64,000 nucleotides of DNA, from positions 620,001 to 684,000 of the forward strand of contig NZ_LWLN01000001.1 in the NCBI RefSeq assembly GCF_001953745.1. The letters run 5' to 3'. The stretch comes from Natrinema saccharevitans (GTDB taxonomy: Archaea; Halobacteriota; Halobacteria; Halobacteriales; Natrialbaceae). Under the pieces are notes generated by a model. It saw only the letters and a program-made list of their open reading frames with translations, was not told where the DNA came from and did no database searches. How positions within the stretch are numbered: position 1 is the first letter of the stretch; the number at the start of each line of letters is the position of its first letter. Of this stretch, positions 1 through 64,000 are shown piece by piece. A program made the position numbers and the translations under genes.

Positions 1-158
1 GTCTCGCTGGTGAGGTTCCGGCGGTGGGCCTCGAGGTAGGCCTCGCGAGAGAGCGAGGGCGCGCCCGTCGCTGTCGCGGCTTCCTCGAGGATGGTCGTCC
101 GATCCCGCCGGGGGACGGCGAGCGTGTAGTCGAGGTCGAAGACGACCGCGCGTGGCAT
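1..158 (-). CDS. HAD-superfamily hydrolase, N-terminal part (cut by window edge)
   Basis: Reading leftwards from an ATG at 156-158, the frame stays open to the window edge and gives about 52 residues beginning MPRAVVFDLDYTLAVPRR. The DLDYT sequence is HAD motif I (DxDxT), whose first Asp is the phosphoryl-accepting nucleophile in this family. A basic stretch and an amphipathic helix follow, as in the start of a HAD cap region. Only the N-terminus is visible, so the substrate (a phosphomonoester, for example) cannot be named. Confidence 0.75.
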   Translation of the reverse strand, partial: MPRAVVFDLDYTLAVPRRDRTTILEEAATATGAPSLSREAYLEAHRRNLTSE

Positions 159-408
159 GGGTATGTGAGGGGGCTCGAGCGGATTGAAGCTATCCCTTCC
201 GGTCGGCGGTTGTATCGGAGCTTCGGGCCGTGGCTGCTGGGCCGGTTCGCGACCGGGATCGACGAATGGGGTGTGGCCTTCTATCGTGACAACACGGAGT
301 AGCCACGCCCTCCCCAACCGATTCGCTCGCACGGTTTCGTCGGCCGTCCTCACTCGTCGTTCGGCCGACCGACAGCGTGCGCCACCGCACAGCGGCCGCG
401 TTGGTCGC

Positions 409-1740
409 TCACTCCTCGGTCGCTCGAGGGGCGATCCTCCGCCCGCGCTCGAGCAGGGCGATCCCGATCGGTTCGAGCCGGCTCGAGTACTGCATGAGCG
501 AGGTGCCGAGGACGCTCATCACGAGGACGTAGCCGACGGTGAACGCGTACATCGCGTTCGCAGTCGCGGGAGCGAGACCGCCGCCGGCCCCCGAGAGCGC
601 GAGGCTCGCGATGATCAGCGAGAACTCGCCGCGGGTGGCCATCCCGAAGCCGACACGGAGCGAGCGGCGGTCGTCGAGGCCGTAGATGCGGCCGCCGAGA
701 TAGCCGCTGACCAGTTTGGTCGGCGTCGTCACGACCACGGCGGCGGCGATCGTTCCGAGGATCGAGAGCGTGAACAGTCCGGGATCGGTGACGAGCCCGA
801 TCCAGAAGAAAAAGATCGCGGCGAAGGCGTCCCGCAGGGGCTCGAGCAGTCGCTCTAAGTCGTGGACGTGGTCGGTCGAGGAGAAGGCCATCCCGACGAA
901 GAAGGCGGCGACGGCCTCGCTGACTCCAAGCGCGTACGCGATGCCGGCCACGAGGATCGTCACGCCGAGCGCGCGGACGACGAGGAACTCGTTGCTGTCG
1001 ACCTCGAGGAACCGCTGGAAGAAGCCGGTGCCGTAGGTGACCAGCGCGAGCAGGCCGACGATGACCCCGACCGCGATCGCGATCTGTCCCGCGGCCGCGC
1101 CGATATCGCCGCCGCCGAGTACCAGCGCGGACGCGATCGCCAGATAGACCGCGATGAACAGGTCCTCGTAGACGAGCGTCCCCAGCATCGGCTCGGACTC
1201 GCTGTTGGCGATCCACCCCAGATCGAGCAGCGATTTGGTGATGATCGCGCTCGAGGAGATATAGACGATCCCCGCGGTCAGCAAGGCCGCGAGAGCGTTT
1301 CCGAAGACGAGATAGCCGAAGAGCAGGCCGATACCGAAGTTGACGACCAGATCGACGGTCCCGGCCTTCCCGATCCGGTCCTTGCTCGCGAGCAAGCGAT
1401 CCAGGTTGAACTCGAGGCCGAGGAACAAAAGCAGGAGGACGATCCCGAGTTCCGCGCCGACGACGACGAAGTCGGTCTCGCCGAGCGCGAGGCCGCCGAC
1501 CGCCGCGAGGAGGTCGGTCCCGGCGATGGTTACCTCGGGAACGGTGGCGGTGAGAGGACCGATCCCGACTTCGCTGCCGGCAAGCGCCGGGAGTTCGCCC
1601 AGCACGTTCGAACCGAGTACCATCCCGGCGACGATGTAGAACGGGATCACCGACTGGTCGATCCGATTCGCGAGGACGCCGACGAGCGCGACCGCCGTGA
1701 ACAGCAGTCCGATGTCGACGAGGACCGTCTCAGTCGCCAC
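409..1740 (-). CDS. Cation:proton antiporter, CPA2 (KefB/KhtU) family
   Basis: A 443-residue integral membrane protein with a GTG start (V-ATETVLVDIG). It has roughly 12 hydrophobic segments in the CPA2 pattern, including an early PFYIVAGMVLG segment and a later LLLLFLGLEFNLD segment that resembles the family's FLIGLE-type motif. No RCK domain is fused to it. The gene immediately upstream on the same strand, 33 bases away, encodes a stand-alone RCK_C protein, so the two probably form one K+ (or Na+)/H+ antiporter with its regulator, as in KhtU/KhtT. It would act in the cytoplasmic membrane in ion and pH homeostasis. The transported cation is an inference. Confidence 0.85.
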   Translation of the reverse strand: MATETVLVDIGLLFTAVALVGVLANRIDQSVIPFYIVAGMVLGSNVLGELPALAGSEVGIGPLTATVPEVTIAGTDLLAAVGGLALGETDFVVVGAELGIVLLLLFLGLEFNLDRLLASKDRIGKAGTVDLVVNFGIGLLFGYLVFGNALAALLTAGIVYISSSAIITKSLLDLGWIANSESEPMLGTLVYEDLFIAVYLAIASALVLGGGDIGAAAGQIAIAVGVIVGLLALVTYGTGFFQRFLEVDSNEFLVVRALGVTILVAGIAYALGVSEAVAAFFVGMAFSSTDHVHDLERLLEPLRDAFAAIFFFWIGLVTDPGLFTLSILGTIAAAVVVTTPTKLVSGYLGGRIYGLDDRRSLRVGFGMATRGEFSLIIASLALSGAGGGLAPATANAMYAFTVGYVLVMSVLGTSLMQYSSRLEPIGIALLERGRRIAPRATEE

Positions 1741-1773
1741 TACCGGTCACCTCCGGCAACCGCACGCTCCCGA

Positions 1774-2268
1774 TCACTCCTCGAGTCCGGTACCGAGCAT
1801 GCTCTCGAACTGTGCGCAGTCCTCGCGGTCGCCGATGACGACCAGCGTGTCGCCGACCTCGAGGACGGTCTCCGGCGTCGGCGGCGAAATCAGTTCCTCT
1901 CCGCGCTGGATGGCGACGACCGAGACGCCGGTCCGATCGCGGACGTTCGCCTCCGCGAGGCTCTGGCCGGCGACGTCGGCACCCTCGGCGACCCCGTACC
2001 ACTCGAGGTAGGTGTCGTCGGAGAGCATCGTCTCGACCTGCTCGGCCTGGACCGGCTGGAAGTACGCCCCCTCGAGGATCGTCCCGATCTTCCGGGCGAG
2101 TCGGTCCGAGGTCTCGAACAACTTCTCGCTGTCGCCGTCCGCGTCCGGCTTCAGGTAGACCTCGCGTTTCCCCGTGTTGTGAGTCACGATGACGAGTCGC
2201 TCGCCGTCGTCGAGTTCGACCTCGAACTTCTTCCCGACGCCGGGGAGGTCGCTCTCGTAGACAGTCAT
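1774..2268 (-). CDS. RCK_C (TrkA-C) regulatory subunit, KhtT-like
   Basis: A 164-residue soluble protein. Residues 1-75 form an N-terminal domain (MTVYESDLPGVGKKFEVEL). The C-terminal half is a TrkA-C/RCK_C domain with the typical ending EVGDTLVVIGDREDCAQFES. Length and architecture match KhtT, the regulatory subunit of KhtU, in which RCK_C binds a small ligand and gates the antiporter. It precedes the antiporter on the same strand. A TATA-like GTATTTAATA (minus strand, 2291-2300) lies about 27 bases from the ATG, so the mRNA is probably leaderless and covers both genes. Confidence 0.85.
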   Translation of the reverse strand: MTVYESDLPGVGKKFEVELDDGERLVIVTHNTGKREVYLKPDADGDSEKLFETSDRLARKIGTILEGAYFQPVQAEQVETMLSDDTYLEWYGVAEGADVAGQSLAEANVRDRTGVSVVAIQRGEELISPPTPETVLEVGDTLVVIGDREDCAQFESMLGTGLEE

Positions 2269-2290
2269 ACGTATGGGTTCGAAGCCGGCG

Positions 2291-2300
2291 TATTAAATAC
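2291..2300 (-). promoter_or_regulatory. TATA box of the antiporter operon
   Basis: GTATTTAATA on the minus strand is centred about 27 bases before the ATG at 2268. This is the spacing expected for an archaeal TATA box and a leaderless transcript. Confidence 0.6.
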
Positions 2301-2460
2301 CGTTCCCACGCCCGTCTCGACGCCGGCGACTGCGGTGCCCGTCGTAACGACGTTCGAGCGGCGGCCGACGCGAGCGGTTCGTCCGGAGTCTCGTCACCGT
2401 GTCTCGAGAGTGCCACAGAGCGGTCGTGGGGACACCGGGAAATCGGGACCGTCGACCGTC

Positions 2461-3879
2461 TCAGTCCCGGAGGTGCCCGCCCAGGACCTTCGCCGCCACG
2501 AGGACGGGATCCCAGGTGGTGTTAAACGGCGGTGCGTACGCGAGGTCGTAGTTCTCGAGGTCGGCGACGGTCGCTCCTTCCGAGAGCGCGGCGACGACGG
2601 CGTGGCTCCGGTGGACCGCGCCCTCGCCGTACTCGCTGGTGAGGCTGGCACCGAGGACGCGCCCGGAGTCGCGGTCGGCGGTCAGCGTGATCCGGACGTT
2701 CCCGCCCTTGGGGTAGTAGCCCGCCCGCGACTTCGCCGTCACCGTCTCGCTGACGGGGTCGAACCCAGCCGCCCGGGCCTCCTCGTGATCCAGGATTCCG
2801 GTACGGGCCGCTTCAACCTCGAAGGCCTTGACCGCGGCCGTCCCGGCGACGCCGCCGCCCTCCGTCGGGCTTCCGGTGACCGTCTCCCCGATCGCCCGCC
2901 CGTGGCGGTTGGCCGTCAGCGCGAGCGGGACGTAGGTCGGCTCGCCCGTGACGACGTGTGTCGCCTCCGCGCAGTCGCCCGCGGCGTAGACGTCGGGGGC
3001 GCTCGTCTCGCGATAAGCGTCGGTCGCGATCGCGCCGGTCTCGCCCAGTTCGATCCCGGCGGCTTCAGCGAGGGCCGTCCGCGGTCGCACGCCGGTGCCG
3101 AGCAGGACCATCTCGACCGGGACCCGATCGTCGGCGGTGGCGACGGCCTCGACGCGGTCGCCGCCCTCGAGTGCCGTGACCTCGGCCCCGAGACGGAGCG
3201 CGATGGCTTCCTCCCGGAGGTGGTCGGCGACGTACTCGCTGGTCTCGTCGCTGAAGCCCTTCAAGACGCGGTCGCCGCGCTGAAAGAGGTTCACCTCGAA
3301 CCCGTTGGCCGCGAGTGCCTCGGCCATCTCGATCCCGATGTAACCGCCGCCGACGACGCCGACGGGGCCGGTACAGTCCTCGAGGTAGCGACAGGCCGGC
3401 CCCCGGTCGGGCTGTTGGAAGCCCTCGCCGTCGCGAGCGCGGGCGACGTACTCGCGGAGTTCCTTCCCGTCGCTCATCGAGCCGAGGGTGTAGACGCCCT
3501 CGCGGTCGGTGCCGTCGATCGACGGGACGACGGCTTCCGCGCCGGTCGCGATCAGGAGCTCACCGTAGGACTGCGTGACGGTCCCCGACTCGCGTTCGGC
3601 GGTGACGGTCCGGGCGTCGGTATCGATCGCGACGACCTCGTGGCCCGTCCGGAGATCGATGTCGCGCTCCTCGCGGAACTCCTCGGGCGTGACCGAAACG
3701 AGGGCCTCGAGCGACTGGATCTCCCCCTTGACGTAGTAGGGCAGCCCACAGGCTCCGTAGGACACCCACTCGCCCTTCTCGAAGACGACGATCTCGCGGT
3801 CGGGAGCCTCGCGTCTGGCCTTGCTCGCCGCGGACATTCCGGCTGCGTCACCGCCGACGACGACGAACGGATCGCTCAT
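2461..3879 (-). CDS. FAD-dependent NAD(P)H oxidase / CoA-disulfide reductase family protein
   Basis: About 472 residues from the ATG at 3877-3879 (MSDPFVVVGGDAAGMSAA). An upstream in-frame ATG at 3906 would add nine residues with no conservation signal. It has an N-terminal FAD-binding fold (VVVGGDAAGMSA), the single redox cysteine of the CoADR/NOX class in SYGACGLPYY (Cys44), a central NAD(P)H Rossmann motif (VGVVGGGYIGIEMAE), an FAD motif (DVYAAGDCAE) and a C-terminal dimerisation domain. The family reduces CoA disulfide, O2 or polysulfide. Haloarchaea use gamma-glutamylcysteine as their main thiol, so the physiological substrate is open. Confidence 0.85.
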   Translation of the reverse strand: MSDPFVVVGGDAAGMSAASKARREAPDREIVVFEKGEWVSYGACGLPYYVKGEIQSLEALVSVTPEEFREERDIDLRTGHEVVAIDTDARTVTAERESGTVTQSYGELLIATGAEAVVPSIDGTDREGVYTLGSMSDGKELREYVARARDGEGFQQPDRGPACRYLEDCTGPVGVVGGGYIGIEMAEALAANGFEVNLFQRGDRVLKGFSDETSEYVADHLREEAIALRLGAEVTALEGGDRVEAVATADDRVPVEMVLLGTGVRPRTALAEAAGIELGETGAIATDAYRETSAPDVYAAGDCAEATHVVTGEPTYVPLALTANRHGRAIGETVTGSPTEGGGVAGTAAVKAFEVEAARTGILDHEEARAAGFDPVSETVTAKSRAGYYPKGGNVRITLTADRDSGRVLGASLTSEYGEGAVHRSHAVVAALSEGATVADLENYDLAYAPPFNTTWDPVLVAAKVLGGHLRD

Positions 3880-3880
3880 A

Positions 3881-3896
3881 CCGACCGTGTGGTCGG
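3881..3896. promoter_or_regulatory. Short palindrome at the start of the NOX/CoADR gene
   Basis: CCGACC-GTGT-GGTCGG is a perfect 6-bp inverted repeat ending one base before the start codon. A TATA-like stretch lies around 3902-3910, so the palindrome would sit on the transcription start. It could be an operator or a tiny leader hairpin; function is inference. Confidence 0.3.
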
Positions 3897-3926
3897 GGAG
3901 ACACATAACTGCTGACCGGCCGCGGC

Positions 3927-3942
3927 GGTCCGGACCCGGACC
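3927..3942. terminator. GC-rich inverted repeat between the HxlR and NOX genes
   Basis: GGTCCGG-AC-CCGGACC is a perfect 7-bp inverted repeat located 20 bases after the HxlR stop codon. It may end the HxlR transcript, but no T-run follows, so this is weak. Confidence 0.3.
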
Positions 3943-3962
3943 GGACCACGGGGACGCCTGAC

Positions 3963-4337
3963 TCAGGCGATCGAATCCGATTCGTCCGCCGCGGCCGCGA
4001 GGTGTTCTCGCCCCCAGTCGCGCATCGCCGTGATGACCGGCTCGAGCGACTGGCCGAGGTCGGTCAGCGAGTACTCGACGCGGACCGGTTTCTCGTTGAC
4101 GATCTCGCGGTTCACGAGTCGTTTCTCCTCTAAATCCTCAAGGGCATCCGAGAGGACCTTGCTCGAGATACCGCCGACCTCCTCCTCGAGGGCGTTGAAC
4201 CCCAGCGGTCCGTTCTCGAGCAGCCGGTGGACGATGACGGTGTGCCACTTTTTGCCAAGTAGCGTCGCGGTCGAGGTGATCGGACACCACTCCTCGCCCG
4301 CACACCAGACCTCGAGTTCCCGTGGCGACTCTTCCAT
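3963..4337 (-). CDS. HxlR-family winged-helix transcriptional regulator
   Basis: 124 residues from the ATG at 4335-4337 (MEESPRELEVWCAGEEWC). An open frame extends upstream to 4478 but crosses the promoter region and has no family similarity. It shows the HxlR layout: an N-terminal cysteine pair (WCAGEEWCP), then a helix-turn-helix (LGKKWHTVIVHRLLENG, FNALEEEVGGISSKVLS) and a wing (VEYSLTDLGQSL). HxlR proteins are often redox- or electrophile-responsive repressors. It is divergent from a thioredoxin-reductase-like gene, with inverted repeats between them, so it probably controls that gene and itself. Confidence 0.88.
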   Translation of the reverse strand: MEESPRELEVWCAGEEWCPITSTATLLGKKWHTVIVHRLLENGPLGFNALEEEVGGISSKVLSDALEDLEEKRLVNREIVNEKPVRVEYSLTDLGQSLEPVITAMRDWGREHLAAAADESDSIA

Positions 4338-4367
4338 GTGCGCGAGTAGGCTCCGGAGCCGTTTATA

Positions 4368-4382
4368 GTTACTTCTCGTAAC
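4368..4382. promoter_or_regulatory. Candidate HxlR operator
   Basis: GTTAC-TTCTC-GTAAC is a perfect 5-bp inverted repeat with a 5-base spacer, overlapping the TATA-like region (gtttatagtt) of the HxlR gene. A related site lies at 4479-4493. Position and symmetry suggest autoregulation. Confidence 0.5.
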
Positions 4383-4478
4383 CGACTTACTGAGAGTTAG
4401 TTGACACCGTCGAACGAGCGGGCCGGCCCGTCGTCGGCTCCGGAGACGGCGGTCCCGAACTGCTATCGTGGGGGCCAC

Positions 4479-4493
4479 TTACCGAGACGTAAC
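4479..4493. promoter_or_regulatory. Second candidate operator, flavoprotein side
   Basis: TTAC-CGAGAC-GTAA(C) repeats the half-sites of 4368-4382 with a 6-base spacer. It lies about 60 bases before the divergent flavoprotein gene, followed by a TATA-like agttatacgtaa at about 4516-4528. Confidence 0.45.
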
Positions 4494-4549
4494 CGAGTTA
4501 CCGCTTCGATAGCTGATAGTTATACGTAAGCGGCCGTAATCGGGCTACC

Positions 4550-5596
4550 ATGAGTGAGTCAGACGAGACGACCAGCGATTCGATCGCAGCAGACCGCCGG
4601 TACGACGTCGCCGTCGTCGGCGGCGGTCCGGCGGGGCTGACGACCGCACTGTACGCCGCGCGACTCGGCCACGAGACCGCCGTCTTCGACCGCGGCGGCG
4701 GCCGCGCGGCCATGATGCAGGAGACACACAACGTCATCGGGACGCCGGAGTCGGTGTCGGGCAACGAGTTCCTCTCGACGGCCGTCGACCAGCTCCGGTT
4801 CTACGGTGCCGACTACCGGCGGGAGTTCGTGACCGGTATCGAACGCGACGGGGACTCGTTCGACCTCGAGACGGCCGAGGGACCTGCCGTCGCTGACCGC
4901 GTCGTCCTCGCGACCGGCTTCAGCGACGAGCGGCCCGACCCGCCGCTGCCCCGGACCGGCCGCGGGCTGCACTACTGCCTGCACTGTGACGCCTACATGT
5001 TCGTCGACGAGTCGGTCTACGTGATGGGCCACGGGGAGAGCGCCGCCTACGTCGCGATGATCATGCTGAATTTCACCGACGACGTCGACCTGTTGCTGCG
5101 AGGCGACGAGCCGACCTGGAGCGACGAGACCGCGACCCTGCTCGAGGGCCATCCCGTCGATATCGTCCGCGAGGACGTGACCGGCGTCCGAAACGGCGAC
5201 GACGGCTGGCTCGAGGCGCTCGAGTTCGACGACGGCTCCGTTCGCGAGTACCGCGGCGGCTTCGCCATGTACGGCAGCGATTACAACAACGACCTCGCGG
5301 CGTCGCTGGGCGCGGACCTGAACGACGACGGGACGGTCGCCGTCGACGACCACGGCCGCACGAGCGTCGACGGGCTCTACGCCGTCGGCGATCTGACGCC
5401 CGGCCACAACCAGATTCCCGTCGCGATGGGCCAGGGCGCGAAGGCCGGACTCGCGATCCACAAGGAACTGCGGGCGTTCCCGAAGTCCCTCGAGGAACTC
5501 GAGGCCGAAGGGTCGGTTTCGGCGAGCGACGTTCCCGCGATGCCGGCCGAGTTGCGAGACCGGGCGAGCGATCACACCTCGACGGCCGACGATTGA
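4550..5596 (+). CDS. Thioredoxin-reductase-like FAD-dependent oxidoreductase
   Basis: 348 residues. It has an FAD-binding dinucleotide fold (VAVVGGGPAGLTTALYAAR, residues 20-38), a redox pair in HYCLHCDAY (Cys143, Cys146; canonical TrxB has CATCD), a second nucleotide domain containing the altered motif VMGHGESAAYVA, and the C-terminal FAD motif GLYAVGDLTPGHNQIPVAMG. The layout is that of bacterial-type thioredoxin reductase. The Arg-rich NADPH-binding HRRxxxR motif is not evident, so the electron donor may differ from NADPH, as in ferredoxin-dependent or halophile-specific variants. It is divergent from and probably controlled by the HxlR gene. A redox role is likely; the partner protein is unknown. 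Confidence 0.82.
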   Translation: MSESDETTSDSIAADRRYDVAVVGGGPAGLTTALYAARLGHETAVFDRGGGRAAMMQETHNVIGTPESVSGNEFLSTAVDQLRFYGADYRREFVTGIERDGDSFDLETAEGPAVADRVVLATGFSDERPDPPLPRTGRGLHYCLHCDAYMFVDESVYVMGHGESAAYVAMIMLNFTDDVDLLLRGDEPTWSDETATLLEGHPVDIVREDVTGVRNGDDGWLEALEFDDGSVREYRGGFAMYGSDYNNDLAASLGADLNDDGTVAVDDHGRTSVDGLYAVGDLTPGHNQIPVAMGQGAKAGLAIHKELRAFPKSLEELEAEGSVSASDVPAMPAELRDRASDHTSTADD

Positions 5597-5795
5597 TCCC
5601 GTGAGAGTGGCACCACCGAGCGGCTCTAGTCGTCGCTGACCCACCGGTTCGCGGGAGCGAGCCGCGCGCGCGCAGTCTCGGAGCCGGTTCCTGCGTGGTC
5701 TGTCTTTTTCCAACTGGTTCGAGAACGGTCTTTCATGTCCGTCGCATCGTCGCTCGACGCCACCGCACTCGACGGGTCGGTCCGCGGGACGGGTG

Positions 5796-7664
5796 ATGGC
5801 GGTGGCTGAATCCGACGCGTATCCGCCGATCGAGGCCTACGGCGTCGTCGGCAACCGCGAGACCTGTGCGCTGGTCGCGCCGGACGGGTCGATCGACTGG
5901 TTCCCCTTTCCGCACCTCGAGTCGCCGAGTATCTTCGCCGCGATTCTCGACGCCGACCGCGGCGGCCGGTTTCGAGTCGCACCGACCGACGCCTTCGAGA
6001 CGGCCCAGCGGTACGTCGACGACACGAACGTTCTCGAGACGACTTTTTACGCTGACGGCGGCACGGCGACGGTGACGGACTTCCTGCCGCCGGCCGACCG
6101 TACCGACCATCCGCGGAAGGTCCTCTACCGAAAGGCCGCGTGTACGGACGGGGCCGTCGATCTCGCCGTCGAACTCGAACCGCGGTTCGAGTACGGCCGT
6201 GCGGAGACGGCGATCGAACCGGTCGAGCAGGGTATCCTCACCGCGGGGGCCGAGGAACGAACGCTGCTCGAGAGTCCGATCGATCTCGAGATCGACGACG
6301 GTCGGGCCACCGGCGAGTCGTCGCTCGAGGCGGGGGAGACGGCGTGGTTCCTGCTCCGGTGTACGGGTTCCGAGGACGCCACAACGGATCCCGAGGCCGC
6401 GCTGGCTGAGACGATCGAGTACTGGAGCGACTGGGTACACAGCTGTGGCCCGGACGACGACTGCGCGTTCGAGGGGCCGTGGCACGAGCAGGTCGTCCGT
6501 TCACAACTCGTCCTCAAACTTCTGACTCACGCCGAAACGGGAGCGATCGCGGCTGCACCGACCACCTCACTGCCCGAGGACATCGGCGGCGTTCGCAACT
6601 GGGACTACCGCTTCAACTGGCTGCGAGACGCCGGATTCACCGTGCAGGCCCTGTTGAACCTCGGCACCGTCGAGGAGGCCAGCGACTACTTCGACTGGTT
6701 CATGGACCGCTGTCGGGCGGCCGATCCGGCCACGATCCAGCCGCTGTACGGCCTCCACGGCGAGTCGGACCTCGAGGAACGGGAACTCGACCACCTCGCG
6801 GGCTATCGCGGCTCGCGGCCGGTCCGGATCGGCAACGGGGCAGCCGAGCAGCGCCAGCTCGACGTCTACGGCGAACTCCTGCTGGCAGTCGACGAGATGC
6901 GCCAGCACGGCCGGGTGCTGGACGACGACGAGTGGGAACGAATTCGGGACGTCGTCGACTACGTCCGCGACGTCTGGGACGAGCCCGACGCGGGAATTTG
7001 GGAGGTACGGGGCGGGGAGAAACAGTTCGTCTACTCGAATGTCATGTGCTGGGTCGCCCTCGATCGCGGCATCGAGATCGCGGTCGAACGTGGCGGCGAC
7101 GCCCCGCTCGCGGCGTGGCGGGAGACCCGCGAAGCGATCCGGACGGACGTCCTCGAGAACGGCTACGACGAGGCCGTCGGCGCGTTCGTCCAGTCCTACG
7201 GGTCCGACGCGCTCGACGCGACGGGACTGTTGCTCCCGCTCGTCGGCTTCCTGCCGTTCGACGACGACCGCGTCCGCGGGACGATCGACGCGATCGAGCG
7301 GGAACTGGGCGACGACGACGTCTTCGTCTCGCGGTACGACGGCGACGACGGGCTCCCGGGCGAGGAGGGCGCGTTCGTCCTCTGCTCGTGCTGGCTCGTC
7401 GACGCGCTCGCGCTCTCCGGGCGCGTCGAGGCGGCACAGTCCCGGTTCGAGTCGCTGCTCGAGTACCTGAACCCGCTGGGGCTGTTCGCGGAGGAGATCG
7501 ACCCGACGACGGGGGCGTACCTCGGGAATTACCCGCAGGCGTTCAGCCACATCGGGATCGTCAACAGCGCCCTCTATCTCGGCTACGTCCGGGGAGCCGA
7601 GACGTCCGGACCGCCACCGATGGGGATTCGGCTCGGCGAGCCGGCCGTTTCGCTCGGGGAGTGA
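5796..7664 (+). CDS. Glycoside hydrolase family 15 protein (glucoamylase/trehalase-like)
   Basis: About 622 residues. An in-frame GTG lies directly before the chosen ATG. The N-terminal beta-sandwich domain starts IEAYGVVGNRETCALVAPDG. The (alpha/alpha)6 catalytic domain carries the GH15 signature LPEDIGGVRNWDYRFNWLRD, and the C-terminal catalytic region is GLFAEEIDPTTGAYLGNY followed by PQAFSHIGIVNS. In this family two Glu residues hydrolyse terminal alpha-glucosyl bonds with inversion. Archaeal and actinobacterial relatives of this architecture include both glucoamylases and trehalases, and the sequence alone does not separate them. No signal peptide is seen, so it is probably cytoplasmic. 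Confidence 0.9.
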   Translation: MAVAESDAYPPIEAYGVVGNRETCALVAPDGSIDWFPFPHLESPSIFAAILDADRGGRFRVAPTDAFETAQRYVDDTNVLETTFYADGGTATVTDFLPPADRTDHPRKVLYRKAACTDGAVDLAVELEPRFEYGRAETAIEPVEQGILTAGAEERTLLESPIDLEIDDGRATGESSLEAGETAWFLLRCTGSEDATTDPEAALAETIEYWSDWVHSCGPDDDCAFEGPWHEQVVRSQLVLKLLTHAETGAIAAAPTTSLPEDIGGVRNWDYRFNWLRDAGFTVQALLNLGTVEEASDYFDWFMDRCRAADPATIQPLYGLHGESDLEERELDHLAGYRGSRPVRIGNGAAEQRQLDVYGELLLAVDEMRQHGRVLDDDEWERIRDVVDYVRDVWDEPDAGIWEVRGGEKQFVYSNVMCWVALDRGIEIAVERGGDAPLAAWRETREAIRTDVLENGYDEAVGAFVQSYGSDALDATGLLLPLVGFLPFDDDRVRGTIDAIERELGDDDVFVSRYDGDDGLPGEEGAFVLCSCWLVDALALSGRVEAAQSRFESLLEYLNPLGLFAEEIDPTTGAYLGNYPQAFSHIGIVNSALYLGYVRGAETSGPPPMGIRLGEPAVSLGE

Positions 7665-7756
7665 GTCCCCCGATCGTCGGCCGGCCGACGGCGCGTCGCG
7701 CCGGCGGACGTCACGCAGACGGAAGCGTTTTTTCGCCGCGCTGGGAGGATCGACGC

Positions 7757-8176
7757 ATGGCAGCACTCAGTGCCCACCACGTCGGTCTCACGGTCAGCGA
7801 TCTCGAGGAGACGCTCGCGTTCTACCGCGATACCCTCGATCTCACCGTTGCCGATCGGTTCGCCGTCGGCGGCGAGGCCTTCTCCGACGCCGTCGGAGTC
7901 GAAGACGCGAGCGCCGATCTCGCACACCTCGAGGCCGACGGCGTCCGGATCGAACTCGTCGAGTACGAGCCGGAAGCCCGGGGCTCGCCCGCGGCGGGGC
8001 TCAACCAGCCGGGAGCCGCCCACGTCGGGCTCTCGGTCGACGACCTCGAGGCCTTCGCCGCGGACCTGCCCGACGACGTGTCGACGATCAGCGGGCCGCG
8101 GACGACCGAGAGCGACACCACGATCATGTTCCTGCGCGATCCCGAGGGGAACCTGATCGAGGTCCTCGAGTCCTAA
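7757..8176 (+). CDS. VOC-family (glyoxalase/dioxygenase fold) protein
   Basis: 139 residues from the ATG at 7757; the same frame is open far upstream but only as a shadow of the GH15 gene. Two beta-alpha-beta-beta-beta modules are visible: HHVGLTVSDLEETLAFYRD and HVGLSVDDLEAFA, ending FLRDPEGNLIEVLES. Candidate metal ligands are His in the first strand, the Glu of RIELVEYEP, the His of AHVGLS and the Glu of NLIEVLE, as in lactoylglutathione lyase and methylmalonyl-CoA epimerase. The exact reaction cannot be deduced. Confidence 0.85.
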   Translation: MAALSAHHVGLTVSDLEETLAFYRDTLDLTVADRFAVGGEAFSDAVGVEDASADLAHLEADGVRIELVEYEPEARGSPAAGLNQPGAAHVGLSVDDLEAFAADLPDDVSTISGPRTTESDTTIMFLRDPEGNLIEVLES

Positions 8177-8513
8177 TACGGTTTGCCGTACCGGTGCAAC
8201 CGCAGAGCGGTCGCGGTCCCGCCGGCAACGCCTTCCAGTAGACCGTACGATCCCGGCAGTGCGCTCGCGCCCTACCGGTTGCAGGCGAGCGTCGATCGAA
8301 CCCGTTCGCGGAGGCGACTCGAGAGCGACTGCGACGTCGATTTCCGTCGGCTATCCATACCGTGTTCGATCAGGATACGATCGAAGTACGTGATGCCTGA
8401 AGGATTTGGAACGGCGTCGTGACGCGGCCGTCGCTCGCGGCGTTCGAGTCGAGGCCGTCGACCCGCGCGGGCCGGATAGCAACCTTTTCGACCGTCGCGG
8501 GGCCACTCCCGCC
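8177..8513. other. Intergenic region before pyrF
   Basis: I see no convincing gene. Directly after the VOC stop is a small inverted repeat, TACGG-TTTG-CCGTA (8177-8190), which may be a weak terminator. A short open frame in 8183-8422 has arginine-rich, low-complexity translation and was not accepted. Confidence 0.4.
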
Positions 8514-9314
8514 ATGAACTTCTTCGACCGCCTGCACGACCGTATCGAAACGGTCGACAGCGTCGTCTCGGTCGGGCTCGATCCCGACCCGTCGCGGCTG
8601 CCCGACCACCTGCAGGACCGCGACCTCCCCCGGTGGGCGTTCAACCGCCGCATCATCGACGCGACGCACGAACACGCCGCCGCGTTCAAGCCCAACGCCG
8701 CCTTCTACGAGGATCCCGACGGCTGGCGGGCTCTCGAGGAGACGATCGCCTACGCCCACGGCAAGGACGTGCCGGTCCTGCTGGACGCCAAGCGGGCCGA
8801 CATCGGCAACACGACCCGCCAGTACGCCCAACTGCTCGAGAAGGCGGATGCGATCACCGTCAACCCCTACATGGGCCGGGACTCGCTGCAGCCGTTCCTC
8901 TCGAACGAGGAGGCCGGTGTCTTCGTCCTCTGTCGGACCTCGAACCCTGGCGGCTCGGACCTGCAGGACCTCGAACTCGAGACGGGCGAACCCGTCTACG
9001 AGCGGGTCGCCGCACTGGCCGACCTCTGGAACGAGAACGACAACGTCGGGCTCGTCGTCGGCGCGACCAAACCAGAAGAACTCGAGGACCTGCGCGAGCA
9101 GGTGCCCGACCTCCCCTTCCTCGTCCCCGGCATCGGCGCGCAGGGCGGCGACGCCGAGGCGGCCGTCGAGTACGGGCTGGCCGGCGGGGTCGGGCTGGTC
9201 AACTCCTCGCGGGGGATCATCTTCGCCGGCGAGGACGATGGCGAGGACTTCGCGAAGGCCAGCGGGCAGGCCGCCAAGCGGCTCAAGAAACGGCTCAATC
9301 AGTACCGGGAGTAG
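8514..9314 (+). CDS. pyrF: Orotidine 5'-phosphate decarboxylase
   Basis: 266 residues starting MNFFDRLHDRIETVDSVVS. It carries the type-2 OMP decarboxylase features: VGLDPDPSRLP near the N-terminus, KPNAAFYE, the catalytic LDAKRADIGNT (Lys-Asp network) and the phosphate-binding end VPGIGAQGGD with NSSRGI. It catalyses the last step of de novo UMP synthesis, OMP to UMP plus CO2, in the cytoplasm. It is a single-gene unit here. An upstream in-frame ATG at 8406 adds an Arg-rich extension without family support. Confidence 0.95.
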   Translation: MNFFDRLHDRIETVDSVVSVGLDPDPSRLPDHLQDRDLPRWAFNRRIIDATHEHAAAFKPNAAFYEDPDGWRALEETIAYAHGKDVPVLLDAKRADIGNTTRQYAQLLEKADAITVNPYMGRDSLQPFLSNEEAGVFVLCRTSNPGGSDLQDLELETGEPVYERVAALADLWNENDNVGLVVGATKPEELEDLREQVPDLPFLVPGIGAQGGDAEAAVEYGLAGGVGLVNSSRGIIFAGEDDGEDFAKASGQAAKRLKKRLNQYRE

Positions 9315-9315
9315 T

Positions 9316-9573
9316 CTACGCGTCTCGGCGATAGGACTCGACCACCCGCCCCGCGATCCGCCCGTCGACCACCCGATCGACGATCTCGACCGTCACCGGC
9401 TCCGGTGGCGGTCGCTCCTCGAGCCGGTCCAGTCCCTCGACGACGGCGATGTCCATCGGACTCGCGTCGTTCGGGTGGTCGGCGACGAGGACGCCGTCGC
9501 GCTCCTCGAGGCGCAGGCGGTACCGCTCGCCGACGCCGAGCGCTTCGCCCAGCAGGTCGCGGATCGAGGTCAC
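9316..9573 (-). CDS. Small conserved-looking haloarchaeal protein
   Basis: 85 residues from a GTG at 9571-9573 (VTSIRDLLGEALGVGERYR). This start was chosen because the upstream gene's stop codon ends two bases earlier, giving a tight two-gene unit. The protein is soluble and acidic, with a DGVLVADHPNDASPMDIAVVEG core. I do not recognise the family. It follows a zinc-finger gene and may share its transcript; its end touches the convergent pyrF. Confidence 0.6.
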   Translation of the reverse strand: MTSIRDLLGEALGVGERYRLRLEERDGVLVADHPNDASPMDIAVVEGLDRLEERPPPEPVTVEIVDRVVDGRIAGRVVESYRRDA

Positions 9574-9575
9574 GC

Positions 9576-9755
9576 TCAGAACCGGTTGATCTCCACGTCG
9601 TCGTCGCCCGGCCCCGGCCGGGCCTGCGACGCGCAGTCGGCACACAGCTCCAGGCTGTTATCGTAGTGAACCTCACAGGCCAGCGTCCCGCAGTTGGGAC
9701 ACCGCTCCTGTGCCGGCCGGGACTCACAGATCTGACAGAGGCCGCTGACGCTCAT
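9576..9755 (-). CDS. HIT-like zinc-finger mini-protein
   Basis: 59 residues from the ATG at 9753-9755 (MSVSGLCQICESRPAQERC). It has seven cysteines in the order CQIC, CPNC, C, and CADC plus a His-Tyr pair (CEVHYD), fitting a HIT-type treble-clef zinc-binding fold. Such mini-proteins are common in haloarchaea and are thought to mediate protein interactions. The longer frame open upstream to 9971 runs into the divergent GTPase gene and was not used. Confidence 0.78.
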   Translation of the reverse strand: MSVSGLCQICESRPAQERCPNCGTLACEVHYDNSLELCADCASQARPGPGDDDVEINRF

Positions 9756-9841
9756 AGCGGGGGTACGCGCTCGAGGGGCTTGAAACCGGGCCCGGCACGT
9801 TCGGCCGGCCGCCGATCGTCCGGATCGGGAGGTGTACCGTG

Positions 9842-9849
9842 CTATATAG
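9842..9849 (+). promoter_or_regulatory. TATA box of the GTPase gene
   Basis: CTATATAG lies about 50 bases before the ATG at 9898, predicting a start near 9870 and a short leader. Confidence 0.6.
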
Positions 9850-9897
9850 TCCCAAACCACGAGAAGTCTTTTGCCGTGTGCCTCCCTATCAGGGGAC

Positions 9898-11499
9898 ATG
9901 AGCCGTGACCGGGCCCTCCTCGAGCGGGCCCTGGACCGTGGCGAACAGGACGGTGGCAACGTCGAGTTCAAAGAGCGATTGTCACGGGATGTCCACCTCG
10001 AGGGTGGGCGGCGGGAGAGCCTCGCCGCGCAACTGCGACATCGACTCCTCTCGGGCGACGGCGAGGCGACCTACGTCGTCGGCGTCACCGACGACGGCGG
10101 CCTCGCCGGTATCGATCCCGACATCTTCTCCGAGACGATGGACGTTCTCTCCTTGCTCGCGGAGGAGGCCGACGCCCACATCGAGGACGTCCAGACGTGG
10201 GGCATCAACGAGGGGTTAGTCGGGGTCGCACAAGTCCGGGAGGGCGGCGTCCTCGAGACCGACGACGAACACGTCGTCGTCGGGACCGCCGGCCACGTCG
10301 ACCACGGAAAGAGTACGCTCGTCGGCTCGCTGGTGACGGGCAAAGCCGACGACGGGGACGGCGCGACGCGGGCCTTCCTCGACGTCCAGCCCCACGAGGT
10401 CGAACGGGGCCTCTCCGCCGACCTCTCGTATGCCGTCTACGGTTTCGACGACGAGGGGCCGGTCCGGGTCCGAAATCCGAATCGCAAGGCCGACCGCGCC
10501 GAGGTCGTCCAGGAGGCCGACCGACTGGTCTCGTTCGTCGATACCGTCGGCCACGAGCCGTGGCTCCGGACGACCATCCGCGGGCTCGTCGGCCAGAAAC
10601 TCGACTACGGCCTGCTGGTCGTCGCCGCCGACGACGGCCCCACCCGCACCACGCGGGAACACCTCGGCGTTCTGCTGGCCACCGACCTCCCGACGATCGT
10701 CGCGATCACCAAGACCGACACCGTCGACGAGGAGCGCGTCGAGGAGGTCGAACGCGAGGTCGAGCGACTCCTCCGCGATGTCGACAAGTCGCCGCTGCGG
10801 GTCAGCCGTCACGGCGTCGACGCCGCCGTCGACGAGATCAGCGAGCGCGTCGTTCCGATCGTCGAGACCAGCGCGATCACGATGGACGGGCTCGAGACGC
10901 TGGACGAACTGTTCGATCGGCTCCCCAAGACCGCACAGGACACCGGCGAGTTCCGGATGTACGTCGACCGCAGCTACTCGGTCACGGGAGTCGGCGCGGT
11001 CGCCTCCGGCACCGTCATGGCCGGCGAGGTCGAGGCCGGCGACGAACTCCTGATCGGGCCGATGGCCGACGGCCGCTTCCAGGAGGTCGAGGTCCGGTCG
11101 ATCGAGATGCACTACCACCGGGTCGACAGGGCCCAGGCCGGCCGAATCGTCGGTATCGCGCTGAAGGGGATCAAAGAGAGCGCTCTCGAGCGCGGGATGG
11201 TCCTGCTGCCCCGCGACGCCGACCCCGACCCCGTCCGGGAGTTCGAGGCCGAGGTCATGGTGCTGAACCACCCCACCCGCATCGGCGAGGGGTACGAGCC
11301 GGTCGTCCACCTCGAGACGATCGGCGAGGCCGCGGCTTTCTATCCGGAGAACGGCCGGCTGCTGCCGGGCGACTCCGGCACGACGACCGTCCGGTTCAAG
11401 TTCCGCCCGTACCTCGTCGAGGAGGGCCAGAAGTTCGTCTTCCGCGAGGGCCGCAGCAAGGGCGTCGGGACGGTGACCGACGTCACTCCGATGGGGTGA
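9898..11499 (+). CDS. GTPBP1-like translational GTPase
   Basis: 533 residues from the ATG at 9898. An N-terminal domain (about 1-120) precedes an EF-Tu-type G domain: P-loop GHVDHGKST (132-140), switch II DTVGHE and specificity motif TKTD. Two beta-barrel domains follow (VTGVGAVASGTVMAGEVEAG and a C-terminal FREGRSKGVGTVTDV). The absence of the EF-Tu effector context and the long N-terminal domain match archaeal relatives of GTPBP1/GTPBP2, which are implicated in ribosome rescue and mRNA surveillance in eukaryotes. An exact archaeal role is unproven. Confidence 0.88.
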   Translation: MSRDRALLERALDRGEQDGGNVEFKERLSRDVHLEGGRRESLAAQLRHRLLSGDGEATYVVGVTDDGGLAGIDPDIFSETMDVLSLLAEEADAHIEDVQTWGINEGLVGVAQVREGGVLETDDEHVVVGTAGHVDHGKSTLVGSLVTGKADDGDGATRAFLDVQPHEVERGLSADLSYAVYGFDDEGPVRVRNPNRKADRAEVVQEADRLVSFVDTVGHEPWLRTTIRGLVGQKLDYGLLVVAADDGPTRTTREHLGVLLATDLPTIVAITKTDTVDEERVEEVEREVERLLRDVDKSPLRVSRHGVDAAVDEISERVVPIVETSAITMDGLETLDELFDRLPKTAQDTGEFRMYVDRSYSVTGVGAVASGTVMAGEVEAGDELLIGPMADGRFQEVEVRSIEMHYHRVDRAQAGRIVGIALKGIKESALERGMVLLPRDADPDPVREFEAEVMVLNHPTRIGEGYEPVVHLETIGEAAAFYPENGRLLPGDSGTTTVRFKFRPYLVEEGQKFVFREGRSKGVGTVTDVTPMG

Positions 11500-11674
11500 C
11501 CGGGCGTTCGGGTTCCGTTCGTCGCCTCGAGCGACCGAATGACCGAGGCTCACCGATCGCGTTCTTATCGGGCAGGTGTTGGACCGTTTCGTCCGCAAAA
11601 CGTATTAATTAGACGCGGCTAAACCACGACGTGACTGGTGTCGTCGTCGAGCGTCTGCAGTGGTTGCGACTCAC

Positions 11675-12370
11675 ATGACCGGCTGGCTCGAGGTCCTCGT
11701 CGCCGCGTTCGTCCTGCAGCTGTCGGTGCTGCCCGGCGAGAAGGTCCAGTTCATCATCGCCGGATTGGCGACCAGATACGACCCGAAGATCGTGGTCGCC
11801 GCGGCGGCGACGGCCTTCGCCGGCTGGACGGCCGTAGAGATCGCCTTCGGCGCGGCGATCCAGGGCGTGGTACCCGCCGTCTACCTCGAGGTGATCACGG
11901 CGGGCCTGTTCCTCGCCTTCGCGGTGTTGCTCGTCCGGTCGGCACCCGGAACGAGTCGGCGACGGGTGGCGACAAACGGCGGGACGGCGACGGCCGAGGC
12001 AGTCGACATCTCGCTGCTCGGCTACGACGTGCCACCGTACCTCCGGGGGTTCCTCCCGATTTTCGTCCTGATGGCCGTCGGGGAATTCGGGGACAAGACC
12101 CAACTCGTCACGATCGGGCTGGCGATCGAGTACGGGGCTCGACCCGCGATCTGGGTCGGCGAGATGCTCGCGATCGTCCCCGTGAGCGCGGCCAACGCGT
12201 ACTTCTTTCACCGGTTCTCCCACCGCTTCGACGCCAGGCTGGCCCACTTCGCCGGTGCGGGACTGTTCCTGTTCTTCGGGCTCGATACCGTGTTGCAGCT
12301 CCTGACGGGGATTTCGGTCTGGGAAACGATCGTCGAGACGGTCTCGACTGTCGTCCTTGGACTCGGCTGA
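11675..12370 (+). CDS. GDT1/UPF0016 (TMEM165) family cation transporter
   Basis: 231 residues from ATG 11675 (a GTG at 11660 adds five). Six or seven hydrophobic segments are arranged as two repeats. The second repeat carries the family's EFGDKTQL signature, where the acidic residues bind the cation. The first repeat has the divergent LPGEKVQF instead of the usual E-x-G-D-K/R-[TS]. The family exports Mn2+ or exchanges Ca2+/Mn2+ for H+. The degenerate first motif may alter ion choice. A TATA-like cgtattaatt lies at 11601-11610. Confidence 0.85.
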   Translation: MTGWLEVLVAAFVLQLSVLPGEKVQFIIAGLATRYDPKIVVAAAATAFAGWTAVEIAFGAAIQGVVPAVYLEVITAGLFLAFAVLLVRSAPGTSRRRVATNGGTATAEAVDISLLGYDVPPYLRGFLPIFVLMAVGEFGDKTQLVTIGLAIEYGARPAIWVGEMLAIVPVSAANAYFFHRFSHRFDARLAHFAGAGLFLFFGLDTVLQLLTGISVWETIVETVSTVVLGLG

Positions 12371-12478
12371 CCGGTCAGGACGGGGGAGGAGGTCGCCGGA
12401 ATCTTCGGACCGAGACGGCCGTCCCGGCCGGTCGAAACCAAAGTTGTATGTTCGTCTCGGTTCCTGCGCTAGAACAAG

Positions 12479-13267
12479 ATGGTACAGACGAGCGTTATCG
12501 GTTGTGGCAACATGGGGAGCGCCCTGATCAAGGGCCTCCATCGATCGGGGAATCACACGGTGATCGCGTGTGACCTCGATCCCGACGCACTCGAGTCGGT
12601 CGCCGACTACGTCGATCGCACGACTTCGGAGGTCTCCGAAGCGGTGACCGACGCCGATGTCGTCGTCGTTGCCGTGAAGCCGGACATCGTGGGCGCGGTG
12701 CTTTCGGATCTCGATCTTTCGCCGAAGCAGACGCTGCTCTCTATCGCCGCCGGCGTCCCGACCGACTACGTCGAGGCTCGGACCGACGCGAACGTCGTCC
12801 GGGTCATGCCGAACCTCGCCGCCGAGACGGGCGATATGGCCGCGGCCGTCACCGGCGACGACATCCCGGAAGAAGTGCGACAGCTGCTCGACGCCGTCGG
12901 CGAGTTCGCCGAGATCGACGAGGCACAGATGGACATCGCGACCGCCGTCAACGGGAGCGGCCCCGCCTTCGTCTTCTATCTCATTCAGGCGATGGCCGAG
13001 GCCGGCGTCGAGGGCGGTCTCGAGGAATCGGACGCGGAGACGCTGGCCGCCCAGACGTTCAAGGGCGCGGCCGAGACCGTCCTCCGGTCGGACCGCAGCA
13101 CCGAGGAACTGATCGACGCCGTCTGCTCGCCCAACGGGACGACAATCGAAGGAATGGAGGTCCTGTGGGACAGCAACGCCGACGCGGACGTCGCCGCGGC
13201 GGTCCGGGCGGCCGAGGAACGATCCGCGGAACTGGCCGCCGAGTTCGGCGATGAGAACGATGCGTGA
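12479..13267 (+). CDS. proC: Pyrroline-5-carboxylate reductase
   Basis: 262 residues. An N-terminal Rossmann fold ([14 protein letters not shown]) binds NAD(P)H, a VKPD motif follows, and the C-terminal dimerisation domain contains [20 protein letters not shown] and the P5CR signature [12 protein letters not shown]. It reduces 1-pyrroline-5-carboxylate to proline, the last biosynthetic step. It is the first gene of a three-gene operon and its end overlaps proB. Confidence 0.95.
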
Positions 13268-14093
13268 GGAACTCGAGGAGCCGAGCGTCGACGAGGCGCG
13301 ACGGCTGGCGGCCGACGCGGAACGGGTGATCGTCAAGGCCGGGACCAACTCCCTGACCGACGAGAACTCGAACCTGGACGACGAGAAACTCGATAAGCTC
13401 GTCGACGACATCGAGGACCTCCTGAAGCGGGACAAGGACGTCATTCTCGTTTCCTCGGGGTCGATCGGGGCCGGGACGGGCCGGATCGAACAGTCGAGCG
13501 GGACCGTCGAGGAGTCCCAGGCCCTCTCGACCGTCGGCCAGAGCCTCCTCATGCACCGCTACACCGAGAGCTTCGACCGCTACGACCGGAAGGTCGCGCA
13601 ACTGCTCTTGACGCAACACGACCTCGAGAACCCCGAACGCTTTACCAACCTGCGGAACACGATCGAGACGCTGCTCGATTGGGGCGTCGTCCCGATCATC
13701 AACGAGAACGACGCCGTCGCGACCGAGGAGATCCGGATCGGCGACAACGACATGCTCTCGGCGGCGACGACGATGGGCGTCGACGCCGACCTGCTGGTCA
13801 CCCTGACCGACGTCGGCGGCGTCTACACCGGCAACCCGAAGGAAGACGACGACGCCGAGCGCATCGAGGCCGTCGGCACCAACTACGACGAAGTCCAGAA
13901 GATCATCGGCGAGACCACGTCCGACGGCTTCGGCGGCATCCAGACGAAAGTCGAGGGTGCACGGGACGTCAGCGAACACGGCGTGCCGGCGATCATCGCG
14001 AAGTCGACCGCGCCCGACGTCCTCGAGAAGATCGCTACTGCCAAGCCAGTGGGAACCGTATTCGTCCCCATCAACGGTGAGAGCGATGACTGA
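13251..14093 (+). CDS. proB: Glutamate 5-kinase (short form)
   Basis: 280 residues; an alternative ATG at 13260 would shorten it by three. It has the amino-acid-kinase fold: [13 protein letters not shown] near the start, [22 protein letters not shown] and the nucleotide region [13 protein letters not shown] plus GIQTKVEGA. The C-terminal PUA domain of the bacterial enzyme (about 370 residues) is absent, as in short ProB forms. It phosphorylates glutamate to gamma-glutamyl phosphate and is usually feedback-inhibited by proline. It overlaps both proC and proA by several bases, implying translational coupling. Confidence 0.94.
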
Positions 14094-15423
14094 AACCGAC
14101 ATCGAAGCCGACGTCGAGGCGGCACAGGGCGCGGCCCTCGAGCTGGCGAAACTGTCCGACGAGGACCGGAAGACGGCCTTACACGAAATCGCCGACGCCA
14201 TCGAGGCCCGAACCGACGAGATCCTCGCCGAAAACGAGACGGACGTCGAGGAAGGCGAGCGGCTGCTCGCGGAGGGCGAGTACACGCAGGCGCTAGTCGA
14301 CCGCCTGAAACTCTCCGAGTCGAAGATCGAGGACATCGCCGAGATGGTCCGCAGCGTCGCCGAACAGGACGACCCCCTCGGGAAGACGCTTTCCGCGCGG
14401 GAACTCGACGACGACCTCGAGTTGTACAAGGTCGCGGTCCCGATCGGTGTCGTCGGCACGGTCTTCGAGTCCCGGCCCGACGCGCTCGTCCAGATCGCGT
14501 CGCTGGCGCTGAAATCCGGCAACGCCGTGATCCTCAAGGGCGGTAGCGAGGCGCTGCACTCCAACCGGATCCTCTTCGAGATCATCGAAGACGCCGCCGC
14601 CGAGGCCGGCGTCCCCGACGGCTGGGCCCAGCACATCGAGGCCCGCGAGGACGTCGACGCCCTACTCGAGATGGACGACGCGATCGACCTCCTCATGCCC
14701 CGTGGTAGCTCCGGATTCGTCAGTTACATTCAGGACAACACGAGTATCCCCGTGCTGGGTCACACGGAGGGGATCTGTCACGTCTACGTCGACGACGCGG
14801 CCGACCTCTCGATGGCCGAAGACATCGCCTACGACGCCAAGGTCCAGTACCCCGCCGTCTGTAACGCCGTCGAGACCCTGCTGGTCCACGAAGACGTCGC
14901 CGCGGAGTTCCTGCCGGCGATCGCCGACCGCTACGAGACCGCCGACGTCGAGATGCGTGGCGACGAGGCAACTCGCGAGATCGTCGACGTGACGGCCGCG
15001 ACCGAAGACGACTGGGACACCGAGTACGGCGATCTGATCGTCTCGATCCGGGTCGTCGACTCGCTCGAGGCCGCGATCGACCACGTCACGACCCACGGAT
15101 CGAAACACACCGAGTCCATCGTCACCGAGGACGACGAGCGCGCGAGTACCTTCATGCGCAGCATCGACTCCGCGAGCGTCTTCCACAACGCCTCGACGCG
15201 CTTCGCCGACGGCTATCGCTTCGGTCTCGGTGCCGAGGTCGGCATCAGCACCGGCAAGATCCACGCCCGCGGCCCCGTCGGGCTCGAGGGCCTGACCACC
15301 TACAAGTACCACCTCGAGGGCGACGGCCAGCTCGTCGCCACCTACGCCGGCGAGGACGCGAAGCCGTTCACCCACGAGGAACTCGACGCCGACTGGTCGC
15401 CCGGCCGGCTCTCGGACGAGTAA
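14086..15423 (+). CDS. proA: Gamma-glutamyl phosphate reductase
   Basis: 445 residues from ATG 14086, overlapping proB by eight bases. It is an aldehyde-dehydrogenase-fold enzyme with an NADPH-binding [13 protein letters not shown] segment, the catalytic cysteine in [12 protein letters not shown] and the C-terminal [20 protein letters not shown] signature. It reduces the unstable ProB product to glutamate semialdehyde, which cyclises to the ProC substrate. The three genes therefore encode the whole glutamate-to-proline route. A T-rich stretch after a CTCGAG inverted repeat (about 15427-15455) may end the transcript. Confidence 0.95.
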
Positions 15424-15458
15424 CGCCTCGAGAACGGTTTCCTCGAGATCGCTTTTCT

Positions 15459-15983
15459 CTACTCGCGTGCGAGCGCGGCCCGGTAGCCGTCACCCGCTCG
15501 CTCGGCGAGCCCCAGCAGTACCGCCCACCCGAGGAGCCGCTCGGTCCGCCCCGGATCGACTCGAGGTCGGCCGGACCGTCGCCGATCGTCGCTCGAGCGA
15601 TCGTCGCGGAGCCCGTCGGCGACCTCGGCGACGGTCAGTGGCTCGTCCGCCTTCTCGAGCGCGGCGCACACCGCGTCGGCACCGTCCACGCGCGCCCGGA
15701 ACGCCCGGCCGAGTCGCCCGCGATCGAGCGCCGCCGGATCGGCCGCGTCGCCGCTCGAGCCCGTCTCGCGGCGGCGAAAGCTCCCCGACTCCTCGGCCGC
15801 GAGCTCGAGCGCGCGCAGGAAGGTGAGCCACGTCGCGGCTTCGTCGCGGTCCTCGAGGGCGGTCTCCTCGACGAGGTGGGCACAGCAGTCGTCGACCTCG
15901 CCGACTGTCGCGGGGAGGGCGCGGTGGACCGTTTCGACGGTTTCGAGGTCGGCGGGCTGCTCGGGGACCGGCTTGAACCGCAC
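15459..15983 (-). CDS. Uncharacterised acidic protein downstream of mch
   Basis: 174 residues from a GTG at 15981-15983, two bases after the mch stop, so co-transcription with mch is likely. The protein is alpha-helical and acidic. Its C-terminal part (ALEKADEPLTVAEVADGLR ... LLGWAVLLGLAERAGDGYR) resembles a winged-helix-type fold. I do not recognise the family. Tight coupling to mch suggests conserved association, not a proven shared role. Confidence 0.65.
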   Translation of the reverse strand: MRFKPVPEQPADLETVETVHRALPATVGEVDDCCAHLVEETALEDRDEAATWLTFLRALELAAEESGSFRRRETGSSGDAADPAALDRGRLGRAFRARVDGADAVCAALEKADEPLTVAEVADGLRDDRSSDDRRRSGRPRVDPGRTERLLGWAVLLGLAERAGDGYRAALARE

Positions 15984-15985
15984 GG

Positions 15986-16918
15986 CTACAGGTCGAAAGA
16001 GTCGACGAGCAGTTCCTCGTCGGTCTCGCCGTGGACGTAGGTGGAACCGCCGATCACGTCGATCGTCACCGTCGCGGGCGCGAAGAGATCGGAGGGAACC
16101 TCCTCGAAGTCCCAGTCGAGGTCGTCGAAGACCTCGCCGAAGGGACGGCCGTGGTCCGCGGCGGCCGTCGAGGGCACCGAGTCGAAGACGTCGGCGTCCT
16201 CGCGGACGGTGAGGTGGGCGCAGCCGCCGTAGGCGATGGCGTCGTTCGTGCGCGCGATGGCCGTGCGCTCGTCGCCCGCGACGGGCGCGACGGGCGCGCG
16301 CCCGGTCGCGGAGACGATGTCGAGCGGGTCGTATCCCAGTTCCGAGAGCCGGAACGTCGCCAGTTCGGCCGCCCGGGCGGCGTTGGTGATCGAACCGACG
16401 AGGCTCGCGGTCTGGTAGGCAAGCAGGAAGACGCTGCTCGTCTCGACCTCCGCGAGGTCGGCGACCTGCTCGGCCGCGGCCGCGGTCGGCTCCCGTTCGG
16501 TCTCGAGGGCAAGCGCCGTCAGATCGAAGGCGTCGGTGTAGCCGATTCGGCGAAACTCCTCCTCGCGGGCCACCAGCGCCCGGGCGGGCCCGCTGCCGAG
16601 CCCCTCGAAGTCCTCGGTCGTCAGCTCCCAGCCCGCCTTCTGGGAACAGAGCAGCGCGAGCGCCGGCTGGTCGGTCGAGAGTTCGACGTAGGGGATCGAC
16701 GCGTCGCCGAGTTCGCCCAGTTCGTAGCTCGGCGTCGCCATTCCGGCGGTCTGGATCTCGGTCAGCAGGAGGCCGGCCTCGATGCCGCCGTCGAATTCCA
16801 GGCCGAAGTCCAGGACGGTCGACTCGTTCTCGAGGTCGTAGCCCCCGATGTTCAACTCCTCGGCGTAGTCGAGGGCCTCGTCGACCAACTCGATCGCCAT
16901 GCGGTTGAGACTTTCCAT
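15986..16918 (-). CDS. mch: Methenyltetrahydromethanopterin cyclohydrolase
   Basis: 310 residues (MESLNRMAIELVDEALDYAE). Mch features include the N-terminal ELNIGGYDLENEST, the LLTEIQTAGMA segment, FLLAYQTASLVGSITNAARA and the C-terminal NDAIAYGGCAHLTV and DVIGGSTYVHGE. Mch interconverts 5,10-methenyl- and 5-formyl-tetrahydromethanopterin. Haloarchaea do not make methane and are generally thought to use folate-type C1 carriers, so this enzyme is thought to have been kept or repurposed for C1 metabolism on a pterin carrier. Confidence 0.94.
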   Translation of the reverse strand: MESLNRMAIELVDEALDYAEELNIGGYDLENESTVLDFGLEFDGGIEAGLLLTEIQTAGMATPSYELGELGDASIPYVELSTDQPALALLCSQKAGWELTTEDFEGLGSGPARALVAREEEFRRIGYTDAFDLTALALETEREPTAAAAEQVADLAEVETSSVFLLAYQTASLVGSITNAARAAELATFRLSELGYDPLDIVSATGRAPVAPVAGDERTAIARTNDAIAYGGCAHLTVREDADVFDSVPSTAAADHGRPFGEVFDDLDWDFEEVPSDLFAPATVTIDVIGGSTYVHGETDEELLVDSFDL

Positions 16919-17046
16919 GGGGCGGGATTCAGCCTCCGGGGTAAAACCGTTTGTCCGTTCGTGTCTGACCGGTGGCTGACGGGTGTCGGCTCGATGCCGG
17001 GGGCTCCCGACTCGAGAACGCTACCGACGACCGACTCGTCGATCGC

Positions 17047-17361
17047 TCACCCGTCCCGGCTTCGGGCCGGCCGGCCGAGGTGGTCTTCGACGACTTCGAC
17101 CTTCTCGGCGGCGTCGACCTCGCGCGTGCGCTTGTCGTCGATCTTGAGAACGGTACTCACCCTGTCGGCGTCGATCGCGTCGTGGGCAGCCTGCGCGGCC
17201 GCGAAGAGTTCGTCGGTACTCTCGGCCTCGATCACCGTCCCCATCGGGTTCGTCTCGTAGCTCACGTCGAAGTCCTCGAGGGCGTCGACCGCCTTCGCGA
17301 CCTCGCCGGCCATGCTGTCCTCGATCACCGGTGCGACGCTCAGCAGTGCGACTACCGTCAT
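17047..17361 (-). CDS. MTH1187-family thiamine-binding protein
   Basis: 104 residues (MTVVALLSVAPVIEDSMAGE). It has the ferredoxin-like MTH1187/YkoF fold with SVAP near the N-terminus and the conserved NPMGTVIEAEST. Members bind thiamine or related ligands in the cytoplasm and may act in thiamine salvage. No thiamine-transport gene is adjacent. Confidence 0.85.
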   Translation of the reverse strand: MTVVALLSVAPVIEDSMAGEVAKAVDALEDFDVSYETNPMGTVIEAESTDELFAAAQAAHDAIDADRVSTVLKIDDKRTREVDAAEKVEVVEDHLGRPARSRDG

Positions 17362-17530
17362 GGGCGGCGGTGACGATCGGGAGCGGCCTAAAGCCGTGCC
17401 ATGCGGCCGGTTTCGCCGTCAGGACTGCCCGCTCGAGCGCCGGTTCCGTCGCGACCGCTCGTCGATCCGGCCGGGCGCGGTGCTGGGGAGCGAACGTCGC
17501 GGAGAAACGATCAGGGCGGGACGTGTGACC

Positions 17531-17884
17531 TCAGTTCGTCGTCGGGGTTCGGGGCGTCTCCGCGGGCGGGTAGATGATGACGTCGCCGTTCGCGTAGACG
17601 TACACCTCGTGTTCGAGGGCGGTGAAAGCGATGTGGCCGCCCGTGCGTTCGGTGCCGTCGGCTTTCGTGCCGAAGATCCGATCGAGCGCGTCCGGGTCGA
17701 CGCTGTCGTAGAGGGAGAACTCCCCCTGGGAGACGTCGGTGTCAGCGATCGACGCGAGCGCGTGGACGATCGTCGTCGTGATCGTCGCCGTACCGTCGGG
17801 ATCGTGGTGGAAGACGTACCGGTCGTTGGGCTGGTCGTACTGGAGATCGTCCGTACCCTCTGCGGGTGAGGTTTCGGTCTGCAT
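17531..17884 (-). CDS. HalOD1 output-domain protein
   Basis: 117 residues. A disordered acidic N-terminus is followed by a HalOD1 domain: TITTTIVHALASIADTD, FSLYDSVDPDALDRIFG, and the ending HIAFTALEHEVYVYANGDV. HalOD1 is a short haloarchaeal domain predicted to be an output module of signalling proteins; here it stands alone. A minus-strand TATA (CTTTTATACT, 17931-17940) lies about 50 bases before the start. A second HalOD1 gene lies at 51392. Confidence 0.85.
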   Translation of the reverse strand: MQTETSPAEGTDDLQYDQPNDRYVFHHDPDGTATITTTIVHALASIADTDVSQGEFSLYDSVDPDALDRIFGTKADGTERTGGHIAFTALEHEVYVYANGDVIIYPPAETPRTPTTN

Positions 17885-18303
17885 TGCTATATCTGAGCGT
17901 TCAATCGTGTATTAGAACGTAGTTATCCATAGTATAAAAGCCACTCGCAGGCGACAACAGTATTCATACGTGAAATACAGTCGCGGATTAGTAATCGAAT
18001 ACAAATACGACGAATGCCGTCTATCACGGTCGTTCACGACCGCTCGAGCGGGGTAAGCATCGGTTCCCGTCCGTTGCCCGGGGCCAACTCGAGCTCGTCC
18101 CGTGAACGTCCCGATTAGGCCCGCCGATTGCCCCGATGGACTGCTGCCGAGCGCCGATCGCGACCGGGTCGCTCGAGCGCGGCGATCGTCCGCGAATTCG
18201 CGATGTCTACCGGCCGTCCGCTCCGGATCCGTCGCCGTCACGACGCCCGTCCGCTTGCCACGTCCGTCCGCGTCCTTATCCACACGGACGCCCAATCGTT
18301 CCC
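17885..18303. other. Divergent intergenic region, HalOD1 / DUF4112
   Basis: No gene seen. The left third (17885-18015) is unusually AT-rich for this genome and carries the HalOD1 promoter. A TATA-like tccttatcc at 18272-18280 lies about 28 bases before the DUF4112 ATG, consistent with leaderless transcription. Confidence 0.5.
17931..17940 (-). promoter_or_regulatory. TATA box of the HalOD1 gene
   Basis: CTTTTATACT on the minus strand in an AT-rich pocket. It predicts a start near 17908 and a leader of about 20 bases. Confidence 0.55.
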
Positions 18304-18747
18304 ATGGCTTCCGACACAACCGAGCGCCGTTCAGACCTCGAGGCACTCATCGACGACCTCCCCGCGGCCGTCGACGACGCGGCGGTCACGCGAATGCGCG
18401 TCGTCGCACACGCCCTCGACGAGGGGGTGTCGGTCCCGGGGACGGACTTCAGGATCGGTCTCGATCCGATCGTCGGCGTTCTGCCGGGCGCGGGCGACAC
18501 CGTCGCGGGGGCCGTCTCGCTGTATCTCGTCGCCGAGGCCGCGCGGCTCGGCGTCTCGCTGTCGACGCTGGTGCGCATGGTCGCGAACGTCGGCGTCGAC
18601 ACAGTCATCGGCTCCGTTCCCGTCCTCGGCGTCGCGTTCGACGCCGTCTGGAAGGCCAACAAGTGGAACCTGAAACTGGCCCTGCAGGACCTCGCCGACG
18701 AGGGCGGCGAGACCGACACCGGACCGGACGTCGTGACGATCGAGTAG
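18304..18747 (+). CDS. DUF4112 membrane-associated protein
   Basis: 147 residues from ATG 18304 (MASDTTERRSDLEALIDDLP). It has the DUF4112 pattern: FRIGLDPIVGVLPGAGDTV, a hydrophobic AGAVSLYLVAEAARLG helix, VDTVIGSVPVLG and FDAVWKANKWNLKL. These proteins have one or two membrane-embedded helices and no known biochemical role. It is probably a single-gene unit. Confidence 0.85.
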   Translation: MASDTTERRSDLEALIDDLPAAVDDAAVTRMRVVAHALDEGVSVPGTDFRIGLDPIVGVLPGAGDTVAGAVSLYLVAEAARLGVSLSTLVRMVANVGVDTVIGSVPVLGVAFDAVWKANKWNLKLALQDLADEGGETDTGPDVVTIE

Positions 18748-18791
18748 CTACCCGTGTGAATCAAATCGAGAACGACTTCGCGGCTCGCGAT

Positions 18792-18819
18792 GGCGAGTAC
18801 GCATTACGCGGTACTCGCC
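18792..18819. terminator. Perfect 9-bp hairpin between convergent DUF4112 and tRNA-Gly
   Basis: GGCGAGTAC (18792-18800) and GTACTCGCC (18811-18819) enclose a 10-base loop. It sits 45 bases after the DUF4112 stop and 20 bases past the tRNA 3' end, between convergent transcripts. A shared bidirectional terminator or a processing signal is plausible. Confidence 0.45.
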
Positions 18820-18839
18820 GGAATTGTCCGCCGTAGAAG

Positions 18840-18910
18840 TGCGCTGGCTGGGATTTGAACCCAGGTTGTGACCATGGCAAGGTCACGTGATACCACTACA
18901 CTACCAGCGC
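18840..18910 (-). tRNA. tRNA-Gly (anticodon GCC)
   Basis: 71 nt on the minus strand. The acceptor stem GCGCTGG/CCAGCGC pairs perfectly, with discriminator A. The anticodon arm is TGACC-TTGCCAT-GGTCA, giving GCC. The T arm contains GGGTTCAAATCCC. The 3' CCA is not encoded and no intron is present. Confidence 0.97.
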
Positions 18911-18950
18911 CCGCAGCGCCTCGCTGCACTCATACCTACTGTCGGATGGA

Positions 18951-18960
18951 TGTATAAGGG
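18951..18960 (-). promoter_or_regulatory. TATA box of tRNA-Gly
   Basis: CCCTTATACA on the minus strand, about 45 bases before the tRNA 5' end. Confidence 0.5.
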
Positions 18961-19157
18961 TTGCGAATCGAGCCCGCATCGGCATGCTGCAGCATGGCGG
19001 TTCTCGAGTTATCGGAGCGACAGTTCCGCGGGAAAGCCAGCAACATGGGCCGGATAGTACGCCGGTCGAGCGTGACTGGTCGTCACACGCGAGTGTGTGT
19101 CCGTTCGCCACGAATTCGCGGGTGTGAGCCGTTGACAGCCGGAATCGAATCCGCTAT

Positions 19158-19167
19158 TCTTTTAAGA
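19158..19167 (+). promoter_or_regulatory. TATA-like box of the S10/spc superoperon
   Basis: TTCTTTTAAG is the best TATA candidate before the methyltransferase and uL3 genes. Confidence 0.4.
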
Positions 19168-19222
19168 CCCTCTCCGCAATACATCGCTACAGTCTAGTGA
19201 CGCGGCGCCGAAGCGTTTCGGC

Positions 19223-20098
19223 ATGACCGTCAGCATACTCGTGCCGTCGTCGCTCAGCCGGGAAGCCGAGGACAAACGCGAGGCGACTCGCAAACTCGGA
19301 TACGTCGCCCGCGCGGCGACGGTCTTCCGGGCCGACCGCCTGCTCGTCTTTCCCGACCGGGACGGCGAGACGGGGCGGTTCGACGGCGGGTTCGTGGAAA
19401 CCGTCTTGCGGTACGCCGCGACGCCCCCCTACCTCCGCAACGAGGCGTGGGGGATGCGGGACGAACTGGAGTATGCGGGCGTCTTGCCACCGCTCCGCGC
19501 GGTGTCACAGACCGGCTCCGAATCGAACGGTTCGGGGTCGTCAAGACAAGGGATCGTGACCGAGGTCGGACCTGAAGGGCGCGTCCGGGTCAATTGCGGA
19601 CTGCAACACCCGATCTCCCTCAACGTACCGCCGAAAATGGCGGTCGAAGAGGGGGAGCGCGTGACCGTCAGGATCTCTTCGCGACGACCGGTCCGAGCGA
19701 AACTCGTCGACGAGCCCCTCCCGGGGCTCGCCGTCGAGCGGACGGACCTTTCGACAGCACTCGGCCGTGAGGACGCCGGCGTCCGTATCGCCGCCTCCCG
19801 ATTCGGTGAAGAACTCACCGTCGGGCGGCTCGAGACGCTGGCCGGACGCGTCCACCGGGACGGGATGACCGTCGCGTTTGGCGCGCCCGAACGAGGGCTG
19901 CCGGATATCCTCGGAATCGAGGCATCCGCCGTCGGGACCGCACAGGACGCGGCCGCCGGCGAGGATGACGGAGTCGAACCCACAGCCGATCCGGGGTTCG
20001 ACCTCTGGCTAAACACGGTTCCGGATCAGGGAAGCGAGGTCGTGCGAACGGAGGAGGCTCTGTTCGCTACCCTCGCATCCCTCTCACTGCGAGAGTGA
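19223..20098 (+). CDS. SPOUT-class RNA methyltransferase (putative RNA uridine N3-methyltransferase, DUF171)
   Basis: 291 residues (MTVSILVPSSLSREAEDKRE). The N-terminal half holds the start of the SPOUT fold (DKREATRKLGYVARAA, YAATPPYLRNEAWGM). An OB-like insertion follows (RQGIVTEVGPEGRVRVNCG), and a C-terminal segment with VAFGAPERGLPDILG and FDLWLNTVPDQGSEVVRTEE completes the knotted AdoMet site. The family (RNA uridine N3-methyltransferase in archaea and eukaryotes) is often encoded just before uL3. It is four bases from rpl3, so it is probably co-expressed with ribosomal proteins. Confidence 0.88.
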   Translation: MTVSILVPSSLSREAEDKREATRKLGYVARAATVFRADRLLVFPDRDGETGRFDGGFVETVLRYAATPPYLRNEAWGMRDELEYAGVLPPLRAVSQTGSESNGSGSSRQGIVTEVGPEGRVRVNCGLQHPISLNVPPKMAVEEGERVTVRISSRRPVRAKLVDEPLPGLAVERTDLSTALGREDAGVRIAASRFGEELTVGRLETLAGRVHRDGMTVAFGAPERGLPDILGIEASAVGTAQDAAAGEDDGVEPTADPGFDLWLNTVPDQGSEVVRTEEALFATLASLSLRE

Positions 20099-20102
20099 AA
20101 GC

Positions 20103-21122
20103 ATGCCACAAGCAAATACACCACGCAAAGGCTCACTCGGGTTCGGCCCACGAAAGCGTGCGACCAGCGAGGTCCCGCGTTTCAATTCGTGGCCGGACAC
20201 TGACGGACAGCCGACGCTGCAGGGCTTCGCGGGCTACAAGGCCGGCATGACCCACGTCGTCATGGTCGACGATAAAGCGAACTCGCCGACCGAAGGGATG
20301 GAAGAGACCGTCCCCGTGACGATCGTGGAGACGCCGCCGATGCGCGCGGTTGCGCTGCGAGCGTACGAAGACACACCGTACGGGAAGAAGCCGATCACCG
20401 AGGTCTGGACCGACGAGTTCGTTTCCGAACTCGACCGCGTCCTGGACCTGCCCGGTGACGACTACGACCCCGACACTGCCGAAGACGAACTTCGGGACCT
20501 CCTCGCGGAGGGACGCGTCGACGACGTCCGCGTCATCACGCATACGGTGCCCGCCGAGATTCCCTCGGTGCCGAAGAAGAAACCCGACGTGATGGAAACG
20601 CGCGTCGGCGGCGGTTCCGTCGAGGAGCGCGTCGATTTCGCCCTCGAGATCGTCGCCGACGGCGGCGAACACGTCATGAACGACGTGTTCCGCGCCGGCG
20701 AGTACGTCGACGCGAGCGGCGTCACGAAAGGGAAAGGGACCCAGGGTCCCGTCAAGCGATGGGGCGTCCAGAAACGAAAGGGCAAACACGCCCGGCAGGG
20801 CTGGCGTCGCCGCATCGGTAACCTCGGCCCCTGGAACCCCTCCCGCGTCCGCTCGACGGTCCCCCAGCAGGGCCAGACCGGCTACCACCAGCGGACGGAA
20901 CTGAACAAGCGCCTCGTCGACATCGGCGAGGGCGCCGACGCGACGGTCGACGGCGGCTTCGTCAACTACGGCGAAGTCGACGGCCCGCACGCGTTGATCA
21001 AGGGCTCGCTCCCCGGGCCACAGCAGCGTCTCGTACGCTTCCGCCCGGCGATCCGACCCGGAGACCAGCCGCGCCTCGATCCCGAGGTCCGGTACGTCTC
21101 CACCGCATCCAACCAGGGATAA
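20103..21122 (+). CDS. rpl3: Large ribosomal subunit protein uL3
   Basis: 339 residues, the archaeal/eukaryotic length class. Recognised by PRKGSLGFGPRKRA at the start, FAGYKAGMTHVV, the basic extension MGVQKRKGKHARQGWRRRIG-type region (about 220-240) that reaches the peptidyl-transferase centre, and HALIKGSLPGPQQRLVRFR near the end. It is an early 23S rRNA assembly protein and opens the ribosomal part of the superoperon. Confidence 0.97.
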   Translation: MPQANTPRKGSLGFGPRKRATSEVPRFNSWPDTDGQPTLQGFAGYKAGMTHVVMVDDKANSPTEGMEETVPVTIVETPPMRAVALRAYEDTPYGKKPITEVWTDEFVSELDRVLDLPGDDYDPDTAEDELRDLLAEGRVDDVRVITHTVPAEIPSVPKKKPDVMETRVGGGSVEERVDFALEIVADGGEHVMNDVFRAGEYVDASGVTKGKGTQGPVKRWGVQKRKGKHARQGWRRRIGNLGPWNPSRVRSTVPQQGQTGYHQRTELNKRLVDIGEGADATVDGGFVNYGEVDGPHALIKGSLPGPQQRLVRFRPAIRPGDQPRLDPEVRYVSTASNQG

Positions 21123-21125
21123 CAC

Positions 21126-21878
21126 ATGGACGCAACAGTACGAAACCTGGACGGCTCGGACGCGGACACGATCGAGCTCCCGGCGGTCTTCGAGACCCAG
21201 TACCGCCCGGACCTGATCGCCCGTGCCGTTCGCGCCGCCCAGGCCAACCGAAAACAGGACTACGGTTCCGACGAGTTCGCCGGCCTCCGAACGCCGGCCG
21301 AATCGTTCGGTAGCGGCCGCGGGATGGCCCACGTCCCACGACAGGAGGGTCGCGCTCGCCGCGTTCCCCAGGCCGTCAAGGGACGCAAGGCTCACCCGCC
21401 CAAAGCCGAGAAGGACCAGTCCGAATCGATCAACACGAAAGCAAAGAAACTGGCCGTCCGCAGCGCCGTCGCTGCGACGACCGACGCCGAACTCGTCGCC
21501 GAGCGCGGCCACGAGTTCGACGAGGACGCCGAGATCCCCGTCGTCGTCGACGACGAGTTCGAGGACCTCCAGAAGACGCGCGAGGTCGTCGACTTCCTCG
21601 AGGCAGCCGGCCTCGCGGACGACATCGAACGCGCCGACGAGGGTCGCAGCGTCCGCTCCGGGCAGGGGAAAGCCCGCGGCCGCAAGTACAAGACGCCGAC
21701 GTCGATCCTCTTCGTCACCTCCAGCGAGGCCGGCCCGTCGCGAGCGGCCCGGAACCTCGCCGGTGCCGACGTGACGACGGCCGCCGAGGTCAACGCGGAG
21801 GATCTCGCGCCCGGCGCCCAGCCCGGACGGCTCACCGTCTGGACCGAGAGCGCACTCGAGGAGGTGGCCGAGCGATGA
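21126..21878 (+). CDS. rpl4: Large ribosomal subunit protein uL4
   Basis: 250 residues starting MDATVRNLDGSDADTIELP. The extended loop (GSGRGMAHVPRQEGRARRVP) lines the exit tunnel in known structures, and the C-terminal globular part is present (SEAGPSRAARNLAGADVTTA). It lies three bases after rpl3 and overlaps rpl23 by four bases (ATGA-type junction). Confidence 0.97.
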   Translation: MDATVRNLDGSDADTIELPAVFETQYRPDLIARAVRAAQANRKQDYGSDEFAGLRTPAESFGSGRGMAHVPRQEGRARRVPQAVKGRKAHPPKAEKDQSESINTKAKKLAVRSAVAATTDAELVAERGHEFDEDAEIPVVVDDEFEDLQKTREVVDFLEAAGLADDIERADEGRSVRSGQGKARGRKYKTPTSILFVTSSEAGPSRAARNLAGADVTTAAEVNAEDLAPGAQPGRLTVWTESALEEVAER

Positions 21879-22129
21879 GTTCGGCCATCGAACACCCGCT
21901 GGTCACGGAGAAGGCGATGAACGACATGGACTTCGAGAACAAGCTCCAGTTCGTCGTCAACCCGGACGCGACCAAGCCCGAGATTCGGGACGAGGTCGAG
22001 GAGCGGTTCGAAATCTCCGTCGAGAACATCAACACGCAGGTAACGATGAACGGCAAAAAGAAGGCGATCGTCCGCCTCTCGGAGGAGGACGACGCCCAGG
22101 AAGTCGCTTCGCGAATCGGGGTGTTCTGA
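21875..22129 (+). CDS. rpl23: Large ribosomal subunit protein uL23
   Basis: 84 residues (MSSAIEHPLVTEKAMNDMDF). The uL23 core is complete, with IEHPLVTEKAM and VENINTQVTMNGKKKAIVRL. The protein sits at the tunnel exit and docks SRP and the Sec translocon in other organisms. It overlaps rpl4 and lies two bases before rpl2. Confidence 0.97.
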   Translation: MSSAIEHPLVTEKAMNDMDFENKLQFVVNPDATKPEIRDEVEERFEISVENINTQVTMNGKKKAIVRLSEEDDAQEVASRIGVF

Positions 22130-22131
22130 AC

Positions 22132-22854
22132 ATGGGACGACGCATTCAGGGCCAACGACGCGGTCGCGGGACTTCGACGTTCCGTGCCCCGTCGCACCGA
22201 TACAAGGCGAAGCTCGATCACAAGAAAGAGGAAGACGACGATGTCGTACGCGGGACGGTCGTCGACATCGAACACGACCCGGCCCGATCCGCACCGGTCG
22301 CCGCCGTCGAGTTCGAAGACGGCGATCAGCGACTGATCCTCGCTCCCGAGGGCGTCTCGGTCGGCGAGGAACTGCAGGTCGGCGTCTCCGCCGAGATCAA
22401 GCCCGGCAACACGCTGCCGCTGGCCGAGATTCCGGAAGGCGTGCCGGTCTGTAACGTCGAATCCAACCCCGGCGACGGCGGTCGATTCGCCCGCGCCTCG
22501 GGGACCAACGCCGACCTGATCACGCACGACCGGTCGGCGGCGGTCATTCAACTTCCCAGCGGCGAGGTCAAGCGCCTCGATCCGCAGTGTCGCGCCACCA
22601 TCGGCGTCGTCGCCGGTGGCGGCCGCACGGAGAAGCCGATGGTCAAGGCAGGGAACAAGTACCACAAGATGAAGGCACGGGGCACGAAGTGGCCCCGCGT
22701 CCGCGGTGTCGCGATGAACGCCGTCGACCACCCGTTCGGTGGCGGCGGCCGACAGCACCCCGGCAAACCCAAGTCCGTCTCGCGGGACGCCCCGCCGGGA
22801 CGGAAAGTCGGTGACATCTCGTCCCGACGCACCGGTCGAGGTGGCAACAAATGA
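22132..22854 (+). CDS. rpl2: Large ribosomal subunit protein uL2
   Basis: 240 residues ([20 protein letters not shown]). OB and SH3-like domains are followed by the conserved C-terminal loop [18 protein letters not shown], whose histidine lies near the peptidyl-transferase centre. It overlaps rps19 by four bases. Confidence 0.97.
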
Positions 22855-23273
22855 GTCAGGAGTACCGAACCGGCCGCGAAGGTGAGTTTACCTACCGCGG
22901 TCACACGCTCGAGGAGCTGCAGTCGATGGAGCTCGACGAGGTCGTGGAACTGCTCCCCGCACGACAGCGGCGAAGTATCGAACGCGGTCTCTCCGTCGAG
23001 AAGGAGAAGCTGCTCGAGGAGGCCCGCGAGGCGGGCGAAGAGGAGACGGCGAACAACCCGATCCGAACGCATCTCCGGGACATGCCGATCCTGCCCGAGT
23101 TCGTCGGGCTGACCTTCGAGGTCTACAACGGACAGGCCTTCGAGCGCGTTCGCGTCGAACCCGAAATGATCGGCCACTACCTCGGCGAGTTCCGGCTGAC
23201 GCGGACCTCCGTCGAACACGGTCAGGCCGGCATCGGCGCGACCCGATCGTCGAAGTTCGTCCCACTGAAGTGA
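22851..23273 (+). CDS. rps19: Small ribosomal subunit protein uS19
   Basis: 140 residues with the archaeal N-terminal extension ([20 protein letters not shown]). The uS19 signature region is [20 protein letters not shown] and [17 protein letters not shown]. It binds the 16S rRNA head near the decoding site. The rpl22 gene follows after seven bases. Confidence 0.97.
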
Positions 23274-23280
23274 TCATCGC

Positions 23281-23760
23281 ATGGGAATCAACTACTCAGT
23301 CGACGCGGACCCGGACGCCACGGCGAAAGCCATGCTTCGGGAGCGTCATATGAGCAACAAGCACAGCAAGGAGGTCGCACGCGAGATCAAGGGCAAGACC
23401 GTCGGCGAAGCCCAGGCGTACCTCCGTGACGTAATCGACGGGGAACAGTCGGTCCCGTTCAAGTCCCACAACGCCGGCGCGGGGCATCGCTCCGACGTCG
23501 ACGGCTGGGACGCCGGCAAGTACCCCGAGAAGGTCTCGGGGGAGTTCCTCGACCTGCTCGAGAACGTCGAAGCAAACGCTGACCATCAGGGCTTCGACGG
23601 CGAGTCCATGGAGATCGTCCACGTCGCCGCCCACAAGGTCGGCGAATCCGTGGGCCGCAAGCCCCGCGCGATGGGGCGTGCGTCCTCCTGGAACACGCCG
23701 GAGGTCGACGTCGAGATCGTCGTCGAAGAACAGGACACAGAAGCGGAGGACGATAGCTAA
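23281..23760 (+). CDS. rpl22: Large ribosomal subunit protein uL22
   Basis: 159 residues (MGINYSVDADPDATAKAMLR). The core motif SNKHSKEVAREIKGKTVGEA and the tunnel-reaching beta-hairpin with RKPRAMGRASSWNTPEVDVE are visible. An acidic C-terminal tail is a halophilic feature. Its stop TAA shares its last A with the start of rps3. Confidence 0.97.
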   Translation: MGINYSVDADPDATAKAMLRERHMSNKHSKEVAREIKGKTVGEAQAYLRDVIDGEQSVPFKSHNAGAGHRSDVDGWDAGKYPEKVSGEFLDLLENVEANADHQGFDGESMEIVHVAAHKVGESVGRKPRAMGRASSWNTPEVDVEIVVEEQDTEAEDDS

Positions 23761-24692
23761 TGGCTGACGAACATCAATTCATCGAGAACGGCCTGCAGCG
23801 GTCCCAGATCGACGAGTTCTTCCAGGAAGAACTCGGCCGCGCGGGCTACGGTGGCATGGACGTCGCCAAGACGCCGATGGGAACCCAGATCGTCCTCAAG
23901 GCCGAGAAGCCCGGGATGGTCATCGGCAAGGGCGGCGAGAACATCCGGAAGGTCACGACGGCCCTCGAGGAGCGGTTCAACCTCGAGGACCCCCAGATCG
24001 ACGTCCAGGAGGTCGAGGAACCCGACCTGAACGCACGGATCGTCGCGGACCGACTGGCCAACGCACTCGAGCGCGGCTGGTACTTCCGGAAGGCCGGTCA
24101 CACGACGATCGACCGGATCATGGAAGCCGGCGCGCTCGGTGCCGAGATCGTCCTCTCCGGGAAGGTCACGGGCGCTCGATCGCGCGTCGAGAAGTTCAAC
24201 CGCGGCTACATCAAGCACAACGGCGAGCCCGCCGAGACGGTCGTCGACCACGGTCAGGGCGTCGCGGTCATGAAGCTCGGCACCATCGGTGTCGACGTCA
24301 AGATCATTCCGCCGGGCGCGGAGTTGCCCGACGACTTCGAGGTCAACGAAGACATGGACCCCGAAGAGATCGTCCCCGACGCCGTCGAAGTCAACGAGGA
24401 AGGCGGCGTCGAGGAACTCCTCGAGGGCGAACCCGAGGCCGACGAGGCCGAGGCTGACGTTGCGGACGCCAACGAGACCGACGCCGAGACCGACCTCGAC
24501 GAGGACGTCGTCGAGGAGGTCATCGAGGAAGAGGTCGAGGCCGACGAGGAGTTCGACGACGTCGAGGTCCCCGGCGAAGACGAGGACGTCGAGGAAGACC
24601 TCGAGGAACTCGAGGAAGACGTCGAAGCCGAGGCAGAGGAACTCGTCGAGGAGATGGAAGACGCGGACGAAGACGAGGGAGGTGACGCCTGA
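23760..24692 (+). CDS. rps3: Small ribosomal subunit protein uS3 with a long acidic tail
   Basis: 310 residues. The KH domain carries the GxxG loop in [11 protein letters not shown] (about 57-67), and the C-terminal uS3 domain contains [20 protein letters not shown]. From about residue 200 onward the chain is almost entirely Asp/Glu with spaced small residues. This highly acidic, likely disordered tail of about 100 residues is typical of haloarchaeal S3. It forms part of the mRNA entry site and shares a base with rpl29. Confidence 0.97.
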
Positions 24693-24916
24693 TGGCGATC
24701 CTCCACGTCGAAGAGATCCGCGACATGACGCCGGCCGAGCGGGAAGAAGAACTCGAGGAACTCGAGACGGAACTGCTGAACCAGAAGTCAGTCCTCGCCG
24801 CCGGTGGAGCCCCGGAGAACCCGGGCCGCATCGGCGAGCTGGGTCGTACCATCGCACGGATCAAGACGATCCAGCGCGAGGAGGGCGACCTCGAGGACGC
24901 AGCGGACGCCGAATAA
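24692..24916 (+). CDS. rpl29: Large ribosomal subunit protein uL29
   Basis: 74 residues ([20 protein letters not shown]). A two-helix protein with the uL29 signature [20 protein letters not shown]. It contacts the tunnel exit next to uL23. Translation is coupled to rps3 by a shared A in TGATG. Confidence 0.96.
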
Positions 24917-24931
24917 CGCGATAACACACCA

Positions 24932-25396
24932 ATGGCACTGACACCCGAGACACTGCCGCGACACGAACTCAACGGGCTCCCCGTCCGAGTCGTCGAGAGC
25001 GACGACTCTTCGCGGGTGGGCATAGAGGGACGGGTCGTCATCGAGACGACCAAGACGCTTTCCGTGGAAATCCGTGACAACGGCGAGTCTCGGGTGGTGA
25101 TGGTGCCGAAATCGGGCTCGGTATTCGAGTTCGCGATCACAGATGACGCCGCCGACCTCACGAAGGGGTCGGGGACTGCGTCCAAACTGGCCGACACTCA
25201 ACCTGGGGCCACCGAGCGATCGGCTGCCCGAGACCGAGCTGACGGCGATGCCGTCAGCTGCCGTGGCGACGATCCCTCGCGGGATCCCCGCCATGCTGCC
25301 GGCGAGGACGTAGCCTACGTTACGGTCGATGGATCGCGCTTGCTCTCACGACCCGCCCGACGCACGGAAACGAATGGTGACTCACCATGGCAATAG
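24932..25396 (+). CDS. rnp1: RNase P protein component 1 (Rpp29/Pop4)
   Basis: 154 residues (MALTPETLPRHELNGLPVRV). It has the Sm-like Rpp29 core: GIEGRVVIETTKTLSV, VVMVPKSGSVFEFAI and the C-terminal AYVTVDGSRLLSRPARRT. A Ser/Ala/Arg/Asp-rich, low-complexity insertion of about 45 residues (roughly 88-130) interrupts the domain before its last strands, so the protein is longer than the roughly 95-residue archaeal norm. It is a protein cofactor of the RNase P ribozyme. It lies inside the ribosomal operon and overlaps rps17 by 10 bases. Confidence 0.93.
   Translation: MALTPETLPRHELNGLPVRVVESDDSSRVGIEGRVVIETTKTLSVEIRDNGESRVVMVPKSGSVFEFAITDDAADLTKGSGTASKLADTQPGATERSAARDRADGDAVSCRGDDPSRDPRHAAGEDVAYVTVDGSRLLSRPARRTETNGDSPWQ
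25237..25259 (+). promoter_or_regulatory. Perfect 10-bp hairpin inside the rnp1 insertion
   Basis: AGCTGACGGC-GAT-GCCGTCAGCT is a 10-bp stem with a 3-base loop, located in the low-complexity insertion of rnp1. It could be a processing or attenuation element within the superoperon mRNA. No T-run follows. Role is inference. Confidence 0.4.
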
Positions 25397-25821
25397 GACT
25401 AGACGTTGAAACCCCTCCGGAACCCGAAAACCCGGAGGAATACGACTACGAGAAATGTCCGTTCTACGGCGAACTCTCCGTTCGAGGGCAGATCCTCGAA
25501 GGGACGGTCGTCTCGACGGACATGGATAAGACCGTAGTCGTCGAGCGAGAGTACGATGTGGCGGTCCCGAAGTACGACCGACACATGAAACGACGCTCGC
25601 GTATCCCGGCCCACGTACCGGGCGTACTCGAGCCGCTCTCGGTCGGTGACACGGTCAAGATCGCAGAGACCCGACCACTGTCGAAGACGAAATCGCACGT
25701 GGTCGTCGAAGTAACCGACGAAGCAACCGCCGAGGACCTCGCGGAGCTGACCAGCCAGGCCGAGCCTGAGCCGGCGCTTTCCGACGAGGACCTCGCCGCC
25801 GCCGAAGAGGGTGATCAGTGA
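25387..25821 (+). CDS. rps17: Small ribosomal subunit protein uS17
   Basis: 144 residues. An N-terminal extension ([20 protein letters not shown]) precedes the OB fold: [33 protein letters not shown] and [20 protein letters not shown]. An acidic C-terminal tail of about 35 residues follows. It overlaps rnp1 at the start and shares one base with rpl14 (TGATG). Confidence 0.96.
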
Positions 25822-26219
25822 TGGAGGCGATGAAGGCCGACGTCACGCAGGGCCTGAAGAAGGGCTCGCTGGTCACGTGCGCCGACAACACCGGCGCGCG
25901 TGAACTGAAGATCATCAGCGTCGCGGGCTACCACGGCACCAAGAGCCGCCAGCCGAAGGCGGGGATCGGTGACAAGGTGACCGTCTCGGTCACCAAGGGT
26001 ACCCCCGAGATGCGCCGACAGGTCCTCGAGGCCGTCGTCGTCCGCCAGCGGAAGTCGATCCGCCGGCCCGACGGCACCCGACTGAAGTTCGAGGACAACG
26101 CGGCGGTCATCATCGACGAGAACGAGGAGCCCCGCGGCACGGAGATCAAGGGGCCGATCGCCCGCGAAGTCGCAGAGCGCTTCGGAGCAATCGCCAGCAC
26201 GGCGACGATGATCGTATAG
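25821..26219 (+). CDS. rpl14: Large ribosomal subunit protein uL14
   Basis: 132 residues from ATG 25821; an adjacent GTG at 25818 was not preferred because the ATG overlaps the upstream stop in the usual way. Recognised by [20 protein letters not shown] and by [20 protein letters not shown] with PIAREVAE. It contributes to the factor-binding region and the subunit interface. Confidence 0.97.
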
Positions 26220-26221
26220 AT

Positions 26222-26578
26222 ATGACTGAACAACCACACAAACAGCGAACGCAGACGGAACGCGCGCCGCTGCACAAGCGACAGAAGCAGCTGCACGCGA
26301 CGCTGTCCGACGACCTCCGCGAGGAGTACGACACCCGTCGAACCCGCGTCAACGCGGGCGACACGGTCGAGGTCATGCGCGGCGACCACGCCGGCGAGGA
26401 AGGCGAGGTCATGCGCGCGATTCTCGAGGACGGAACGATTCACGTCGAGGACGTGACCGTCGAGACGGCCGACGGCGAAGAAGTGCCGCGGCCGCTGGAT
26501 CCGTCGAACGTCCGGATCACGGCCCTCGACCTCGAGGACGAGCGTCGCGAGGCGCGTCTCGAAGGTGATAGCGAATGA
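26222..26578 (+). CDS. rpl24: Large ribosomal subunit protein uL24
   Basis: 118 residues ([20 protein letters not shown]). The archaeal N-terminal helix is followed by a KOW motif ([20 protein letters not shown]) and the C-terminal [18 protein letters not shown]. It is an assembly-initiating protein of the large subunit. It overlaps rps4e by four bases. Confidence 0.97.
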
Positions 26579-27276
26579 CGAAACACCAGAAACGACTATC
26601 CGTACCGAAGTCCTGGCCGGTCGAGCGAAAGACCGAGACCTTCACGGTCAAGGCCGACGCCGGTCCCCACGGCGAAGACGGCGTGCCGCTCGTCGTCCTC
26701 CTGCGGGACGTTCTCGGCTACGTGGACTCGCGCAAGGAAGCCCGCTACGCCCTCTCGGAGGATGCGATCCTCATCAACGGCGACGCGATCAACGACGAAC
26801 AGCGCCCGATCGGCATGTTCGACATTGTTGCGTTCCCCGGACGCGATGAGTACTACCGCGTCTTCCCCGACGAGGGCGGTCGGCTCGCGCTGACCGAGAT
26901 CGACGAGGAGTCGGCCCAGAGCCGCCTCGGCAAGATCGAGGGCAAACAGCAGGTTCCCGGCGGCGACACGCAGCTCACGCTGCACGACGGGACCAACGTC
27001 CTCGTCGACGACGACGAGTACCAGGCAAACGACTCGATCGTCATCGACAACGACGACAAGTCGATCGTCGCGCACTTTCCCTACGAAGAGGGGGCGCTCG
27101 TGACGGCCGTCCGTGGCAACCACGGCGGCAAGATCGGCGAGGTCGACGCGATCGACGTCACGCCGGGCAGCGGCTCGAACCGGGTCGGCGTCTCGACGGA
27201 CGACGGCGGCTTCGAGACCGTCGAGGAGTACGTCGTCGTGATCGACGAGAACTTCACGGGTGATGACGATGAGTAG
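26575..27276 (+). CDS. rps4e: Small ribosomal subunit protein eS4
   Basis: 233 residues. Domains in order: basic eS4 N-terminus ([20 protein letters not shown]), S4-type RNA-binding domain ([20 protein letters not shown]), central eS4 domain and a C-terminal KOW ([16 protein letters not shown]). It is found only in archaea and eukaryotes. It overlaps rpl5 by eight bases. Confidence 0.97.
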
Positions 27277-27811
27277 CGAGAGCGACGCAGGCGCTGACTT
27301 CCACGAGATGCGCGAACCACGCGTCGAGAAGGTCGTCGTCCACATGGGCGTCGGTCAAGGTGGTCGCGAACTCGGCAAGGCAGAAGACATCATCGAGGAG
27401 ATCACGGGACAGGAAAGCGTCCGTACCCAGGCGAAAAAGACCGAACCCGACTTCGGCATTCGTCAGGGCGACCCGATCGGCGCGAAGGTCACCCTTCGCG
27501 ACGACGACGCCTACGAGTTCCTCGAGAAGTCGCTGCCGTTGACGGAACTCTCGCCGGCGCAGTTCGACGACACGGGCAACTTCAGCTTCGGCGTCGAGGA
27601 ACACACCGACTTCCCGAGCCAGGAGTACGACCCGAACGTCGGGATTTTCGGACTGGACGTCACCGTCAACCTGGTGCGTCCGGGCTACCGGATCGCCAAG
27701 CGCGACAAGGCCACCCGGTCGATCCCGTCGAAGCACCGACTGACCCCCGAGGACGCGCTCGCGTTCATCGAGGCGAACTTCGACGTCAGCGTGGAGACAG
27801 ACGATGAGTGA
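27269..27811 (+). CDS. rpl5: Large ribosomal subunit protein uL5
   Basis: 180 residues from ATG 27269 ([20 protein letters not shown]); GTG 27260 and ATG 27263 are alternatives. The core carries [40 protein letters not shown] and [20 protein letters not shown]. It binds 5S rRNA at the central protuberance. It overlaps rps14 by eight bases. Confidence 0.97.
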
Positions 27812-27992
27812 AAGCGAAACAGAAGCGGACGACGACCGCACGGGCGAGCACGCCGCAAAGCGGACGGGACAGATCGAGTCCTGTCAGCGCTGTGGTCGCG
27901 AGCAAGGACTCGTCGGCAAGTACGACATCAATCTCTGCCGGCAGTGCTTCCGCGAGATCGCCCGCGAGATGGGATTCAGGAAGTATCGATAA
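27804..27992 (+). CDS. rps14: Small ribosomal subunit protein uS14 (zinc form)
   Basis: 62 residues. A four-cysteine zinc site is formed by Cys27, Cys30, Cys45 and Cys48 (CQRC and CRQC), followed by the basic end [14 protein letters not shown]. The first 20 residues are an acidic extension typical of halophiles. It lies two bases from rps8. Confidence 0.96.
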
Positions 27993-27993
27993 C

Positions 27994-28386
27994 ATGACCG
28001 GAAACGATCCACTCAGCAACGCGCTCTCGGGACTCGACAACGCCGAGAGCGTGGGTCATCTCACCCACGAGGTAACGCCCGCCTCGAACGAGATCGGCAG
28101 CGTACTCGAGGTCTTCTACGACCGCGGGTACATCGACGGCTTCGAGTACGTCGACGACGGCAAAGCCGGTCACTTCGAGGTCGAACTGAAAGGAGCGATC
28201 AACGAGTGCGGCCCCATCAAGCCCCGCTACGCCGTTGGCGCTGAAGACTTCGAGAAGTGGGAGAAGCGCTATCTCCCGGCTCGAGACTTCGGTGCGCTCG
28301 TCGTCACGACGAGCAGTGGCATCATGAGCCACTACGAGGCACGCGAGCAGGGTATTGGGGGCCAGGTGATCGCATACGTCTACTAA
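27994..28386 (+). CDS. rps8: Small ribosomal subunit protein uS8
   Basis: 130 residues from ATG 27994 ([20 protein letters not shown]). Recognised by [20 protein letters not shown], the archaeal middle segment, and the C-terminal signature [21 protein letters not shown] central 16S rRNA platform binder, two bases before rpl6. Confidence 0.97.
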
Positions 28387-28388
28387 CC

Positions 28389-28922
28389 ATGCGAGTTGAA
28401 CTGGAAATCCCCGAAAACGTAACCGTCGAGGTCGATCGGTTCGACGTGACCGTCGAAGGTCCGGAAGGCACCGTTTCGCGGCGCCTCTGGTACCCCGACG
28501 TGACCGTCGAGACAGACGACGACCAGGTGGTCATCGAAAGCGGTGCCGAGGACGCGAAGACGAACTCGACCGTCGGCACCTTCGAGAGCCACATCACCAA
28601 CGCCTTCCACGGCGTGACCGAGGGCTGGGAGTACGAGATGGAGGTCTTCTACTCTCACTTCCCGATGCAGGTCCGCGTGGAGGGCGAGGAGGTCGTCATC
28701 GAGAACTTCCTCGGCGAAAAGGCACCGCGACGAACGACTATCCACGGTGAGACGGAGGTTACCGTCGACGACGAGCAGCTCGTCCTGTCCGGCCCCAGCA
28801 AGGAAGACGTCGGACAGACGGCGGCGGACATCGAGCAGCTGACGAAGGTCAGCGGCAAGGACACCCGTATCTTCCAGGACGGGGTCTACATCACCAACAA
28901 ACCCGCCAAGGGAGGTGCCTGA
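28389..28922 (+). CDS. rpl6: Large ribosomal subunit protein uL6
   Basis: 177 residues (MRVELEIPENVTVEVDRFDV). It has two tandem uL6 folds, with FHGVTEGWEYEMEVFYSHFP between them and VLSGPSKEDVGQTAADIEQL with KDTRIFQDGVYI at the end. It binds near the sarcin-ricin loop. Confidence 0.97.
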   Translation: MRVELEIPENVTVEVDRFDVTVEGPEGTVSRRLWYPDVTVETDDDQVVIESGAEDAKTNSTVGTFESHITNAFHGVTEGWEYEMEVFYSHFPMQVRVEGEEVVIENFLGEKAPRRTTIHGETEVTVDDEQLVLSGPSKEDVGQTAADIEQLTKVSGKDTRIFQDGVYITNKPAKGGA

Positions 28923-28925
28923 TAG

Positions 28926-29636
28926 ATGGCAGACGACGAACCCCAGGAACTCGAGGACATCAGCGGCGTCGGCGCGAGCAAGGCAGACGCACTACGCGAC
29001 GCCGGCTTCGAGTCCATCCAGGACGTCAAGGAAGCCGATCAGGACGACCTCGCCGAGGCCGACGGCGTCGGAAACGCGCTCGCGGCCCGTATCAAGGCTG
29101 ACGTCGGTGACCTCGAGGTCACCGAGGAGACCGAGGCCGAGATCGAAGACGAAGGTGCAGAAGAAGCGGAGCCGGAGGAAGACGTCGAAACCGAACTGCA
29201 GCCCCGCGGGCTGACCGAGAAGACGCCCGACCTCTCCGAGGACGAGGAGCGACTCCTCAACCGACGGAAAAAGGAGGGGAAGCCGCAGTTCAACCGGCAG
29301 GACTACCACAAGAAAAAGCGGACGCCGGAGTCCTGGCGTCGACCCCGCGGCACGCTGTCCAAGCAGCGCCGCGGCGTCAAGGGCAAGGGCCCGAAGGTCC
29401 AGGCCGGCTACCGTACGCCGACGGAAGTCCGCGGAAAGCACCCCAGCGGCTTCGAGGAAGTCTACGTCGAGAACACGGACGACCTCGAGGGTGTCGACGG
29501 CGACCGCGAGGCGGTCCGGATCGCCTCGGCGGTCGGCGCGCGCAAGCGCGAACGCATCGAGGAACAGGCCGAGGAACAGGGCGTCCGCGTCCTGAACCCG
29601 ACCTACGAGGAAGTCGAGGTGGAATCAGATGACTGA
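28926..29636 (+). CDS. rpl32e: Large ribosomal subunit protein eL32 with N-terminal helix-hairpin-helix domain
   Basis: 236 residues. Residues 6-60 form a helix-hairpin-helix module ([20 protein letters not shown] and [20 protein letters not shown]), followed by an acidic linker. The eL32 core starts around residue 105 ([20 protein letters not shown]) and includes [20 protein letters not shown]. The fused HhH domain is characteristic of haloarchaea, and its job on the ribosome is unknown. It overlaps rpl19e by eight bases. Confidence 0.96.
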
Positions 29637-30078
29637 TCTCTCCGCACAGAAGCGACTGGCCGCCGACGTCTTGGACGTCGGCGAGAACCGCGTCTGGCTC
29701 GACCCTGACGCCCAGGGCGACATCGCCGAAGCGATCACCCGCGACGAGATCCGCGAACTCGTCGACGAGGGTCGCATTCAGGCCGACGAACCCTCGGGCA
29801 ACTCCCGCGGTCGCGCCCGCGAGCGCAACGCGAAACGCGCCTACGGCCACCAGAAGGGCCAGGGCAAGCGCCGCGGCAAGAAAGGCGCCCGCCAGAACGA
29901 GAAAGACGAGTGGCAGGACAAGATTCGCGCACAGCGTCGGAAGCTGCGTGAACTCCGCGACAAGGGCGAACTCTCGCCCACGCAGTACCGCGAGCTCTAC
30001 AAGAAGGCTGGCGGCGGGGAGTTCCGTAGCGTCCGGTACCTGTTGAACTACATCGACGACAACTACGGTGACCAATAA
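29629..30078 (+). CDS. rpl19e: Large ribosomal subunit protein eL19
   Basis: 149 residues ([20 protein letters not shown]). Recognised by [20 protein letters not shown], the basic helix with [20 protein letters not shown] and [20 protein letters not shown]. An archaeal/eukaryotic protein at a subunit bridge. It shares one base with rpl18. Confidence 0.97.
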
Positions 30079-30626
30079 TGGCGACAGGACCACGATACAA
30101 AGTACCGATGCGGCGTCGCCGTGAGGTCCGGACGGACTACCACCAGAGGTTGCGCCTGCTGAAATCGGGCAAGCCCCGCCTCGTCGCTCGCAAGAGCAAC
30201 AAGCATACTACGGCGCAGCTGATCACTCCCGGACCTCAGGGAGACGAGACGCTCGCAAGCGCACACTCGAGCGATCTCGAGGAGTACGGTTGGGACGCAC
30301 CCACGAGCAACATTTCGGCGGCGTATCTGACCGGCCTGCTGGCCGGCCAGCGAGCCGTCGAGGCCGGGATCGAGGAAGCAGTGCTGGACATCGGCCTCAA
30401 CACCGCGACGCCTGGCAACAAGGTGTTTGCGGTACAGGAGGGCGCGATCGATGCCGGCCTCGATATCCCGCACAACGACAGCGTACTGGCGGACTGGTCG
30501 CGCACCCGCGGCGAACACATCGCCGAGTACGCCGAGCAGCTAGACGAACCGCTCTACAGCGGCGAGTTCGACGCGACTGACCTCCCCGAACACTTCGACG
30601 AGGTACGTGAGGAGATCCTAGAATGA
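30078..30626 (+). CDS. rpl18: Large ribosomal subunit protein uL18
   Basis: 182 residues ([20 protein letters not shown]), with [36 protein letters not shown] and [20 protein letters not shown]. It binds 5S rRNA with uL5. It overlaps rps5 by four bases. Confidence 0.97.
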
Positions 30627-31279
30627 GTGGAAACAACTACAACGACGGCGGATGGGAACCGGTTACCCGTCTCGGCCGAATGGTTCAGGAGGGCGACATC
30701 GAGACGATGGAGGACGCCCTCAACTCGGGCCTCCCGCTGAAGGAGCCCGAACTCGTCGACCAGCTCCTCCCCGGACTGGAAGACGAGGTGCTGGACATCA
30801 ACATGGTCCAGCGGATGACCGACTCCGGGCGACGCGTGAAGTTCCGCTGTGTCGTCGCCGTCGGCAACCGCGACGGCTTCATCGGCTACGCGGAAGGCCG
30901 CGACGACCAGGTCGGCTCCGCCATCCAGAAGGCCATCGGTATCGCGAAGCTGAACATGATCCAGGTGCCCCGCGGCTCGGGGTCCTGGGAGGACCGTTCG
31001 GACCGGCCACACTCGCTGACCCGACGGACGACCGGCAAAGCCGGTTCCGTCGAGGTCGAACTCATCCCCGCCCCCGAAGGGCTGGGGCTGGCCGCCAGCG
31101 ACACCGTCCGTCACGTCCTCGAGCTGGCCGGTATCGAGAACGCCTGGACGAAGAGCCACGGCAACACCCGAACGACGGTCAACCTCGCGAAAGCGACCTA
31201 CAACGCACTCGAGAACGCCTCGCAGTCGCGGCATCCGCGCCGTCGACCCGACCGCGAGGAAGCCGAGGTGAGTGAGTGA
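30623..31279 (+). CDS. rps5: Small ribosomal subunit protein uS5
   Basis: 218 residues ([20 protein letters not shown]). The double-stranded RNA-binding S5 domain is [20 protein letters not shown] with [20 protein letters not shown], and the C-terminal part has [20 protein letters not shown] with the Thr-Lys-Ser-His-Gly run ([20 protein letters not shown]). It is involved in decoding accuracy and lines the mRNA entry channel. Confidence 0.97.
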
Positions 31280-31746
31280 TGAAAGCGATCGTGCAGGTTC
31301 GCGGCGAAGTGAACCGACAGGAAGACGTTCAGGACACGCTGGAGATGCTCAACATCCACAGCGTCAACCACTGCGCGCTCGTCCCCGAAACCGACGCCTA
31401 CGAGGGGATGGTCGCGAAGGTCAACGACTACGTCGCCCACGGCGAACCCGACGCCGACGTCCTCGAGACGCTGCTCGCGAAGCGAGCCGAACCCCTCGAG
31501 GGCGACCAGTCCGATGTCGACGAGGCGTGGCTGGCCGACAACACCGAGTACGACGGCTTCGGTGTACTGGCCGACGCGCTCCTTGCGGAGGAGACGACGC
31601 TTCGTGACGAGGGACTGTCACCGACGCTTCGACTTCACCCGCCGCGGGGAGGTCACGAGGGTATCAAGAAGCCGACCGTCGAGGGCGGCCAACTCGGAAA
31701 GCATACAACAGGGGAGATTAACGACCTCCTAGAATCGATGCGATAA
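31279..31746 (+). CDS. rpl30: Large ribosomal subunit protein uL30
   Basis: 155 residues from ATG 31279, whose A is the last base of the rps5 stop. The N-terminal uL30 fold ([20 protein letters not shown]) has the archaeal long form with the C-terminal SPTLRLHPPRGGHEGIKKPT and EGGQLGKHTTGEINDLLESM. Confidence 0.97.
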   Translation: MKAIVQVRGEVNRQEDVQDTLEMLNIHSVNHCALVPETDAYEGMVAKVNDYVAHGEPDADVLETLLAKRAEPLEGDQSDVDEAWLADNTEYDGFGVLADALLAEETTLRDEGLSPTLRLHPPRGGHEGIKKPTVEGGQLGKHTTGEINDLLESMR

Positions 31747-31748
31747 CC

Positions 31749-32231
31749 ATGACGAGCAAAAAACGACGCCAGCGCGGATCGCGGACCCACAGCGGCGGTT
31801 CCCACAAGAATCGACGCGGTGCGGGCCATCGCGGTGGCCGCGGCCGTGCCGGGCGCAGCAAACACGAGTTCCACAACTACGAACCGAAGGGCAAACACGG
31901 CTTCAAGCGACCTCACGACATCCGCGAGACGGTCGCGGAGATCGACGTCCAGAAGCTAGACGAGGACGCGATCCTCTACGTCGCGGAGGACCTCGCCGAA
32001 GAGACCGACGGCGGCTACGAACTCGACGCTCGCGATATCGTCGAGGACGGCCACGAGGTGGACAAGGTGAAGGTCCTCGGCTCGGGGCAGGTCCGCAACG
32101 AGCTGACCGTGACGGCCGACGCTTTCTCCGACGCCGCACGCGAGAAGCTCGAGGCCGCCGGCGGCGACGCGGTCCTCACCGAGCGCGCACAGGAAGCGGA
32201 CGACGCCGACACCGAACAGGACGAGGAGTAA
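31749..32231 (+). CDS. rpl15: Large ribosomal subunit protein uL15
   Basis: 160 residues. The N-terminus is basic and Gly-rich (MTSKKRRQRGSRTHSGGSHK, RRGAGHRGGRGRAGRSKHE) and penetrates the rRNA. The globular part has ARDIVEDGHEVDKVKVLGSG and VTADAFSDAAREKLEAAGGD. It lies three bases before secY, the usual spc-operon junction. Confidence 0.97.
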   Translation: MTSKKRRQRGSRTHSGGSHKNRRGAGHRGGRGRAGRSKHEFHNYEPKGKHGFKRPHDIRETVAEIDVQKLDEDAILYVAEDLAEETDGGYELDARDIVEDGHEVDKVKVLGSGQVRNELTVTADAFSDAAREKLEAAGGDAVLTERAQEADDADTEQDEE

Positions 32232-32234
32232 CAC

Positions 32235-33695
32235 ATGGGATGGAAGGAAGCCGCTGAACCGGTCCTAACGCGGATGCCAGCAGTGCGCCGTCCGGAGGGG
32301 CACGTCCCCTTCAAGCGCAAGCTGATGTGGACGGCCGGCATCCTCATGTTGTATTTCTTCCTGACGAACGTCACGCTGCTCGGTCTGCAGTCCGGCGGGG
32401 CAAACGACCTCTTCGGCGAGTTCCGCGCGATCCTCGCGGGCTCGCAGGGGTCGGTGCTGCAGGTCGGTATCGGCCCGATCGTCACCGCGAGCATCGTCTT
32501 ACAGCTGCTCGGCGGGGCGAACCTGCTCGGACTCGACACCGACGATCCGCGGGACCAGGTCCTCTATCAGGGACTCCAGAAGCTGCTGGTGGTCCTGATG
32601 GTGATCCTGACCGGGCTGCCGATGGTGTTCGCCGGCGGCTTCCTGCCAGCCCAGTCGTCGCTCCAACTCGGCGGCCTCGCCCTCGAGGGAACACAGGTTC
32701 AGCTCCTGATGTTCGCTCAGATCCTCGTCGGCGGGGTTCTCATCCTCTACATGGACGAGGTCGTCAGCAAGTGGGGCGTCGGGAGCGGGATCGGCCTGTT
32801 CATCATCGCCGGCGTGAGCCAGCGACTGGTCACCGGTCTCGTCCAGCCCGCACAGGGCGGGTTCTTTTTCGACTGGTACCGTATCCTGACCGGACAGGTC
32901 GACGTCGGATCGCTCGTCTCGGCGGCCGGTCTGCAGACGCTGCTGATCAACGAGGGCCACATCATCGCCCTGGTGACGACGCTGCTGATCTTCGGGATCG
33001 TCGTCTACGCGGAGTCGGTCCGCGTCGAGATCCCGCTGAGCCACGCCCGCGTCAAGGGCGCTCGCGGTCGCTTCCCCGTGAAGCTCATCTACGCGAGCGT
33101 CCTGCCGATGATCCTCGTCCGCGCCGTACAGGCGAACGTCCAGTTCATGGGCCAGATCCTCAACCGGCAGTGGGGCGGGATGCCCACCTGGCTCGGGACC
33201 TACTCGCAGGGCCAGCCCGACGGCGGGCTGTTCTACTATCTGGCACCGATCTACTCGCCTCAGGACTGGATGTGGTGGACGGCCAACGTCTCCCAGAACG
33301 CGTGGCAGGTGCTGATCCGGATCGGCATCGACGTCACCTTCATGGTCGTCGGCGGTGCGATCTTCGCCATCTTCTGGGTCGAGACGACCGACATGGGGCC
33401 CGAGTCGACGGCGAAGCAGATCCAGAACTCCGGGATGCAGATCCCCGGCTTCCGACAGAACGTCGGCGTCATCGAGAAGGTCATGGAACGGTACATTCCG
33501 CAGGTGACCGTCATCGGCGGTGCGCTGGTCGGCCTGCTGGCCGTCTGGGCGAACATGCTTGGCACTATCGGTAACGTCTCCGGGACGGGGCTGCTGCTTG
33601 CGGTCTCGATCACGTACAAGCTGTACGAGGAGATCGCCGAGGAACAGCTCATGGAGATGCATCCGATGATGCGCCAGATGTTTGGCAACGAGTAA
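32235..33695 (+). CDS. secY: Protein translocase subunit SecY
   Basis: 486 residues with ten predicted membrane helices. An amphipathic N-terminus precedes TM1 (LMWTAGILMLYFFLTNVTLL). The plug region contains LFGEFRAILAGSQGSVLQVG and GIGPIVTASIVLQLLGGANL. Loops 6/7 and 8/9 carry HARVKGARGRFPVKLIYASV and the GFRQN motif of IPGFRQNVGVIE. SecY is the channel of the Sec61/SecYEG translocon in the cytoplasmic membrane. It closes the superoperon here: the next gene on this strand that normally follows it, adk, lies 8 kb away. Confidence 0.97.
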   Translation: MGWKEAAEPVLTRMPAVRRPEGHVPFKRKLMWTAGILMLYFFLTNVTLLGLQSGGANDLFGEFRAILAGSQGSVLQVGIGPIVTASIVLQLLGGANLLGLDTDDPRDQVLYQGLQKLLVVLMVILTGLPMVFAGGFLPAQSSLQLGGLALEGTQVQLLMFAQILVGGVLILYMDEVVSKWGVGSGIGLFIIAGVSQRLVTGLVQPAQGGFFFDWYRILTGQVDVGSLVSAAGLQTLLINEGHIIALVTTLLIFGIVVYAESVRVEIPLSHARVKGARGRFPVKLIYASVLPMILVRAVQANVQFMGQILNRQWGGMPTWLGTYSQGQPDGGLFYYLAPIYSPQDWMWWTANVSQNAWQVLIRIGIDVTFMVVGGAIFAIFWVETTDMGPESTAKQIQNSGMQIPGFRQNVGVIEKVMERYIPQVTVIGGALVGLLAVWANMLGTIGNVSGTGLLLAVSITYKLYEEIAEEQLMEMHPMMRQMFGNE

Positions 33696-34395
33696 GCCCG
33701 TTCGCCGAACACCGCGTCTCACCGACTCGACTTCTCCGACCGTCTTCGTCCATCCGATAGCGGCGCTCTTCTCGAGGTTCGATCGCCGCTTCTCTCGTCC
33801 GCTCTCGAGGAATCGCGCGATCGATCCGAGGGTGCGCGGGACGGATCGGTTCGTTCTCCGGTCGGGACGGCCACCTCGATAACGGCAGTTCCCGGGCTCC
33901 GTCGAGACGGTTCTGACCGGGGAATCAGCAACGCCAGTAGAAGGCGACCGGTTCGGTTCCTCCGCGGTTCAGTCGGTGTCGTGATTCTGAGCGGATCGAG
34001 AGCACGTAATCGGGACGTGGAGATTCGTGTCGAGGCCGAACAGTCGAATTCGCCCTCGAGCGCGCCCGATAGCGTGGACCGTCGAGAACGAGACTCGCTC
34101 AACTCAAGTGCGATTCGTTCGGCAAATTTCGCTGCCTTCGTTTACCAGCGGTGGAGTCCGGAAGGTCCGACAGTGGCGGTTCTCCTGGTCGTAGTTCATC
34201 GGCTCCGGAACGTGGCGCGTCCGGGTAGACGAACGCTCCGGAGCGGCCGACTCGAGTCGACGGGCGGGACCCTGGTGACAGCCGGCCGCGTCTCGCGGCT
34301 GTAACGGCCGAGAGACTACTCGACGGCGCTGTCAGAAATCCCAACCCGTTGGAAGAAGAAAGGACGTGCCCGATCGTCTCGACGAGACGTCGCGG
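33696..34395. other. Long non-coding stretch between secY and the cox block
   Basis: About 700 bases with no convincing gene. Open frames on both strands (such as 33719-34102 minus and 33981-34304 plus) translate to Arg/Ser-rich, low-complexity sequence with no start signal or fold. An A/T-rich pocket lies near 34120-34145. No long inverted repeats seen. It marks the left edge of the block separating secY from adk. Confidence 0.45.
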
Positions 34396-34662
34396 TTACT
34401 GAATCGAGTACCCGGCGGCGAGGGTCAGCAGGACGACCATGAACGCCGCGGTGAGCATCATGTAGGTGATCGAGCGGGGCTCGTCTTTCAGGTGTTGGAA
34501 GTAGCCGGCGATCAGCGAGACCTTGATGACCGCCAACACCATCGTCCCGGCGATCGCAACCTGTTCGCTAAAGATCTCGGGGAAGTGGAAGAAGGCGAAC
34601 TTCCCTGTAGCCAGCAGTAGCAGTGCCACGTAAATCAGGCTGTACGTCCGAAGGCTCGCCAT
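34396..34662 (-). CDS. coxD: Cytochrome c oxidase subunit IV-like small membrane protein
   Basis: 88 residues from the ATG at 34660-34662 (MASLRTYSLIYVALLLLATG); upstream codons in frame are Arg/Pro-rich and rejected. It has three hydrophobic segments, with FAFFHFPEIF, VLAVIKVSLIAGYFQHLKDE and ITYMMLTAAFMVVLLTLAAG, matching the prokaryotic COX4 family. It probably supports assembly or stability of the heme-copper oxidase encoded at 37.5-41 kb. Confidence 0.8.
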   Translation of the reverse strand: MASLRTYSLIYVALLLLATGKFAFFHFPEIFSEQVAIAGTMVLAVIKVSLIAGYFQHLKDEPRSITYMMLTAAFMVVLLTLAAGYSIQ

Positions 34663-34816
34663 TAGTGGGGAATGTGAGCGACGGATACTTATACCTTCCT
34701 CATGCGCCTCCCCTCGAGGCGGGAGTTTCCGCGGAGCGACGGCTCGGCCGTCTCGTGATCGGGGCCGCGGGAGCGGAAGCGACACGTAAATAGACGCCCA
34801 GTCCGAACGACCGGCA

Positions 34817-36217
34817 ATGAGTGGACGGTCGGCGTTCGTCCGTCGATGCGGTATCGGCCTCGCGGTCGCGTTCGTCGCGCTGGCTGTCGGTGCCGGCGTC
34901 GCCGCCGCCAGCAACGTCGCCGCCGGTCTCACCGGCGGCAGCGACGTCTCCGTGCCGACGTGGCTTTACCTCGCGACCGGCGGCGGTACGGTCGGTGCCT
35001 CGGCGCTTTTGACCATGCTCGTGACCGACCGGGACGTCATCGGAACCTACCACGATCGCGCCCTCGAGTCGCCCGCGAAGCGGATCGAATCGGCCGGTGC
35101 CCTATTGCTCGGCGTCGTCGGCCTGCTCGGACTAGCCGGAATCCTCGTCGTCGGCGTCCTCGGACCGAATATCGGGCTGGTCAGCGCGACGGTTCTCGTG
35201 ACGTTCGCCGGTGGCCGCGCGCTGTTGACCATCTTCGCGTACACGGTCGGGAACCCCTGGCCCGCGCTGAACCCCTGGCGACGGATCGCCGAGGCCCTGC
35301 CGAGCGCCGACGAGCCCTACCCGGAGGCGTACGGCTCCTGGCCCGCCGTGATCGCGCTGTTGGTCTTCGTCTGGCTCGAGATCGTCGCGCCGCTGACGTC
35401 GTCGCCGCAGGCGCTGGTTCTCGTCCTCCTGCTGTACTCGTCGTTTACGCTCACGAGCGCGTTCGTGTTCTCCCCCGAGACGTGGTTTCGTCGCGGGGAC
35501 CCGCTCTCGCTGTGGTTCCGGTGTTACGGGGCCGTCGCACCGATCCAGCGGACCGACGACGGGCTCGAGGTGCGGTTCCCGGGCGCGCGCTTGAGCGAGA
35601 CCGACCTCGTGACCGACCGGTCGCTCGTAGCCTTCGTCCTGGCACTGATCTGGGAACTGACCTACAGCGGCTTCATCGTCACGCCGATCGGCGTTCGGAC
35701 GATCGAGACGGTAGTCGGGATCGGTCTGCCGCCGGGGCTGGTCTATCTGGCGCTGCTGGCGGGCGGGTTCGCGGTCTTCTGGAAGATCTACTGGCTCGCC
35801 GTCGATCGAACCCGTGAGCGAGCCGAGACGTATCTTTCCCGAACCTACCTCGGGCTCAGGCTCGCCGCCCCGTTGCTCGCCATCGCGGCCGGCTACCACC
35901 TCGCACACTACGTCGGCTTCGGGCTCTCGCTGTGGCCGTCGCTGGTCGACGCCGTGGCGATGCCGCTGAACCCGCCGCCGAACCCGACGCGCTATGCCCT
36001 GCCGGGCTGGTTCGGCTACGTCGAGATTGCCGGCATCCTGCTCGGCCACGTCCTCGCGGTGTGGGTCAGTCACACTGTCTCCTTCGACCTGTTTCCCGGC
36101 AAGCTACAGGCGATCAGGAGCCAGTACCCGCTGATCGTCGTGATGGTCTTTTTCACGATGGCGAGCCTGTATCTCGTCTCGCAGGGCTCGATGAGTCCGC
36201 CGTACGTCCCGAGCTGA
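34817..36217 (+). CDS. Polytopic membrane protein of the oxidase neighbourhood
   Basis: 466 residues with about ten to twelve membrane segments, starting with a signal-anchor-like helix (GIGLAVAFVALAVGAGVAAA). Conserved-looking loops include YTVGNPWPALNPWRRIAEAL and SPETWFRRGDPLSLWFRCYG. There is a His pair in a helix (AAGYHLAHYVGFGLS) and a C-terminal ILLGHVLAVWVSHTVSFD. The in-membrane His/Trp pattern is reminiscent of heme- or copper-handling proteins, but I cannot name a function. It lies divergently from the coxD-like gene and precedes two small membrane proteins. Confidence 0.75.
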   Translation: MSGRSAFVRRCGIGLAVAFVALAVGAGVAAASNVAAGLTGGSDVSVPTWLYLATGGGTVGASALLTMLVTDRDVIGTYHDRALESPAKRIESAGALLLGVVGLLGLAGILVVGVLGPNIGLVSATVLVTFAGGRALLTIFAYTVGNPWPALNPWRRIAEALPSADEPYPEAYGSWPAVIALLVFVWLEIVAPLTSSPQALVLVLLLYSSFTLTSAFVFSPETWFRRGDPLSLWFRCYGAVAPIQRTDDGLEVRFPGARLSETDLVTDRSLVAFVLALIWELTYSGFIVTPIGVRTIETVVGIGLPPGLVYLALLAGGFAVFWKIYWLAVDRTRERAETYLSRTYLGLRLAAPLLAIAAGYHLAHYVGFGLSLWPSLVDAVAMPLNPPPNPTRYALPGWFGYVEIAGILLGHVLAVWVSHTVSFDLFPGKLQAIRSQYPLIVVMVFFTMASLYLVSQGSMSPPYVPS

Positions 36218-36314
36218 CGGGTCGCCCGATCGACGCCCCGTCGTGGTGCTGGCCGATCGGCTCGGGATTCCGAACCGGCAATCACTTCTTCGCGCCGCCG
36301 CAACGACCGACCGA

Positions 36315-36599
36315 ATGGCGACCGATCGCACGCTCGAGTCGGAGTACGAGGTGCCGGCGGACGGCCCGGCAGCGACCTGTCCGTACTGTGGACGGCCGTT
36401 TCGCGCCGACCGCTACGTCACCTTCCACATCGGGGTCGAACACGCCGAGGAGTGTACGGACGCAGAGCGCGAGGCCTTCGACGAGGAACGCGACGACGAG
36501 GAGTACGACCTGTTCACGTTTCACTTCAAGGCCGCTATCTCGGTGTTTCTCGTCTATTTCCTGTTTACGTTCATCTACGCGCTCGTCTGGGCCGGATAG
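36315..36599 (+). CDS. Zinc-finger plus transmembrane mini-protein
   Basis: 94 residues from ATG 36315 (MATDRTLESEYEVPADGPAA). A C2H2-like finger (CPYCGRPF, then HIGVEH) is followed by an acidic helix and one C-terminal membrane segment (AAISVFLVYFLFTFIYALVW). It is a membrane-anchored cytoplasmic zinc finger. The family is unknown to me; its place between cox genes suggests a role in oxidase assembly or metal handling, as an inference. Confidence 0.7.
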   Translation: MATDRTLESEYEVPADGPAATCPYCGRPFRADRYVTFHIGVEHAEECTDAEREAFDEERDDEEYDLFTFHFKAAISVFLVYFLFTFIYALVWAG

Positions 36600-36668
36600 C
36601 TCGTGCGGTTCGCCGACTGGTTCGTTCTCCGGAATCCCTTTGCCCGCTGACTACACAGTATCGGTCAC

Positions 36669-36974
36669 GTGGCCACTGGCCGCCGTCGCCGGGACATCGT
36701 CGGTGCCCTCGGCATCACTTGCGTCCTGCCCGTTTCCCTCGGCGTGCCGTTCGCGCTCGGGGCGGCCGGTACCGACGACGCCGGAACGGCCGCCGCGGAC
36801 TCGATCGCGCCCGTCGCCGGGGCAAGTGGGCCGCCTGCCGATAGTTCGACCGACGCCGAACCGACCGCCGACGAAGACCCGTTCCCGATGGCCGTCGTCG
36901 GCGCGAGCGTCGCGCTCGTTACGATCCGTCTAGTGCTTGTCGTTCTGGCACGGTCTCGGACCGACGGAGCGTAA
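36669..36974 (+). CDS. Small two-helix membrane protein
   Basis: 101 residues from a GTG start (VATGRRRRDIVGALGITCVL). One hydrophobic segment lies at each end (IVGALGITCVLPVSLGVPFA and VVGASVALVTIRLVLVVLAR) around an acidic Ala/Pro-rich linker. No motif is recognised. It belongs to the string of cox-adjacent small membrane proteins. Start and coding status are moderately supported. Confidence 0.55.
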   Translation: MATGRRRRDIVGALGITCVLPVSLGVPFALGAAGTDDAGTAAADSIAPVAGASGPPADSSTDAEPTADEDPFPMAVVGASVALVTIRLVLVVLARSRTDGA

Positions 36975-37015
36975 CTACGGCGGCTATCGAGCGACGACAA
37001 CCGTACGCAGTGGGG

Positions 37016-37357
37016 TTACCTCGACGAGGGCCGACGCGGGAGGACCTGCCCCCAAACGTGCTTGTCGAGACATCGGACCGTCAGCGGCTCCTCGACCGCG
37101 AGACAACAGGAGAGGCGCGGATAGCCGAACCGGACCGCCGCGGCGTCGTGCCAGTGGGTCGGTTCCGGCGCGGGTTCGACCTCGACGGTACAGGTCGAAC
37201 ACAGCCCACGCCCCCCGCAGTTGGCAACTCGTGATATCGTCCCGTAGACGGGGAACCCGTGTTCGAGCAGCGCGTCCCGAAGGATCGTTCCGGACTCGAC
37301 CTCGATGACGCGTTCGCCCTCGTCGGTGATCACGGTTACCGGAATCGCCCCGCTCAT
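37016..37357 (-). CDS. 2Fe-2S ferredoxin, plant type
   Basis: 113 residues (MSGAIPVTVITDEGERVIEV). A beta-grasp domain with the cluster motif NCGGRGLCSTC and a downstream Cys-Cys pair (RLSCCLAVEEPL). The spacing resembles the C-x5-C-x2-C ... C 2Fe-2S arrangement. It is probably a soluble electron carrier. It lies downstream of the cox operon on the same strand, separated by a terminator-like hairpin, so it may be independently expressed. Confidence 0.85.
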   Translation of the reverse strand: MSGAIPVTVITDEGERVIEVESGTILRDALLEHGFPVYGTISRVANCGGRGLCSTCTVEVEPAPEPTHWHDAAAVRFGYPRLSCCLAVEEPLTVRCLDKHVWGQVLPRRPSSR

Positions 37358-37496
37358 ACTCGCAGTACGGGCCCGTAGTACGTGGTTCTAGTGGCCGCGG
37401 GACCGTTGCCTGTCGATAGGCCATCGGTAACAGGCGAATCGAGACCGCTCGAGCGCCCGTGTCGTTCGAGCGGCAAATCACGACCGAACGCCGAAA

Positions 37497-37514
37497 GCCC
37501 GCGTCGGCGCGGGC
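37497..37514 (-). terminator. Terminator of the coxB-coxAC operon
   Basis: On the minus strand, GCCCGCG-CCGA-CGCGGGC followed by TTT lies directly after the coxAC stop codon: a 7-bp all-GC stem with a 4-base loop. Confidence 0.6.
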
Positions 37515-37515
37515 C

Positions 37516-39999
37516 TTACATCAGGTAGAACAGTGGGAACAGGAAGACCCAGACGATGTCGACGAAGTGCCAGTAGAGTCCGAAGGACTCGACGGGCGCG
37601 TGGTTCTCGAGGTAGGCATCGACCGAGACGACGCGGTAGATCATAAACAGCGCGACCAGGACGCCGAGGATGACGTGCAGGGCGTGGAGCCCGGTCGTCA
37701 CGAAGTACAACGAGTACTCGATTCCGCTGAACCAGTAGTGACCGTCGGCGAACTTGCTGCTGTACTCGAAGGCCTTGACGCCCATGAACACGAGGGCGAG
37801 CAGGACCGTCGCGCTCAGCGCGCCGAGCAGTCCCTTCTTGTTCCCGCGCTCGGCCATCACGTGTGCGAGGATGACCGTGAAACTCGAGGTCAGCAGGACG
37901 TAGGTGTTGAACAGGCCGGCGTTCGTGATGGCGTCGAGGTGCCAGGCGCCCCAGCCCATGTGGAGACGCATGAAGACGTACGCTCCGATTGCGGCACCGA
38001 AGACGACGACGTCCGAGGCCAGGAAGACCCAGACGCCCATCTTCTCGTTGCTGATGCCGCCGAACGGCCAGCGTTCGGCGACCGCCATCTCGGGCGCGTC
38101 GAACTGCTCGCGGCCGAACTGGAACAGCGAGATCCCGAGCAGTACCACGCCGAGGGCCACCAGAACCGGATAGATGATGTTCTGTGGGGGTGCCGAATCG
38201 AGCGTCACGAAACTACCGACATCGCTGGTGATGTGGGACTCGACGAACGAGAAGACGTACGGCGTAATGCCGCTGAGTCCGAGGAAGAACGTAAACGTCG
38301 CGACACCGATCCCGAGCGGCCAGATGCTGGCGTGGTCGGCGTGTTCCTCCTCGTGGCTCGTCGTCGCCACCCCGGTCGCTTCCTGTGCGACACCGCCGTC
38401 GGTCGCGGTCGGGGTGTCGTCGACGAACTCCAGGCGGCCGCTGGCGTAGCTGGGCCGGTCGGACCAGTTCTCGAGCGGCGGGGGCGACGGGATCGCCCAC
38501 TCCGCGGTCCGGGAGTAGGTCCACGGGTTATCGGGCGCGTCGGGGCCGGAGATCAAGCTCTTCCCGAGCGTGAAGAACATGATCAGGAACGAGGCCCCGA
38601 ACACGAACGCCCCGACGGTCGCCAGCTGGTGGTAGAGCTGTGCGCTCTCGCCGTAGTGGAAGACGCGGCGCGGCGTCTCCCAGGCCATGAACATCGGGAA
38701 GTACAGCAGGTTGAACCCGACGAAGTAGACCGCGAAGTTGAGCTTTCCGAGCCGCTCGGAGTACATCTTCCCGGAAATCTTCGGCCACCAGTAGTAGATA
38801 CCACCCATCAGGGCCGTGACGCCCGAGACCATCACGTAGTGGAAGTGGGCGACGACCCAGTAGGTGCCCCGGAACTCGTAGTCGAGCACGACGGCTCCGA
38901 GGAAGACCCCGGTGATGCCACCGAGGATGAACAACACGAGCGCGCCGAGCGAGAACAGGAACGGCGTCGTAAACCGAACGCGACCCTTGACCATCGTATA
39001 GATCAGCGCGAAGACCATCAGGTCGAAGGGTAACGAGATCCCGATCGTCGTCGCCATGAACAGGGTCTTGATCGGGAGGTTGATCGTCGACAGGAACATG
39101 TGGTGCATCCAGACGAGGAACGACTGCACGGCCACCAGTACCATCGCGATGATGACCCACTTCCGGCCGACGAGTCGTCGTCCGGTGAACGTCTGGAACG
39201 TCTCGAACATGATTCCCAGTGCCGGGAAGAAGACGATGTACACCTCCGGATGGCCGAAGAACCAGAAGATGTGCGCCCACAGCAGGCTCGAGCCCTGATC
39301 GGTCGCGAAGTACTGCGTGAGGAACAGCCGATCGACCGAGAGCAACAGCACGGCTGCAAGCAGTGCCGCGAACGCGAACAGCATCATCCAGGCGGTCAGC
39401 AGCCACGACCACGAGAACATCGGCATGTTCCACAGACCGAGCCCCTCTGCACGGGATCGGTGCATCGTGGTCAGGAAGTTCACCGTCCCGATCGTGATGG
39501 AGATACAGAACAAGACCAGGCCAAGGACCATCGCGTTACCGCCGGTCATCGCCTCCATCGCCGGGGTGTAGGTCGGCACGTTCAGCGGGGCGTACATCGT
39601 CCAGCCCCCGGAGAACGAGCCGCCCTGGAAGAACGAGATCCCCATGAGAACGCCCGAGAACAGGTAGAACCAGTAACTCAGCGCGTTCAGCCGGGGGAAC
39701 GCGAGGTCCTTCGCGCCGATCTGAAGCGGCACGAAGTAGTTCGCGAAGCCGCTCGCGATCGGCGACAGGAACCAGAAGACCATGATGAGTCCGTGTCCGG
39801 AGACGGACTGGTAGTACTGGTCGTTCGTCAGCAGTCCGGTGCCGCCCGTCTGCCACAGGTGGGCGCGAAACAGCAGCGCGAGGACGCCACCGAACAGCAG
39901 GAAGAACATCGCCGTCGTCAGATAGAGAATGCCGACGTCCTTGTGGTTGGTCGTGACCAGCCACCGCTTGATCGAGCGCTTCGGCGGGAGGTCACCCAT
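37516..39999 (-). CDS. coxAC: Cytochrome c oxidase subunit I-III fusion
   Basis: 827 residues. Residues 1 to about 590 form the 12-helix subunit I, with a heme-ligand His in SVSGHGLIMVFWFL, the HPEVY motif with Cu_B ligand and cross-linked Tyr (WFFGHPEVYIVFFP), the Cu_B His-His pair (VWMHHMFLS), the K-channel region, and AHFHYVMVSG with the heme a and a3 histidines. About residue 600 to the end is a subunit III-type domain (EKMGVWVFLASDVVVFGAAI, TTGLHALHVILGVLVALFMI, GLYWHFVDIVWVFLFPLFYL). It reduces O2 to water at the membrane. Such I-III fusions are known in archaea. It overlaps coxB by one base. Confidence 0.95.
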   Translation of the reverse strand: MGDLPPKRSIKRWLVTTNHKDVGILYLTTAMFFLLFGGVLALLFRAHLWQTGGTGLLTNDQYYQSVSGHGLIMVFWFLSPIASGFANYFVPLQIGAKDLAFPRLNALSYWFYLFSGVLMGISFFQGGSFSGGWTMYAPLNVPTYTPAMEAMTGGNAMVLGLVLFCISITIGTVNFLTTMHRSRAEGLGLWNMPMFSWSWLLTAWMMLFAFAALLAAVLLLSVDRLFLTQYFATDQGSSLLWAHIFWFFGHPEVYIVFFPALGIMFETFQTFTGRRLVGRKWVIIAMVLVAVQSFLVWMHHMFLSTINLPIKTLFMATTIGISLPFDLMVFALIYTMVKGRVRFTTPFLFSLGALVLFILGGITGVFLGAVVLDYEFRGTYWVVAHFHYVMVSGVTALMGGIYYWWPKISGKMYSERLGKLNFAVYFVGFNLLYFPMFMAWETPRRVFHYGESAQLYHQLATVGAFVFGASFLIMFFTLGKSLISGPDAPDNPWTYSRTAEWAIPSPPPLENWSDRPSYASGRLEFVDDTPTATDGGVAQEATGVATTSHEEEHADHASIWPLGIGVATFTFFLGLSGITPYVFSFVESHITSDVGSFVTLDSAPPQNIIYPVLVALGVVLLGISLFQFGREQFDAPEMAVAERWPFGGISNEKMGVWVFLASDVVVFGAAIGAYVFMRLHMGWGAWHLDAITNAGLFNTYVLLTSSFTVILAHVMAERGNKKGLLGALSATVLLALVFMGVKAFEYSSKFADGHYWFSGIEYSLYFVTTGLHALHVILGVLVALFMIYRVVSVDAYLENHAPVESFGLYWHFVDIVWVFLFPLFYLM

Positions 40000-40988
40000 C
40001 AGTTCTCACCTCCGTCGTTCGTCTCGCTTGCATTGTTTTCACTCTCGTTCATCTCGAGCGTGTAGGTCTCGTCGACCGGGCCGGTCATGTCGAACTGGTC
40101 TTCGACCGTCTCGAACTGCCCGTCGGTCGACTCGATCGTCACGTTGTACTGGCCGGCCTGTTCGATGTCGGTGATCTCGATCGTCCCGTTATCGAACTCC
40201 TCGGCCGTGAGGGTGCGGTCCTCGATGGAGTCGTTCTCCTGGTGGTCGAGAGTCATCTCGTAGCCTTCGGTGACTCGGGACTCGTTTCCGTCGACCATGG
40301 TGAACTGCATCGTCAGCTGGTTGTCCATCCACTGGTCGAACTCGTCTTGCTCCATGACCTGAAGCGTGCCGACCATCGAGGTGTGGTACTCGCCACAGAG
40401 TTCGAAGCACTCGATCTCGGACTCGCCGGGCTCGTCGGCCTGGAACCACGTCTCGTCGTATTCGCCCGGGATGGCGTCGGCTTTCACCCGTTGATCGGAG
40501 ATCCCAAACGCATGCCAGACGTCACCCGAGGTCACCTGTAACCAGACCCGTTCCCCGGCGGGGACTCGAAGGGTGCTGGTCGCTTCGATCCCGTTCTCGT
40601 ACTCGTAGAACCAGGCGAAGCCTTCTCCGGTGACTTCGACCTCGATCGAATCCTGTGTGCCGTCAGTGCCCGGATCTTCGACGTACAGCAGCATCCCGTA
40701 CGTCCAGATCACCAGCGAAATGACGATGACGGCGCTGATGCCGAACGAGAGAAACAGTTTCTTGCCGCCCTTTCCGCCCGTCGGTAACTCCCCGACCGAT
40801 GGCAGATCCTCGTCGTCGCCCGTAGGCTCGCCGGTGTCGCGATACTTGTATGCGTTGTACAAGGTGTATGCGACCACGACGATACCGACGAGCGTCCCGA
40901 GTCCGAGGAATACCAGAAAGATATTCTCGAACACGTCGACGCGGGTCCGCTGCATCGGAGCGATGAGTGCGCTGTAAAGTGTGTTCAT
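39999..40988 (-). CDS. coxB: Cytochrome c oxidase subunit II with acidic C-terminal extension
   Basis: 329 residues. Two N-terminal membrane helices (IFLVFLGLGTLVGIVVVAYT and LFLSFGISAVIVISLVIWTY) are followed by a cupredoxin domain. CuA ligands are His159 (DVWHAF), Cys194, Cys198, His202 and Met205 (CFELCGEYHTSM). After residue 210 an acidic extension of about 120 residues has repeats of Glu/Asp and Asn-x-Ser/Thr and two beta-rich segments (GTIEITDIEQAGQYNVTIES). Bacterial subunit II usually ends soon after CuA. It accepts electrons, likely from a blue-copper protein such as halocyanin. Confidence 0.93.
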   Translation of the reverse strand: MNTLYSALIAPMQRTRVDVFENIFLVFLGLGTLVGIVVVAYTLYNAYKYRDTGEPTGDDEDLPSVGELPTGGKGGKKLFLSFGISAVIVISLVIWTYGMLLYVEDPGTDGTQDSIEVEVTGEGFAWFYEYENGIEATSTLRVPAGERVWLQVTSGDVWHAFGISDQRVKADAIPGEYDETWFQADEPGESEIECFELCGEYHTSMVGTLQVMEQDEFDQWMDNQLTMQFTMVDGNESRVTEGYEMTLDHQENDSIEDRTLTAEEFDNGTIEITDIEQAGQYNVTIESTDGQFETVEDQFDMTGPVDETYTLEMNESENNASETNDGGEN

Positions 40989-41306
40989 CTCTTTTGAATG
41001 CCGGTTATATGTCGGAGGATGATTGCTGGGGGCACTTATCTATTTGGAAACCGCCCAACTGGTGTGGGCTGTCGATCGCATCGTCTACCCGACTCGATCG
41101 GTGACAACTTCTCCCACGGCATCGGTTCACCGCTGTTTGATTGGGCCCGATGCCCTTTTTTCTGTCGCTGCCGGATCGAGTTCGTGTCCTCGCGTATACA
41201 TTGCTCTCGTCAATATAACCGTTTTGGCGGATATATTCGGTTTCGATGTCGGAGGCGACACGAACCCGAATTGAACGAACCCGCACTCCTGTGCGTGCCC
41301 GCGCGC
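40989..41306. other. Intergenic region between coxB and the 41.3-kb gene
   Basis: Convergent-free spacer with no gene seen. A minus-strand TATA (ATATAACCGG, 41001-41010) lies about 20 bases before the coxB ATG, suggesting a leaderless cox mRNA. The right part (41180-41260) is AT-rich. Confidence 0.5.
41001..41010 (-). promoter_or_regulatory. TATA box of the coxB-coxAC operon
   Basis: ATATAACCGG on the minus strand, about 20 bases before the coxB start codon. Confidence 0.5.
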
Positions 41307-41750
41307 TTACACTTCGACTGCCCAGACACGACCCGTCGACGACAGGTCGTACACCTCGAGGAAGACGTCGTCGAGAAACTGTGCGATCCGGTTCGGATCC
41401 GCTTTGGCACTGATCCGGACGTTGACCCCCTCGGCCTCCTCGGGGCGATGGAGATCGTCGATCTTGAACGCGGGGAACTCTGCGAGGCGGGCCTTCAACT
41501 CCTCGAGTTCCGCATCGGTACAGTCGAGGTTGATCGTATCGTCGCCGAACTGGATCCAGGGGGTGCCCAGATCGGTGGCCGGCTCGTCGGTCGCGCCGGC
41601 CACGTCCGCTGCCGATTCGTCGTCGGCCTCGAGTGCGCTCTCGTCGACCTCGAGAGTACAAAACGCGCTCCCACGCTCGCGGTGGGCGGTGATGGTGTCG
41701 ACGTACAGTTTCCGGCGCTCGGCGGGTTCGGCGGCGTCGAAGCGGGTCAT
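41307..41750 (-). CDS. Uncharacterised haloarchaeal protein divergent from adk
   Basis: 147 residues ([20 protein letters not shown]). A soluble acidic protein with a helix ([20 protein letters not shown]), a disordered acidic Ala-rich stretch (about 40-62) and an alpha/beta C-terminal part ending [20 protein letters not shown]. It is divergent from adk with only 59 bases between start codons. I do not recognise a family function. Confidence 0.75.
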
Positions 41751-41809
41751 ACACCGACGGACGTGCCCGATTCTTTAAGCCTTTATGTGACGCCCGTAAA
41801 TGGTGGCGT

Positions 41810-42445
41810 ATGGCACAGCCACGAATCCTGATCCTCGGTGCGCCCGGGGCAGGGAAGGGCACCCAGAGCGCAAAGATCATCGAGGAGTTCGACGTCGATC
41901 ACATCACGACCGGCGACGCGCTGCGATCGAACAAGGAGATGGACATCTCCGACATGGACACCGAGTACGACACGCCCGGCGAGTACATGGATCAGGGCGA
42001 ACTCGTCCCCGACGACGTCGTCAACGCGATCGTCGACGAGGCGCTTTCCCAGGCCGACGGCTTCGTCCTCGACGGCTACCCGCGGAACCTCGAACAGGCC
42101 GAGGAACTCGAGGACATGACCGACCTCGACGTCGTCCTCTATCTCGACGTCGGCGAGGAGGAACTCGTCCACCGGCTGACCGGCCGCCGGCTCGACCCCG
42201 AGACGGGCGAAATCTATCACGTCGAGTACAACCCGCCGGAGGACCCCGAAGTGGAAGCACGGCTCGAGCAGCGCGACGACGACACCGAGGAAACGGTCCG
42301 CGAGCGACTGTCGGTCTTCCACGAGAACACGGAACCGGTCATCGAGTACTACGACGAGCAGGGCGACTTGGAGCGGATCGACGGCGAGCAGGCCCCCGAC
42401 GCGGTCTGGGCGGACGTCAAGTCGACGATCGAGGACGCGTCGTAG
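41810..42445 (+). CDS. adk: Adenylate kinase
   Basis: 211 residues ([20 protein letters not shown]). The P-loop GAPGAGKGT spans residues 10-18, the AMP-binding region is [11 protein letters not shown], the catalytic DGYPRN is present, and the LID ([20 protein letters not shown]) is the long zinc-less form. It catalyses ATP + AMP to 2 ADP. In archaea it commonly follows secY directly. Here 8 kb of cox and other genes separate them. Confidence 0.95.
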
Positions 42446-42563
42446 TCGTTTGCTCGAGGATCATCGACGGACGGCGATGACTTCCCCCTTAGGACCGTCG
42501 TATTCCGTCCGAAACGGCGCTTAGAACGGATCGTGATGCGACGCTGGCAGCGATTCGGAGTGG

Positions 42564-45212
42564 TTAGTTTTCGACACGAACCTGCTGGGTCTCGATATTG
42601 ACCACGTAGTCGTTCGAGGATTCTCCCGGATCGGGGAGATCCCCGACCTCGAACGTGATTTCCTTGTCAGTGATTTCGCGCTCGGCAATTAGACCGAATT
42701 TGTCTTTCAGTTCCCCGGCATCGTCAGCGGTGTAGTATTCGCCGCCGGTTTTGGTTGCAGTTTCCTTCAATAACTCTTCGTCGAGGTCGTTACCGAGACC
42801 GACCGTATAGATCGTGACGTCTTTGTCGATCGCATCGTCGACTGCCTCCTCGGTTGCACCATTTCCATAGCTGTTTTTACCGTCGCTCAGCAGAACCATG
42901 ACGCGTTCATTGTCGTTCGAACTACTGTACTGATCGAGGGCAGGTGACATTCCTGCTGCCATCTCCGTCCCCCCGTCTGCCTCGACCGAAACTGAACTCT
43001 TGACGCTCGAGAGGTCATAACTCAGGCTGTGTAAGGTCCGTCCGTTAGTGTCGAATTCGAACACGCCGGCACGATCGTCGTTCGACTCGTTTAATGCATT
43101 GATAAAGTCTTGTGTCGCATCGGCACGGATCTCTAGCGGATCGTTTCCAGTCGTTTCGAAGACCGTAACCTCACATCCGTTGCAGCTCTCGTTGGCAACT
43201 CGAACATCATCACTGTTGATGAAGCTAGTCGTTTCTCCTGGTTCGACGGTCGTGGTCGTACATCCCCCCCAGAACGAACACCTCTCAACCTCGATAGCGT
43301 ATTTCGAGTCGGGATCCACTGTTGCATCAGTATCCCACGACGTACTGAATGGTGGTTCTTCTCGTGTATCGGTCACGGTTCCGCTACGGTATACTGTGCC
43401 CATCGAACCGGAGCCGTCGAGGACGAAGGTCACGTCGAGCGGATCTCGAGCCTCTTCGATCGTGATGTCCTGATTCTCCTCCGGAATTGGGATGTCGGTT
43501 CGGAGTTTCCGATCGAAGTTGATCGTCACGTCGTCGTCGATAGTGGTCTCTCCAGCGACGATCGCCCCAGTGATCGTGGCGTCTTCCTCCAGAGTGAGTT
43601 CACTATCGGGTGCGTACACGACGCCGTCGAAAGCTGTCCCGTCGTCGAACGTGATCTCGGTAGCGCTCGTCCCGTACAGCCAGAAGTTCCCCTTCCGAGT
43701 ACCGGAGACCGAGACGCTCTTGTCGCCGCCGTCATCCGTAATTTCCATGTCGTCGGTATCAGTGTAAATGTACGCTTGGTTCTCACCCGTGACGGTCAGA
43801 CCCGAGAGCGTATCGTCTTCGAAGTCACCGACGCCGATATGAACGTCCCCGTCCGACGTATCGATTTCGTCGACGTCGAAATCGCTCGTGTAGTACCGGC
43901 CGGATTCGTCGATCGTGTCTCTCGTGCTGTCGAACTCGGTGACCATGTCACTGCCGACGTTGTCCCTGAGATAGCCCAGCGCACCGTCGTTGATCTCGTC
44001 GTCGATGCCCTCGTGCGTCTCGAACGGGCGGGACATGTTCGCCGCGATCACGTCGTCGGTTAGATGTGCGATCCACGTCTCGTTCCGTTTGTATTGGTCG
44101 TCATCGTCGTCGACGACGGCCGCTGTATTCGTTTTGAAGTTCGGATCCCAGACGTACGATATCGGATCGACCGCCGATTCGGCGGACGGATCGATCATTC
44201 CATTGAGAACCGGGTACCCCTCGATATCTGCATCGTCCTCGAGTTCCAATCCGTCTTCGACGGTGAACAGGTCGTCGGAGGTATTCGTCGTGTCGTTGGT
44301 GTACCCTGAAACCGCCAGGTTGGATTCGACGGTCCCGTCTTCGATGCTGTCGGCGGAGAGTCCGCCGTAGATCGTCGGCTCGATTCCCACGTGGTGGGCG
44401 AACGGATTGTTGCCGTCGATCGTCGCGATGACGGTTACCGTTTGGTCGTCTCGGTCGTGACAGACGAGATTTTGCTCGAAGCTCACGTCGGCATCGAAAT
44501 TACAATCGGTCGGCTTCGAGCGCGCGACCGTGTCGATATCGGTCGCGTCGAATTCGTCGCTCATGAACTCGTACCACCCGTCGTGATACTGCGTTCCCTC
44601 GACGGTGATTTCGACGTGGCTCACGAACTCGTCTTTGCTCGGGGTGTCGACCGACGGCCGTGACGAATCATACTGTGTCACGGTGTTCTCGCCCGAGCCG
44701 GCGTTCCCGCTGAGGCTCATGATAGAGAAGTCGATCCGACCGTAATCGCCGTCCTTGTAGTATCGGAGATCGGGCTCCGAGACGACGGTCGTTCCCCCGC
44801 CGTCGTTGCGCCAGATACCCCCGGCCTGATACCCGTACTCGGTGCCGGAATCGCCGCTCTGGCGCAGCGTCCCCATCTCAATCGAGTAATTCGAGAGTTC
44901 CTCGAACCCGTTCGAGCTATTGATGTGGATCGTACTCGAGTTGGAGATATTGTACTGCCCTTCCTCGAGATACACGGACCCTGTTGCGTCGGTCGTCAAC
45001 CCCGATAAGTCGTGATCGAACTGTTGGAGGGTCTGTCGTTCGCGCTCGTCCGTCGCCTGCGTCTGAATCGAATCGAGAGCCCCCATACCGACGGTGAACA
45101 CGAGTAGCGCGCCGACGAGGACGAATCCGATCAGAAGCACGATCGCGACTTGCGGACTCACTCCACGCTCCATCGATCGAGTACCGGATGGAGATCCACC
45201 GAGACGGGTCAT
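42564..45212 (-). CDS. Pilin-leader surface protein with beta-helix-like and VWA domains
   Basis: 882 residues. An N-terminal class III (type IV pilin) leader is MERG before VSPQVAIVLLIGFVLVGALL, cleavable by PibD after Gly17. The start could also be the inner ATG at 45173. A long Thr/Asn-rich region follows with many N-x-S/T sites. Residues about 440-570 look like a stacked beta domain (VHIGVGDFEDDTLSGLTV, FWLYGTSATEITFDDGTAF, GVVYAPDSELTLEEDATITG). A von Willebrand A domain covers about 590-850, with a complete MIDAS: DGSGS at 599-603, Thr749, Asp777. A four-Cys insertion lies at 605-690 (C645, C651, C677, C680). Codon GC is below its neighbours. It is probably a cell-surface adhesin or pseudopilin-associated protein. 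Confidence 0.85.
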   Translation of the reverse strand: MTRLGGSPSGTRSMERGVSPQVAIVLLIGFVLVGALLVFTVGMGALDSIQTQATDERERQTLQQFDHDLSGLTTDATGSVYLEEGQYNISNSSTIHINSSNGFEELSNYSIEMGTLRQSGDSGTEYGYQAGGIWRNDGGGTTVVSEPDLRYYKDGDYGRIDFSIMSLSGNAGSGENTVTQYDSSRPSVDTPSKDEFVSHVEITVEGTQYHDGWYEFMSDEFDATDIDTVARSKPTDCNFDADVSFEQNLVCHDRDDQTVTVIATIDGNNPFAHHVGIEPTIYGGLSADSIEDGTVESNLAVSGYTNDTTNTSDDLFTVEDGLELEDDADIEGYPVLNGMIDPSAESAVDPISYVWDPNFKTNTAAVVDDDDDQYKRNETWIAHLTDDVIAANMSRPFETHEGIDDEINDGALGYLRDNVGSDMVTEFDSTRDTIDESGRYYTSDFDVDEIDTSDGDVHIGVGDFEDDTLSGLTVTGENQAYIYTDTDDMEITDDGGDKSVSVSGTRKGNFWLYGTSATEITFDDGTAFDGVVYAPDSELTLEEDATITGAIVAGETTIDDDVTINFDRKLRTDIPIPEENQDITIEEARDPLDVTFVLDGSGSMGTVYRSGTVTDTREEPPFSTSWDTDATVDPDSKYAIEVERCSFWGGCTTTTVEPGETTSFINSDDVRVANESCNGCEVTVFETTGNDPLEIRADATQDFINALNESNDDRAGVFEFDTNGRTLHSLSYDLSSVKSSVSVEADGGTEMAAGMSPALDQYSSSNDNERVMVLLSDGKNSYGNGATEEAVDDAIDKDVTIYTVGLGNDLDEELLKETATKTGGEYYTADDAGELKDKFGLIAEREITDKEITFEVGDLPDPGESSNDYVVNIETQQVRVEN

Positions 45213-45235
45213 TCGTTCTTATATACGATGATACT

Positions 45236-45244
45236 GCTATAAAA
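45236..45244 (-). promoter_or_regulatory. TATA-like boxes of the VWA gene
   Basis: Minus-strand GTTTTATAG (45236-45244) about 27 bases before the ATG at 45212, with a second TATATAAG-like box around 45216-45226. The two would favour different starts (45212 leaderless, or 45173 with a leader). Confidence 0.4.
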
Positions 45245-45422
45245 CTGTGTGGATAGAAAGGTTAGAATATTGTAACGTGGGGCCCTGCAGACCTCGTTCT
45301 ACCGTGACTCATGTCAGAATACGGCCTATCATTGTTCTGTACGAGTGATTATTTTGAACGGAGTCGAGAACTGGAGACCGAAGAAAAACACTTGTATAGC
45401 CGACGTGCCCTAGCCCAAGCAG

Positions 45423-46361
45423 ATGACGCGTACAGCCGAAAAGATCGACGCCCTCGTCCGCGAGGATTCCTCGATGGCCGCGGCCCTTGAGGCCATCCGC
45501 GAGGCAGCCGACAGGAACGGCGGCGAGGTTCAGTGGGCCGACGTCAGCGACGACCTGACGAGCGGACAGTGGGGGCGATTGATCGAAAAAGGCGTTCTAG
45601 TCGACGGCGACGACGGGTTCGAGATCGCCGATCGCGAGGCCTTCGACCGGGCGCTCGACGGCGATGGCGACGGCGGGGGCGCGGCCGCCGACATCGATAT
45701 CGACGAGGAGGCATCGAGCTGGTCGCAGTGGGACAAACTCGCCGGCGTCGGTGCGTTGCTGTTGATGCCCGGCTACTGGTTCGACTCGATCCGCAACGTC
45801 GTCGGGAACACGCTCGATCTCGCCCTCGGTCCCCTCGACGCGGCGCTGCCGTTTTACGCCGTGATCCTCTCGGTTGCACTGATCACCGGCCTCTACTCCT
45901 CGTTGCTCCAGGCGAACCTGATGAACCCCGAGATCATGGGGAAGTACCAGGAACGGATGAAAGCCGTCCAGGAAGAGCAGAAGGAACTCCGACAGGAGAA
46001 AAAGGAGGCCGAGGAACGCGGCGCGAGCGAGGCCGAGATCGAGCGCCTCGAGAACGAAATCGAACGCGCGCGCGAAGAGCAGATGGAAGCCATGGCCGAC
46101 AACCTCGGGATGTTCAAAGAGCAGTTCCGTCCGATGGTCTGGATCATGCTCTTTACTATCCCGATGTTCCTGTGGATGTACTGGAAGATGTACGGCGGGA
46201 TCAGCGGCGAGATGGTCGTCATCCCGCTGGCCGGCGAGGTCTCGTGGGGTGACCGCTTGCAGGGCTTCATCCCGGTGTGGCTCTTCTGGTACTTCCTGTG
46301 TTCGATGGCCTGCAACCAACTCATCCGGAAGGCACTCGATATCGACATGTCTCCGTCGTGA
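45423..46361 (+). CDS. DUF106 family membrane protein (YidC/Oxa1/EMC3-like)
   Basis: 312 residues. An N-terminal cytoplasmic domain (1-95) resembles a winged helix (EVQWADVSDDLTSGQWGRLI). A membrane segment follows (LPFYAVILSVALITGLYSSL), then a long coiled coil (about 180-225, LRQEKKEAEERGASEAEIER) and two more membrane helices (FRPMVWIMLFTIPMFLWMYW and IPVWLFWYFLCSMACNQLIR). This is the archaeal Oxa1-superfamily layout, thought to act as a membrane protein insertase. In other archaea it lies between adk and cmk as here; the reversed VWA gene interrupts the link. Confidence 0.9.
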   Translation: MTRTAEKIDALVREDSSMAAALEAIREAADRNGGEVQWADVSDDLTSGQWGRLIEKGVLVDGDDGFEIADREAFDRALDGDGDGGGAAADIDIDEEASSWSQWDKLAGVGALLLMPGYWFDSIRNVVGNTLDLALGPLDAALPFYAVILSVALITGLYSSLLQANLMNPEIMGKYQERMKAVQEEQKELRQEKKEAEERGASEAEIERLENEIERAREEQMEAMADNLGMFKEQFRPMVWIMLFTIPMFLWMYWKMYGGISGEMVVIPLAGEVSWGDRLQGFIPVWLFWYFLCSMACNQLIRKALDIDMSPS

Positions 46362-46462
46362 ACCCGCCACGCCCCGCTTCAGTTCGAACAGCCGCCGATA
46401 GCTGAATTCCGCCGACAGCGGAGACGAAAAGTCTCATTAGTGTCTCCCTCCCCAGATAAGAT

Positions 46463-47041
46463 ATGTTACTCACCGTCTCCGGCCCGCCGGGCAGCGGGAA
46501 GAGTACGACCGCGGAGTTGCTCGCCGATACCTTCGACCTCGACCACGTCAGCGGCGGTGACATCTTCCGCGAACTCGCCGACGAGCGGGGGTATACCCCG
46601 CTCGAGTTCAACAAGCTCGCCGAGGAAAACGACGAGATCGACCGCGATCTCGACCGGCGGCTGCGAGAGATCGCCGTCGAGGAGGACGATCTGGTCCTCG
46701 AGTCGCGACTCGCCGGGTGGCTGGCCGGCGATCAGGCCGATTTCCGGTTCTGGCTCGACGCGCCGGCGCGGGTCCGCGGCGAACGCATCGCCGAGCGCGA
46801 GGAGAAGGACCCCGCTCGAGCGACCGAGGAGACGAAGGCCCGCGAGGCCAGCGAGGCCCAGCGCTATCAGGAGTACTACGGCATCGATATCCGAGACCTG
46901 ACGATCTACGATCTGTCGGTGAACACGGCTCGCTGGGAGCCCGAGGCGGTCCTCGATATGCTCGTCACCGCCGTCGAACGCTACGAGGCCGACGGCGACG
47001 AGGGGAAAGCACGCGTCGAACTCGAGAACGGCTTCGAATGA
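46463..47041 (+). CDS. cmk: Cytidylate kinase (archaeal type)
   Basis: 192 residues ([20 protein letters not shown]). P-loop [10 protein letters not shown] at 6-15, [16 protein letters not shown] for nucleotide-monophosphate binding, [11 protein letters not shown] and [20 protein letters not shown]. It phosphorylates CMP/dCMP. Its stop overlaps the start of cbf5 (ATGA), so the two are coupled. Confidence 0.93.
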
Positions 47042-47946
47042 CCCTCCGTGGCCCACCGGCGGAGCGCTCGCCCGCCGAACTGCTCACCTTCGGCGTCGTC
47101 AACCTCGACAAGCCGCCCGGGCCGTCCTCGCATCAGGTCAGCGGGTGGCTTCGTGACGCGGTCGCGGAGACACTCGCCGATCGCGGAGCGACGGCGACGA
47201 TCGATCGCGCCGCCCACGCCGGAACGCTCGATCCCAAAGTGACCGGCTGCTTGCCGGTCATGCTCGGCGATGCGACCCGCCTTGCACAGGTCTTTCTCGA
47301 GGGGCCAAAGGAGTACGTCGCCGTCCTCGAGTGTCACGCGCCGGTGCCGGCCGACGCGGAATCGGTCGTCGCCGAGTTCGAGGGGCCGGTCTACCAGAAG
47401 CCGCCGCGGAAAAGCGCCGTCGCGCGTCGCCTACGTGTGCGCGAGATCTACGACCTCGAGGTCCTCGAGGCCGAGGAGCGTCGGCTCCTGTTGCGGATTC
47501 GCTGTGAAAGCGGCACCTACGTCCGCAAGTTGTGTCACGATCTGGGGCTGGCGCTTGGCACCGGCGGCCACATGGGCCACCTGCGCCGGACCGCCACCGA
47601 TCCGTTCGACGACCGGACGCTGCACTCGGCCCACGACTTCCTCGACGCGCTGGCCTTCTGGGTCGAGGACGACGACCCCGAGCCGCTGTTCGAAGTGGTC
47701 GACCCCGCCGAACGCATTCTCGAGGGAATCCCCGGCGTCGTGGTCGCGGAGTCGGCCGCCCGCGAAATCGCGCAGGGCGCGCCGGTCTACGGCCCCGGCG
47801 TCGTCGAGGCCGACGACGGGATCGAGCAGGGCTCGCTGGTCGCCTGTTACACGCCCGACGACGCGGCGGTCTGTCTGGGCGAACTGGTCGCGAGCCCGGA
47901 CGCCGATGAGGGCGTCGTCGTCGACCTCGAGCGAGTCCTCGTCTAG
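47038..47946 (+). CDS. cbf5: tRNA/rRNA pseudouridine synthase Cbf5 (H/ACA catalytic subunit)
   Basis: 302 residues from ATG 47038, overlapping cmk by four bases. The TruB-type catalytic domain carries [20 protein letters not shown] and the catalytic Asp in [15 protein letters not shown], with [19 protein letters not shown]-terminal PUA domain starts around residue 225 ([20 protein letters not shown]). With Nop10, Gar1, L7Ae and guide RNA it makes pseudouridine, and it can act on tRNA position 55 alone. Confidence 0.93.
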
Positions 47947-47986
47947 AGGTACGAAACCGGGTACCGCACCGCCTTCGAAACGACAC

Positions 47987-47993
47987 TCTTAAG
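47987..47993 (+). promoter_or_regulatory. TATA-like box of tRNA-Pro
   Basis: TCTTAAG lies about 27-33 bases before the tRNA 5' end, at the position expected for its own promoter. Confidence 0.4.
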
Positions 47994-48019
47994 CGGTAGA
48001 CGGCCATCGATTCACGTGC

Positions 48020-48090
48020 GGGACCGTGGGGTAGTGGTATCCTCTGCGGATGGGGTCCGTAGGACCCGAGTTCAATTCTCGGCGGTCCCA
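48020..48090 (+). tRNA. tRNA-Pro (anticodon GGG)
   Basis: 71 nt. Acceptor GGGACCG/CGGTCCC with discriminator A; D arm with GGGTAGTGG; anticodon arm TGCGG-ATGGGGT-CCGTA giving GGG; T arm CCGAG-TTCAATT-CTCGG. The 3' CCA is not encoded and no intron is seen. Confidence 0.95.
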
Positions 48091-48116
48091 CTTTTGCGAA
48101 GCAAAATGAGGGACGA

Positions 48117-48140
48117 CGAGGTGCCCCATTGGGCACCTCG
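48117..48140 (+). terminator. Strong hairpin after tRNA-Pro
   Basis: CGAGGTGCCC (48117-48126) and GGGCACCTCG (48131-48140) form a perfect 10-bp stem with a CATT loop. A CTTTT run follows at about 48150. It probably ends the cmk-cbf5-tRNA transcripts. Confidence 0.6.
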
Positions 48141-48335
48141 GTTGTTCCACTTTTCGCGACGCAACGAACGAGGGAGCGACGCGACCGCTGTGCCGTGAGT
48201 AGAGAAACGTGGGTGCAGCCTCGCTACGACCGCGGTCTCATTCGAAATTGTCCAAGTGACCGCGTCGACGCGCTTTGTCGGCTCTGTCCCGAGTGTGCGC
48301 GTGCGCTTCGGAATGCGCGGGAGGGTCCGCTATGA

Positions 48336-48449
48336 GTTCTCGAGAGCGATGACCTCACGCACGAGCAACGCCGGGAGGTCGCCGAGACCGTGTCGACTCG
48401 AGCGGTGGACTTCAAAATCGACACCGAGATCATCACGAAGACGGAGTGA
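48336..48449 (+). pseudogene. Remnant of a coding sequence (C-terminal fragment)
   Basis: A 37-codon stretch reading VLESDDLTHEQRREVAETVS then TRAVDFKIDTEIITKTE and a stop has protein-like composition and a predicted helix plus strand. It lacks a start codon and is preceded in the same frame by a TGA at 48333-48335, with a Cys-bearing piece (CRLCPECARALRNAREGPL) before it. It looks like a decayed gene of unknown type. Confidence 0.4.
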
Positions 48450-48499
48450 GAATCCCGCTCACCAGCAGGCTTTTGCAAAGGGGACCGTAGCCGTAGACC

Positions 48500-48652
48500 A
48501 TGGGCCTCACTACCGACGACTTCGCCGAATTCATGGCCGGCGACCCGGAGGACGAGGAGACAGTGCCACTGGGTGATGCACTCAACGAGCTGGCTGTCGA
48601 CGTCGAGGTTGACGCTGTCGAAGAGGTCCGCGATGTTCGTGAGCGGATATGA
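48500..48652 (+). CDS. Putative antitoxin of a PIN toxin (50 residues)
   Basis: A 50-residue acidic protein starting MGLTTDDFAEFMAGDPEDEE and ending VDAVEEVRDVRERI. Its stop overlaps the PIN toxin start by four bases (ATGA), the usual antitoxin-toxin junction. It lacks a recognisable DNA-binding fold, unlike VapB proteins with AbrB or ribbon-helix-helix domains, but the C-terminal helix could cover the toxin active site. The role is inferred from context. Confidence 0.65.
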   Translation: MGLTTDDFAEFMAGDPEDEETVPLGDALNELAVDVEVDAVEEVRDVRERI

Positions 48653-49038
48653 AGCTCTTTCTCGATACGAACGTCATCGTTGCCGCGGTCACCAAGGACA
48701 CTGATCGGTCCGAAACTGCTGTGCAGGCACTCAATGAGCTCGATGAGACGTATACTTCCATACTGAACCTCGTGGAACTTCGAACCGTCCTCACGAAGAA
48801 GAAGGCGTTCGAACGGGACCGCGTCGAACAGATCGAACAGCGTATAAGGTCCCGGGCAACTGTTACGTTCCCTGACGCCTCAGATATTGTCGCGGCAAAT
48901 CAATTGCAGAACGAGACACTCCTGTATCCGATGGATGCCCTCACACTCGCAGCAGCCGATGCGGTCGACGCAACGCTCGTTTCGTTCGACGCTGAGTTGC
49001 GCGAGTACGGCGCGAAGCGTCCTCACGATCTCATATAG
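48649..49038 (+). CDS. VapC-family PIN-domain toxin
   Basis: 129 residues (MKLFLDTNVIVAAVTKDTDR). The PIN acidic residues are present: Asp6 (FLDTN), Glu43 (LNLVELRTV), Asp96 (YPMDALTLAAA) and Asp113 (LVSFDAELREY), so the Mg2+/Mn2+-dependent RNase site is intact. VapC toxins cleave tRNA or rRNA and are neutralised by a co-transcribed antitoxin. It follows tRNA-Pro and gene debris, so a mobile origin is likely. Confidence 0.85.
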   Translation: MKLFLDTNVIVAAVTKDTDRSETAVQALNELDETYTSILNLVELRTVLTKKKAFERDRVEQIEQRIRSRATVTFPDASDIVAANQLQNETLLYPMDALTLAAADAVDATLVSFDAELREYGAKRPHDLI

Positions 49039-49654
49039 GCAGCCCGATCACGCCCTGGATCTCGAATCGATGGAGAGCTTTGTCTGTTGGATCCGTGGTG
49101 ATTACCCGCCGTGCCAGCGGAATAAGGGGAGACCGTCGACGGTCGACGCGGAGGTGAGGCCGATGTATCGCGGGTCCATCCGTGCGAGCGAACTGTCCGA
49201 TGTCGAGAACCAGACGCCCATCGCCCGCTCGGCCCACCGAGCGACCGACGCACACGGCGGCAGGCGGTTACCGCCCAGGAGTGCGTGTGATAGAACAGAT
49301 TGGGAGTCTTCGACCAACCGACGCGCCGTCCTGCCGTTCCGCTTGGTGCTTGTAGCCAAGACGCTACTGCTAATATACATGAAAGTTAGTAAGATTCTCA
49401 TGAACTGATCGGGTTTCAAAGCTGAAAATCAGCGGATGCTATCCGAGCTACAGCGTCATCTTGAATGTATTCCAGTGTTGCGATTCCACGACTCGAGTCG
49501 GGAGGCGATCCAAAGCCAGCAACTCAAAATCACGTTCGCAGATGAGGTGGGCCGGACCGCCGACGGTCGGAACCTACTCGATGGGCGATGGCGGTACCGA
49601 CGAGCACTCGTGAGTCGAACGATCGAATAACTTCCCTCGAGCCGCCCGCCGTCC
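49039..49654. other. Accessory spacer without a clear gene
   Basis: About 600 bases. Small open frames (49031-49255 minus; 49436-49630 plus, beginning MLSELQRHLECIPVLRFHDS) have some protein-like segments but no family, no ribosome binding site and no clear start, so they may be decayed pieces. The segment near 49350-49440 is AT-richer than the genome and has a CTGAT...ATCAG inverted repeat. Origin in a lost mobile element is inference. Confidence 0.4.
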
Positions 49655-49843
49655 CTACCGCTCGCGGTCGTGGTCGTCCGCGAGCAGTTTGGACGCGACG
49701 GGACAGCCACACGGCGAGGCGGTGCCCGGGCCGGGGCCCGAGACGGTCACGATCCAGACGGGGCGGCCACAGCGGGGGCAGTCGGGGATCGACCACTCGT
49801 CGTCGGATTGGTCGTCCCCGCTCGAGGGCCGGTCCTCACCCAT
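49655..49843 (-). CDS. CPxCG-type zinc mini-protein
   Basis: 62 residues (MGEDRPSSGDDQSDDEWSIP). A CPRCG motif and a second Cys pair in PCGCPVA make a potential four-cysteine zinc site, with an acidic disordered N-terminus. Similar mini-proteins are widespread in haloarchaea, and some affect motility or biofilm. It is near a pilin gene. Its function is unknown. Confidence 0.7.
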   Translation of the reverse strand: MGEDRPSSGDDQSDDEWSIPDCPRCGRPVWIVTVSGPGPGTASPCGCPVASKLLADDHDRER

Positions 49844-49907
49844 GGCTGACCCCGCGGGTGGCAGTCGGCGTCGGTCGTCGGGGTTGATTCCACTGTCGTG
49901 CGGGACG

Positions 49908-49915
49908 TTTATATC
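49908..49915 (+). promoter_or_regulatory. TATA box before the 49.93-kb hairpin
   Basis: TTTATATC is a near-consensus archaeal TATA box. A start about 25 bases downstream would fall at the base of the hairpin at 49931. Confidence 0.5.
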
Positions 49916-49930
49916 CCGCTAGAACGAACT

Positions 49931-49977
49931 CGAGCATGGCTTTCAAATCCCCTTGCAGGGTTGGAAGCCACGTCTCG
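49931..49977 (+). ncRNA. Candidate structured non-coding RNA
   Basis: The 47 bases fold into one long hairpin: CGAG/CTCG at the base, TGGCTT/AAGCCA in the middle (49937-49942 with 49965-49970), TCAA/TTGG wobble pairs, and CCC/GGG closing a CTTGCA loop, about 17 pairs in all. A TATA box lies 23 bases before it. No open frame with protein-like content is consistent with it on the plus strand. The inner 30 bases (49939-49968) end in GGAAGC like a CRISPR repeat but occur once. RNA identity and 3' end are unknown. Confidence 0.4.
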
Positions 49978-50602
49978 GGTGTTCCTGCACCCGGGGCATT
50001 TCGACCGTGCCCCCGTCGCGTTCGCGGTTGGAGACTGGCTTCCGTTCGGATTGTTATCACGAAGTGGCTTATATCTACTGCTAGCGTTAGGGAATTTGCT
50101 TCGAAGAGCCGAATAGCGTCCGCTTGCCCCCGTTCCGGGGGGCCGCGTCCGTGGCTCGCTCGAGACACCGCTTTCGACCACCGCATGGCGAATCGATCGC
50201 GCGCCGTGGGGCTTCAAGCCCGTGCTGTAACCGCTCCAGTCACCCCTGATTATCACGTCTGAAAACGCCCGCACCGTATCGCTCGGCCGGATGGTCTTCA
50301 CTATCTGGTACCTATATGAGGCTTCCACCGGCTGGATACAGTCGCAGCCGTCGCGGACGGAATCGAACGACAGCGGTCGAGCGGGGACTCGACCGCGCTC
50401 CAACGTGAGCGACGAGGGCCGTCCGGGGGCTGCGGGGTGGTTGGACAATGGAGGACGCGACGATCGATCCGGGGGAAACAGGTGGCGACACCAGCTGGTG
50501 GATGCCGACGGCCATTGACGCCACAACGCGCCACCGTCGCAGCCCGACGCGAGCCGGGGTGGGCTCGCGGGCCATGCGACGTATCGATCCAGGGGTGGGT
50601 CG

Positions 50603-51043
50603 ATGACCGACGACAGTCTGTTACGGCGATCGGACGATCGGGGGTTGAGTCCGGTCATCTCGACCGTTCTCATGGTCGCGGTCGTGATCGTCTTGGCGGC
50701 CGCTATCGGGACGTACTTCCTCGGCTTCGGCGACCTGCTCGACGGCGGTGCCCGGGCCGCGGTCGAAACCGAGGTCGCGCCCGGCACCGATAACGGCTCG
50801 GTGACGGTAGTCGTCCTCGATATCGGCTCGAGCGATCGCGTCGAGATCACGGCCGAAACCGGCGGTGACGACATCACCGACGGCGCGACGACGGACTCGT
50901 CGATCGAACGAACCGCCACCGAAAGCGGCGAGCGGATCACCGTCGAAGAAAGGTCCGCGGGGGACACCACGATCGAACTCACCGGCGTCGCGTACACGTC
51001 GCATTCGGAGTCGATCGTTCTCGAGCGGGAGGTCACGATCTGA
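50603..51043 (+). CDS. Type IV pilin (archaellin/pilin N-terminal family)
   Basis: 146 residues. A class III leader (MTDDSLLRRSDDRG) precedes the pilin helix LSPVISTVLMVAVVIVLAAA, with PibD cleavage expected after Gly14. The Thr/Asp-rich globular part with DIGSSDRVEITAETGGDDIT is typical of haloarchaeal pilins. It would be assembled into adhesive pili in the envelope. It stands alone, with no assembly ATPase nearby. Confidence 0.88.
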   Translation: MTDDSLLRRSDDRGLSPVISTVLMVAVVIVLAAAIGTYFLGFGDLLDGGARAAVETEVAPGTDNGSVTVVVLDIGSSDRVEITAETGGDDITDGATTDSSIERTATESGERITVEERSAGDTTIELTGVAYTSHSESIVLEREVTI

Positions 51044-51172
51044 TCGGCGGCTGTCCGTCCCGAACCGTGAACGAAAAATCGGCAACGCGACGCCCGGAAG
51101 CGTGACCGAACGGCCGTCGTGACGCCCGAGAGACGGTCGTTCGGCGGTGGGTGGAATGCCTCTGACAGCCCA

Positions 51173-51198
51173 CTGGTGCCGGGCGACGGTGGCACCAG
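51173..51198 (+). terminator. Hairpin downstream of the pilin gene
   Basis: CTGGTGCC and GGCACCAG form a perfect 8-bp stem with a 10-base loop, 130 bases after the pilin stop. Confidence 0.4.
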
Positions 51199-51321
51199 CT
51201 CTGCTGGGCTATGTACGTGTAAGGAGAACGGGTATAAACGTATTGGGAATTTCTATCCTCGGTAACCGTTCGGGGCCGACTGCTCGAGTCGACCACGGAA
51301 GATACGTGAGCTGATACGTGT

Positions 51322-51346
51322 CTGACGCTCGTCTGCCGTGCGTCAG
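51322..51346. promoter_or_regulatory. Inverted repeat upstream of the second HalOD1 gene
   Basis: CTGACGC (51322-51328) and GCGTCAG (51340-51346) are a perfect 7-bp inverted repeat with an 11-base spacer, directly upstream of the TATA box. An operator is plausible. Confidence 0.4.
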
Positions 51347-51361
51347 CAAAGGATCGAGGGG

Positions 51362-51369
51362 CTTATTTA
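51362..51369 (+). promoter_or_regulatory. TATA box of the second HalOD1 gene
   Basis: CTTATTTA is centred about 27 bases before the ATG at 51392, predicting a leaderless transcript. Confidence 0.55.
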
Positions 51370-51391
51370 CGTCGTCGTTGGCCGCTGACAT

Positions 51392-51667
51392 ATGCCCACG
51401 ACGGTTCCGACCAGCACTCGGGTTGTACAGGGGGTGGCGGCACGCGAAGGCGTCGATCCGATCGATCTCGAGCCGCCGTTGCACGCGGTCGTCGATACCG
51501 ATGCGCTGGACGCGCTGTATCGGCCGGTCGGCGACGGATCTCGGACGCCCGTCGCCGTCGAATTCTCCTATCGCGGGCATCGGATCCATATCGACGATTC
51601 GGGCGAGATAGATCTCTCCGCGGACGTCTCGGCCACGGGGTCGACGCCGAGCGAAAACGAGAACTGA
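51392..51667 (+). CDS. HalOD1 output-domain protein (second copy)
   Basis: 91 residues (MPTTVPTSTRVVQGVAAREG). The HalOD1 core is VVQGVAAREGVDPIDLEPPL, then VVDTDALDALY and the final strand pair VAVEFSYRGHRIHIDDSGEI. Like the protein at 17531-17884 it is a free-standing domain. The two share only the domain pattern, not close sequence. Proximity to the pilin gene may reflect surface-structure signalling, as inference. Confidence 0.82.
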   Translation: MPTTVPTSTRVVQGVAAREGVDPIDLEPPLHAVVDTDALDALYRPVGDGSRTPVAVEFSYRGHRIHIDDSGEIDLSADVSATGSTPSENEN

Positions 51668-51728
51668 TCCGGGACGGGACGGTTCGCGGCGTCGATCCGG
51701 CCGGAAGGGCCCGGCTCGGCCGTGGCAA

Positions 51729-53012
51729 CTACTCCACCGTCACGGCCGTCGTATCCGGCGTGAACAGGGACTCGGCCAGATAGCCCCAGTCGTCGAAGTC
51801 CCGGTAGCCGCCGCCGGTAGAGAAGCCGTAGTAGTCACTCGGCGCGTTGTAGTTCATCACGCTCGGGTACTGTGGGAAGGCGTACTGATCCGAGTCGATT
51901 CCCTCGAAGTCACCGTTGGTGAGACCGAGCGAGTGGCCGAGTTCGTGCATCGCCGTCGAGCCGGTCTCGTGGCGTTCGGGCTGGTCCTCGACCATCATGG
52001 TCCCCAGCGTCGCCTTCCCGATGACGTTCGTCGTCGCCGTCCCGCCCGCGACGTCGTCGACGATCACCAGGTAGTGATACCCCGCGCCCGAGCCGTCGAA
52101 GTACTGGGACCGGTACCGCGTCAGGTCGTCGACGTCCGTCTCGTCCTCCCGGGGCAGCGTCTCGTCGAAGACGAGATGGAGGTCCGCACCCGTCGACCCG
52201 TCCGGGTTCTCGAGCGGGGCGTTTTCGAACCGCTCGACGATCCGGTCGGCTTCCGCCTCCGAGAGGTCGGTTCCCTCCATGGAATCGATCTCGACGTAGA
52301 CGTCCGTTCGGAGCGGGTCCGCGTCGGGGAGCCGGTCCTCTCGGTGGACCTCCGTACCGTCCGCGAGGCCGTCGCCGTCGGTGTCGGCCGCGGTCGGATC
52401 GGTGTCGTACTCGTCGACCTCGACACCGTCGTCGAGCCCGTCGTCGTCGGTATCGGCCGCGGTCGGATCCGTGCCGTACAAGCGCCGCTCCACGCCGTCC
52501 TCGAGCCCGTCGCCGTCCGTATCCGGATCGGTCGGGTCGGTGCCGTACTCGCGGCGTTCCGCGGCGTCGTGTAGCCGGTCGTCGTCCGTGTCGCTGTCGT
52601 GTGGGTCCGTGCCGACCTCGATCTCGAGGCTGTCCTCGAGGCCGTCGTCGTCCGTATCCGCGACCGTCGGATCGGTCTCGTACTCGCCGACCTCCGCCCC
52701 GTCGTCGAGGCCATCGCCGTCGGTATCGGCCGCCGTCGGGTCGGTGCCGTACTCGTCGACCTCGGTGCCGTCCTCGAGCCCGTCGCCGTCGGTATCGGCC
52801 ACGGTCGGATCCGTCCCCAACCGGCCCTCTACGTCGTCGTCGAGTCCGTCGCCGTCGGTGTCGGCATCGAACGGCGCGGTCCCGTCCCGCACCTCTTCGA
52901 TTACCGGTCGTCCGTCGCCGTCGAGGTCGACGACCGTCGTTCCCGCCACGACACCCGCCGTGACCAGGCCGATGACGAGAACGAAGACGGTCAGGGCTCG
53001 CGACGATAGCAT
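51729..53012 (-). CDS. Exported calcium-repeat protein with metzincin-like protease domain
   Basis: 427 residues. An N-terminal hydrophobic segment (ALTVFVLVIGLVTAGVVAGT) is a signal peptide or anchor. Residues about 51-228 hold eight tandem units of 22-23 residues of the thrombospondin type 3 kind (DTDGDGLDDG, then GTDPT), each a likely Ca2+ loop. The C-terminal domain carries HELGHSLGLTN (His356, Glu357, His360, Asn366) and a Met-turn SVMNY (Met386). Two His and the general-base Glu fit a metzincin, but the third ligand, normally His or Asp, is Asn. The peptidase may be active with altered zinc binding, or inactive. Confidence 0.85.
   Translation of the reverse strand: MLSSRALTVFVLVIGLVTAGVVAGTTVVDLDGDGRPVIEEVRDGTAPFDADTDGDGLDDDVEGRLGTDPTVADTDGDGLEDGTEVDEYGTDPTAADTDGDGLDDGAEVGEYETDPTVADTDDDGLEDSLEIEVGTDPHDSDTDDDRLHDAAERREYGTDPTDPDTDGDGLEDGVERRLYGTDPTAADTDDDGLDDGVEVDEYDTDPTAADTDGDGLADGTEVHREDRLPDADPLRTDVYVEIDSMEGTDLSEAEADRIVERFENAPLENPDGSTGADLHLVFDETLPREDETDVDDLTRYRSQYFDGSGAGYHYLVIVDDVAGGTATTNVIGKATLGTMMVEDQPERHETGSTAMHELGHSLGLTNGDFEGIDSDQYAFPQYPSVMNYNAPSDYYGFSTGGGYRDFDDWGYLAESLFTPDTTAVTVE
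52329..52862 (-). repeat. Tandem 66-69-bp repeats encoding calcium-binding units
   Basis: Eight consecutive imperfect units inside the metzincin gene, most 69 bases and two 66, encode DTDxDGLxDG...TDPT. They share third-position variation, so the protein sequence is selected while the DNA diverges. Such arrays can change copy number by recombination. Confidence 0.85.
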
Positions 53013-53176
53013 TTCCTGACAGTCACGAACGAGGGGGTATCTGTGTTGTGGCTCCGCCGTGACTGTGTGGTCCGTCGGCTCCCGGCGCGACTGCCGTCGG
53101 CGCGGTCCCTGCCAGCGGTTTCACTTTCACTGTGCCGCCCAAACCCTCTTACACGCCGCCCCCTGAGACGACGAGC

Positions 53177-55999
53177 ATGGACGGGAACGACGGCCTCGAG
53201 TTGCCGATCGCCGACGCCGAGTTGCCCTTCGATCCCGACGTCACGACGATCGCCGACCGCGACGTCTTCGACTCGCTCGAGCCCGCCGTCCAGGAGTGGT
53301 GGCTCGAGGAGTTCGGCGAGTTCGTCCCCGAGAACGGCGGCTTCTTCACGCCGCCACAGCGGGGCGCGATCCCGAACGTCCAGTCGGGGACGAACACGCT
53401 GATCTGTGCGCCGACCGGGTCGGGCAAAACGCAGGCCAGTTTCTGTGCGATCATCGACGAACTCTATCGACGGGACCGCGACGCCGACGAGATCGACGGA
53501 CGAAGTCCGTCCGCTCGGGAGACGGCGTCTCCCGGCGGCCTCGAGAACTCCGTCTACTGTCTCTACGTCTCGCCGCTCAAGTCGCTGGCTAACGACATTC
53601 ACCGCAACCTGACGGTCCCCCTCGAGGGGATCGCGTCCGTCGTCGACCGCCGGGATGGCGAGTCGATGGGCGAGATCCGCCACGCCATCCGTCACGGCGA
53701 TACCGCCGATAGCGAGCGCCAGAAGATGCTCGAGGAGACGCCCCACATCCTGAACACGACCCCCGAGACGCTCGCCATCCTGCTCAACTCGCCGAAGTTC
53801 CGCGAGAAGCTCCGCACCGTCGAGTACGTCATCATCGACGAGATCCACTCGCTGGCCGCGGGGAAGCGCGGCACCCACCTCTCGGTCAGCCTCGAGCGAC
53901 TCGAGTCGATGACCGAGCACGACATTACCAGAATCGGCTGCTCGGCGACGATCGAACCGCTCGAGGCGGTCGCGGAGTTCCTCGTGGGGCGGGAGGAACC
54001 GGGCGGACGCTCTCGCGATTACGAGATCGTCGACGCCCGCTTCGCCCGCGAGTTCGACATCGAACTCGAGTGTCCGACCGACGACTTGATCAACACGCCC
54101 CGCGAGGTCGTCCAGAACCGGTTCTACCGGCTGCTCGACGATCACGTGCAGAACCACACGAACACGCTCGTGTTCACCAACACCCGATCGGGGGCCGAGC
54201 GGGTCCTGCACAACCTTCGCGAGCGATTCGACGCCTACGACGAGGAAAACTCCGGCTGTCACCACGGCAGCCTCTCGAAGGAGGTCCGACAGGACATCGA
54301 GGGCCGCCTGAAGTCGGGCGACCTCGACGTCGTCACCTCCTCGACCAGCCTCGAGCTGGGGATCGACATGCCCCACGTCGACCTCGTGGTTCAGGTCGGC
54401 TCGCCCAAGTCCGTCGCTTCCCTCCTCCAGCGGGTCGGCCGCGCGGGCCACCGGGTCGGCCAGACCGTCACCGGCCGCGTGATCGCGCTCGACCGGGACG
54501 AACTCCTCGAGTGTGCCGTCATGCTCACAAAGGCCGAGGAGGGATTCGTCGACTCGGTGTCGATCCCCGAGAACGCCCAGGACGTGGCCGCCCAGCACGT
54601 CTACGGGATGGCTATCGCCGAGATCCGCCCCGAGTCCGAACTGACGGCGACGCTCCGGCGAGCGTATCCCTACCGGAACTACACCGAGGCGGAGTACGAG
54701 TCGCTCATGCGCTATCTCACCGCCGACTACGCCGGGCTGGAGGAGAAAAACGTCTACGCGAAGGTCTGGCGCGACGAGAACGACCCGCCCGACGGCCAGC
54801 ACCACCACGAGGCGTTCCCCGTCGGCGAACCCCTGATCGGCAAGCGCGGCCGCCTCGCGCGGGTCATCTACATGACCAACATCGGGACGATCCCGGACTC
54901 CTTTACCTGCGATGTCTACACGCGCGCGAGCGACGAGTGGGTCGGCCAGCTCGACGAGAACTACCTGGACACCCTGGAGAAGGGCGACGTCTTCGTCCTC
55001 GGGGGCGACCACTTCGAGTTCCGCTACCGTCGGGGCTCGAAGGTCTACGTCGACCGGACGAGTGCCCGGCCGACCGTTCCCTCGTGGTACTCCGAACGTC
55101 TGCCGCTGTCGTACGACCTCGGCAACGAGATCCTGGCTTTCCAGGGAGAACTCCTCGAGCGCTACGCGGCCGGGGGACCGCCGCGGGTCCGCGCGTGGCT
55201 CCGGGAGTTCCCCCTCGACGACGACAGCGTGCGCGCGATCGCCCGTCTGTTCGATCATCAGTGTCGGTACGCCGGTCCCGAGAGCGTCAGCACGCCCGAC
55301 CGGCTCGCCGTCGAGGTCGTCCGCGACCGAGAGGAGTACGAGCGCCACTACTACGTCCACTCTACCTACGGCCGGAAGGTCAACGACGGCTTCTCGCGGC
55401 TGCTGGCCTATCGCTGCGCCCAGGAGGCGACGGCCAACGTCCGCGTCGCGGTCGCGGACAACGGCTTCGTCCTCTCGATGCCGCTCAACCGCAAGGTCGA
55501 CCTCGAGGGGATCCTTGCCGACCTCGAGGCCGAGCAAGTACGGGACGACCTCCGGGCCTCGCTGTCGGGGACCGACCTGCTCCAGCGGTACTTCCGGATC
55601 AACGCGACCCGCGCGCTGCTGATCCTCAAGCGCTACAAGGGCTACGAGAAGTCGGCGAGCGAACAGCAGGTCTCCAGCGAGATGCTGCTTGGCTTCGCCG
55701 AGGATCTCGAGGAGTTCGCGGTGATCGAGGAGACCTACCGCGAGATCTTAGAGGACAAACTCAACGTCGCTGAGATCGAGGCCATCGTCGACGCGATCGA
55801 CGCGGGCGACCTCGAGATCAGCCGCCAGTTGCTCGACTCCCCCACCCCGAGGGCGTTCGGGCTGGCCACGCTGTCGGCCAGCGACGTCGTCCTCGCCGAG
55901 GACGAGAGCGCGGCCTTACAGTCGTTTCACGAACGGGTCCTCGAGGAGATTGGCGAGGAGTCGCTGGCGGGCATTACCGCCGGATCGGACGACGAATAG
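53177..55999 (+). CDS. Lhr-type DEAD/DEAH-box ATP-dependent helicase
   Basis: 940 residues from ATG 53177; an upstream GTG at 53132 is in frame but lies in the promoter region. RecA domain 1 has the Walker A APTGSGKT (78-85), the DEIH box (VIIDEIHSL) and SAT (GCSATIEPL). Domain 2 has TNTRSGAERVL, STSLELGIDMPHVDLV and motif VI QRVGRAGHR. A winged-helix region and the Lhr core domain follow (LARVIYMTNIGTIPDSF, VFVLGGDHFEFRYRRGSKVY). This is the Lhr-core architecture of archaeal and bacterial 3'-5' translocases acting in DNA repair or RNA metabolism. An accessory C-terminal domain of full-length Lhr is absent. Confidence 0.92.
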   Translation: MDGNDGLELPIADAELPFDPDVTTIADRDVFDSLEPAVQEWWLEEFGEFVPENGGFFTPPQRGAIPNVQSGTNTLICAPTGSGKTQASFCAIIDELYRRDRDADEIDGRSPSARETASPGGLENSVYCLYVSPLKSLANDIHRNLTVPLEGIASVVDRRDGESMGEIRHAIRHGDTADSERQKMLEETPHILNTTPETLAILLNSPKFREKLRTVEYVIIDEIHSLAAGKRGTHLSVSLERLESMTEHDITRIGCSATIEPLEAVAEFLVGREEPGGRSRDYEIVDARFAREFDIELECPTDDLINTPREVVQNRFYRLLDDHVQNHTNTLVFTNTRSGAERVLHNLRERFDAYDEENSGCHHGSLSKEVRQDIEGRLKSGDLDVVTSSTSLELGIDMPHVDLVVQVGSPKSVASLLQRVGRAGHRVGQTVTGRVIALDRDELLECAVMLTKAEEGFVDSVSIPENAQDVAAQHVYGMAIAEIRPESELTATLRRAYPYRNYTEAEYESLMRYLTADYAGLEEKNVYAKVWRDENDPPDGQHHHEAFPVGEPLIGKRGRLARVIYMTNIGTIPDSFTCDVYTRASDEWVGQLDENYLDTLEKGDVFVLGGDHFEFRYRRGSKVYVDRTSARPTVPSWYSERLPLSYDLGNEILAFQGELLERYAAGGPPRVRAWLREFPLDDDSVRAIARLFDHQCRYAGPESVSTPDRLAVEVVRDREEYERHYYVHSTYGRKVNDGFSRLLAYRCAQEATANVRVAVADNGFVLSMPLNRKVDLEGILADLEAEQVRDDLRASLSGTDLLQRYFRINATRALLILKRYKGYEKSASEQQVSSEMLLGFAEDLEEFAVIEETYREILEDKLNVAEIEAIVDAIDAGDLEISRQLLDSPTPRAFGLATLSASDVVLAEDESAALQSFHERVLEEIGEESLAGITAGSDDE

Positions 56000-56086
56000 C
56001 GGCCGCCGGTCCGGTCGACGAAGCCGCGTCCCCGCCGTCGTCCGTCGATCGGGTTAACAGCGGTAGGGTCCTCCCAAACTGACTTT

Positions 56087-56161
56087 ATGTTGGAAACTGA
56101 AGTAGCGGCTGTCACCAATGATAATGCGAGGATTTACCATACAACACGGCGCTGGAAGTAG
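56087..56161 (+). CDS. Possible 24-residue micro-protein
   Basis: ATG 56087 to TAG 56161 reads MLETEVAAVTNDNARIYHTT then RRWK. It stands out by lower GC and balanced composition in a 210-base spacer with no other gene. No ribosome binding site is clear, but leaderless starts are usual here. Weak evidence; it may be chance. Confidence 0.25.
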   Translation: MLETEVAAVTNDNARIYHTTRRWK

Positions 56162-56210
56162 CGGGTCCGTCCGCGAACCCGACCGCACGGCGACCGCGGG
56201 TGGTCGATAG

Positions 56211-57065
56211 ATGGTCGACCACGAGACCTGGTCCGACGAGCAGTCGGCCACGACGGTATCGGTCGACGGCCACGACCTCGAGATCGCCTACCACGAGGCC
56301 GGCCCCGCAGACGCCGACGAACCGCCGGTCGTCTTCGTCCACGGTATCCCGACGTGGTCGTATCTCTGGCGCGATGTCGTCCCGCCGGTCGCCGAAGATC
56401 GCCGGACGATCGCGCTCGATATGGCCGGCTACGGCAACTCCGCAATGTACGACGGCTTCGACCGCTCTATCCGCGCTCAGGAGGGCGTCCTCGAGGCCTT
56501 GCTCGACGATCTCGGAATCGAGGAGATCGCGCTCGTCGGCCACGACATCGGCGGCGGCGTCGCCCTGCGCTTCGCCGCGCACAACCCCGACGTCGTCGAC
56601 CGGCTCGTTCTCTCGAACGCCGTCTGTTACGACTCCTGGCCTGTCGAGTTCGTCTCGAACCTCGGCCTGCCGTCGACGGCCGACATCGATCGCGAGGAAC
56701 TCGAGGGCCGCCTCGAGGCGGCGTTCGTCGAGGGGGCCTACGGCGAGGCCGATCCCGAGTTCGTCGGGGGCATGAAAGCACCGTGGCTGACCGACGACGG
56801 TCACCTGTCGCTGGTTCGCAACGCGGTCGCGACGAACACGAACCACACGATCGAGATCGACTACGGGGCGATCGACGCCGAGACGCTGCTTCTGTGGGGC
56901 GAAGACGACGTGATGCAGCCCTACGGTTACGCCGAACGGCTGGCCGATGACGTCGCCGACGCCGAACTCGCACCGCTGTCGGAGGCCTATCACTGGGTCC
57001 CCGAGGATCGATCGGACGCGTACGCCGAGCGCCTCCGTGCGTTTCTGTCCGGAGCGCAACGGTAA
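56211..57065 (+). CDS. Alpha/beta hydrolase with Asp nucleophile (haloalkane dehalogenase / epoxide hydrolase type)
   Basis: 284 residues. The oxyanion-loop motif HGIPTWSYLWR resembles the HGNPTWSYLWR of haloalkane dehalogenases, and the nucleophile elbow is GHDIGGG with Asp112. The acid is in LLLWGEDDVMQP and the final His in EAYHWVPEDRSDAY, completing the triad. The cap domain spans about 140-210. An Asp nucleophile points to dehalogenase or epoxide hydrolase chemistry, though many homologues are esterases of unknown substrate. It lies 30 bases before an Lrp-like regulator on the same strand. Confidence 0.85.
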   Translation: MVDHETWSDEQSATTVSVDGHDLEIAYHEAGPADADEPPVVFVHGIPTWSYLWRDVVPPVAEDRRTIALDMAGYGNSAMYDGFDRSIRAQEGVLEALLDDLGIEEIALVGHDIGGGVALRFAAHNPDVVDRLVLSNAVCYDSWPVEFVSNLGLPSTADIDREELEGRLEAAFVEGAYGEADPEFVGGMKAPWLTDDGHLSLVRNAVATNTNHTIEIDYGAIDAETLLLWGEDDVMQPYGYAERLADDVADAELAPLSEAYHWVPEDRSDAYAERLRAFLSGAQR

Positions 57066-57095
57066 AATCATGCCCGGGACGATACTCACGACAAC

Positions 57096-57611
57096 ATGAG
57101 CGGCGATCCACCGAACTGGGAGTTCAAGGACCGCGACATCGCGATCCTGAGCGAACTCTCGACCGACCCTCAGTTGTCTTCACGCGAGTTGACCCAAGTA
57201 CTGGAATCGGAGTACGACATCGACGTCTCTCACGTCACCGTCAGCGAGTCGATCCGGCGAATGCGCGACGAGGGCGTCTTTCGCGAGGCGATCATCCCCA
57301 ACGAGGAGTACTACATCTTCGCGCTGTTCGAGTTCAAGTTCAATCCCGAACACTTCGACGAGTACTGGCGCGACGCGATGGAGTACATCAAACAGGACAA
57401 ACACACCCTGTTTTTCTTCCTCTCGGACGGGGAGTACCAGTGGAAGACGGTCATGATGTTCCGGGACCGACAGGAAGTGTCCCAGTGGATCCACGACTGC
57501 TACTCCGAACACGGCGCGGTCATCGCCAACATCCGTAACTCGGCGGTCCACAACGTCCTCAAGTTCCAGACCGATCCGCGGATCTACGAGGAACTGGGCG
57601 AGGACCGATAG
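57096..57611 (+). CDS. Lrp/AsnC-like winged-helix transcriptional regulator
   Basis: 171 residues (MSGDPPNWEFKDRDIAILSE). A winged helix (DIAILSELSTDPQLSSRELT, VTVSESIRRMRDEGVFREAI) is followed by a ligand-sensing domain with FALFEFKFNPEHFDEYW and TLFFFLSDGEYQWKTVMMFR, like an ACT/RAM fold with unusual aromatic content. Its proximity to acyl-CoA genes at 57.7-60.1 kb suggests control of fatty-acid catabolism, as an inference. Confidence 0.82.
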   Translation: MSGDPPNWEFKDRDIAILSELSTDPQLSSRELTQVLESEYDIDVSHVTVSESIRRMRDEGVFREAIIPNEEYYIFALFEFKFNPEHFDEYWRDAMEYIKQDKHTLFFFLSDGEYQWKTVMMFRDRQEVSQWIHDCYSEHGAVIANIRNSAVHNVLKFQTDPRIYEELGEDR

Positions 57612-57727
57612 CCGTTCTCGCGGTGACGCTCGAGAAATCGAACGCACGACACTGCTGGCCTCGACAGCCGGGGCCACGACCCCAGGAGACGGGAAACGGC
57701 GGCTCGAGACGCCTGCGAACGACGGCG

Positions 57728-58183
57728 TTACTCGTCGCCGATCCCGTCCCGGAAGAGTCGATAGGTAGTGCGACCGACGGCAGCCTCGCCGTCGTCGCCC
57801 GTCACCGACACGTCCGTGACGCCGGTCGAACCGCCGACCCGGAGGACCTCCGCTTCGGCCCGCAGGTCACCGGTCGCCGGCCGCAGATACGAGACGTTGA
57901 GATCGGTCGTCGTCAGATGGGACTCGCTGGGGTCTTCGAACGTACTCCGCAACGCGAACGCGCTCGAGGTGTCGATCAGCGTCGCGACGATGCCACCGTG
58001 GACCGGATCCGGCCCGTCGGTACCGATGGGGTTCTCGAACTCCTCGTTGCGCTCGAGGACGAGGACCGCCCGGCCGTCCGCGAGGGACTCGACCTCGATA
58101 TCGAGCCACGACAAGTAGCCGTGTCGCTGGACGAACGACGCCCACTCCGGCCAGCCCGGTGCGTCCGACGGTCCGTCGGTCAT
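57728..58183 (-). CDS. PaaI-type hot-dog-fold acyl-CoA thioesterase
   Basis: 151 residues from the ATG at 58181-58183 (MTDGPSDAPGWPEWASFVQR). The core motif is GPDPVHGGIVATLIDTSSAF, whose HGG and Asp mark the PaaI/4HBT class, followed by TTTDLNVSYLRPATGDLRAE. It hydrolyses acyl-CoA or hydroxyphenylacetyl-CoA to free acid and CoA. It starts one base after the stop of the fused beta-oxidation enzyme and is surely co-transcribed with it. Confidence 0.87.
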   Translation of the reverse strand: MTDGPSDAPGWPEWASFVQRHGYLSWLDIEVESLADGRAVLVLERNEEFENPIGTDGPDPVHGGIVATLIDTSSAFALRSTFEDPSESHLTTTDLNVSYLRPATGDLRAEAEVLRVGGSTGVTDVSVTGDDGEAAVGRTTYRLFRDGIGDE

Positions 58184-58184
58184 G

Positions 58185-60137
58185 TTACTTGCCCTCGAAC
58201 TCCGGCTCGCGGTCCTCGGCGAACGCCGCGGTACCCTCGAGGACGTCCTCGGTGCTGGAAAGCAGGCCAAAGCCCTGACTCTCCATGGCGATCGCGGCCT
58301 CGATGCTCGCGTCCTCGCCCTCGTTCATGACCTTCTTTGCGATCTTGAGGGCGATCGGCGGGCCGCCGGCCAGGTCGTCGACGAACTCGGAGACGGTGTC
58401 GTCGAAGTCCTCGCGCTCGACCGAGCGGTTGATCAGGCCCCACTCCTCGGCGCGGTCGGCGTCGATGTGGTTGCCCCGGAAGACCAGTTCCTTCGCGCGG
58501 GTCTCGCCGAGGATTCGGGTCAGCCGCTGGGTGCCGCCGCCGCCGGGGATCAGGCCGAGGTTGATCTCGGGCGCGCCGAACGAGGAGCGCTCGGTCGCGA
58601 CCCGCAGGTCACAGGCCAGCGCGAGTTCGAGGCCGCCGCCGAGACAGAAGCCGTCGATCTTCGCCAGCACGGGCCGTTCGAAGTCGTTGACCGTCTCGAA
58701 GGCGGGTGTGACGTCCATCAGGTCGGTCGGATCGGCGTCGCTGAAGCCGGAGACGTCCGCGCCGGCACAGAACGCCTGATCGCCCGCGCCCTCGATGGTC
58801 GCACAGCGGACCTCGTCAGTGTCGACGTTCGAGAACAGGTCGTCGATCTCGGCGAGCAGGTCGTCCGAGAGCGCGTTCATCCGCGAGGGCCGGTCGAGTT
58901 CGACGGACAGGACGCCGTCTTCGAGGTCGTAGTTCAGGTCGTGGTAGGGACCGAGGCTGTCGTCGTCGTAGCTGTAGAACCCTTCGCCGGCCTCCTCGCC
59001 GGTCTTGCCCTCTTCGACGAGCTGCTCGAGGTACGGGTGGGGCTCGAAGCGGTCCGCGCCCGTCTCCTCGGAGAGGGTCTCGAGCTTCTCGAGGACCGTG
59101 TCGAGGCCGATCTTGTCGCCGCGTCGGCAGATGCCCTCGGGGAAGCCCAGGCCGAGCTGGACGCCGGTGTCGACCTCCTCGGGGGTCGCGACGTCCTCGC
59201 CGACGAGGAAGGCCGCACGATTTATCATGCGGGCCTCGACGCGGAGCCAGTCGAAGTCGCCCGCGTCCTCGGGCTCGTAGTCCGCGCCGTCGCCGTCCTC
59301 GTAGTCGTAGAAGCCCTTGCCGGTCTTCTGGCCGAGATCGCCGGCCTCGACTTTCTCTTCGGTGATCGGCGGGATCGGGCTGTCGCCTTCCTTTCGGACG
59401 TGGTAGCCGACGTCGATACCGGTGAGGTCGCCGAGTTCGAACGGCCCCATCGGGTAGCCCCGCTCGTGGACCATCGTCGCGTCGGCCTCGCGGATCGTCG
59501 CCTCGTCGTTCGAGACCATAAAGGCGGGTTCGCCGCCGAAGGGGCCGACGATCGTGTTGACGACGAAGCCGCGGACGTCCTTGCGGACGTAGATCGGCGT
59601 CTTGTCGATCGACTCGACCCACTCGTATCCGGCTTCCGCCGCCTCGTCGCTGGTGTCCTCGCCGTAGATGACCTCGACTAGGTCCATCTTCACCGGCGGG
59701 TTGAAAAAGTGCAGTCCCAGCACGCGCTCCGAGGAGTCGACGACCTCCGCGATGTCGGAGATCGGCAGGCTCGAGGTGTTCGTCGCAAGCAGCGTGTCGC
59801 CGCTGGTGTACTCCTCGAGGTCGGTGAAGATCTCGTGTTTCAGGTCCAGATCCTCGGGCGCGGCCTCGATCACGAGGTCGGCGTCGGCGACGGCCTCCTC
59901 TAAGTCCGTCGTCGTGTCGATCCGGTCGAGGACCTCCTCGGCCGTCTCGTCGATTAGCTCCTTTTCCTCGAGTTTCTCGACGCTCCACTTGATCGACTCG
60001 TAGCCGTCCTCGACGAACTCGTCTTTGATGTCACGCATCGTGACATCGTAGCCGGCCATCGCGGTCACTTCGGTGATTCCGTGTCCCATGTTGCCCGCGC
60101 CCAGCACTGCCACGCGGTCGATGCTGTCCAGTGACAT
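58185..60137 (-). CDS. Fused 3-hydroxyacyl-CoA dehydrogenase / enoyl-CoA hydratase
   Basis: 650 residues from the ATG at 60135-60137 (MSLDSIDRVAVLGAGNMGHG); in-frame codons further upstream are Arg/Pro-rich. Order: NAD-binding HCDH (VAVLGAGNMGHGI, ATNTSSLPISDIA, GLHFFNPPVKMDLVE), two C-terminal HCDH helical domains (RPIGPFELGDLTGID-type GPFELGDLTGIDVG), then a crotonase domain (DQAFCAGADVSGF, CLGGGLELALACDLR, FGAPEINLGLIPGGGGTQRL). This is the reverse of the bacterial FadB order. It performs the hydration and dehydrogenation of beta-oxidation, in the cytoplasm. Confidence 0.94.
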   Translation of the reverse strand: MSLDSIDRVAVLGAGNMGHGITEVTAMAGYDVTMRDIKDEFVEDGYESIKWSVEKLEEKELIDETAEEVLDRIDTTTDLEEAVADADLVIEAAPEDLDLKHEIFTDLEEYTSGDTLLATNTSSLPISDIAEVVDSSERVLGLHFFNPPVKMDLVEVIYGEDTSDEAAEAGYEWVESIDKTPIYVRKDVRGFVVNTIVGPFGGEPAFMVSNDEATIREADATMVHERGYPMGPFELGDLTGIDVGYHVRKEGDSPIPPITEEKVEAGDLGQKTGKGFYDYEDGDGADYEPEDAGDFDWLRVEARMINRAAFLVGEDVATPEEVDTGVQLGLGFPEGICRRGDKIGLDTVLEKLETLSEETGADRFEPHPYLEQLVEEGKTGEEAGEGFYSYDDDSLGPYHDLNYDLEDGVLSVELDRPSRMNALSDDLLAEIDDLFSNVDTDEVRCATIEGAGDQAFCAGADVSGFSDADPTDLMDVTPAFETVNDFERPVLAKIDGFCLGGGLELALACDLRVATERSSFGAPEINLGLIPGGGGTQRLTRILGETRAKELVFRGNHIDADRAEEWGLINRSVEREDFDDTVSEFVDDLAGGPPIALKIAKKVMNEGEDASIEAAIAMESQGFGLLSSTEDVLEGTAAFAEDREPEFEGK

Positions 60138-60432
60138 GGTCGTCCCATTGCCGGGAACCGTCTTAATACCACCGAACCGTATTAGCAATGTTAAGCCCGT
60201 TGTCGGCCGTTGTACAGCGCGTACGTCGATTTGGGCCTGTGTCGAACGTCGGTAACGACTGCTCGATAGCGGCCGTGGTCGGGAGATCGAGCTGCCGACC
60301 GACCGCGGTGGCACGCGTCTCGGCTGTCCGTACGATCGTTCGGGCGGCCGCGAACGCACGCCGGCCAACCTCGCGGCTACTGCGGCGGCTGTGCGAGTCG
60401 CCCTTCGGAGGAAATCGACCCGGCTCGAGGCC

Positions 60433-61494
60433 CTACAGCGGTTCGTCGCCTTCGATGATCCGTTTCGCGCGCGCAGCCAGCGCCGGCACGCGATCGCGCA
60501 TCTTCGGGTACATCGGGTCGTCGCTGTTGCCCTCGAGGTAGCGCCGGAAGAACATCTCGCCGAGCCCGGCGAGTTTGTACACCGCGAGCGCGCGGTAGAA
60601 CCGCTCGTGTTCGAACTCGTAGCCGGTGCGAGATTCCCAGCGGTCGACCAGTTCGCGGCGGGTCGGATACCCCTCCCGTTCCATGAACCGGGTGACCAGT
60701 TCCGGGAGTTCGGGATCGGGGTCCTTCGCGTCGCGCCAGTACGACAGCATCCAGCCGAGGTCGGCCCGGGGATCGCCCAGCGTGGCCATCTCCCAGTCGA
60801 AGACGCCGACCAGTTCCGGCGGCGTTCCCGGCCCGAACATCACGTTGTCGAGTTTGTAGTCGCCGTGGACGAGCGTGTGGGGATGGTCCTCGGGGACGTT
60901 GTCGCGGAGCCAGCCCCCGACCTCGTGGAGATCGGGAACCTCGCGTTCGTCCTCCGTCACTTCGAACGCCCACGAGAGCTGTTTGCCCCAGCGGTCGACC
61001 TGGCGTTGCGTGTATCCCTCGGGGCGGCCGAACTCGCCGAGCCCGATCGCCTCGTAGTCGAGGTCGTGGATCTCCGCCAGCGTGTCGACGAGTTCCTCGC
61101 CGACGCGCTCGCGGTGGTCGGGATCGGCGAACCGCTCCGGCTCCGCTTCTCGGAGGACGGTCCCCTCGAGTTGCTCCATCACGTAGAAGTCGCTGCCGAT
61201 GACGTCGTGGTTTTCGCAGGCCAGCAGCGGGGTCGGTACCGGGACGTCGGTGTCGGCCACCGCGTTCGTGACGCGGTACTCCCGGAGGACGTCGTGGGCC
61301 GTATCGGCGGTTTCGCCCGGCGGCGGTCGCCGGATCACGAGTTCCCGATCGCCCCACGTGACGAACAGGGTTTCGTTGGAGTGGCCCTCCTGATGGCGCT
61401 CGATGTCGTACTCGTCGACCTCGCCGAGGTGGTCCGTCAGGTACGCCGCCAGCGCGTCCTCGTCGACGAGGCGCTCGTAGTAGCTATCGCTCAT
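60433..61494 (-). CDS. Phosphotransferase of the APH/ACAD10-like family
   Basis: 353 residues from the ATG at 61492-61494. A kinase-like fold: N-lobe with HQEGHSNETLFVTWGDRELV and RRPPPGETADTAHDV, the catalytic loop LVHGDYKLDNVMFGPG (Asp and Asn) and VFDWEMATLGDPRADLGWML as the DFG-like metal site. Relatives lie beside acyl-CoA dehydrogenases and in ACAD10 and ACAD11, where they phosphorylate 4-hydroxyacyl-CoA. The link to the neighbouring beta-oxidation enzyme fits that role. Confidence 0.85.
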   Translation of the reverse strand: MSDSYYERLVDEDALAAYLTDHLGEVDEYDIERHQEGHSNETLFVTWGDRELVIRRPPPGETADTAHDVLREYRVTNAVADTDVPVPTPLLACENHDVIGSDFYVMEQLEGTVLREAEPERFADPDHRERVGEELVDTLAEIHDLDYEAIGLGEFGRPEGYTQRQVDRWGKQLSWAFEVTEDEREVPDLHEVGGWLRDNVPEDHPHTLVHGDYKLDNVMFGPGTPPELVGVFDWEMATLGDPRADLGWMLSYWRDAKDPDPELPELVTRFMEREGYPTRRELVDRWESRTGYEFEHERFYRALAVYKLAGLGEMFFRRYLEGNSDDPMYPKMRDRVPALAARAKRIIEGDEPL

Positions 61495-61762
61495 GGCAGG
61501 GGAGTGGTACGGCCGGCGTCGCGGGCCGGTGCGGTGTCGTTCGTGGCGGTTCGCTTCGCAGTGGACATTGTCGTGTGCTACTGTATCTCCCCCTTTACGA
61601 AAATAGTTACGCCGCGAATTCTCTTTTACAATGTTTGTGTAGTGGAAGTTACCGTACGGCACGACCGTCCGCGGGTCGGACGGGAAGAGTCGACCAGCCG
61701 ATCGGGCGCAGGTCGGTCGTCAGGGCCGTCGGCCCGTCGTTTCGATTCGCCGCGGCCGAGCG

Positions 61763-62500
61763 CTACTCGTCCCGCGTCCCGTCGACGATCTCGAGGATCT
61801 CCTCGGGCGACTCGATCCGATAGGCCACCGCGGGACCGTCCTCGGCACCGAAGGCGACGCCGTGTATGCCCGCTTCCGCGGCTCCCTTCACGTCGTGATC
61901 GTAGCGGTCGCCGATCATCAGCGACCGCTCCGGGACGACGCCGGCCTTCGCGACGGCCGTCTCGAACATCGCCGGATCGGGCTTGGTGTAGCCGACCTCT
62001 TCGGAGGTGGTGATCGAGTCGAAGTGTTCGCGGACGCCGAACCGCTCGAGCATCCGTTTCCCCTCGGCGTCGTCGACGTCGCTGACGACGCCGACGTGGA
62101 GGTCCCGGTCGGCCAGCCGTTCGATCGCTTTGACGGCACCCGGAACCGGTTCGATCGACGCCTCGACGATCTCCTCGAACCGGGGCTCCCACTCCTCGCG
62201 GGGGACGTCCTCGCCGACGATGGCCGCGACGGCGCGGTGATACCCCTCGCGCGCGGACCGGAACTCGGTGCCGTCGCGCTCGCGGAAGTAATCTCCTACC
62301 GTCGTCCGCCAGGTCTCGACGGCCTCGTCGACGGTCGTCTCGAGGTCGTGGCGGTCACAGAGGCCCGCGACGAACTCGGCGTGGGCACTCTGTACCGACT
62401 CGAGCCCGAGGATGACGCCGCCGATGTCCCAGAAGACGGCCTCCCACTCGCCCACACCGGGTTCCGCTGTGTCGCCGTCTCGGGTCGCGTCTTCGCTCAT
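61763..62500 (-). CDS. HAD-superfamily phosphatase
   Basis: 245 residues from the ATG at 62498-62500 (MSEDATRDGDTAEPGVGEWE). Motif I is FWDIGGVILG (Asp nucleophile; the usual second Asp is replaced by Gly, so the class is less certain), motif II is VGVVSDVDD, and motif III-IV are YTKPDPAMFETAVAKAGVVP and MIGDRYDHDVKGAAEAGIHG. Its start overlaps the hydroxy-acid dehydrogenase stop by several bases. A phosphoglycolate-phosphatase-like role would suit the neighbour but is unproven. Confidence 0.82.
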   Translation of the reverse strand: MSEDATRDGDTAEPGVGEWEAVFWDIGGVILGLESVQSAHAEFVAGLCDRHDLETTVDEAVETWRTTVGDYFRERDGTEFRSAREGYHRAVAAIVGEDVPREEWEPRFEEIVEASIEPVPGAVKAIERLADRDLHVGVVSDVDDAEGKRMLERFGVREHFDSITTSEEVGYTKPDPAMFETAVAKAGVVPERSLMIGDRYDHDVKGAAEAGIHGVAFGAEDGPAVAYRIESPEEILEIVDGTRDE

Positions 62501-63699
62501 CGCTCGGCCCTCCGAACCGTCCCGCGGTCGACCTCCGCGAGGCTCGCACACCCCGACAGTCCGACCGTGAGGTCCAGATCTGCCAGCAGATTCTCGAGGA
62601 CGGCGCACACGCCGTCTTCGCCGCCGATACCGAGTCCGAGCGCGTAGGGTCGACCCAGCAGGACGGCGTCGGCCCCGAGCGCGATCGCGCGGACGACGTC
62701 GCTCCCGCGCCGGATGCCGCTGTCGAAGAGGACGGGCACGTCCTCGTCGGACTCGGCCGCGTCTTCGACCGCATCGACTACGTCCGGCAGCGCGTCGAGC
62801 GCCGGGATCGAACCGTCGACCTGTCGGCCGCCGTGGTTCGAGACCACCACCCCGTCGACGCCGCGCTCGATCGCCTCGCGGGCGTCGTCGGGGTGGAGTA
62901 CGCCCTTGATGACGACGGGGAGATCGGTCCGTGCCTGCAGCCACTCGAGGTCGTCCCAGGTCAGCGTGGCGTCGCCGAAACACGACTGCCAGGACGCGAT
63001 CGCCGCCTCCTCGTCGTCTCGGGGGCCCGCCTCGAGCCGGTCGCGGAAGGCCGGGTCCTCGAAGTAGTTCGTCAGGCCCTCGCCCTCGAGGAAGGGGAGG
63101 TAGCCGAGTTCGACGTCGCGTTCGCGCCATCCCATCTTCGGCGTGTCGAGCGTGACGACGACGGCTTCGTAGCCCGCGTCTTCGGCGCGCTCGAGGAAGC
63201 TGGCCGCCACGGTTCGGTCGGAACTCCAGTAGAGCTGGAACCAGCCGGGACTCTCGCCGAGTTCGTCGCCGACGTCCTCGATGGAGTACGAGGAGACGGA
63301 GCTACAGATCATCGGCACGCCGAACGCGCTCGCCGCGCGGGCGACGGCCAGTTCGGCCTCGTCGTGGAGGATCGACTGGACGCCGATGGGCGCGAGCAGA
63401 ACTGGCGACGGGTACTCGTGACCGAAGAGGTCGACCGACAGATCGCGCTCGGAGATGTCCCGCATGATTCGGGGGACGATCTGCCACTCGTCGAAGGCGC
63501 GGTCGTTCGCCTCGACGGTCGATTCCGAGCCCGCGCCGCCTGCCACGTAGGCGAACGCCTCGTCGCTGAGTTCCTCGCGAGCGCGTTCCACGAGGTCCTC
63601 GTAGGAGACGGGGAACTCGGGCGGATCGTCCTCGAGCATACCGCTGAGATAGACCTCGGCCTGTCGATCCGGTCCGTAATCGGGAGAGTCTGATGACAT
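62497..63699 (-). CDS. FMN-dependent alpha-hydroxy-acid dehydrogenase (lactate/glycolate oxidase family)
   Basis: 400 residues from the ATG at 63697-63699 (MSSDSPDYGPDRQAEVYLSG). TIM-barrel FMN enzyme with FAYVAGGAGSESTVEANDRA near the N-terminus, VVIKGVLHPDDAREAIERGV, catalytic His in VVVSNHGGRQVDGSIPALDA, and FDSGIRRGSDVVRAIALGAD. It oxidises lactate, glycolate or a similar 2-hydroxy acid to the keto acid. Its stop overlaps the HAD gene start, so the two are coupled. Confidence 0.9.
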   Translation of the reverse strand: MSSDSPDYGPDRQAEVYLSGMLEDDPPEFPVSYEDLVERAREELSDEAFAYVAGGAGSESTVEANDRAFDEWQIVPRIMRDISERDLSVDLFGHEYPSPVLLAPIGVQSILHDEAELAVARAASAFGVPMICSSVSSYSIEDVGDELGESPGWFQLYWSSDRTVAASFLERAEDAGYEAVVVTLDTPKMGWRERDVELGYLPFLEGEGLTNYFEDPAFRDRLEAGPRDDEEAAIASWQSCFGDATLTWDDLEWLQARTDLPVVIKGVLHPDDAREAIERGVDGVVVSNHGGRQVDGSIPALDALPDVVDAVEDAAESDEDVPVLFDSGIRRGSDVVRAIALGADAVLLGRPYALGLGIGGEDGVCAVLENLLADLDLTVGLSGCASLAEVDRGTVRRAER

Positions 63700-63832
63700 G
63701 ACTGTGTTTCGGGACGACGGTCGCACTGCCGTCGCGCGGATATCTGTGGCAGTGATTCCCATTCACTTAACGGTGCGGGATCTACGGCCATCTTTATTAA
63801 CAGCTGCTCCGAACAGGAGTCTGCATCTAACA

Positions 63833-63871
63833 ATGGTAACTAGCCTTCGAATCGCAGGTGACCACGTGTGA
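63833..63871 (+). other. Short upstream open reading frame before the SDR gene
   Basis: ATG 63833 to TGA 63871 reads MVTSLRIAGDHV (12 codons). Its stop overlaps the SDR start in GTGA. It may be a leader peptide affecting SDR translation, or chance. Confidence 0.3.
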
Positions 63872-64000
63872 GTACCGGACAGTTCAGCGTCGACGGCGAA
63901 ACCGCCGTTATCACGGGCTCCTCGAGCGGGATCGGGAAGTCGATCGCGGAGCGGTTCGCCGCGGACGGCGTCGACGTGGTCGTCTGCTCGCGCGAACAGG
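63868..64000 (+). CDS. Short-chain dehydrogenase/reductase (SDR), N-terminal part (cut by window edge)
   Basis: About 44 residues from a GTG at 63868 (MSTGQFSVDGETAVITGSSS). The nucleotide motif TGSSSGIGKS is the classical SDR TGxxxGxG, and VVVCSRE ends the second strand. NAD(P)H-dependent oxidoreductase; the substrate is not visible. A TATA-like tttattaac at about 63792-63800 lies before it, and a 12-codon upstream frame overlaps its start. Confidence 0.85.
   Translation, partial: MSTGQFSVDGETAVITGSSSGIGKSIAERFAADGVDVVVCSREQ

Follow-up and report, generated by a model that had tools for sequence, protein, structure and literature searches.

The analysed window, a 64,000-nucleotide stretch of the Natrinema saccharevitans genome, carries a gene for a large VWA-type, pilin-like surface protein between the adenylate kinase gene adk and the gene for an EMC3/TMCO1-like membrane protein (Table 1). 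A genome search found the VWA-type gene in a single copy, and the closest named relative of its product is encoded in the genome of Natrinema mahii (L004; the window protein itself is L001). Elsewhere in the window, cytochrome oxidase subunits I and III are fused into one protein of 827 aa (COX1 + COX3; 37516-39999, minus strand). Downstream of truB, a VapC-like PIN-domain protein is encoded (PF01850; 48649-49038, plus strand), which may belong to a toxin-antitoxin pair.

Table 1. Features of the VWA-type gene, its product and its chromosomal surroundings; positions are those of the window.
Feature	Position	Strand	Basis or remark
VWA-type pilin-like surface protein gene	42564..45212	-	882 aa + stop; intact ORF; 28 homologues
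Predicted class III (prepilin) leader, residues 1-17	45162..45212	-	cleavage predicted after Gly17 (ERG/VSP)
Hydrophobic H-domain, residues 18-45	45078..45161	-	sequence; conserved in alignment
DUF7289 pilin-like module, residues 16-240	44493..45167	-	Pfam PF23960, E=2.1e-15
Cys237-Cys251 pair in DUF7289	44460..44504	-	nearly invariant (homologue alignment)
DUF7305 beta-rich module, residues 421-572	43497..43952	-	Pfam PF23981, E=1e-26
First VWA strand with MIDAS DGSGS, residues 593-604	43401..43436	-	Pfam VWA positions 1-12
Hypervariable insert ("arm"), about residues 605-690	43143..43400	-	between Pfam VWA positions 12 and 13
Cysteine pair 1, Cys645/Cys651	43260..43280	-	only in subgroup L001, L004-L007
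Cysteine pair 2, Cys677/Cys680	43173..43184	-	position common to Cys pair of the other homologue group
Rest of VWA domain, residues 689-837, with MIDAS Thr749 and Asp777	42702..43148	-	PF00092
C-terminal tail, residues 838-882	42567..42701	-	alignment
Variable slot	42445..45372	.	homology to L134/L135 ends at 42444, resumes at 45370-45373
Adenylate kinase (adk), slot boundary	41810..42445	+	PF00406, E=1.7e-44
EMC3/TMCO1-like membrane protein (former DUF106), slot boundary	45423..46361	+	PF01956, E=8e-40; followed by cytidylate kinase and truB

Three Pfam domains were assigned to the protein. First, DUF7289 scored 57.4 bits and thus exceeded its gathering score of 27 bits. Second, DUF7305 reached 94.4 bits (gathering score 27 bits); it corresponds to the region that an earlier, sequence-only reading of this DNA had described as a beta-stack. 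Third, VWA was matched over residues 593-837 overall and also above its cut-off (E=2.6e-17). The combination of all three recurs in 21-22 of the 22 members of the homologue set. As had been claimed, the MIDAS is intact, with D599, S601, S603, T749 and D777 being invariant in an alignment of 22 sequences. In a profile search, i.e., at the sequence level, the window protein matched solved VWA structures, which supports a VWA fold. AlphaFold2 yielded no reliable model, with a pLDDT of 36.7 from an alignment of only two sequences, the window protein and one near-identical relative, and a pLDDT of 46.7 for the insert alone. The Cys237/Cys251 pair of DUF7289 had not been listed before. The middle of the protein had been called rich in glycosylation sites; ten N-X-S/T sequons are indeed present, but four of them fall at residues 88-108 within DUF7289.

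The leader reads MTRLGGSPSGTRSMERG up to the predicted cut and VSPQVAIVLLIGFVLVGALL behind it, with ...SMERG directly upstream of the cut. This N-terminus fits the rule for archaeal prepilins, the substrates of PibD, which demands a charged residue at position -2, Gly, Ala or Ser at -1 and then an H-domain (PMC4371748). A prepilin site of the form [K/R/D/E/H][G/A/S] ahead of a hydrophobic stretch was present in 29/29 homologues (the script matched 26 of the 29, two of these misplaced, and the remainder were read by eye), in agreement with the pilin-type leader proposed earlier. The NCBIfam model arch_flag_Nterm gave 15.2 bits for the window protein, below its cut-off of 20, which is a threshold of the model rather than a defining biological feature. 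Since the relatives have a similar N-terminal extension, translation probably starts at M1 rather than at the internal MERG. One candidate prepilin peptidase is encoded in the genome.

A tight PilB3/PilC-type cluster is located at L074:2951-11717 (G000:C1, about 2062950-2071716) of the same genome. This operon comprises genes for a PilB3-type ATPase, a PilC-type membrane protein, DUF7287, DUF7288, DUF7266 and a DUF7289 paralogue, and these four DUF families look like the minor pilins that belong to a single pilus system of haloarchaea. Because its paralogue sits inside this operon, DUF7289 is best read as a pilin-type module. The VWA-type gene is solitary between adk and the EMC3-like gene and lies outside the pilus operon. 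The sequence-only reading had proposed a pilin-leader protein with a metal-dependent VWA adhesin, similar to bacterial tip proteins; the domains, the MIDAS, the leader and the DUF7289 paralogue in the PilB3/PilC-type operon speak for this proposal, while the location of the gene outside that operon speaks against it. By inference, this large VWA protein would itself become part of a pilus. Neither papers on DUF7289 nor a description of a VWA/DUF7289/DUF7305 protein family were found in the literature searched, which comprised papers available without subscription.

Alternatively, the protein could be anchored in the membrane as a surface receptor or binding protein, using a class III leader but never residing in a pilus, like the sugar-binding proteins of the Sulfolobus bindosome. 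The distance of the solitary gene from the pilus operon would agree with this, proteins other than pilins, bindosome subunits among them, are also cut by PibD (PMC4371748), and an extracellular part as large as this one (about 840 residues) could hardly be packed anywhere but at a tip. However, the DUF7289 module is common to a gene embedded in the PilB3/PilC-type operon, and pilus tips can hold large modular pilins (PMC8179133, PMC12607857). A receptor outside any pilus is therefore regarded as possible, but rather doubtful.

Positions 13-170 of the Pfam VWA profile align to residues 689-837, and therefore the DGSGS strand (positions 1-12) precedes an insert of about 85 residues, which is located exactly where it had been noticed before, right behind the MIDAS strand. 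The insert comprises 72-103 residues in most homologues. Only about 10 residues occupy the site in L020, L024, L027 and L028, where VWA was matched uninterrupted from position 1, and short inserts were found in L029 and L032. Since some orthologues have no insert or a short one, the insert is not needed for the basic function of the protein. The window subgroup and a larger second group have a common pattern of W..P, strand, turn, strand and VRV, often followed by C..C. Alignment of the inserts of the two groups by hhalign yielded a probability of 40%, compared to no more than 4.2% when the columns were shuffled 30 times; with this modest signal of homology, they probably represent one diverged beta domain. 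A search of solved structures gave no credible match to the insert. As a mobile domain in 392 genomes, it gave only weak matches outside its own family (E about 0.002-0.01), viral contigs contained no relative, and PADLOC reported no match.

The window protein and its N. mahii homologue share about 95% identity outside the insert, but only 27-33% inside. Third-position identity at codons for the same residue was about 0.9 outside and about 0.35 inside the insert, and DNA similarity broke just past the SGSMG codons and resumed at GNDP. Within about 10 kb, the insert was the only block without DNA alignment between the window genome and its nearest relative. In another genus, L012 and L014 were 97% identical outside the insert compared to 43-45% inside, and the L014 insert shared 59% identity with that of the more distant L010 and 45% with that of L012. 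Among 18 close pairs from a comparison set with one genome per species, a low-identity block was observed at the insert in 9, exclusively elsewhere in 1 and not at all in 8. In the exceptional pair (L019/L023), the block corresponds to window residues 312-414, between DUF7289 and DUF7305, which suggests a second exchangeable segment.

An unconstrained loop that drifts under relaxed selection is unlikely as an explanation. The insert is the least conserved part of the protein, and some orthologues have a short version of it or none, as could be the case for a drifting loop, but drift would not remove synonymous identity within sharp borders, and the length range, the pattern and the even cysteine counts have been retained. 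Since synonymous identity is lost inside sharp borders, unlike under relaxed point mutation, the alignments indicate that the insert is hypervariable through replacement with divergent alleles and not through drift. Neither a second copy or donor copy nor silent copies of the insert were found in a search of its own genome, and the donors are therefore presumably other cells. The wholesale swap of a domain adjacent to the MIDAS is as expected for the part that decides what a cell sticks to.

All four cysteines that had been noticed in the insert (Cys645, Cys651, Cys677 and Cys680) are present. The number of insert cysteines is 0, 2 or 4 in 13, 13 and 3 homologues, respectively, and thus even in 29/29; a Poisson estimate for these even counts (1.4e-8), which treats related sequences as independent, was not relied on. 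The window protein, L006 and L007 have the full set, and the other 26 of the 29 do not. Pair 1 occurs without pair 2 in L004 and L005, while pair 2 occurs without pair 1 in L008-L016 and others. Because the pairs are even and occur independently, a local disulfide closing each hairpin is likely and a four-ligand zinc site is disfavoured. Thus, of the disulfide or zinc clasp suggested earlier, the disulfides are compatible with the data, while the zinc is not supported by them. In the inserts of L009-L016, the first hairpin turn often carries the N-glycosylation sequon RNTT, where the window group has Cys pair 1.

It is considered improbable that the protein is a mechanosensor associated with pili and no specific adhesin, its VWA domain and disulfides reacting to force in the way that has been proposed for PilY1 and CpaL. 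The set of VWA, MIDAS and cysteines does resemble that of PilY1, where a cysteine of the VWA domain influences surface sensing (PMC8806160), and that of CpaL; however, the cysteines are dispensable, with 13/29 homologues having none in the insert, and a conserved sensor does not predict insert replacement between close relatives. Even less probable is that the whole family has, as a fixed part of its structure, a zinc or disulfide clasp built from four cysteines: the four occur together here and in L006 and L007, but 13 homologues have a single pair, from either hairpin, 13 have no cysteine there, and a four-ligand site should not repeatedly lose half of its ligands. A zinc clasp was rejected on the basis that four conserved cysteines occur in only 3/29 homologues.

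Variation at this locus extends to the whole gene. Two Natrinema species (L134 and L135) encode an EMC3-like protein 97% identical to that in the window, and their DNA is about 91-94% similar to the window up to the adk stop codon and again from a point about 50 bases upstream of the EMC3-like gene. The slot between these points contains a DUF7289-DUF7305 gene of unrelated DNA. Other Natrinema species have either an empty slot or one that encodes a DUF7289-DUF7305 protein of 500 aa or a DUF7289 protein of 927 aa; in several Natrialbaceae genera, orthologues of the VWA-type protein occupy it, and one or two DUF7289-DUF7305 proteins of 500 aa often come next. In a survey of 29 Natrinema genomes, the neighbour of the EMC3-like gene was classed as VWA-type in 5, as a fragment of a VWA-type gene in 1, as DUF7289-DUF7305-like by tblastn in 20 and as the gene for the 927-aa DUF7289 protein in 1; it was absent in 1 and unclassified in 1. 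As judged by these alignments, the whole gene has been exchanged in the slot between close relatives. At G053:C1:1434063-1435130 (L031) in Natrinema, the VWA-type gene matched residues 42-407 only, in a 431-aa frame followed by another DUF7289-like frame, and possibly is a decayed or rearranged copy.

On this evidence, it is fairly probable that the window protein is a haloarchaeal modular pilin-like adhesin with a MIDAS-adjacent specificity arm that is diversified by recombination, and that its gene is exchanged as a whole in the slot. The prepilin peptidase would probably cut the class III leader, and the hydrophobic helix together with DUF7289 would form a pilin-type base, either at the tip of a type IV pilus or facing outward in the membrane. 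DUF7305 would act as a beta-rich stalk, and the VWA head would bind its ligand via the MIDAS metal ion. The insert would be a small beta domain adjoining the MIDAS, in which Cys-Cys pairs close the hairpins of some alleles, and would set or tune binding specificity. Its diversification would proceed through replacement by divergent alleles, in addition to the swapping of the whole gene in the slot. If true, a family of archaeal VWA adhesins would be named and DUF7289/DUF7305 would be linked to pili. Moreover, there would be a defined cassette whose exchange may control how haloarchaea recognise other cells, choose surfaces or adsorb viruses, all of which are poorly understood in this group.

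More speculatively, the adk/EMC3-like slot might be a dedicated surface-diversification locus of the Natrialbaceae, in which whole adhesins are exchanged between species and the MIDAS-adjacent cassette is swapped within the VWA type, serving partner recognition or virus escape. With such a slot, archaea would have their own counterpart of the pilus-tip adhesins that vary antigenically, with the variation arising by recombination between cells and not from silent genomic copies.

VWA tip pilins are already known from bacteria. With regard to domain architecture, the pilin module of the window protein is joined to a C-terminal VWA head as in PilB/TadG-like minor pilins, and, by analogy to the bacterial modular VWA pilins PilB and CpaL/TadG, this layout is not unique. 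The window protein may work like modular VWA minor pilins, with the likening of the pilin modules being one by analogy; it is not classed among them because its gene is not encoded with pilus machinery. PilB of Streptococcus sanguinis (PMC8179133) likewise has a class III leader, a pilin module and a VWA head with a metal-binding MIDAS, and arms protrude beside the MIDAS, one of them being a four-stranded sheet. PilB differs in being bacterial, in its small pilin module of another family and in having no DUF7305 stalk, and arm replacement is not among the features described in the available text. RrgA of Streptococcus pneumoniae (cited in PMC8179133) is also a VWA adhesin with arms around the MIDAS, but belongs to a sortase pilus of unrelated assembly. 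CpaL/TadG proteins of Tad pili share the N-terminal pilin-like module and the proposed tip position, and in CpaL of Caulobacter, a beta-rich insert splits the VWA domain after the MIDAS strand (PMC12607857). The sequence-only reading had set the insertion apart from standard VWA; among pilus-associated VWA domains it is not unusual, since the arms of PilB and RrgA and the split in CpaL are comparable. CpaL differs in being bacterial and part of the Tad pilus system, with a known surface-sensing phenotype, and its insert of two six-stranded barrels (about 180 residues) contrasts with the insert of about 85 residues here.

PilY1 of Pseudomonas aeruginosa is not known to be a pilin-leader protein. 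It is similar in being a pilus-tip-associated VWA protein with a MIDAS and cysteines, and within the PAO1 clade its VWA domain varies, but it has a separate C-terminal domain and no archaeal DUF7289/DUF7305 (PMC8806160). Among archaeal systems, UpsA of Sulfolobus is a pilin in which a poorly conserved region decides species-specific aggregation (PMC7064770); however, it is a pilus-forming subunit without VWA or MIDAS, and the variable region lies within the pilin itself. VARTIG of Thermococcales is a secreted archaeal protein with one domain that is hypervariable via interspecies recombination (PMC8416519), but it consists of Ig domains in a multi-gene module and has no VWA. In the available part of an archaeal pilus census (PMC4858521), archaeal VWA proteins are discussed as regulators of the ArnB type rather than as carriers of a pilin leader, and DUF2341 proteins are proposed as adhesins. 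Compared to these systems, the hypervariable insert and the exchangeable gene slot are new here, on a known type of design.
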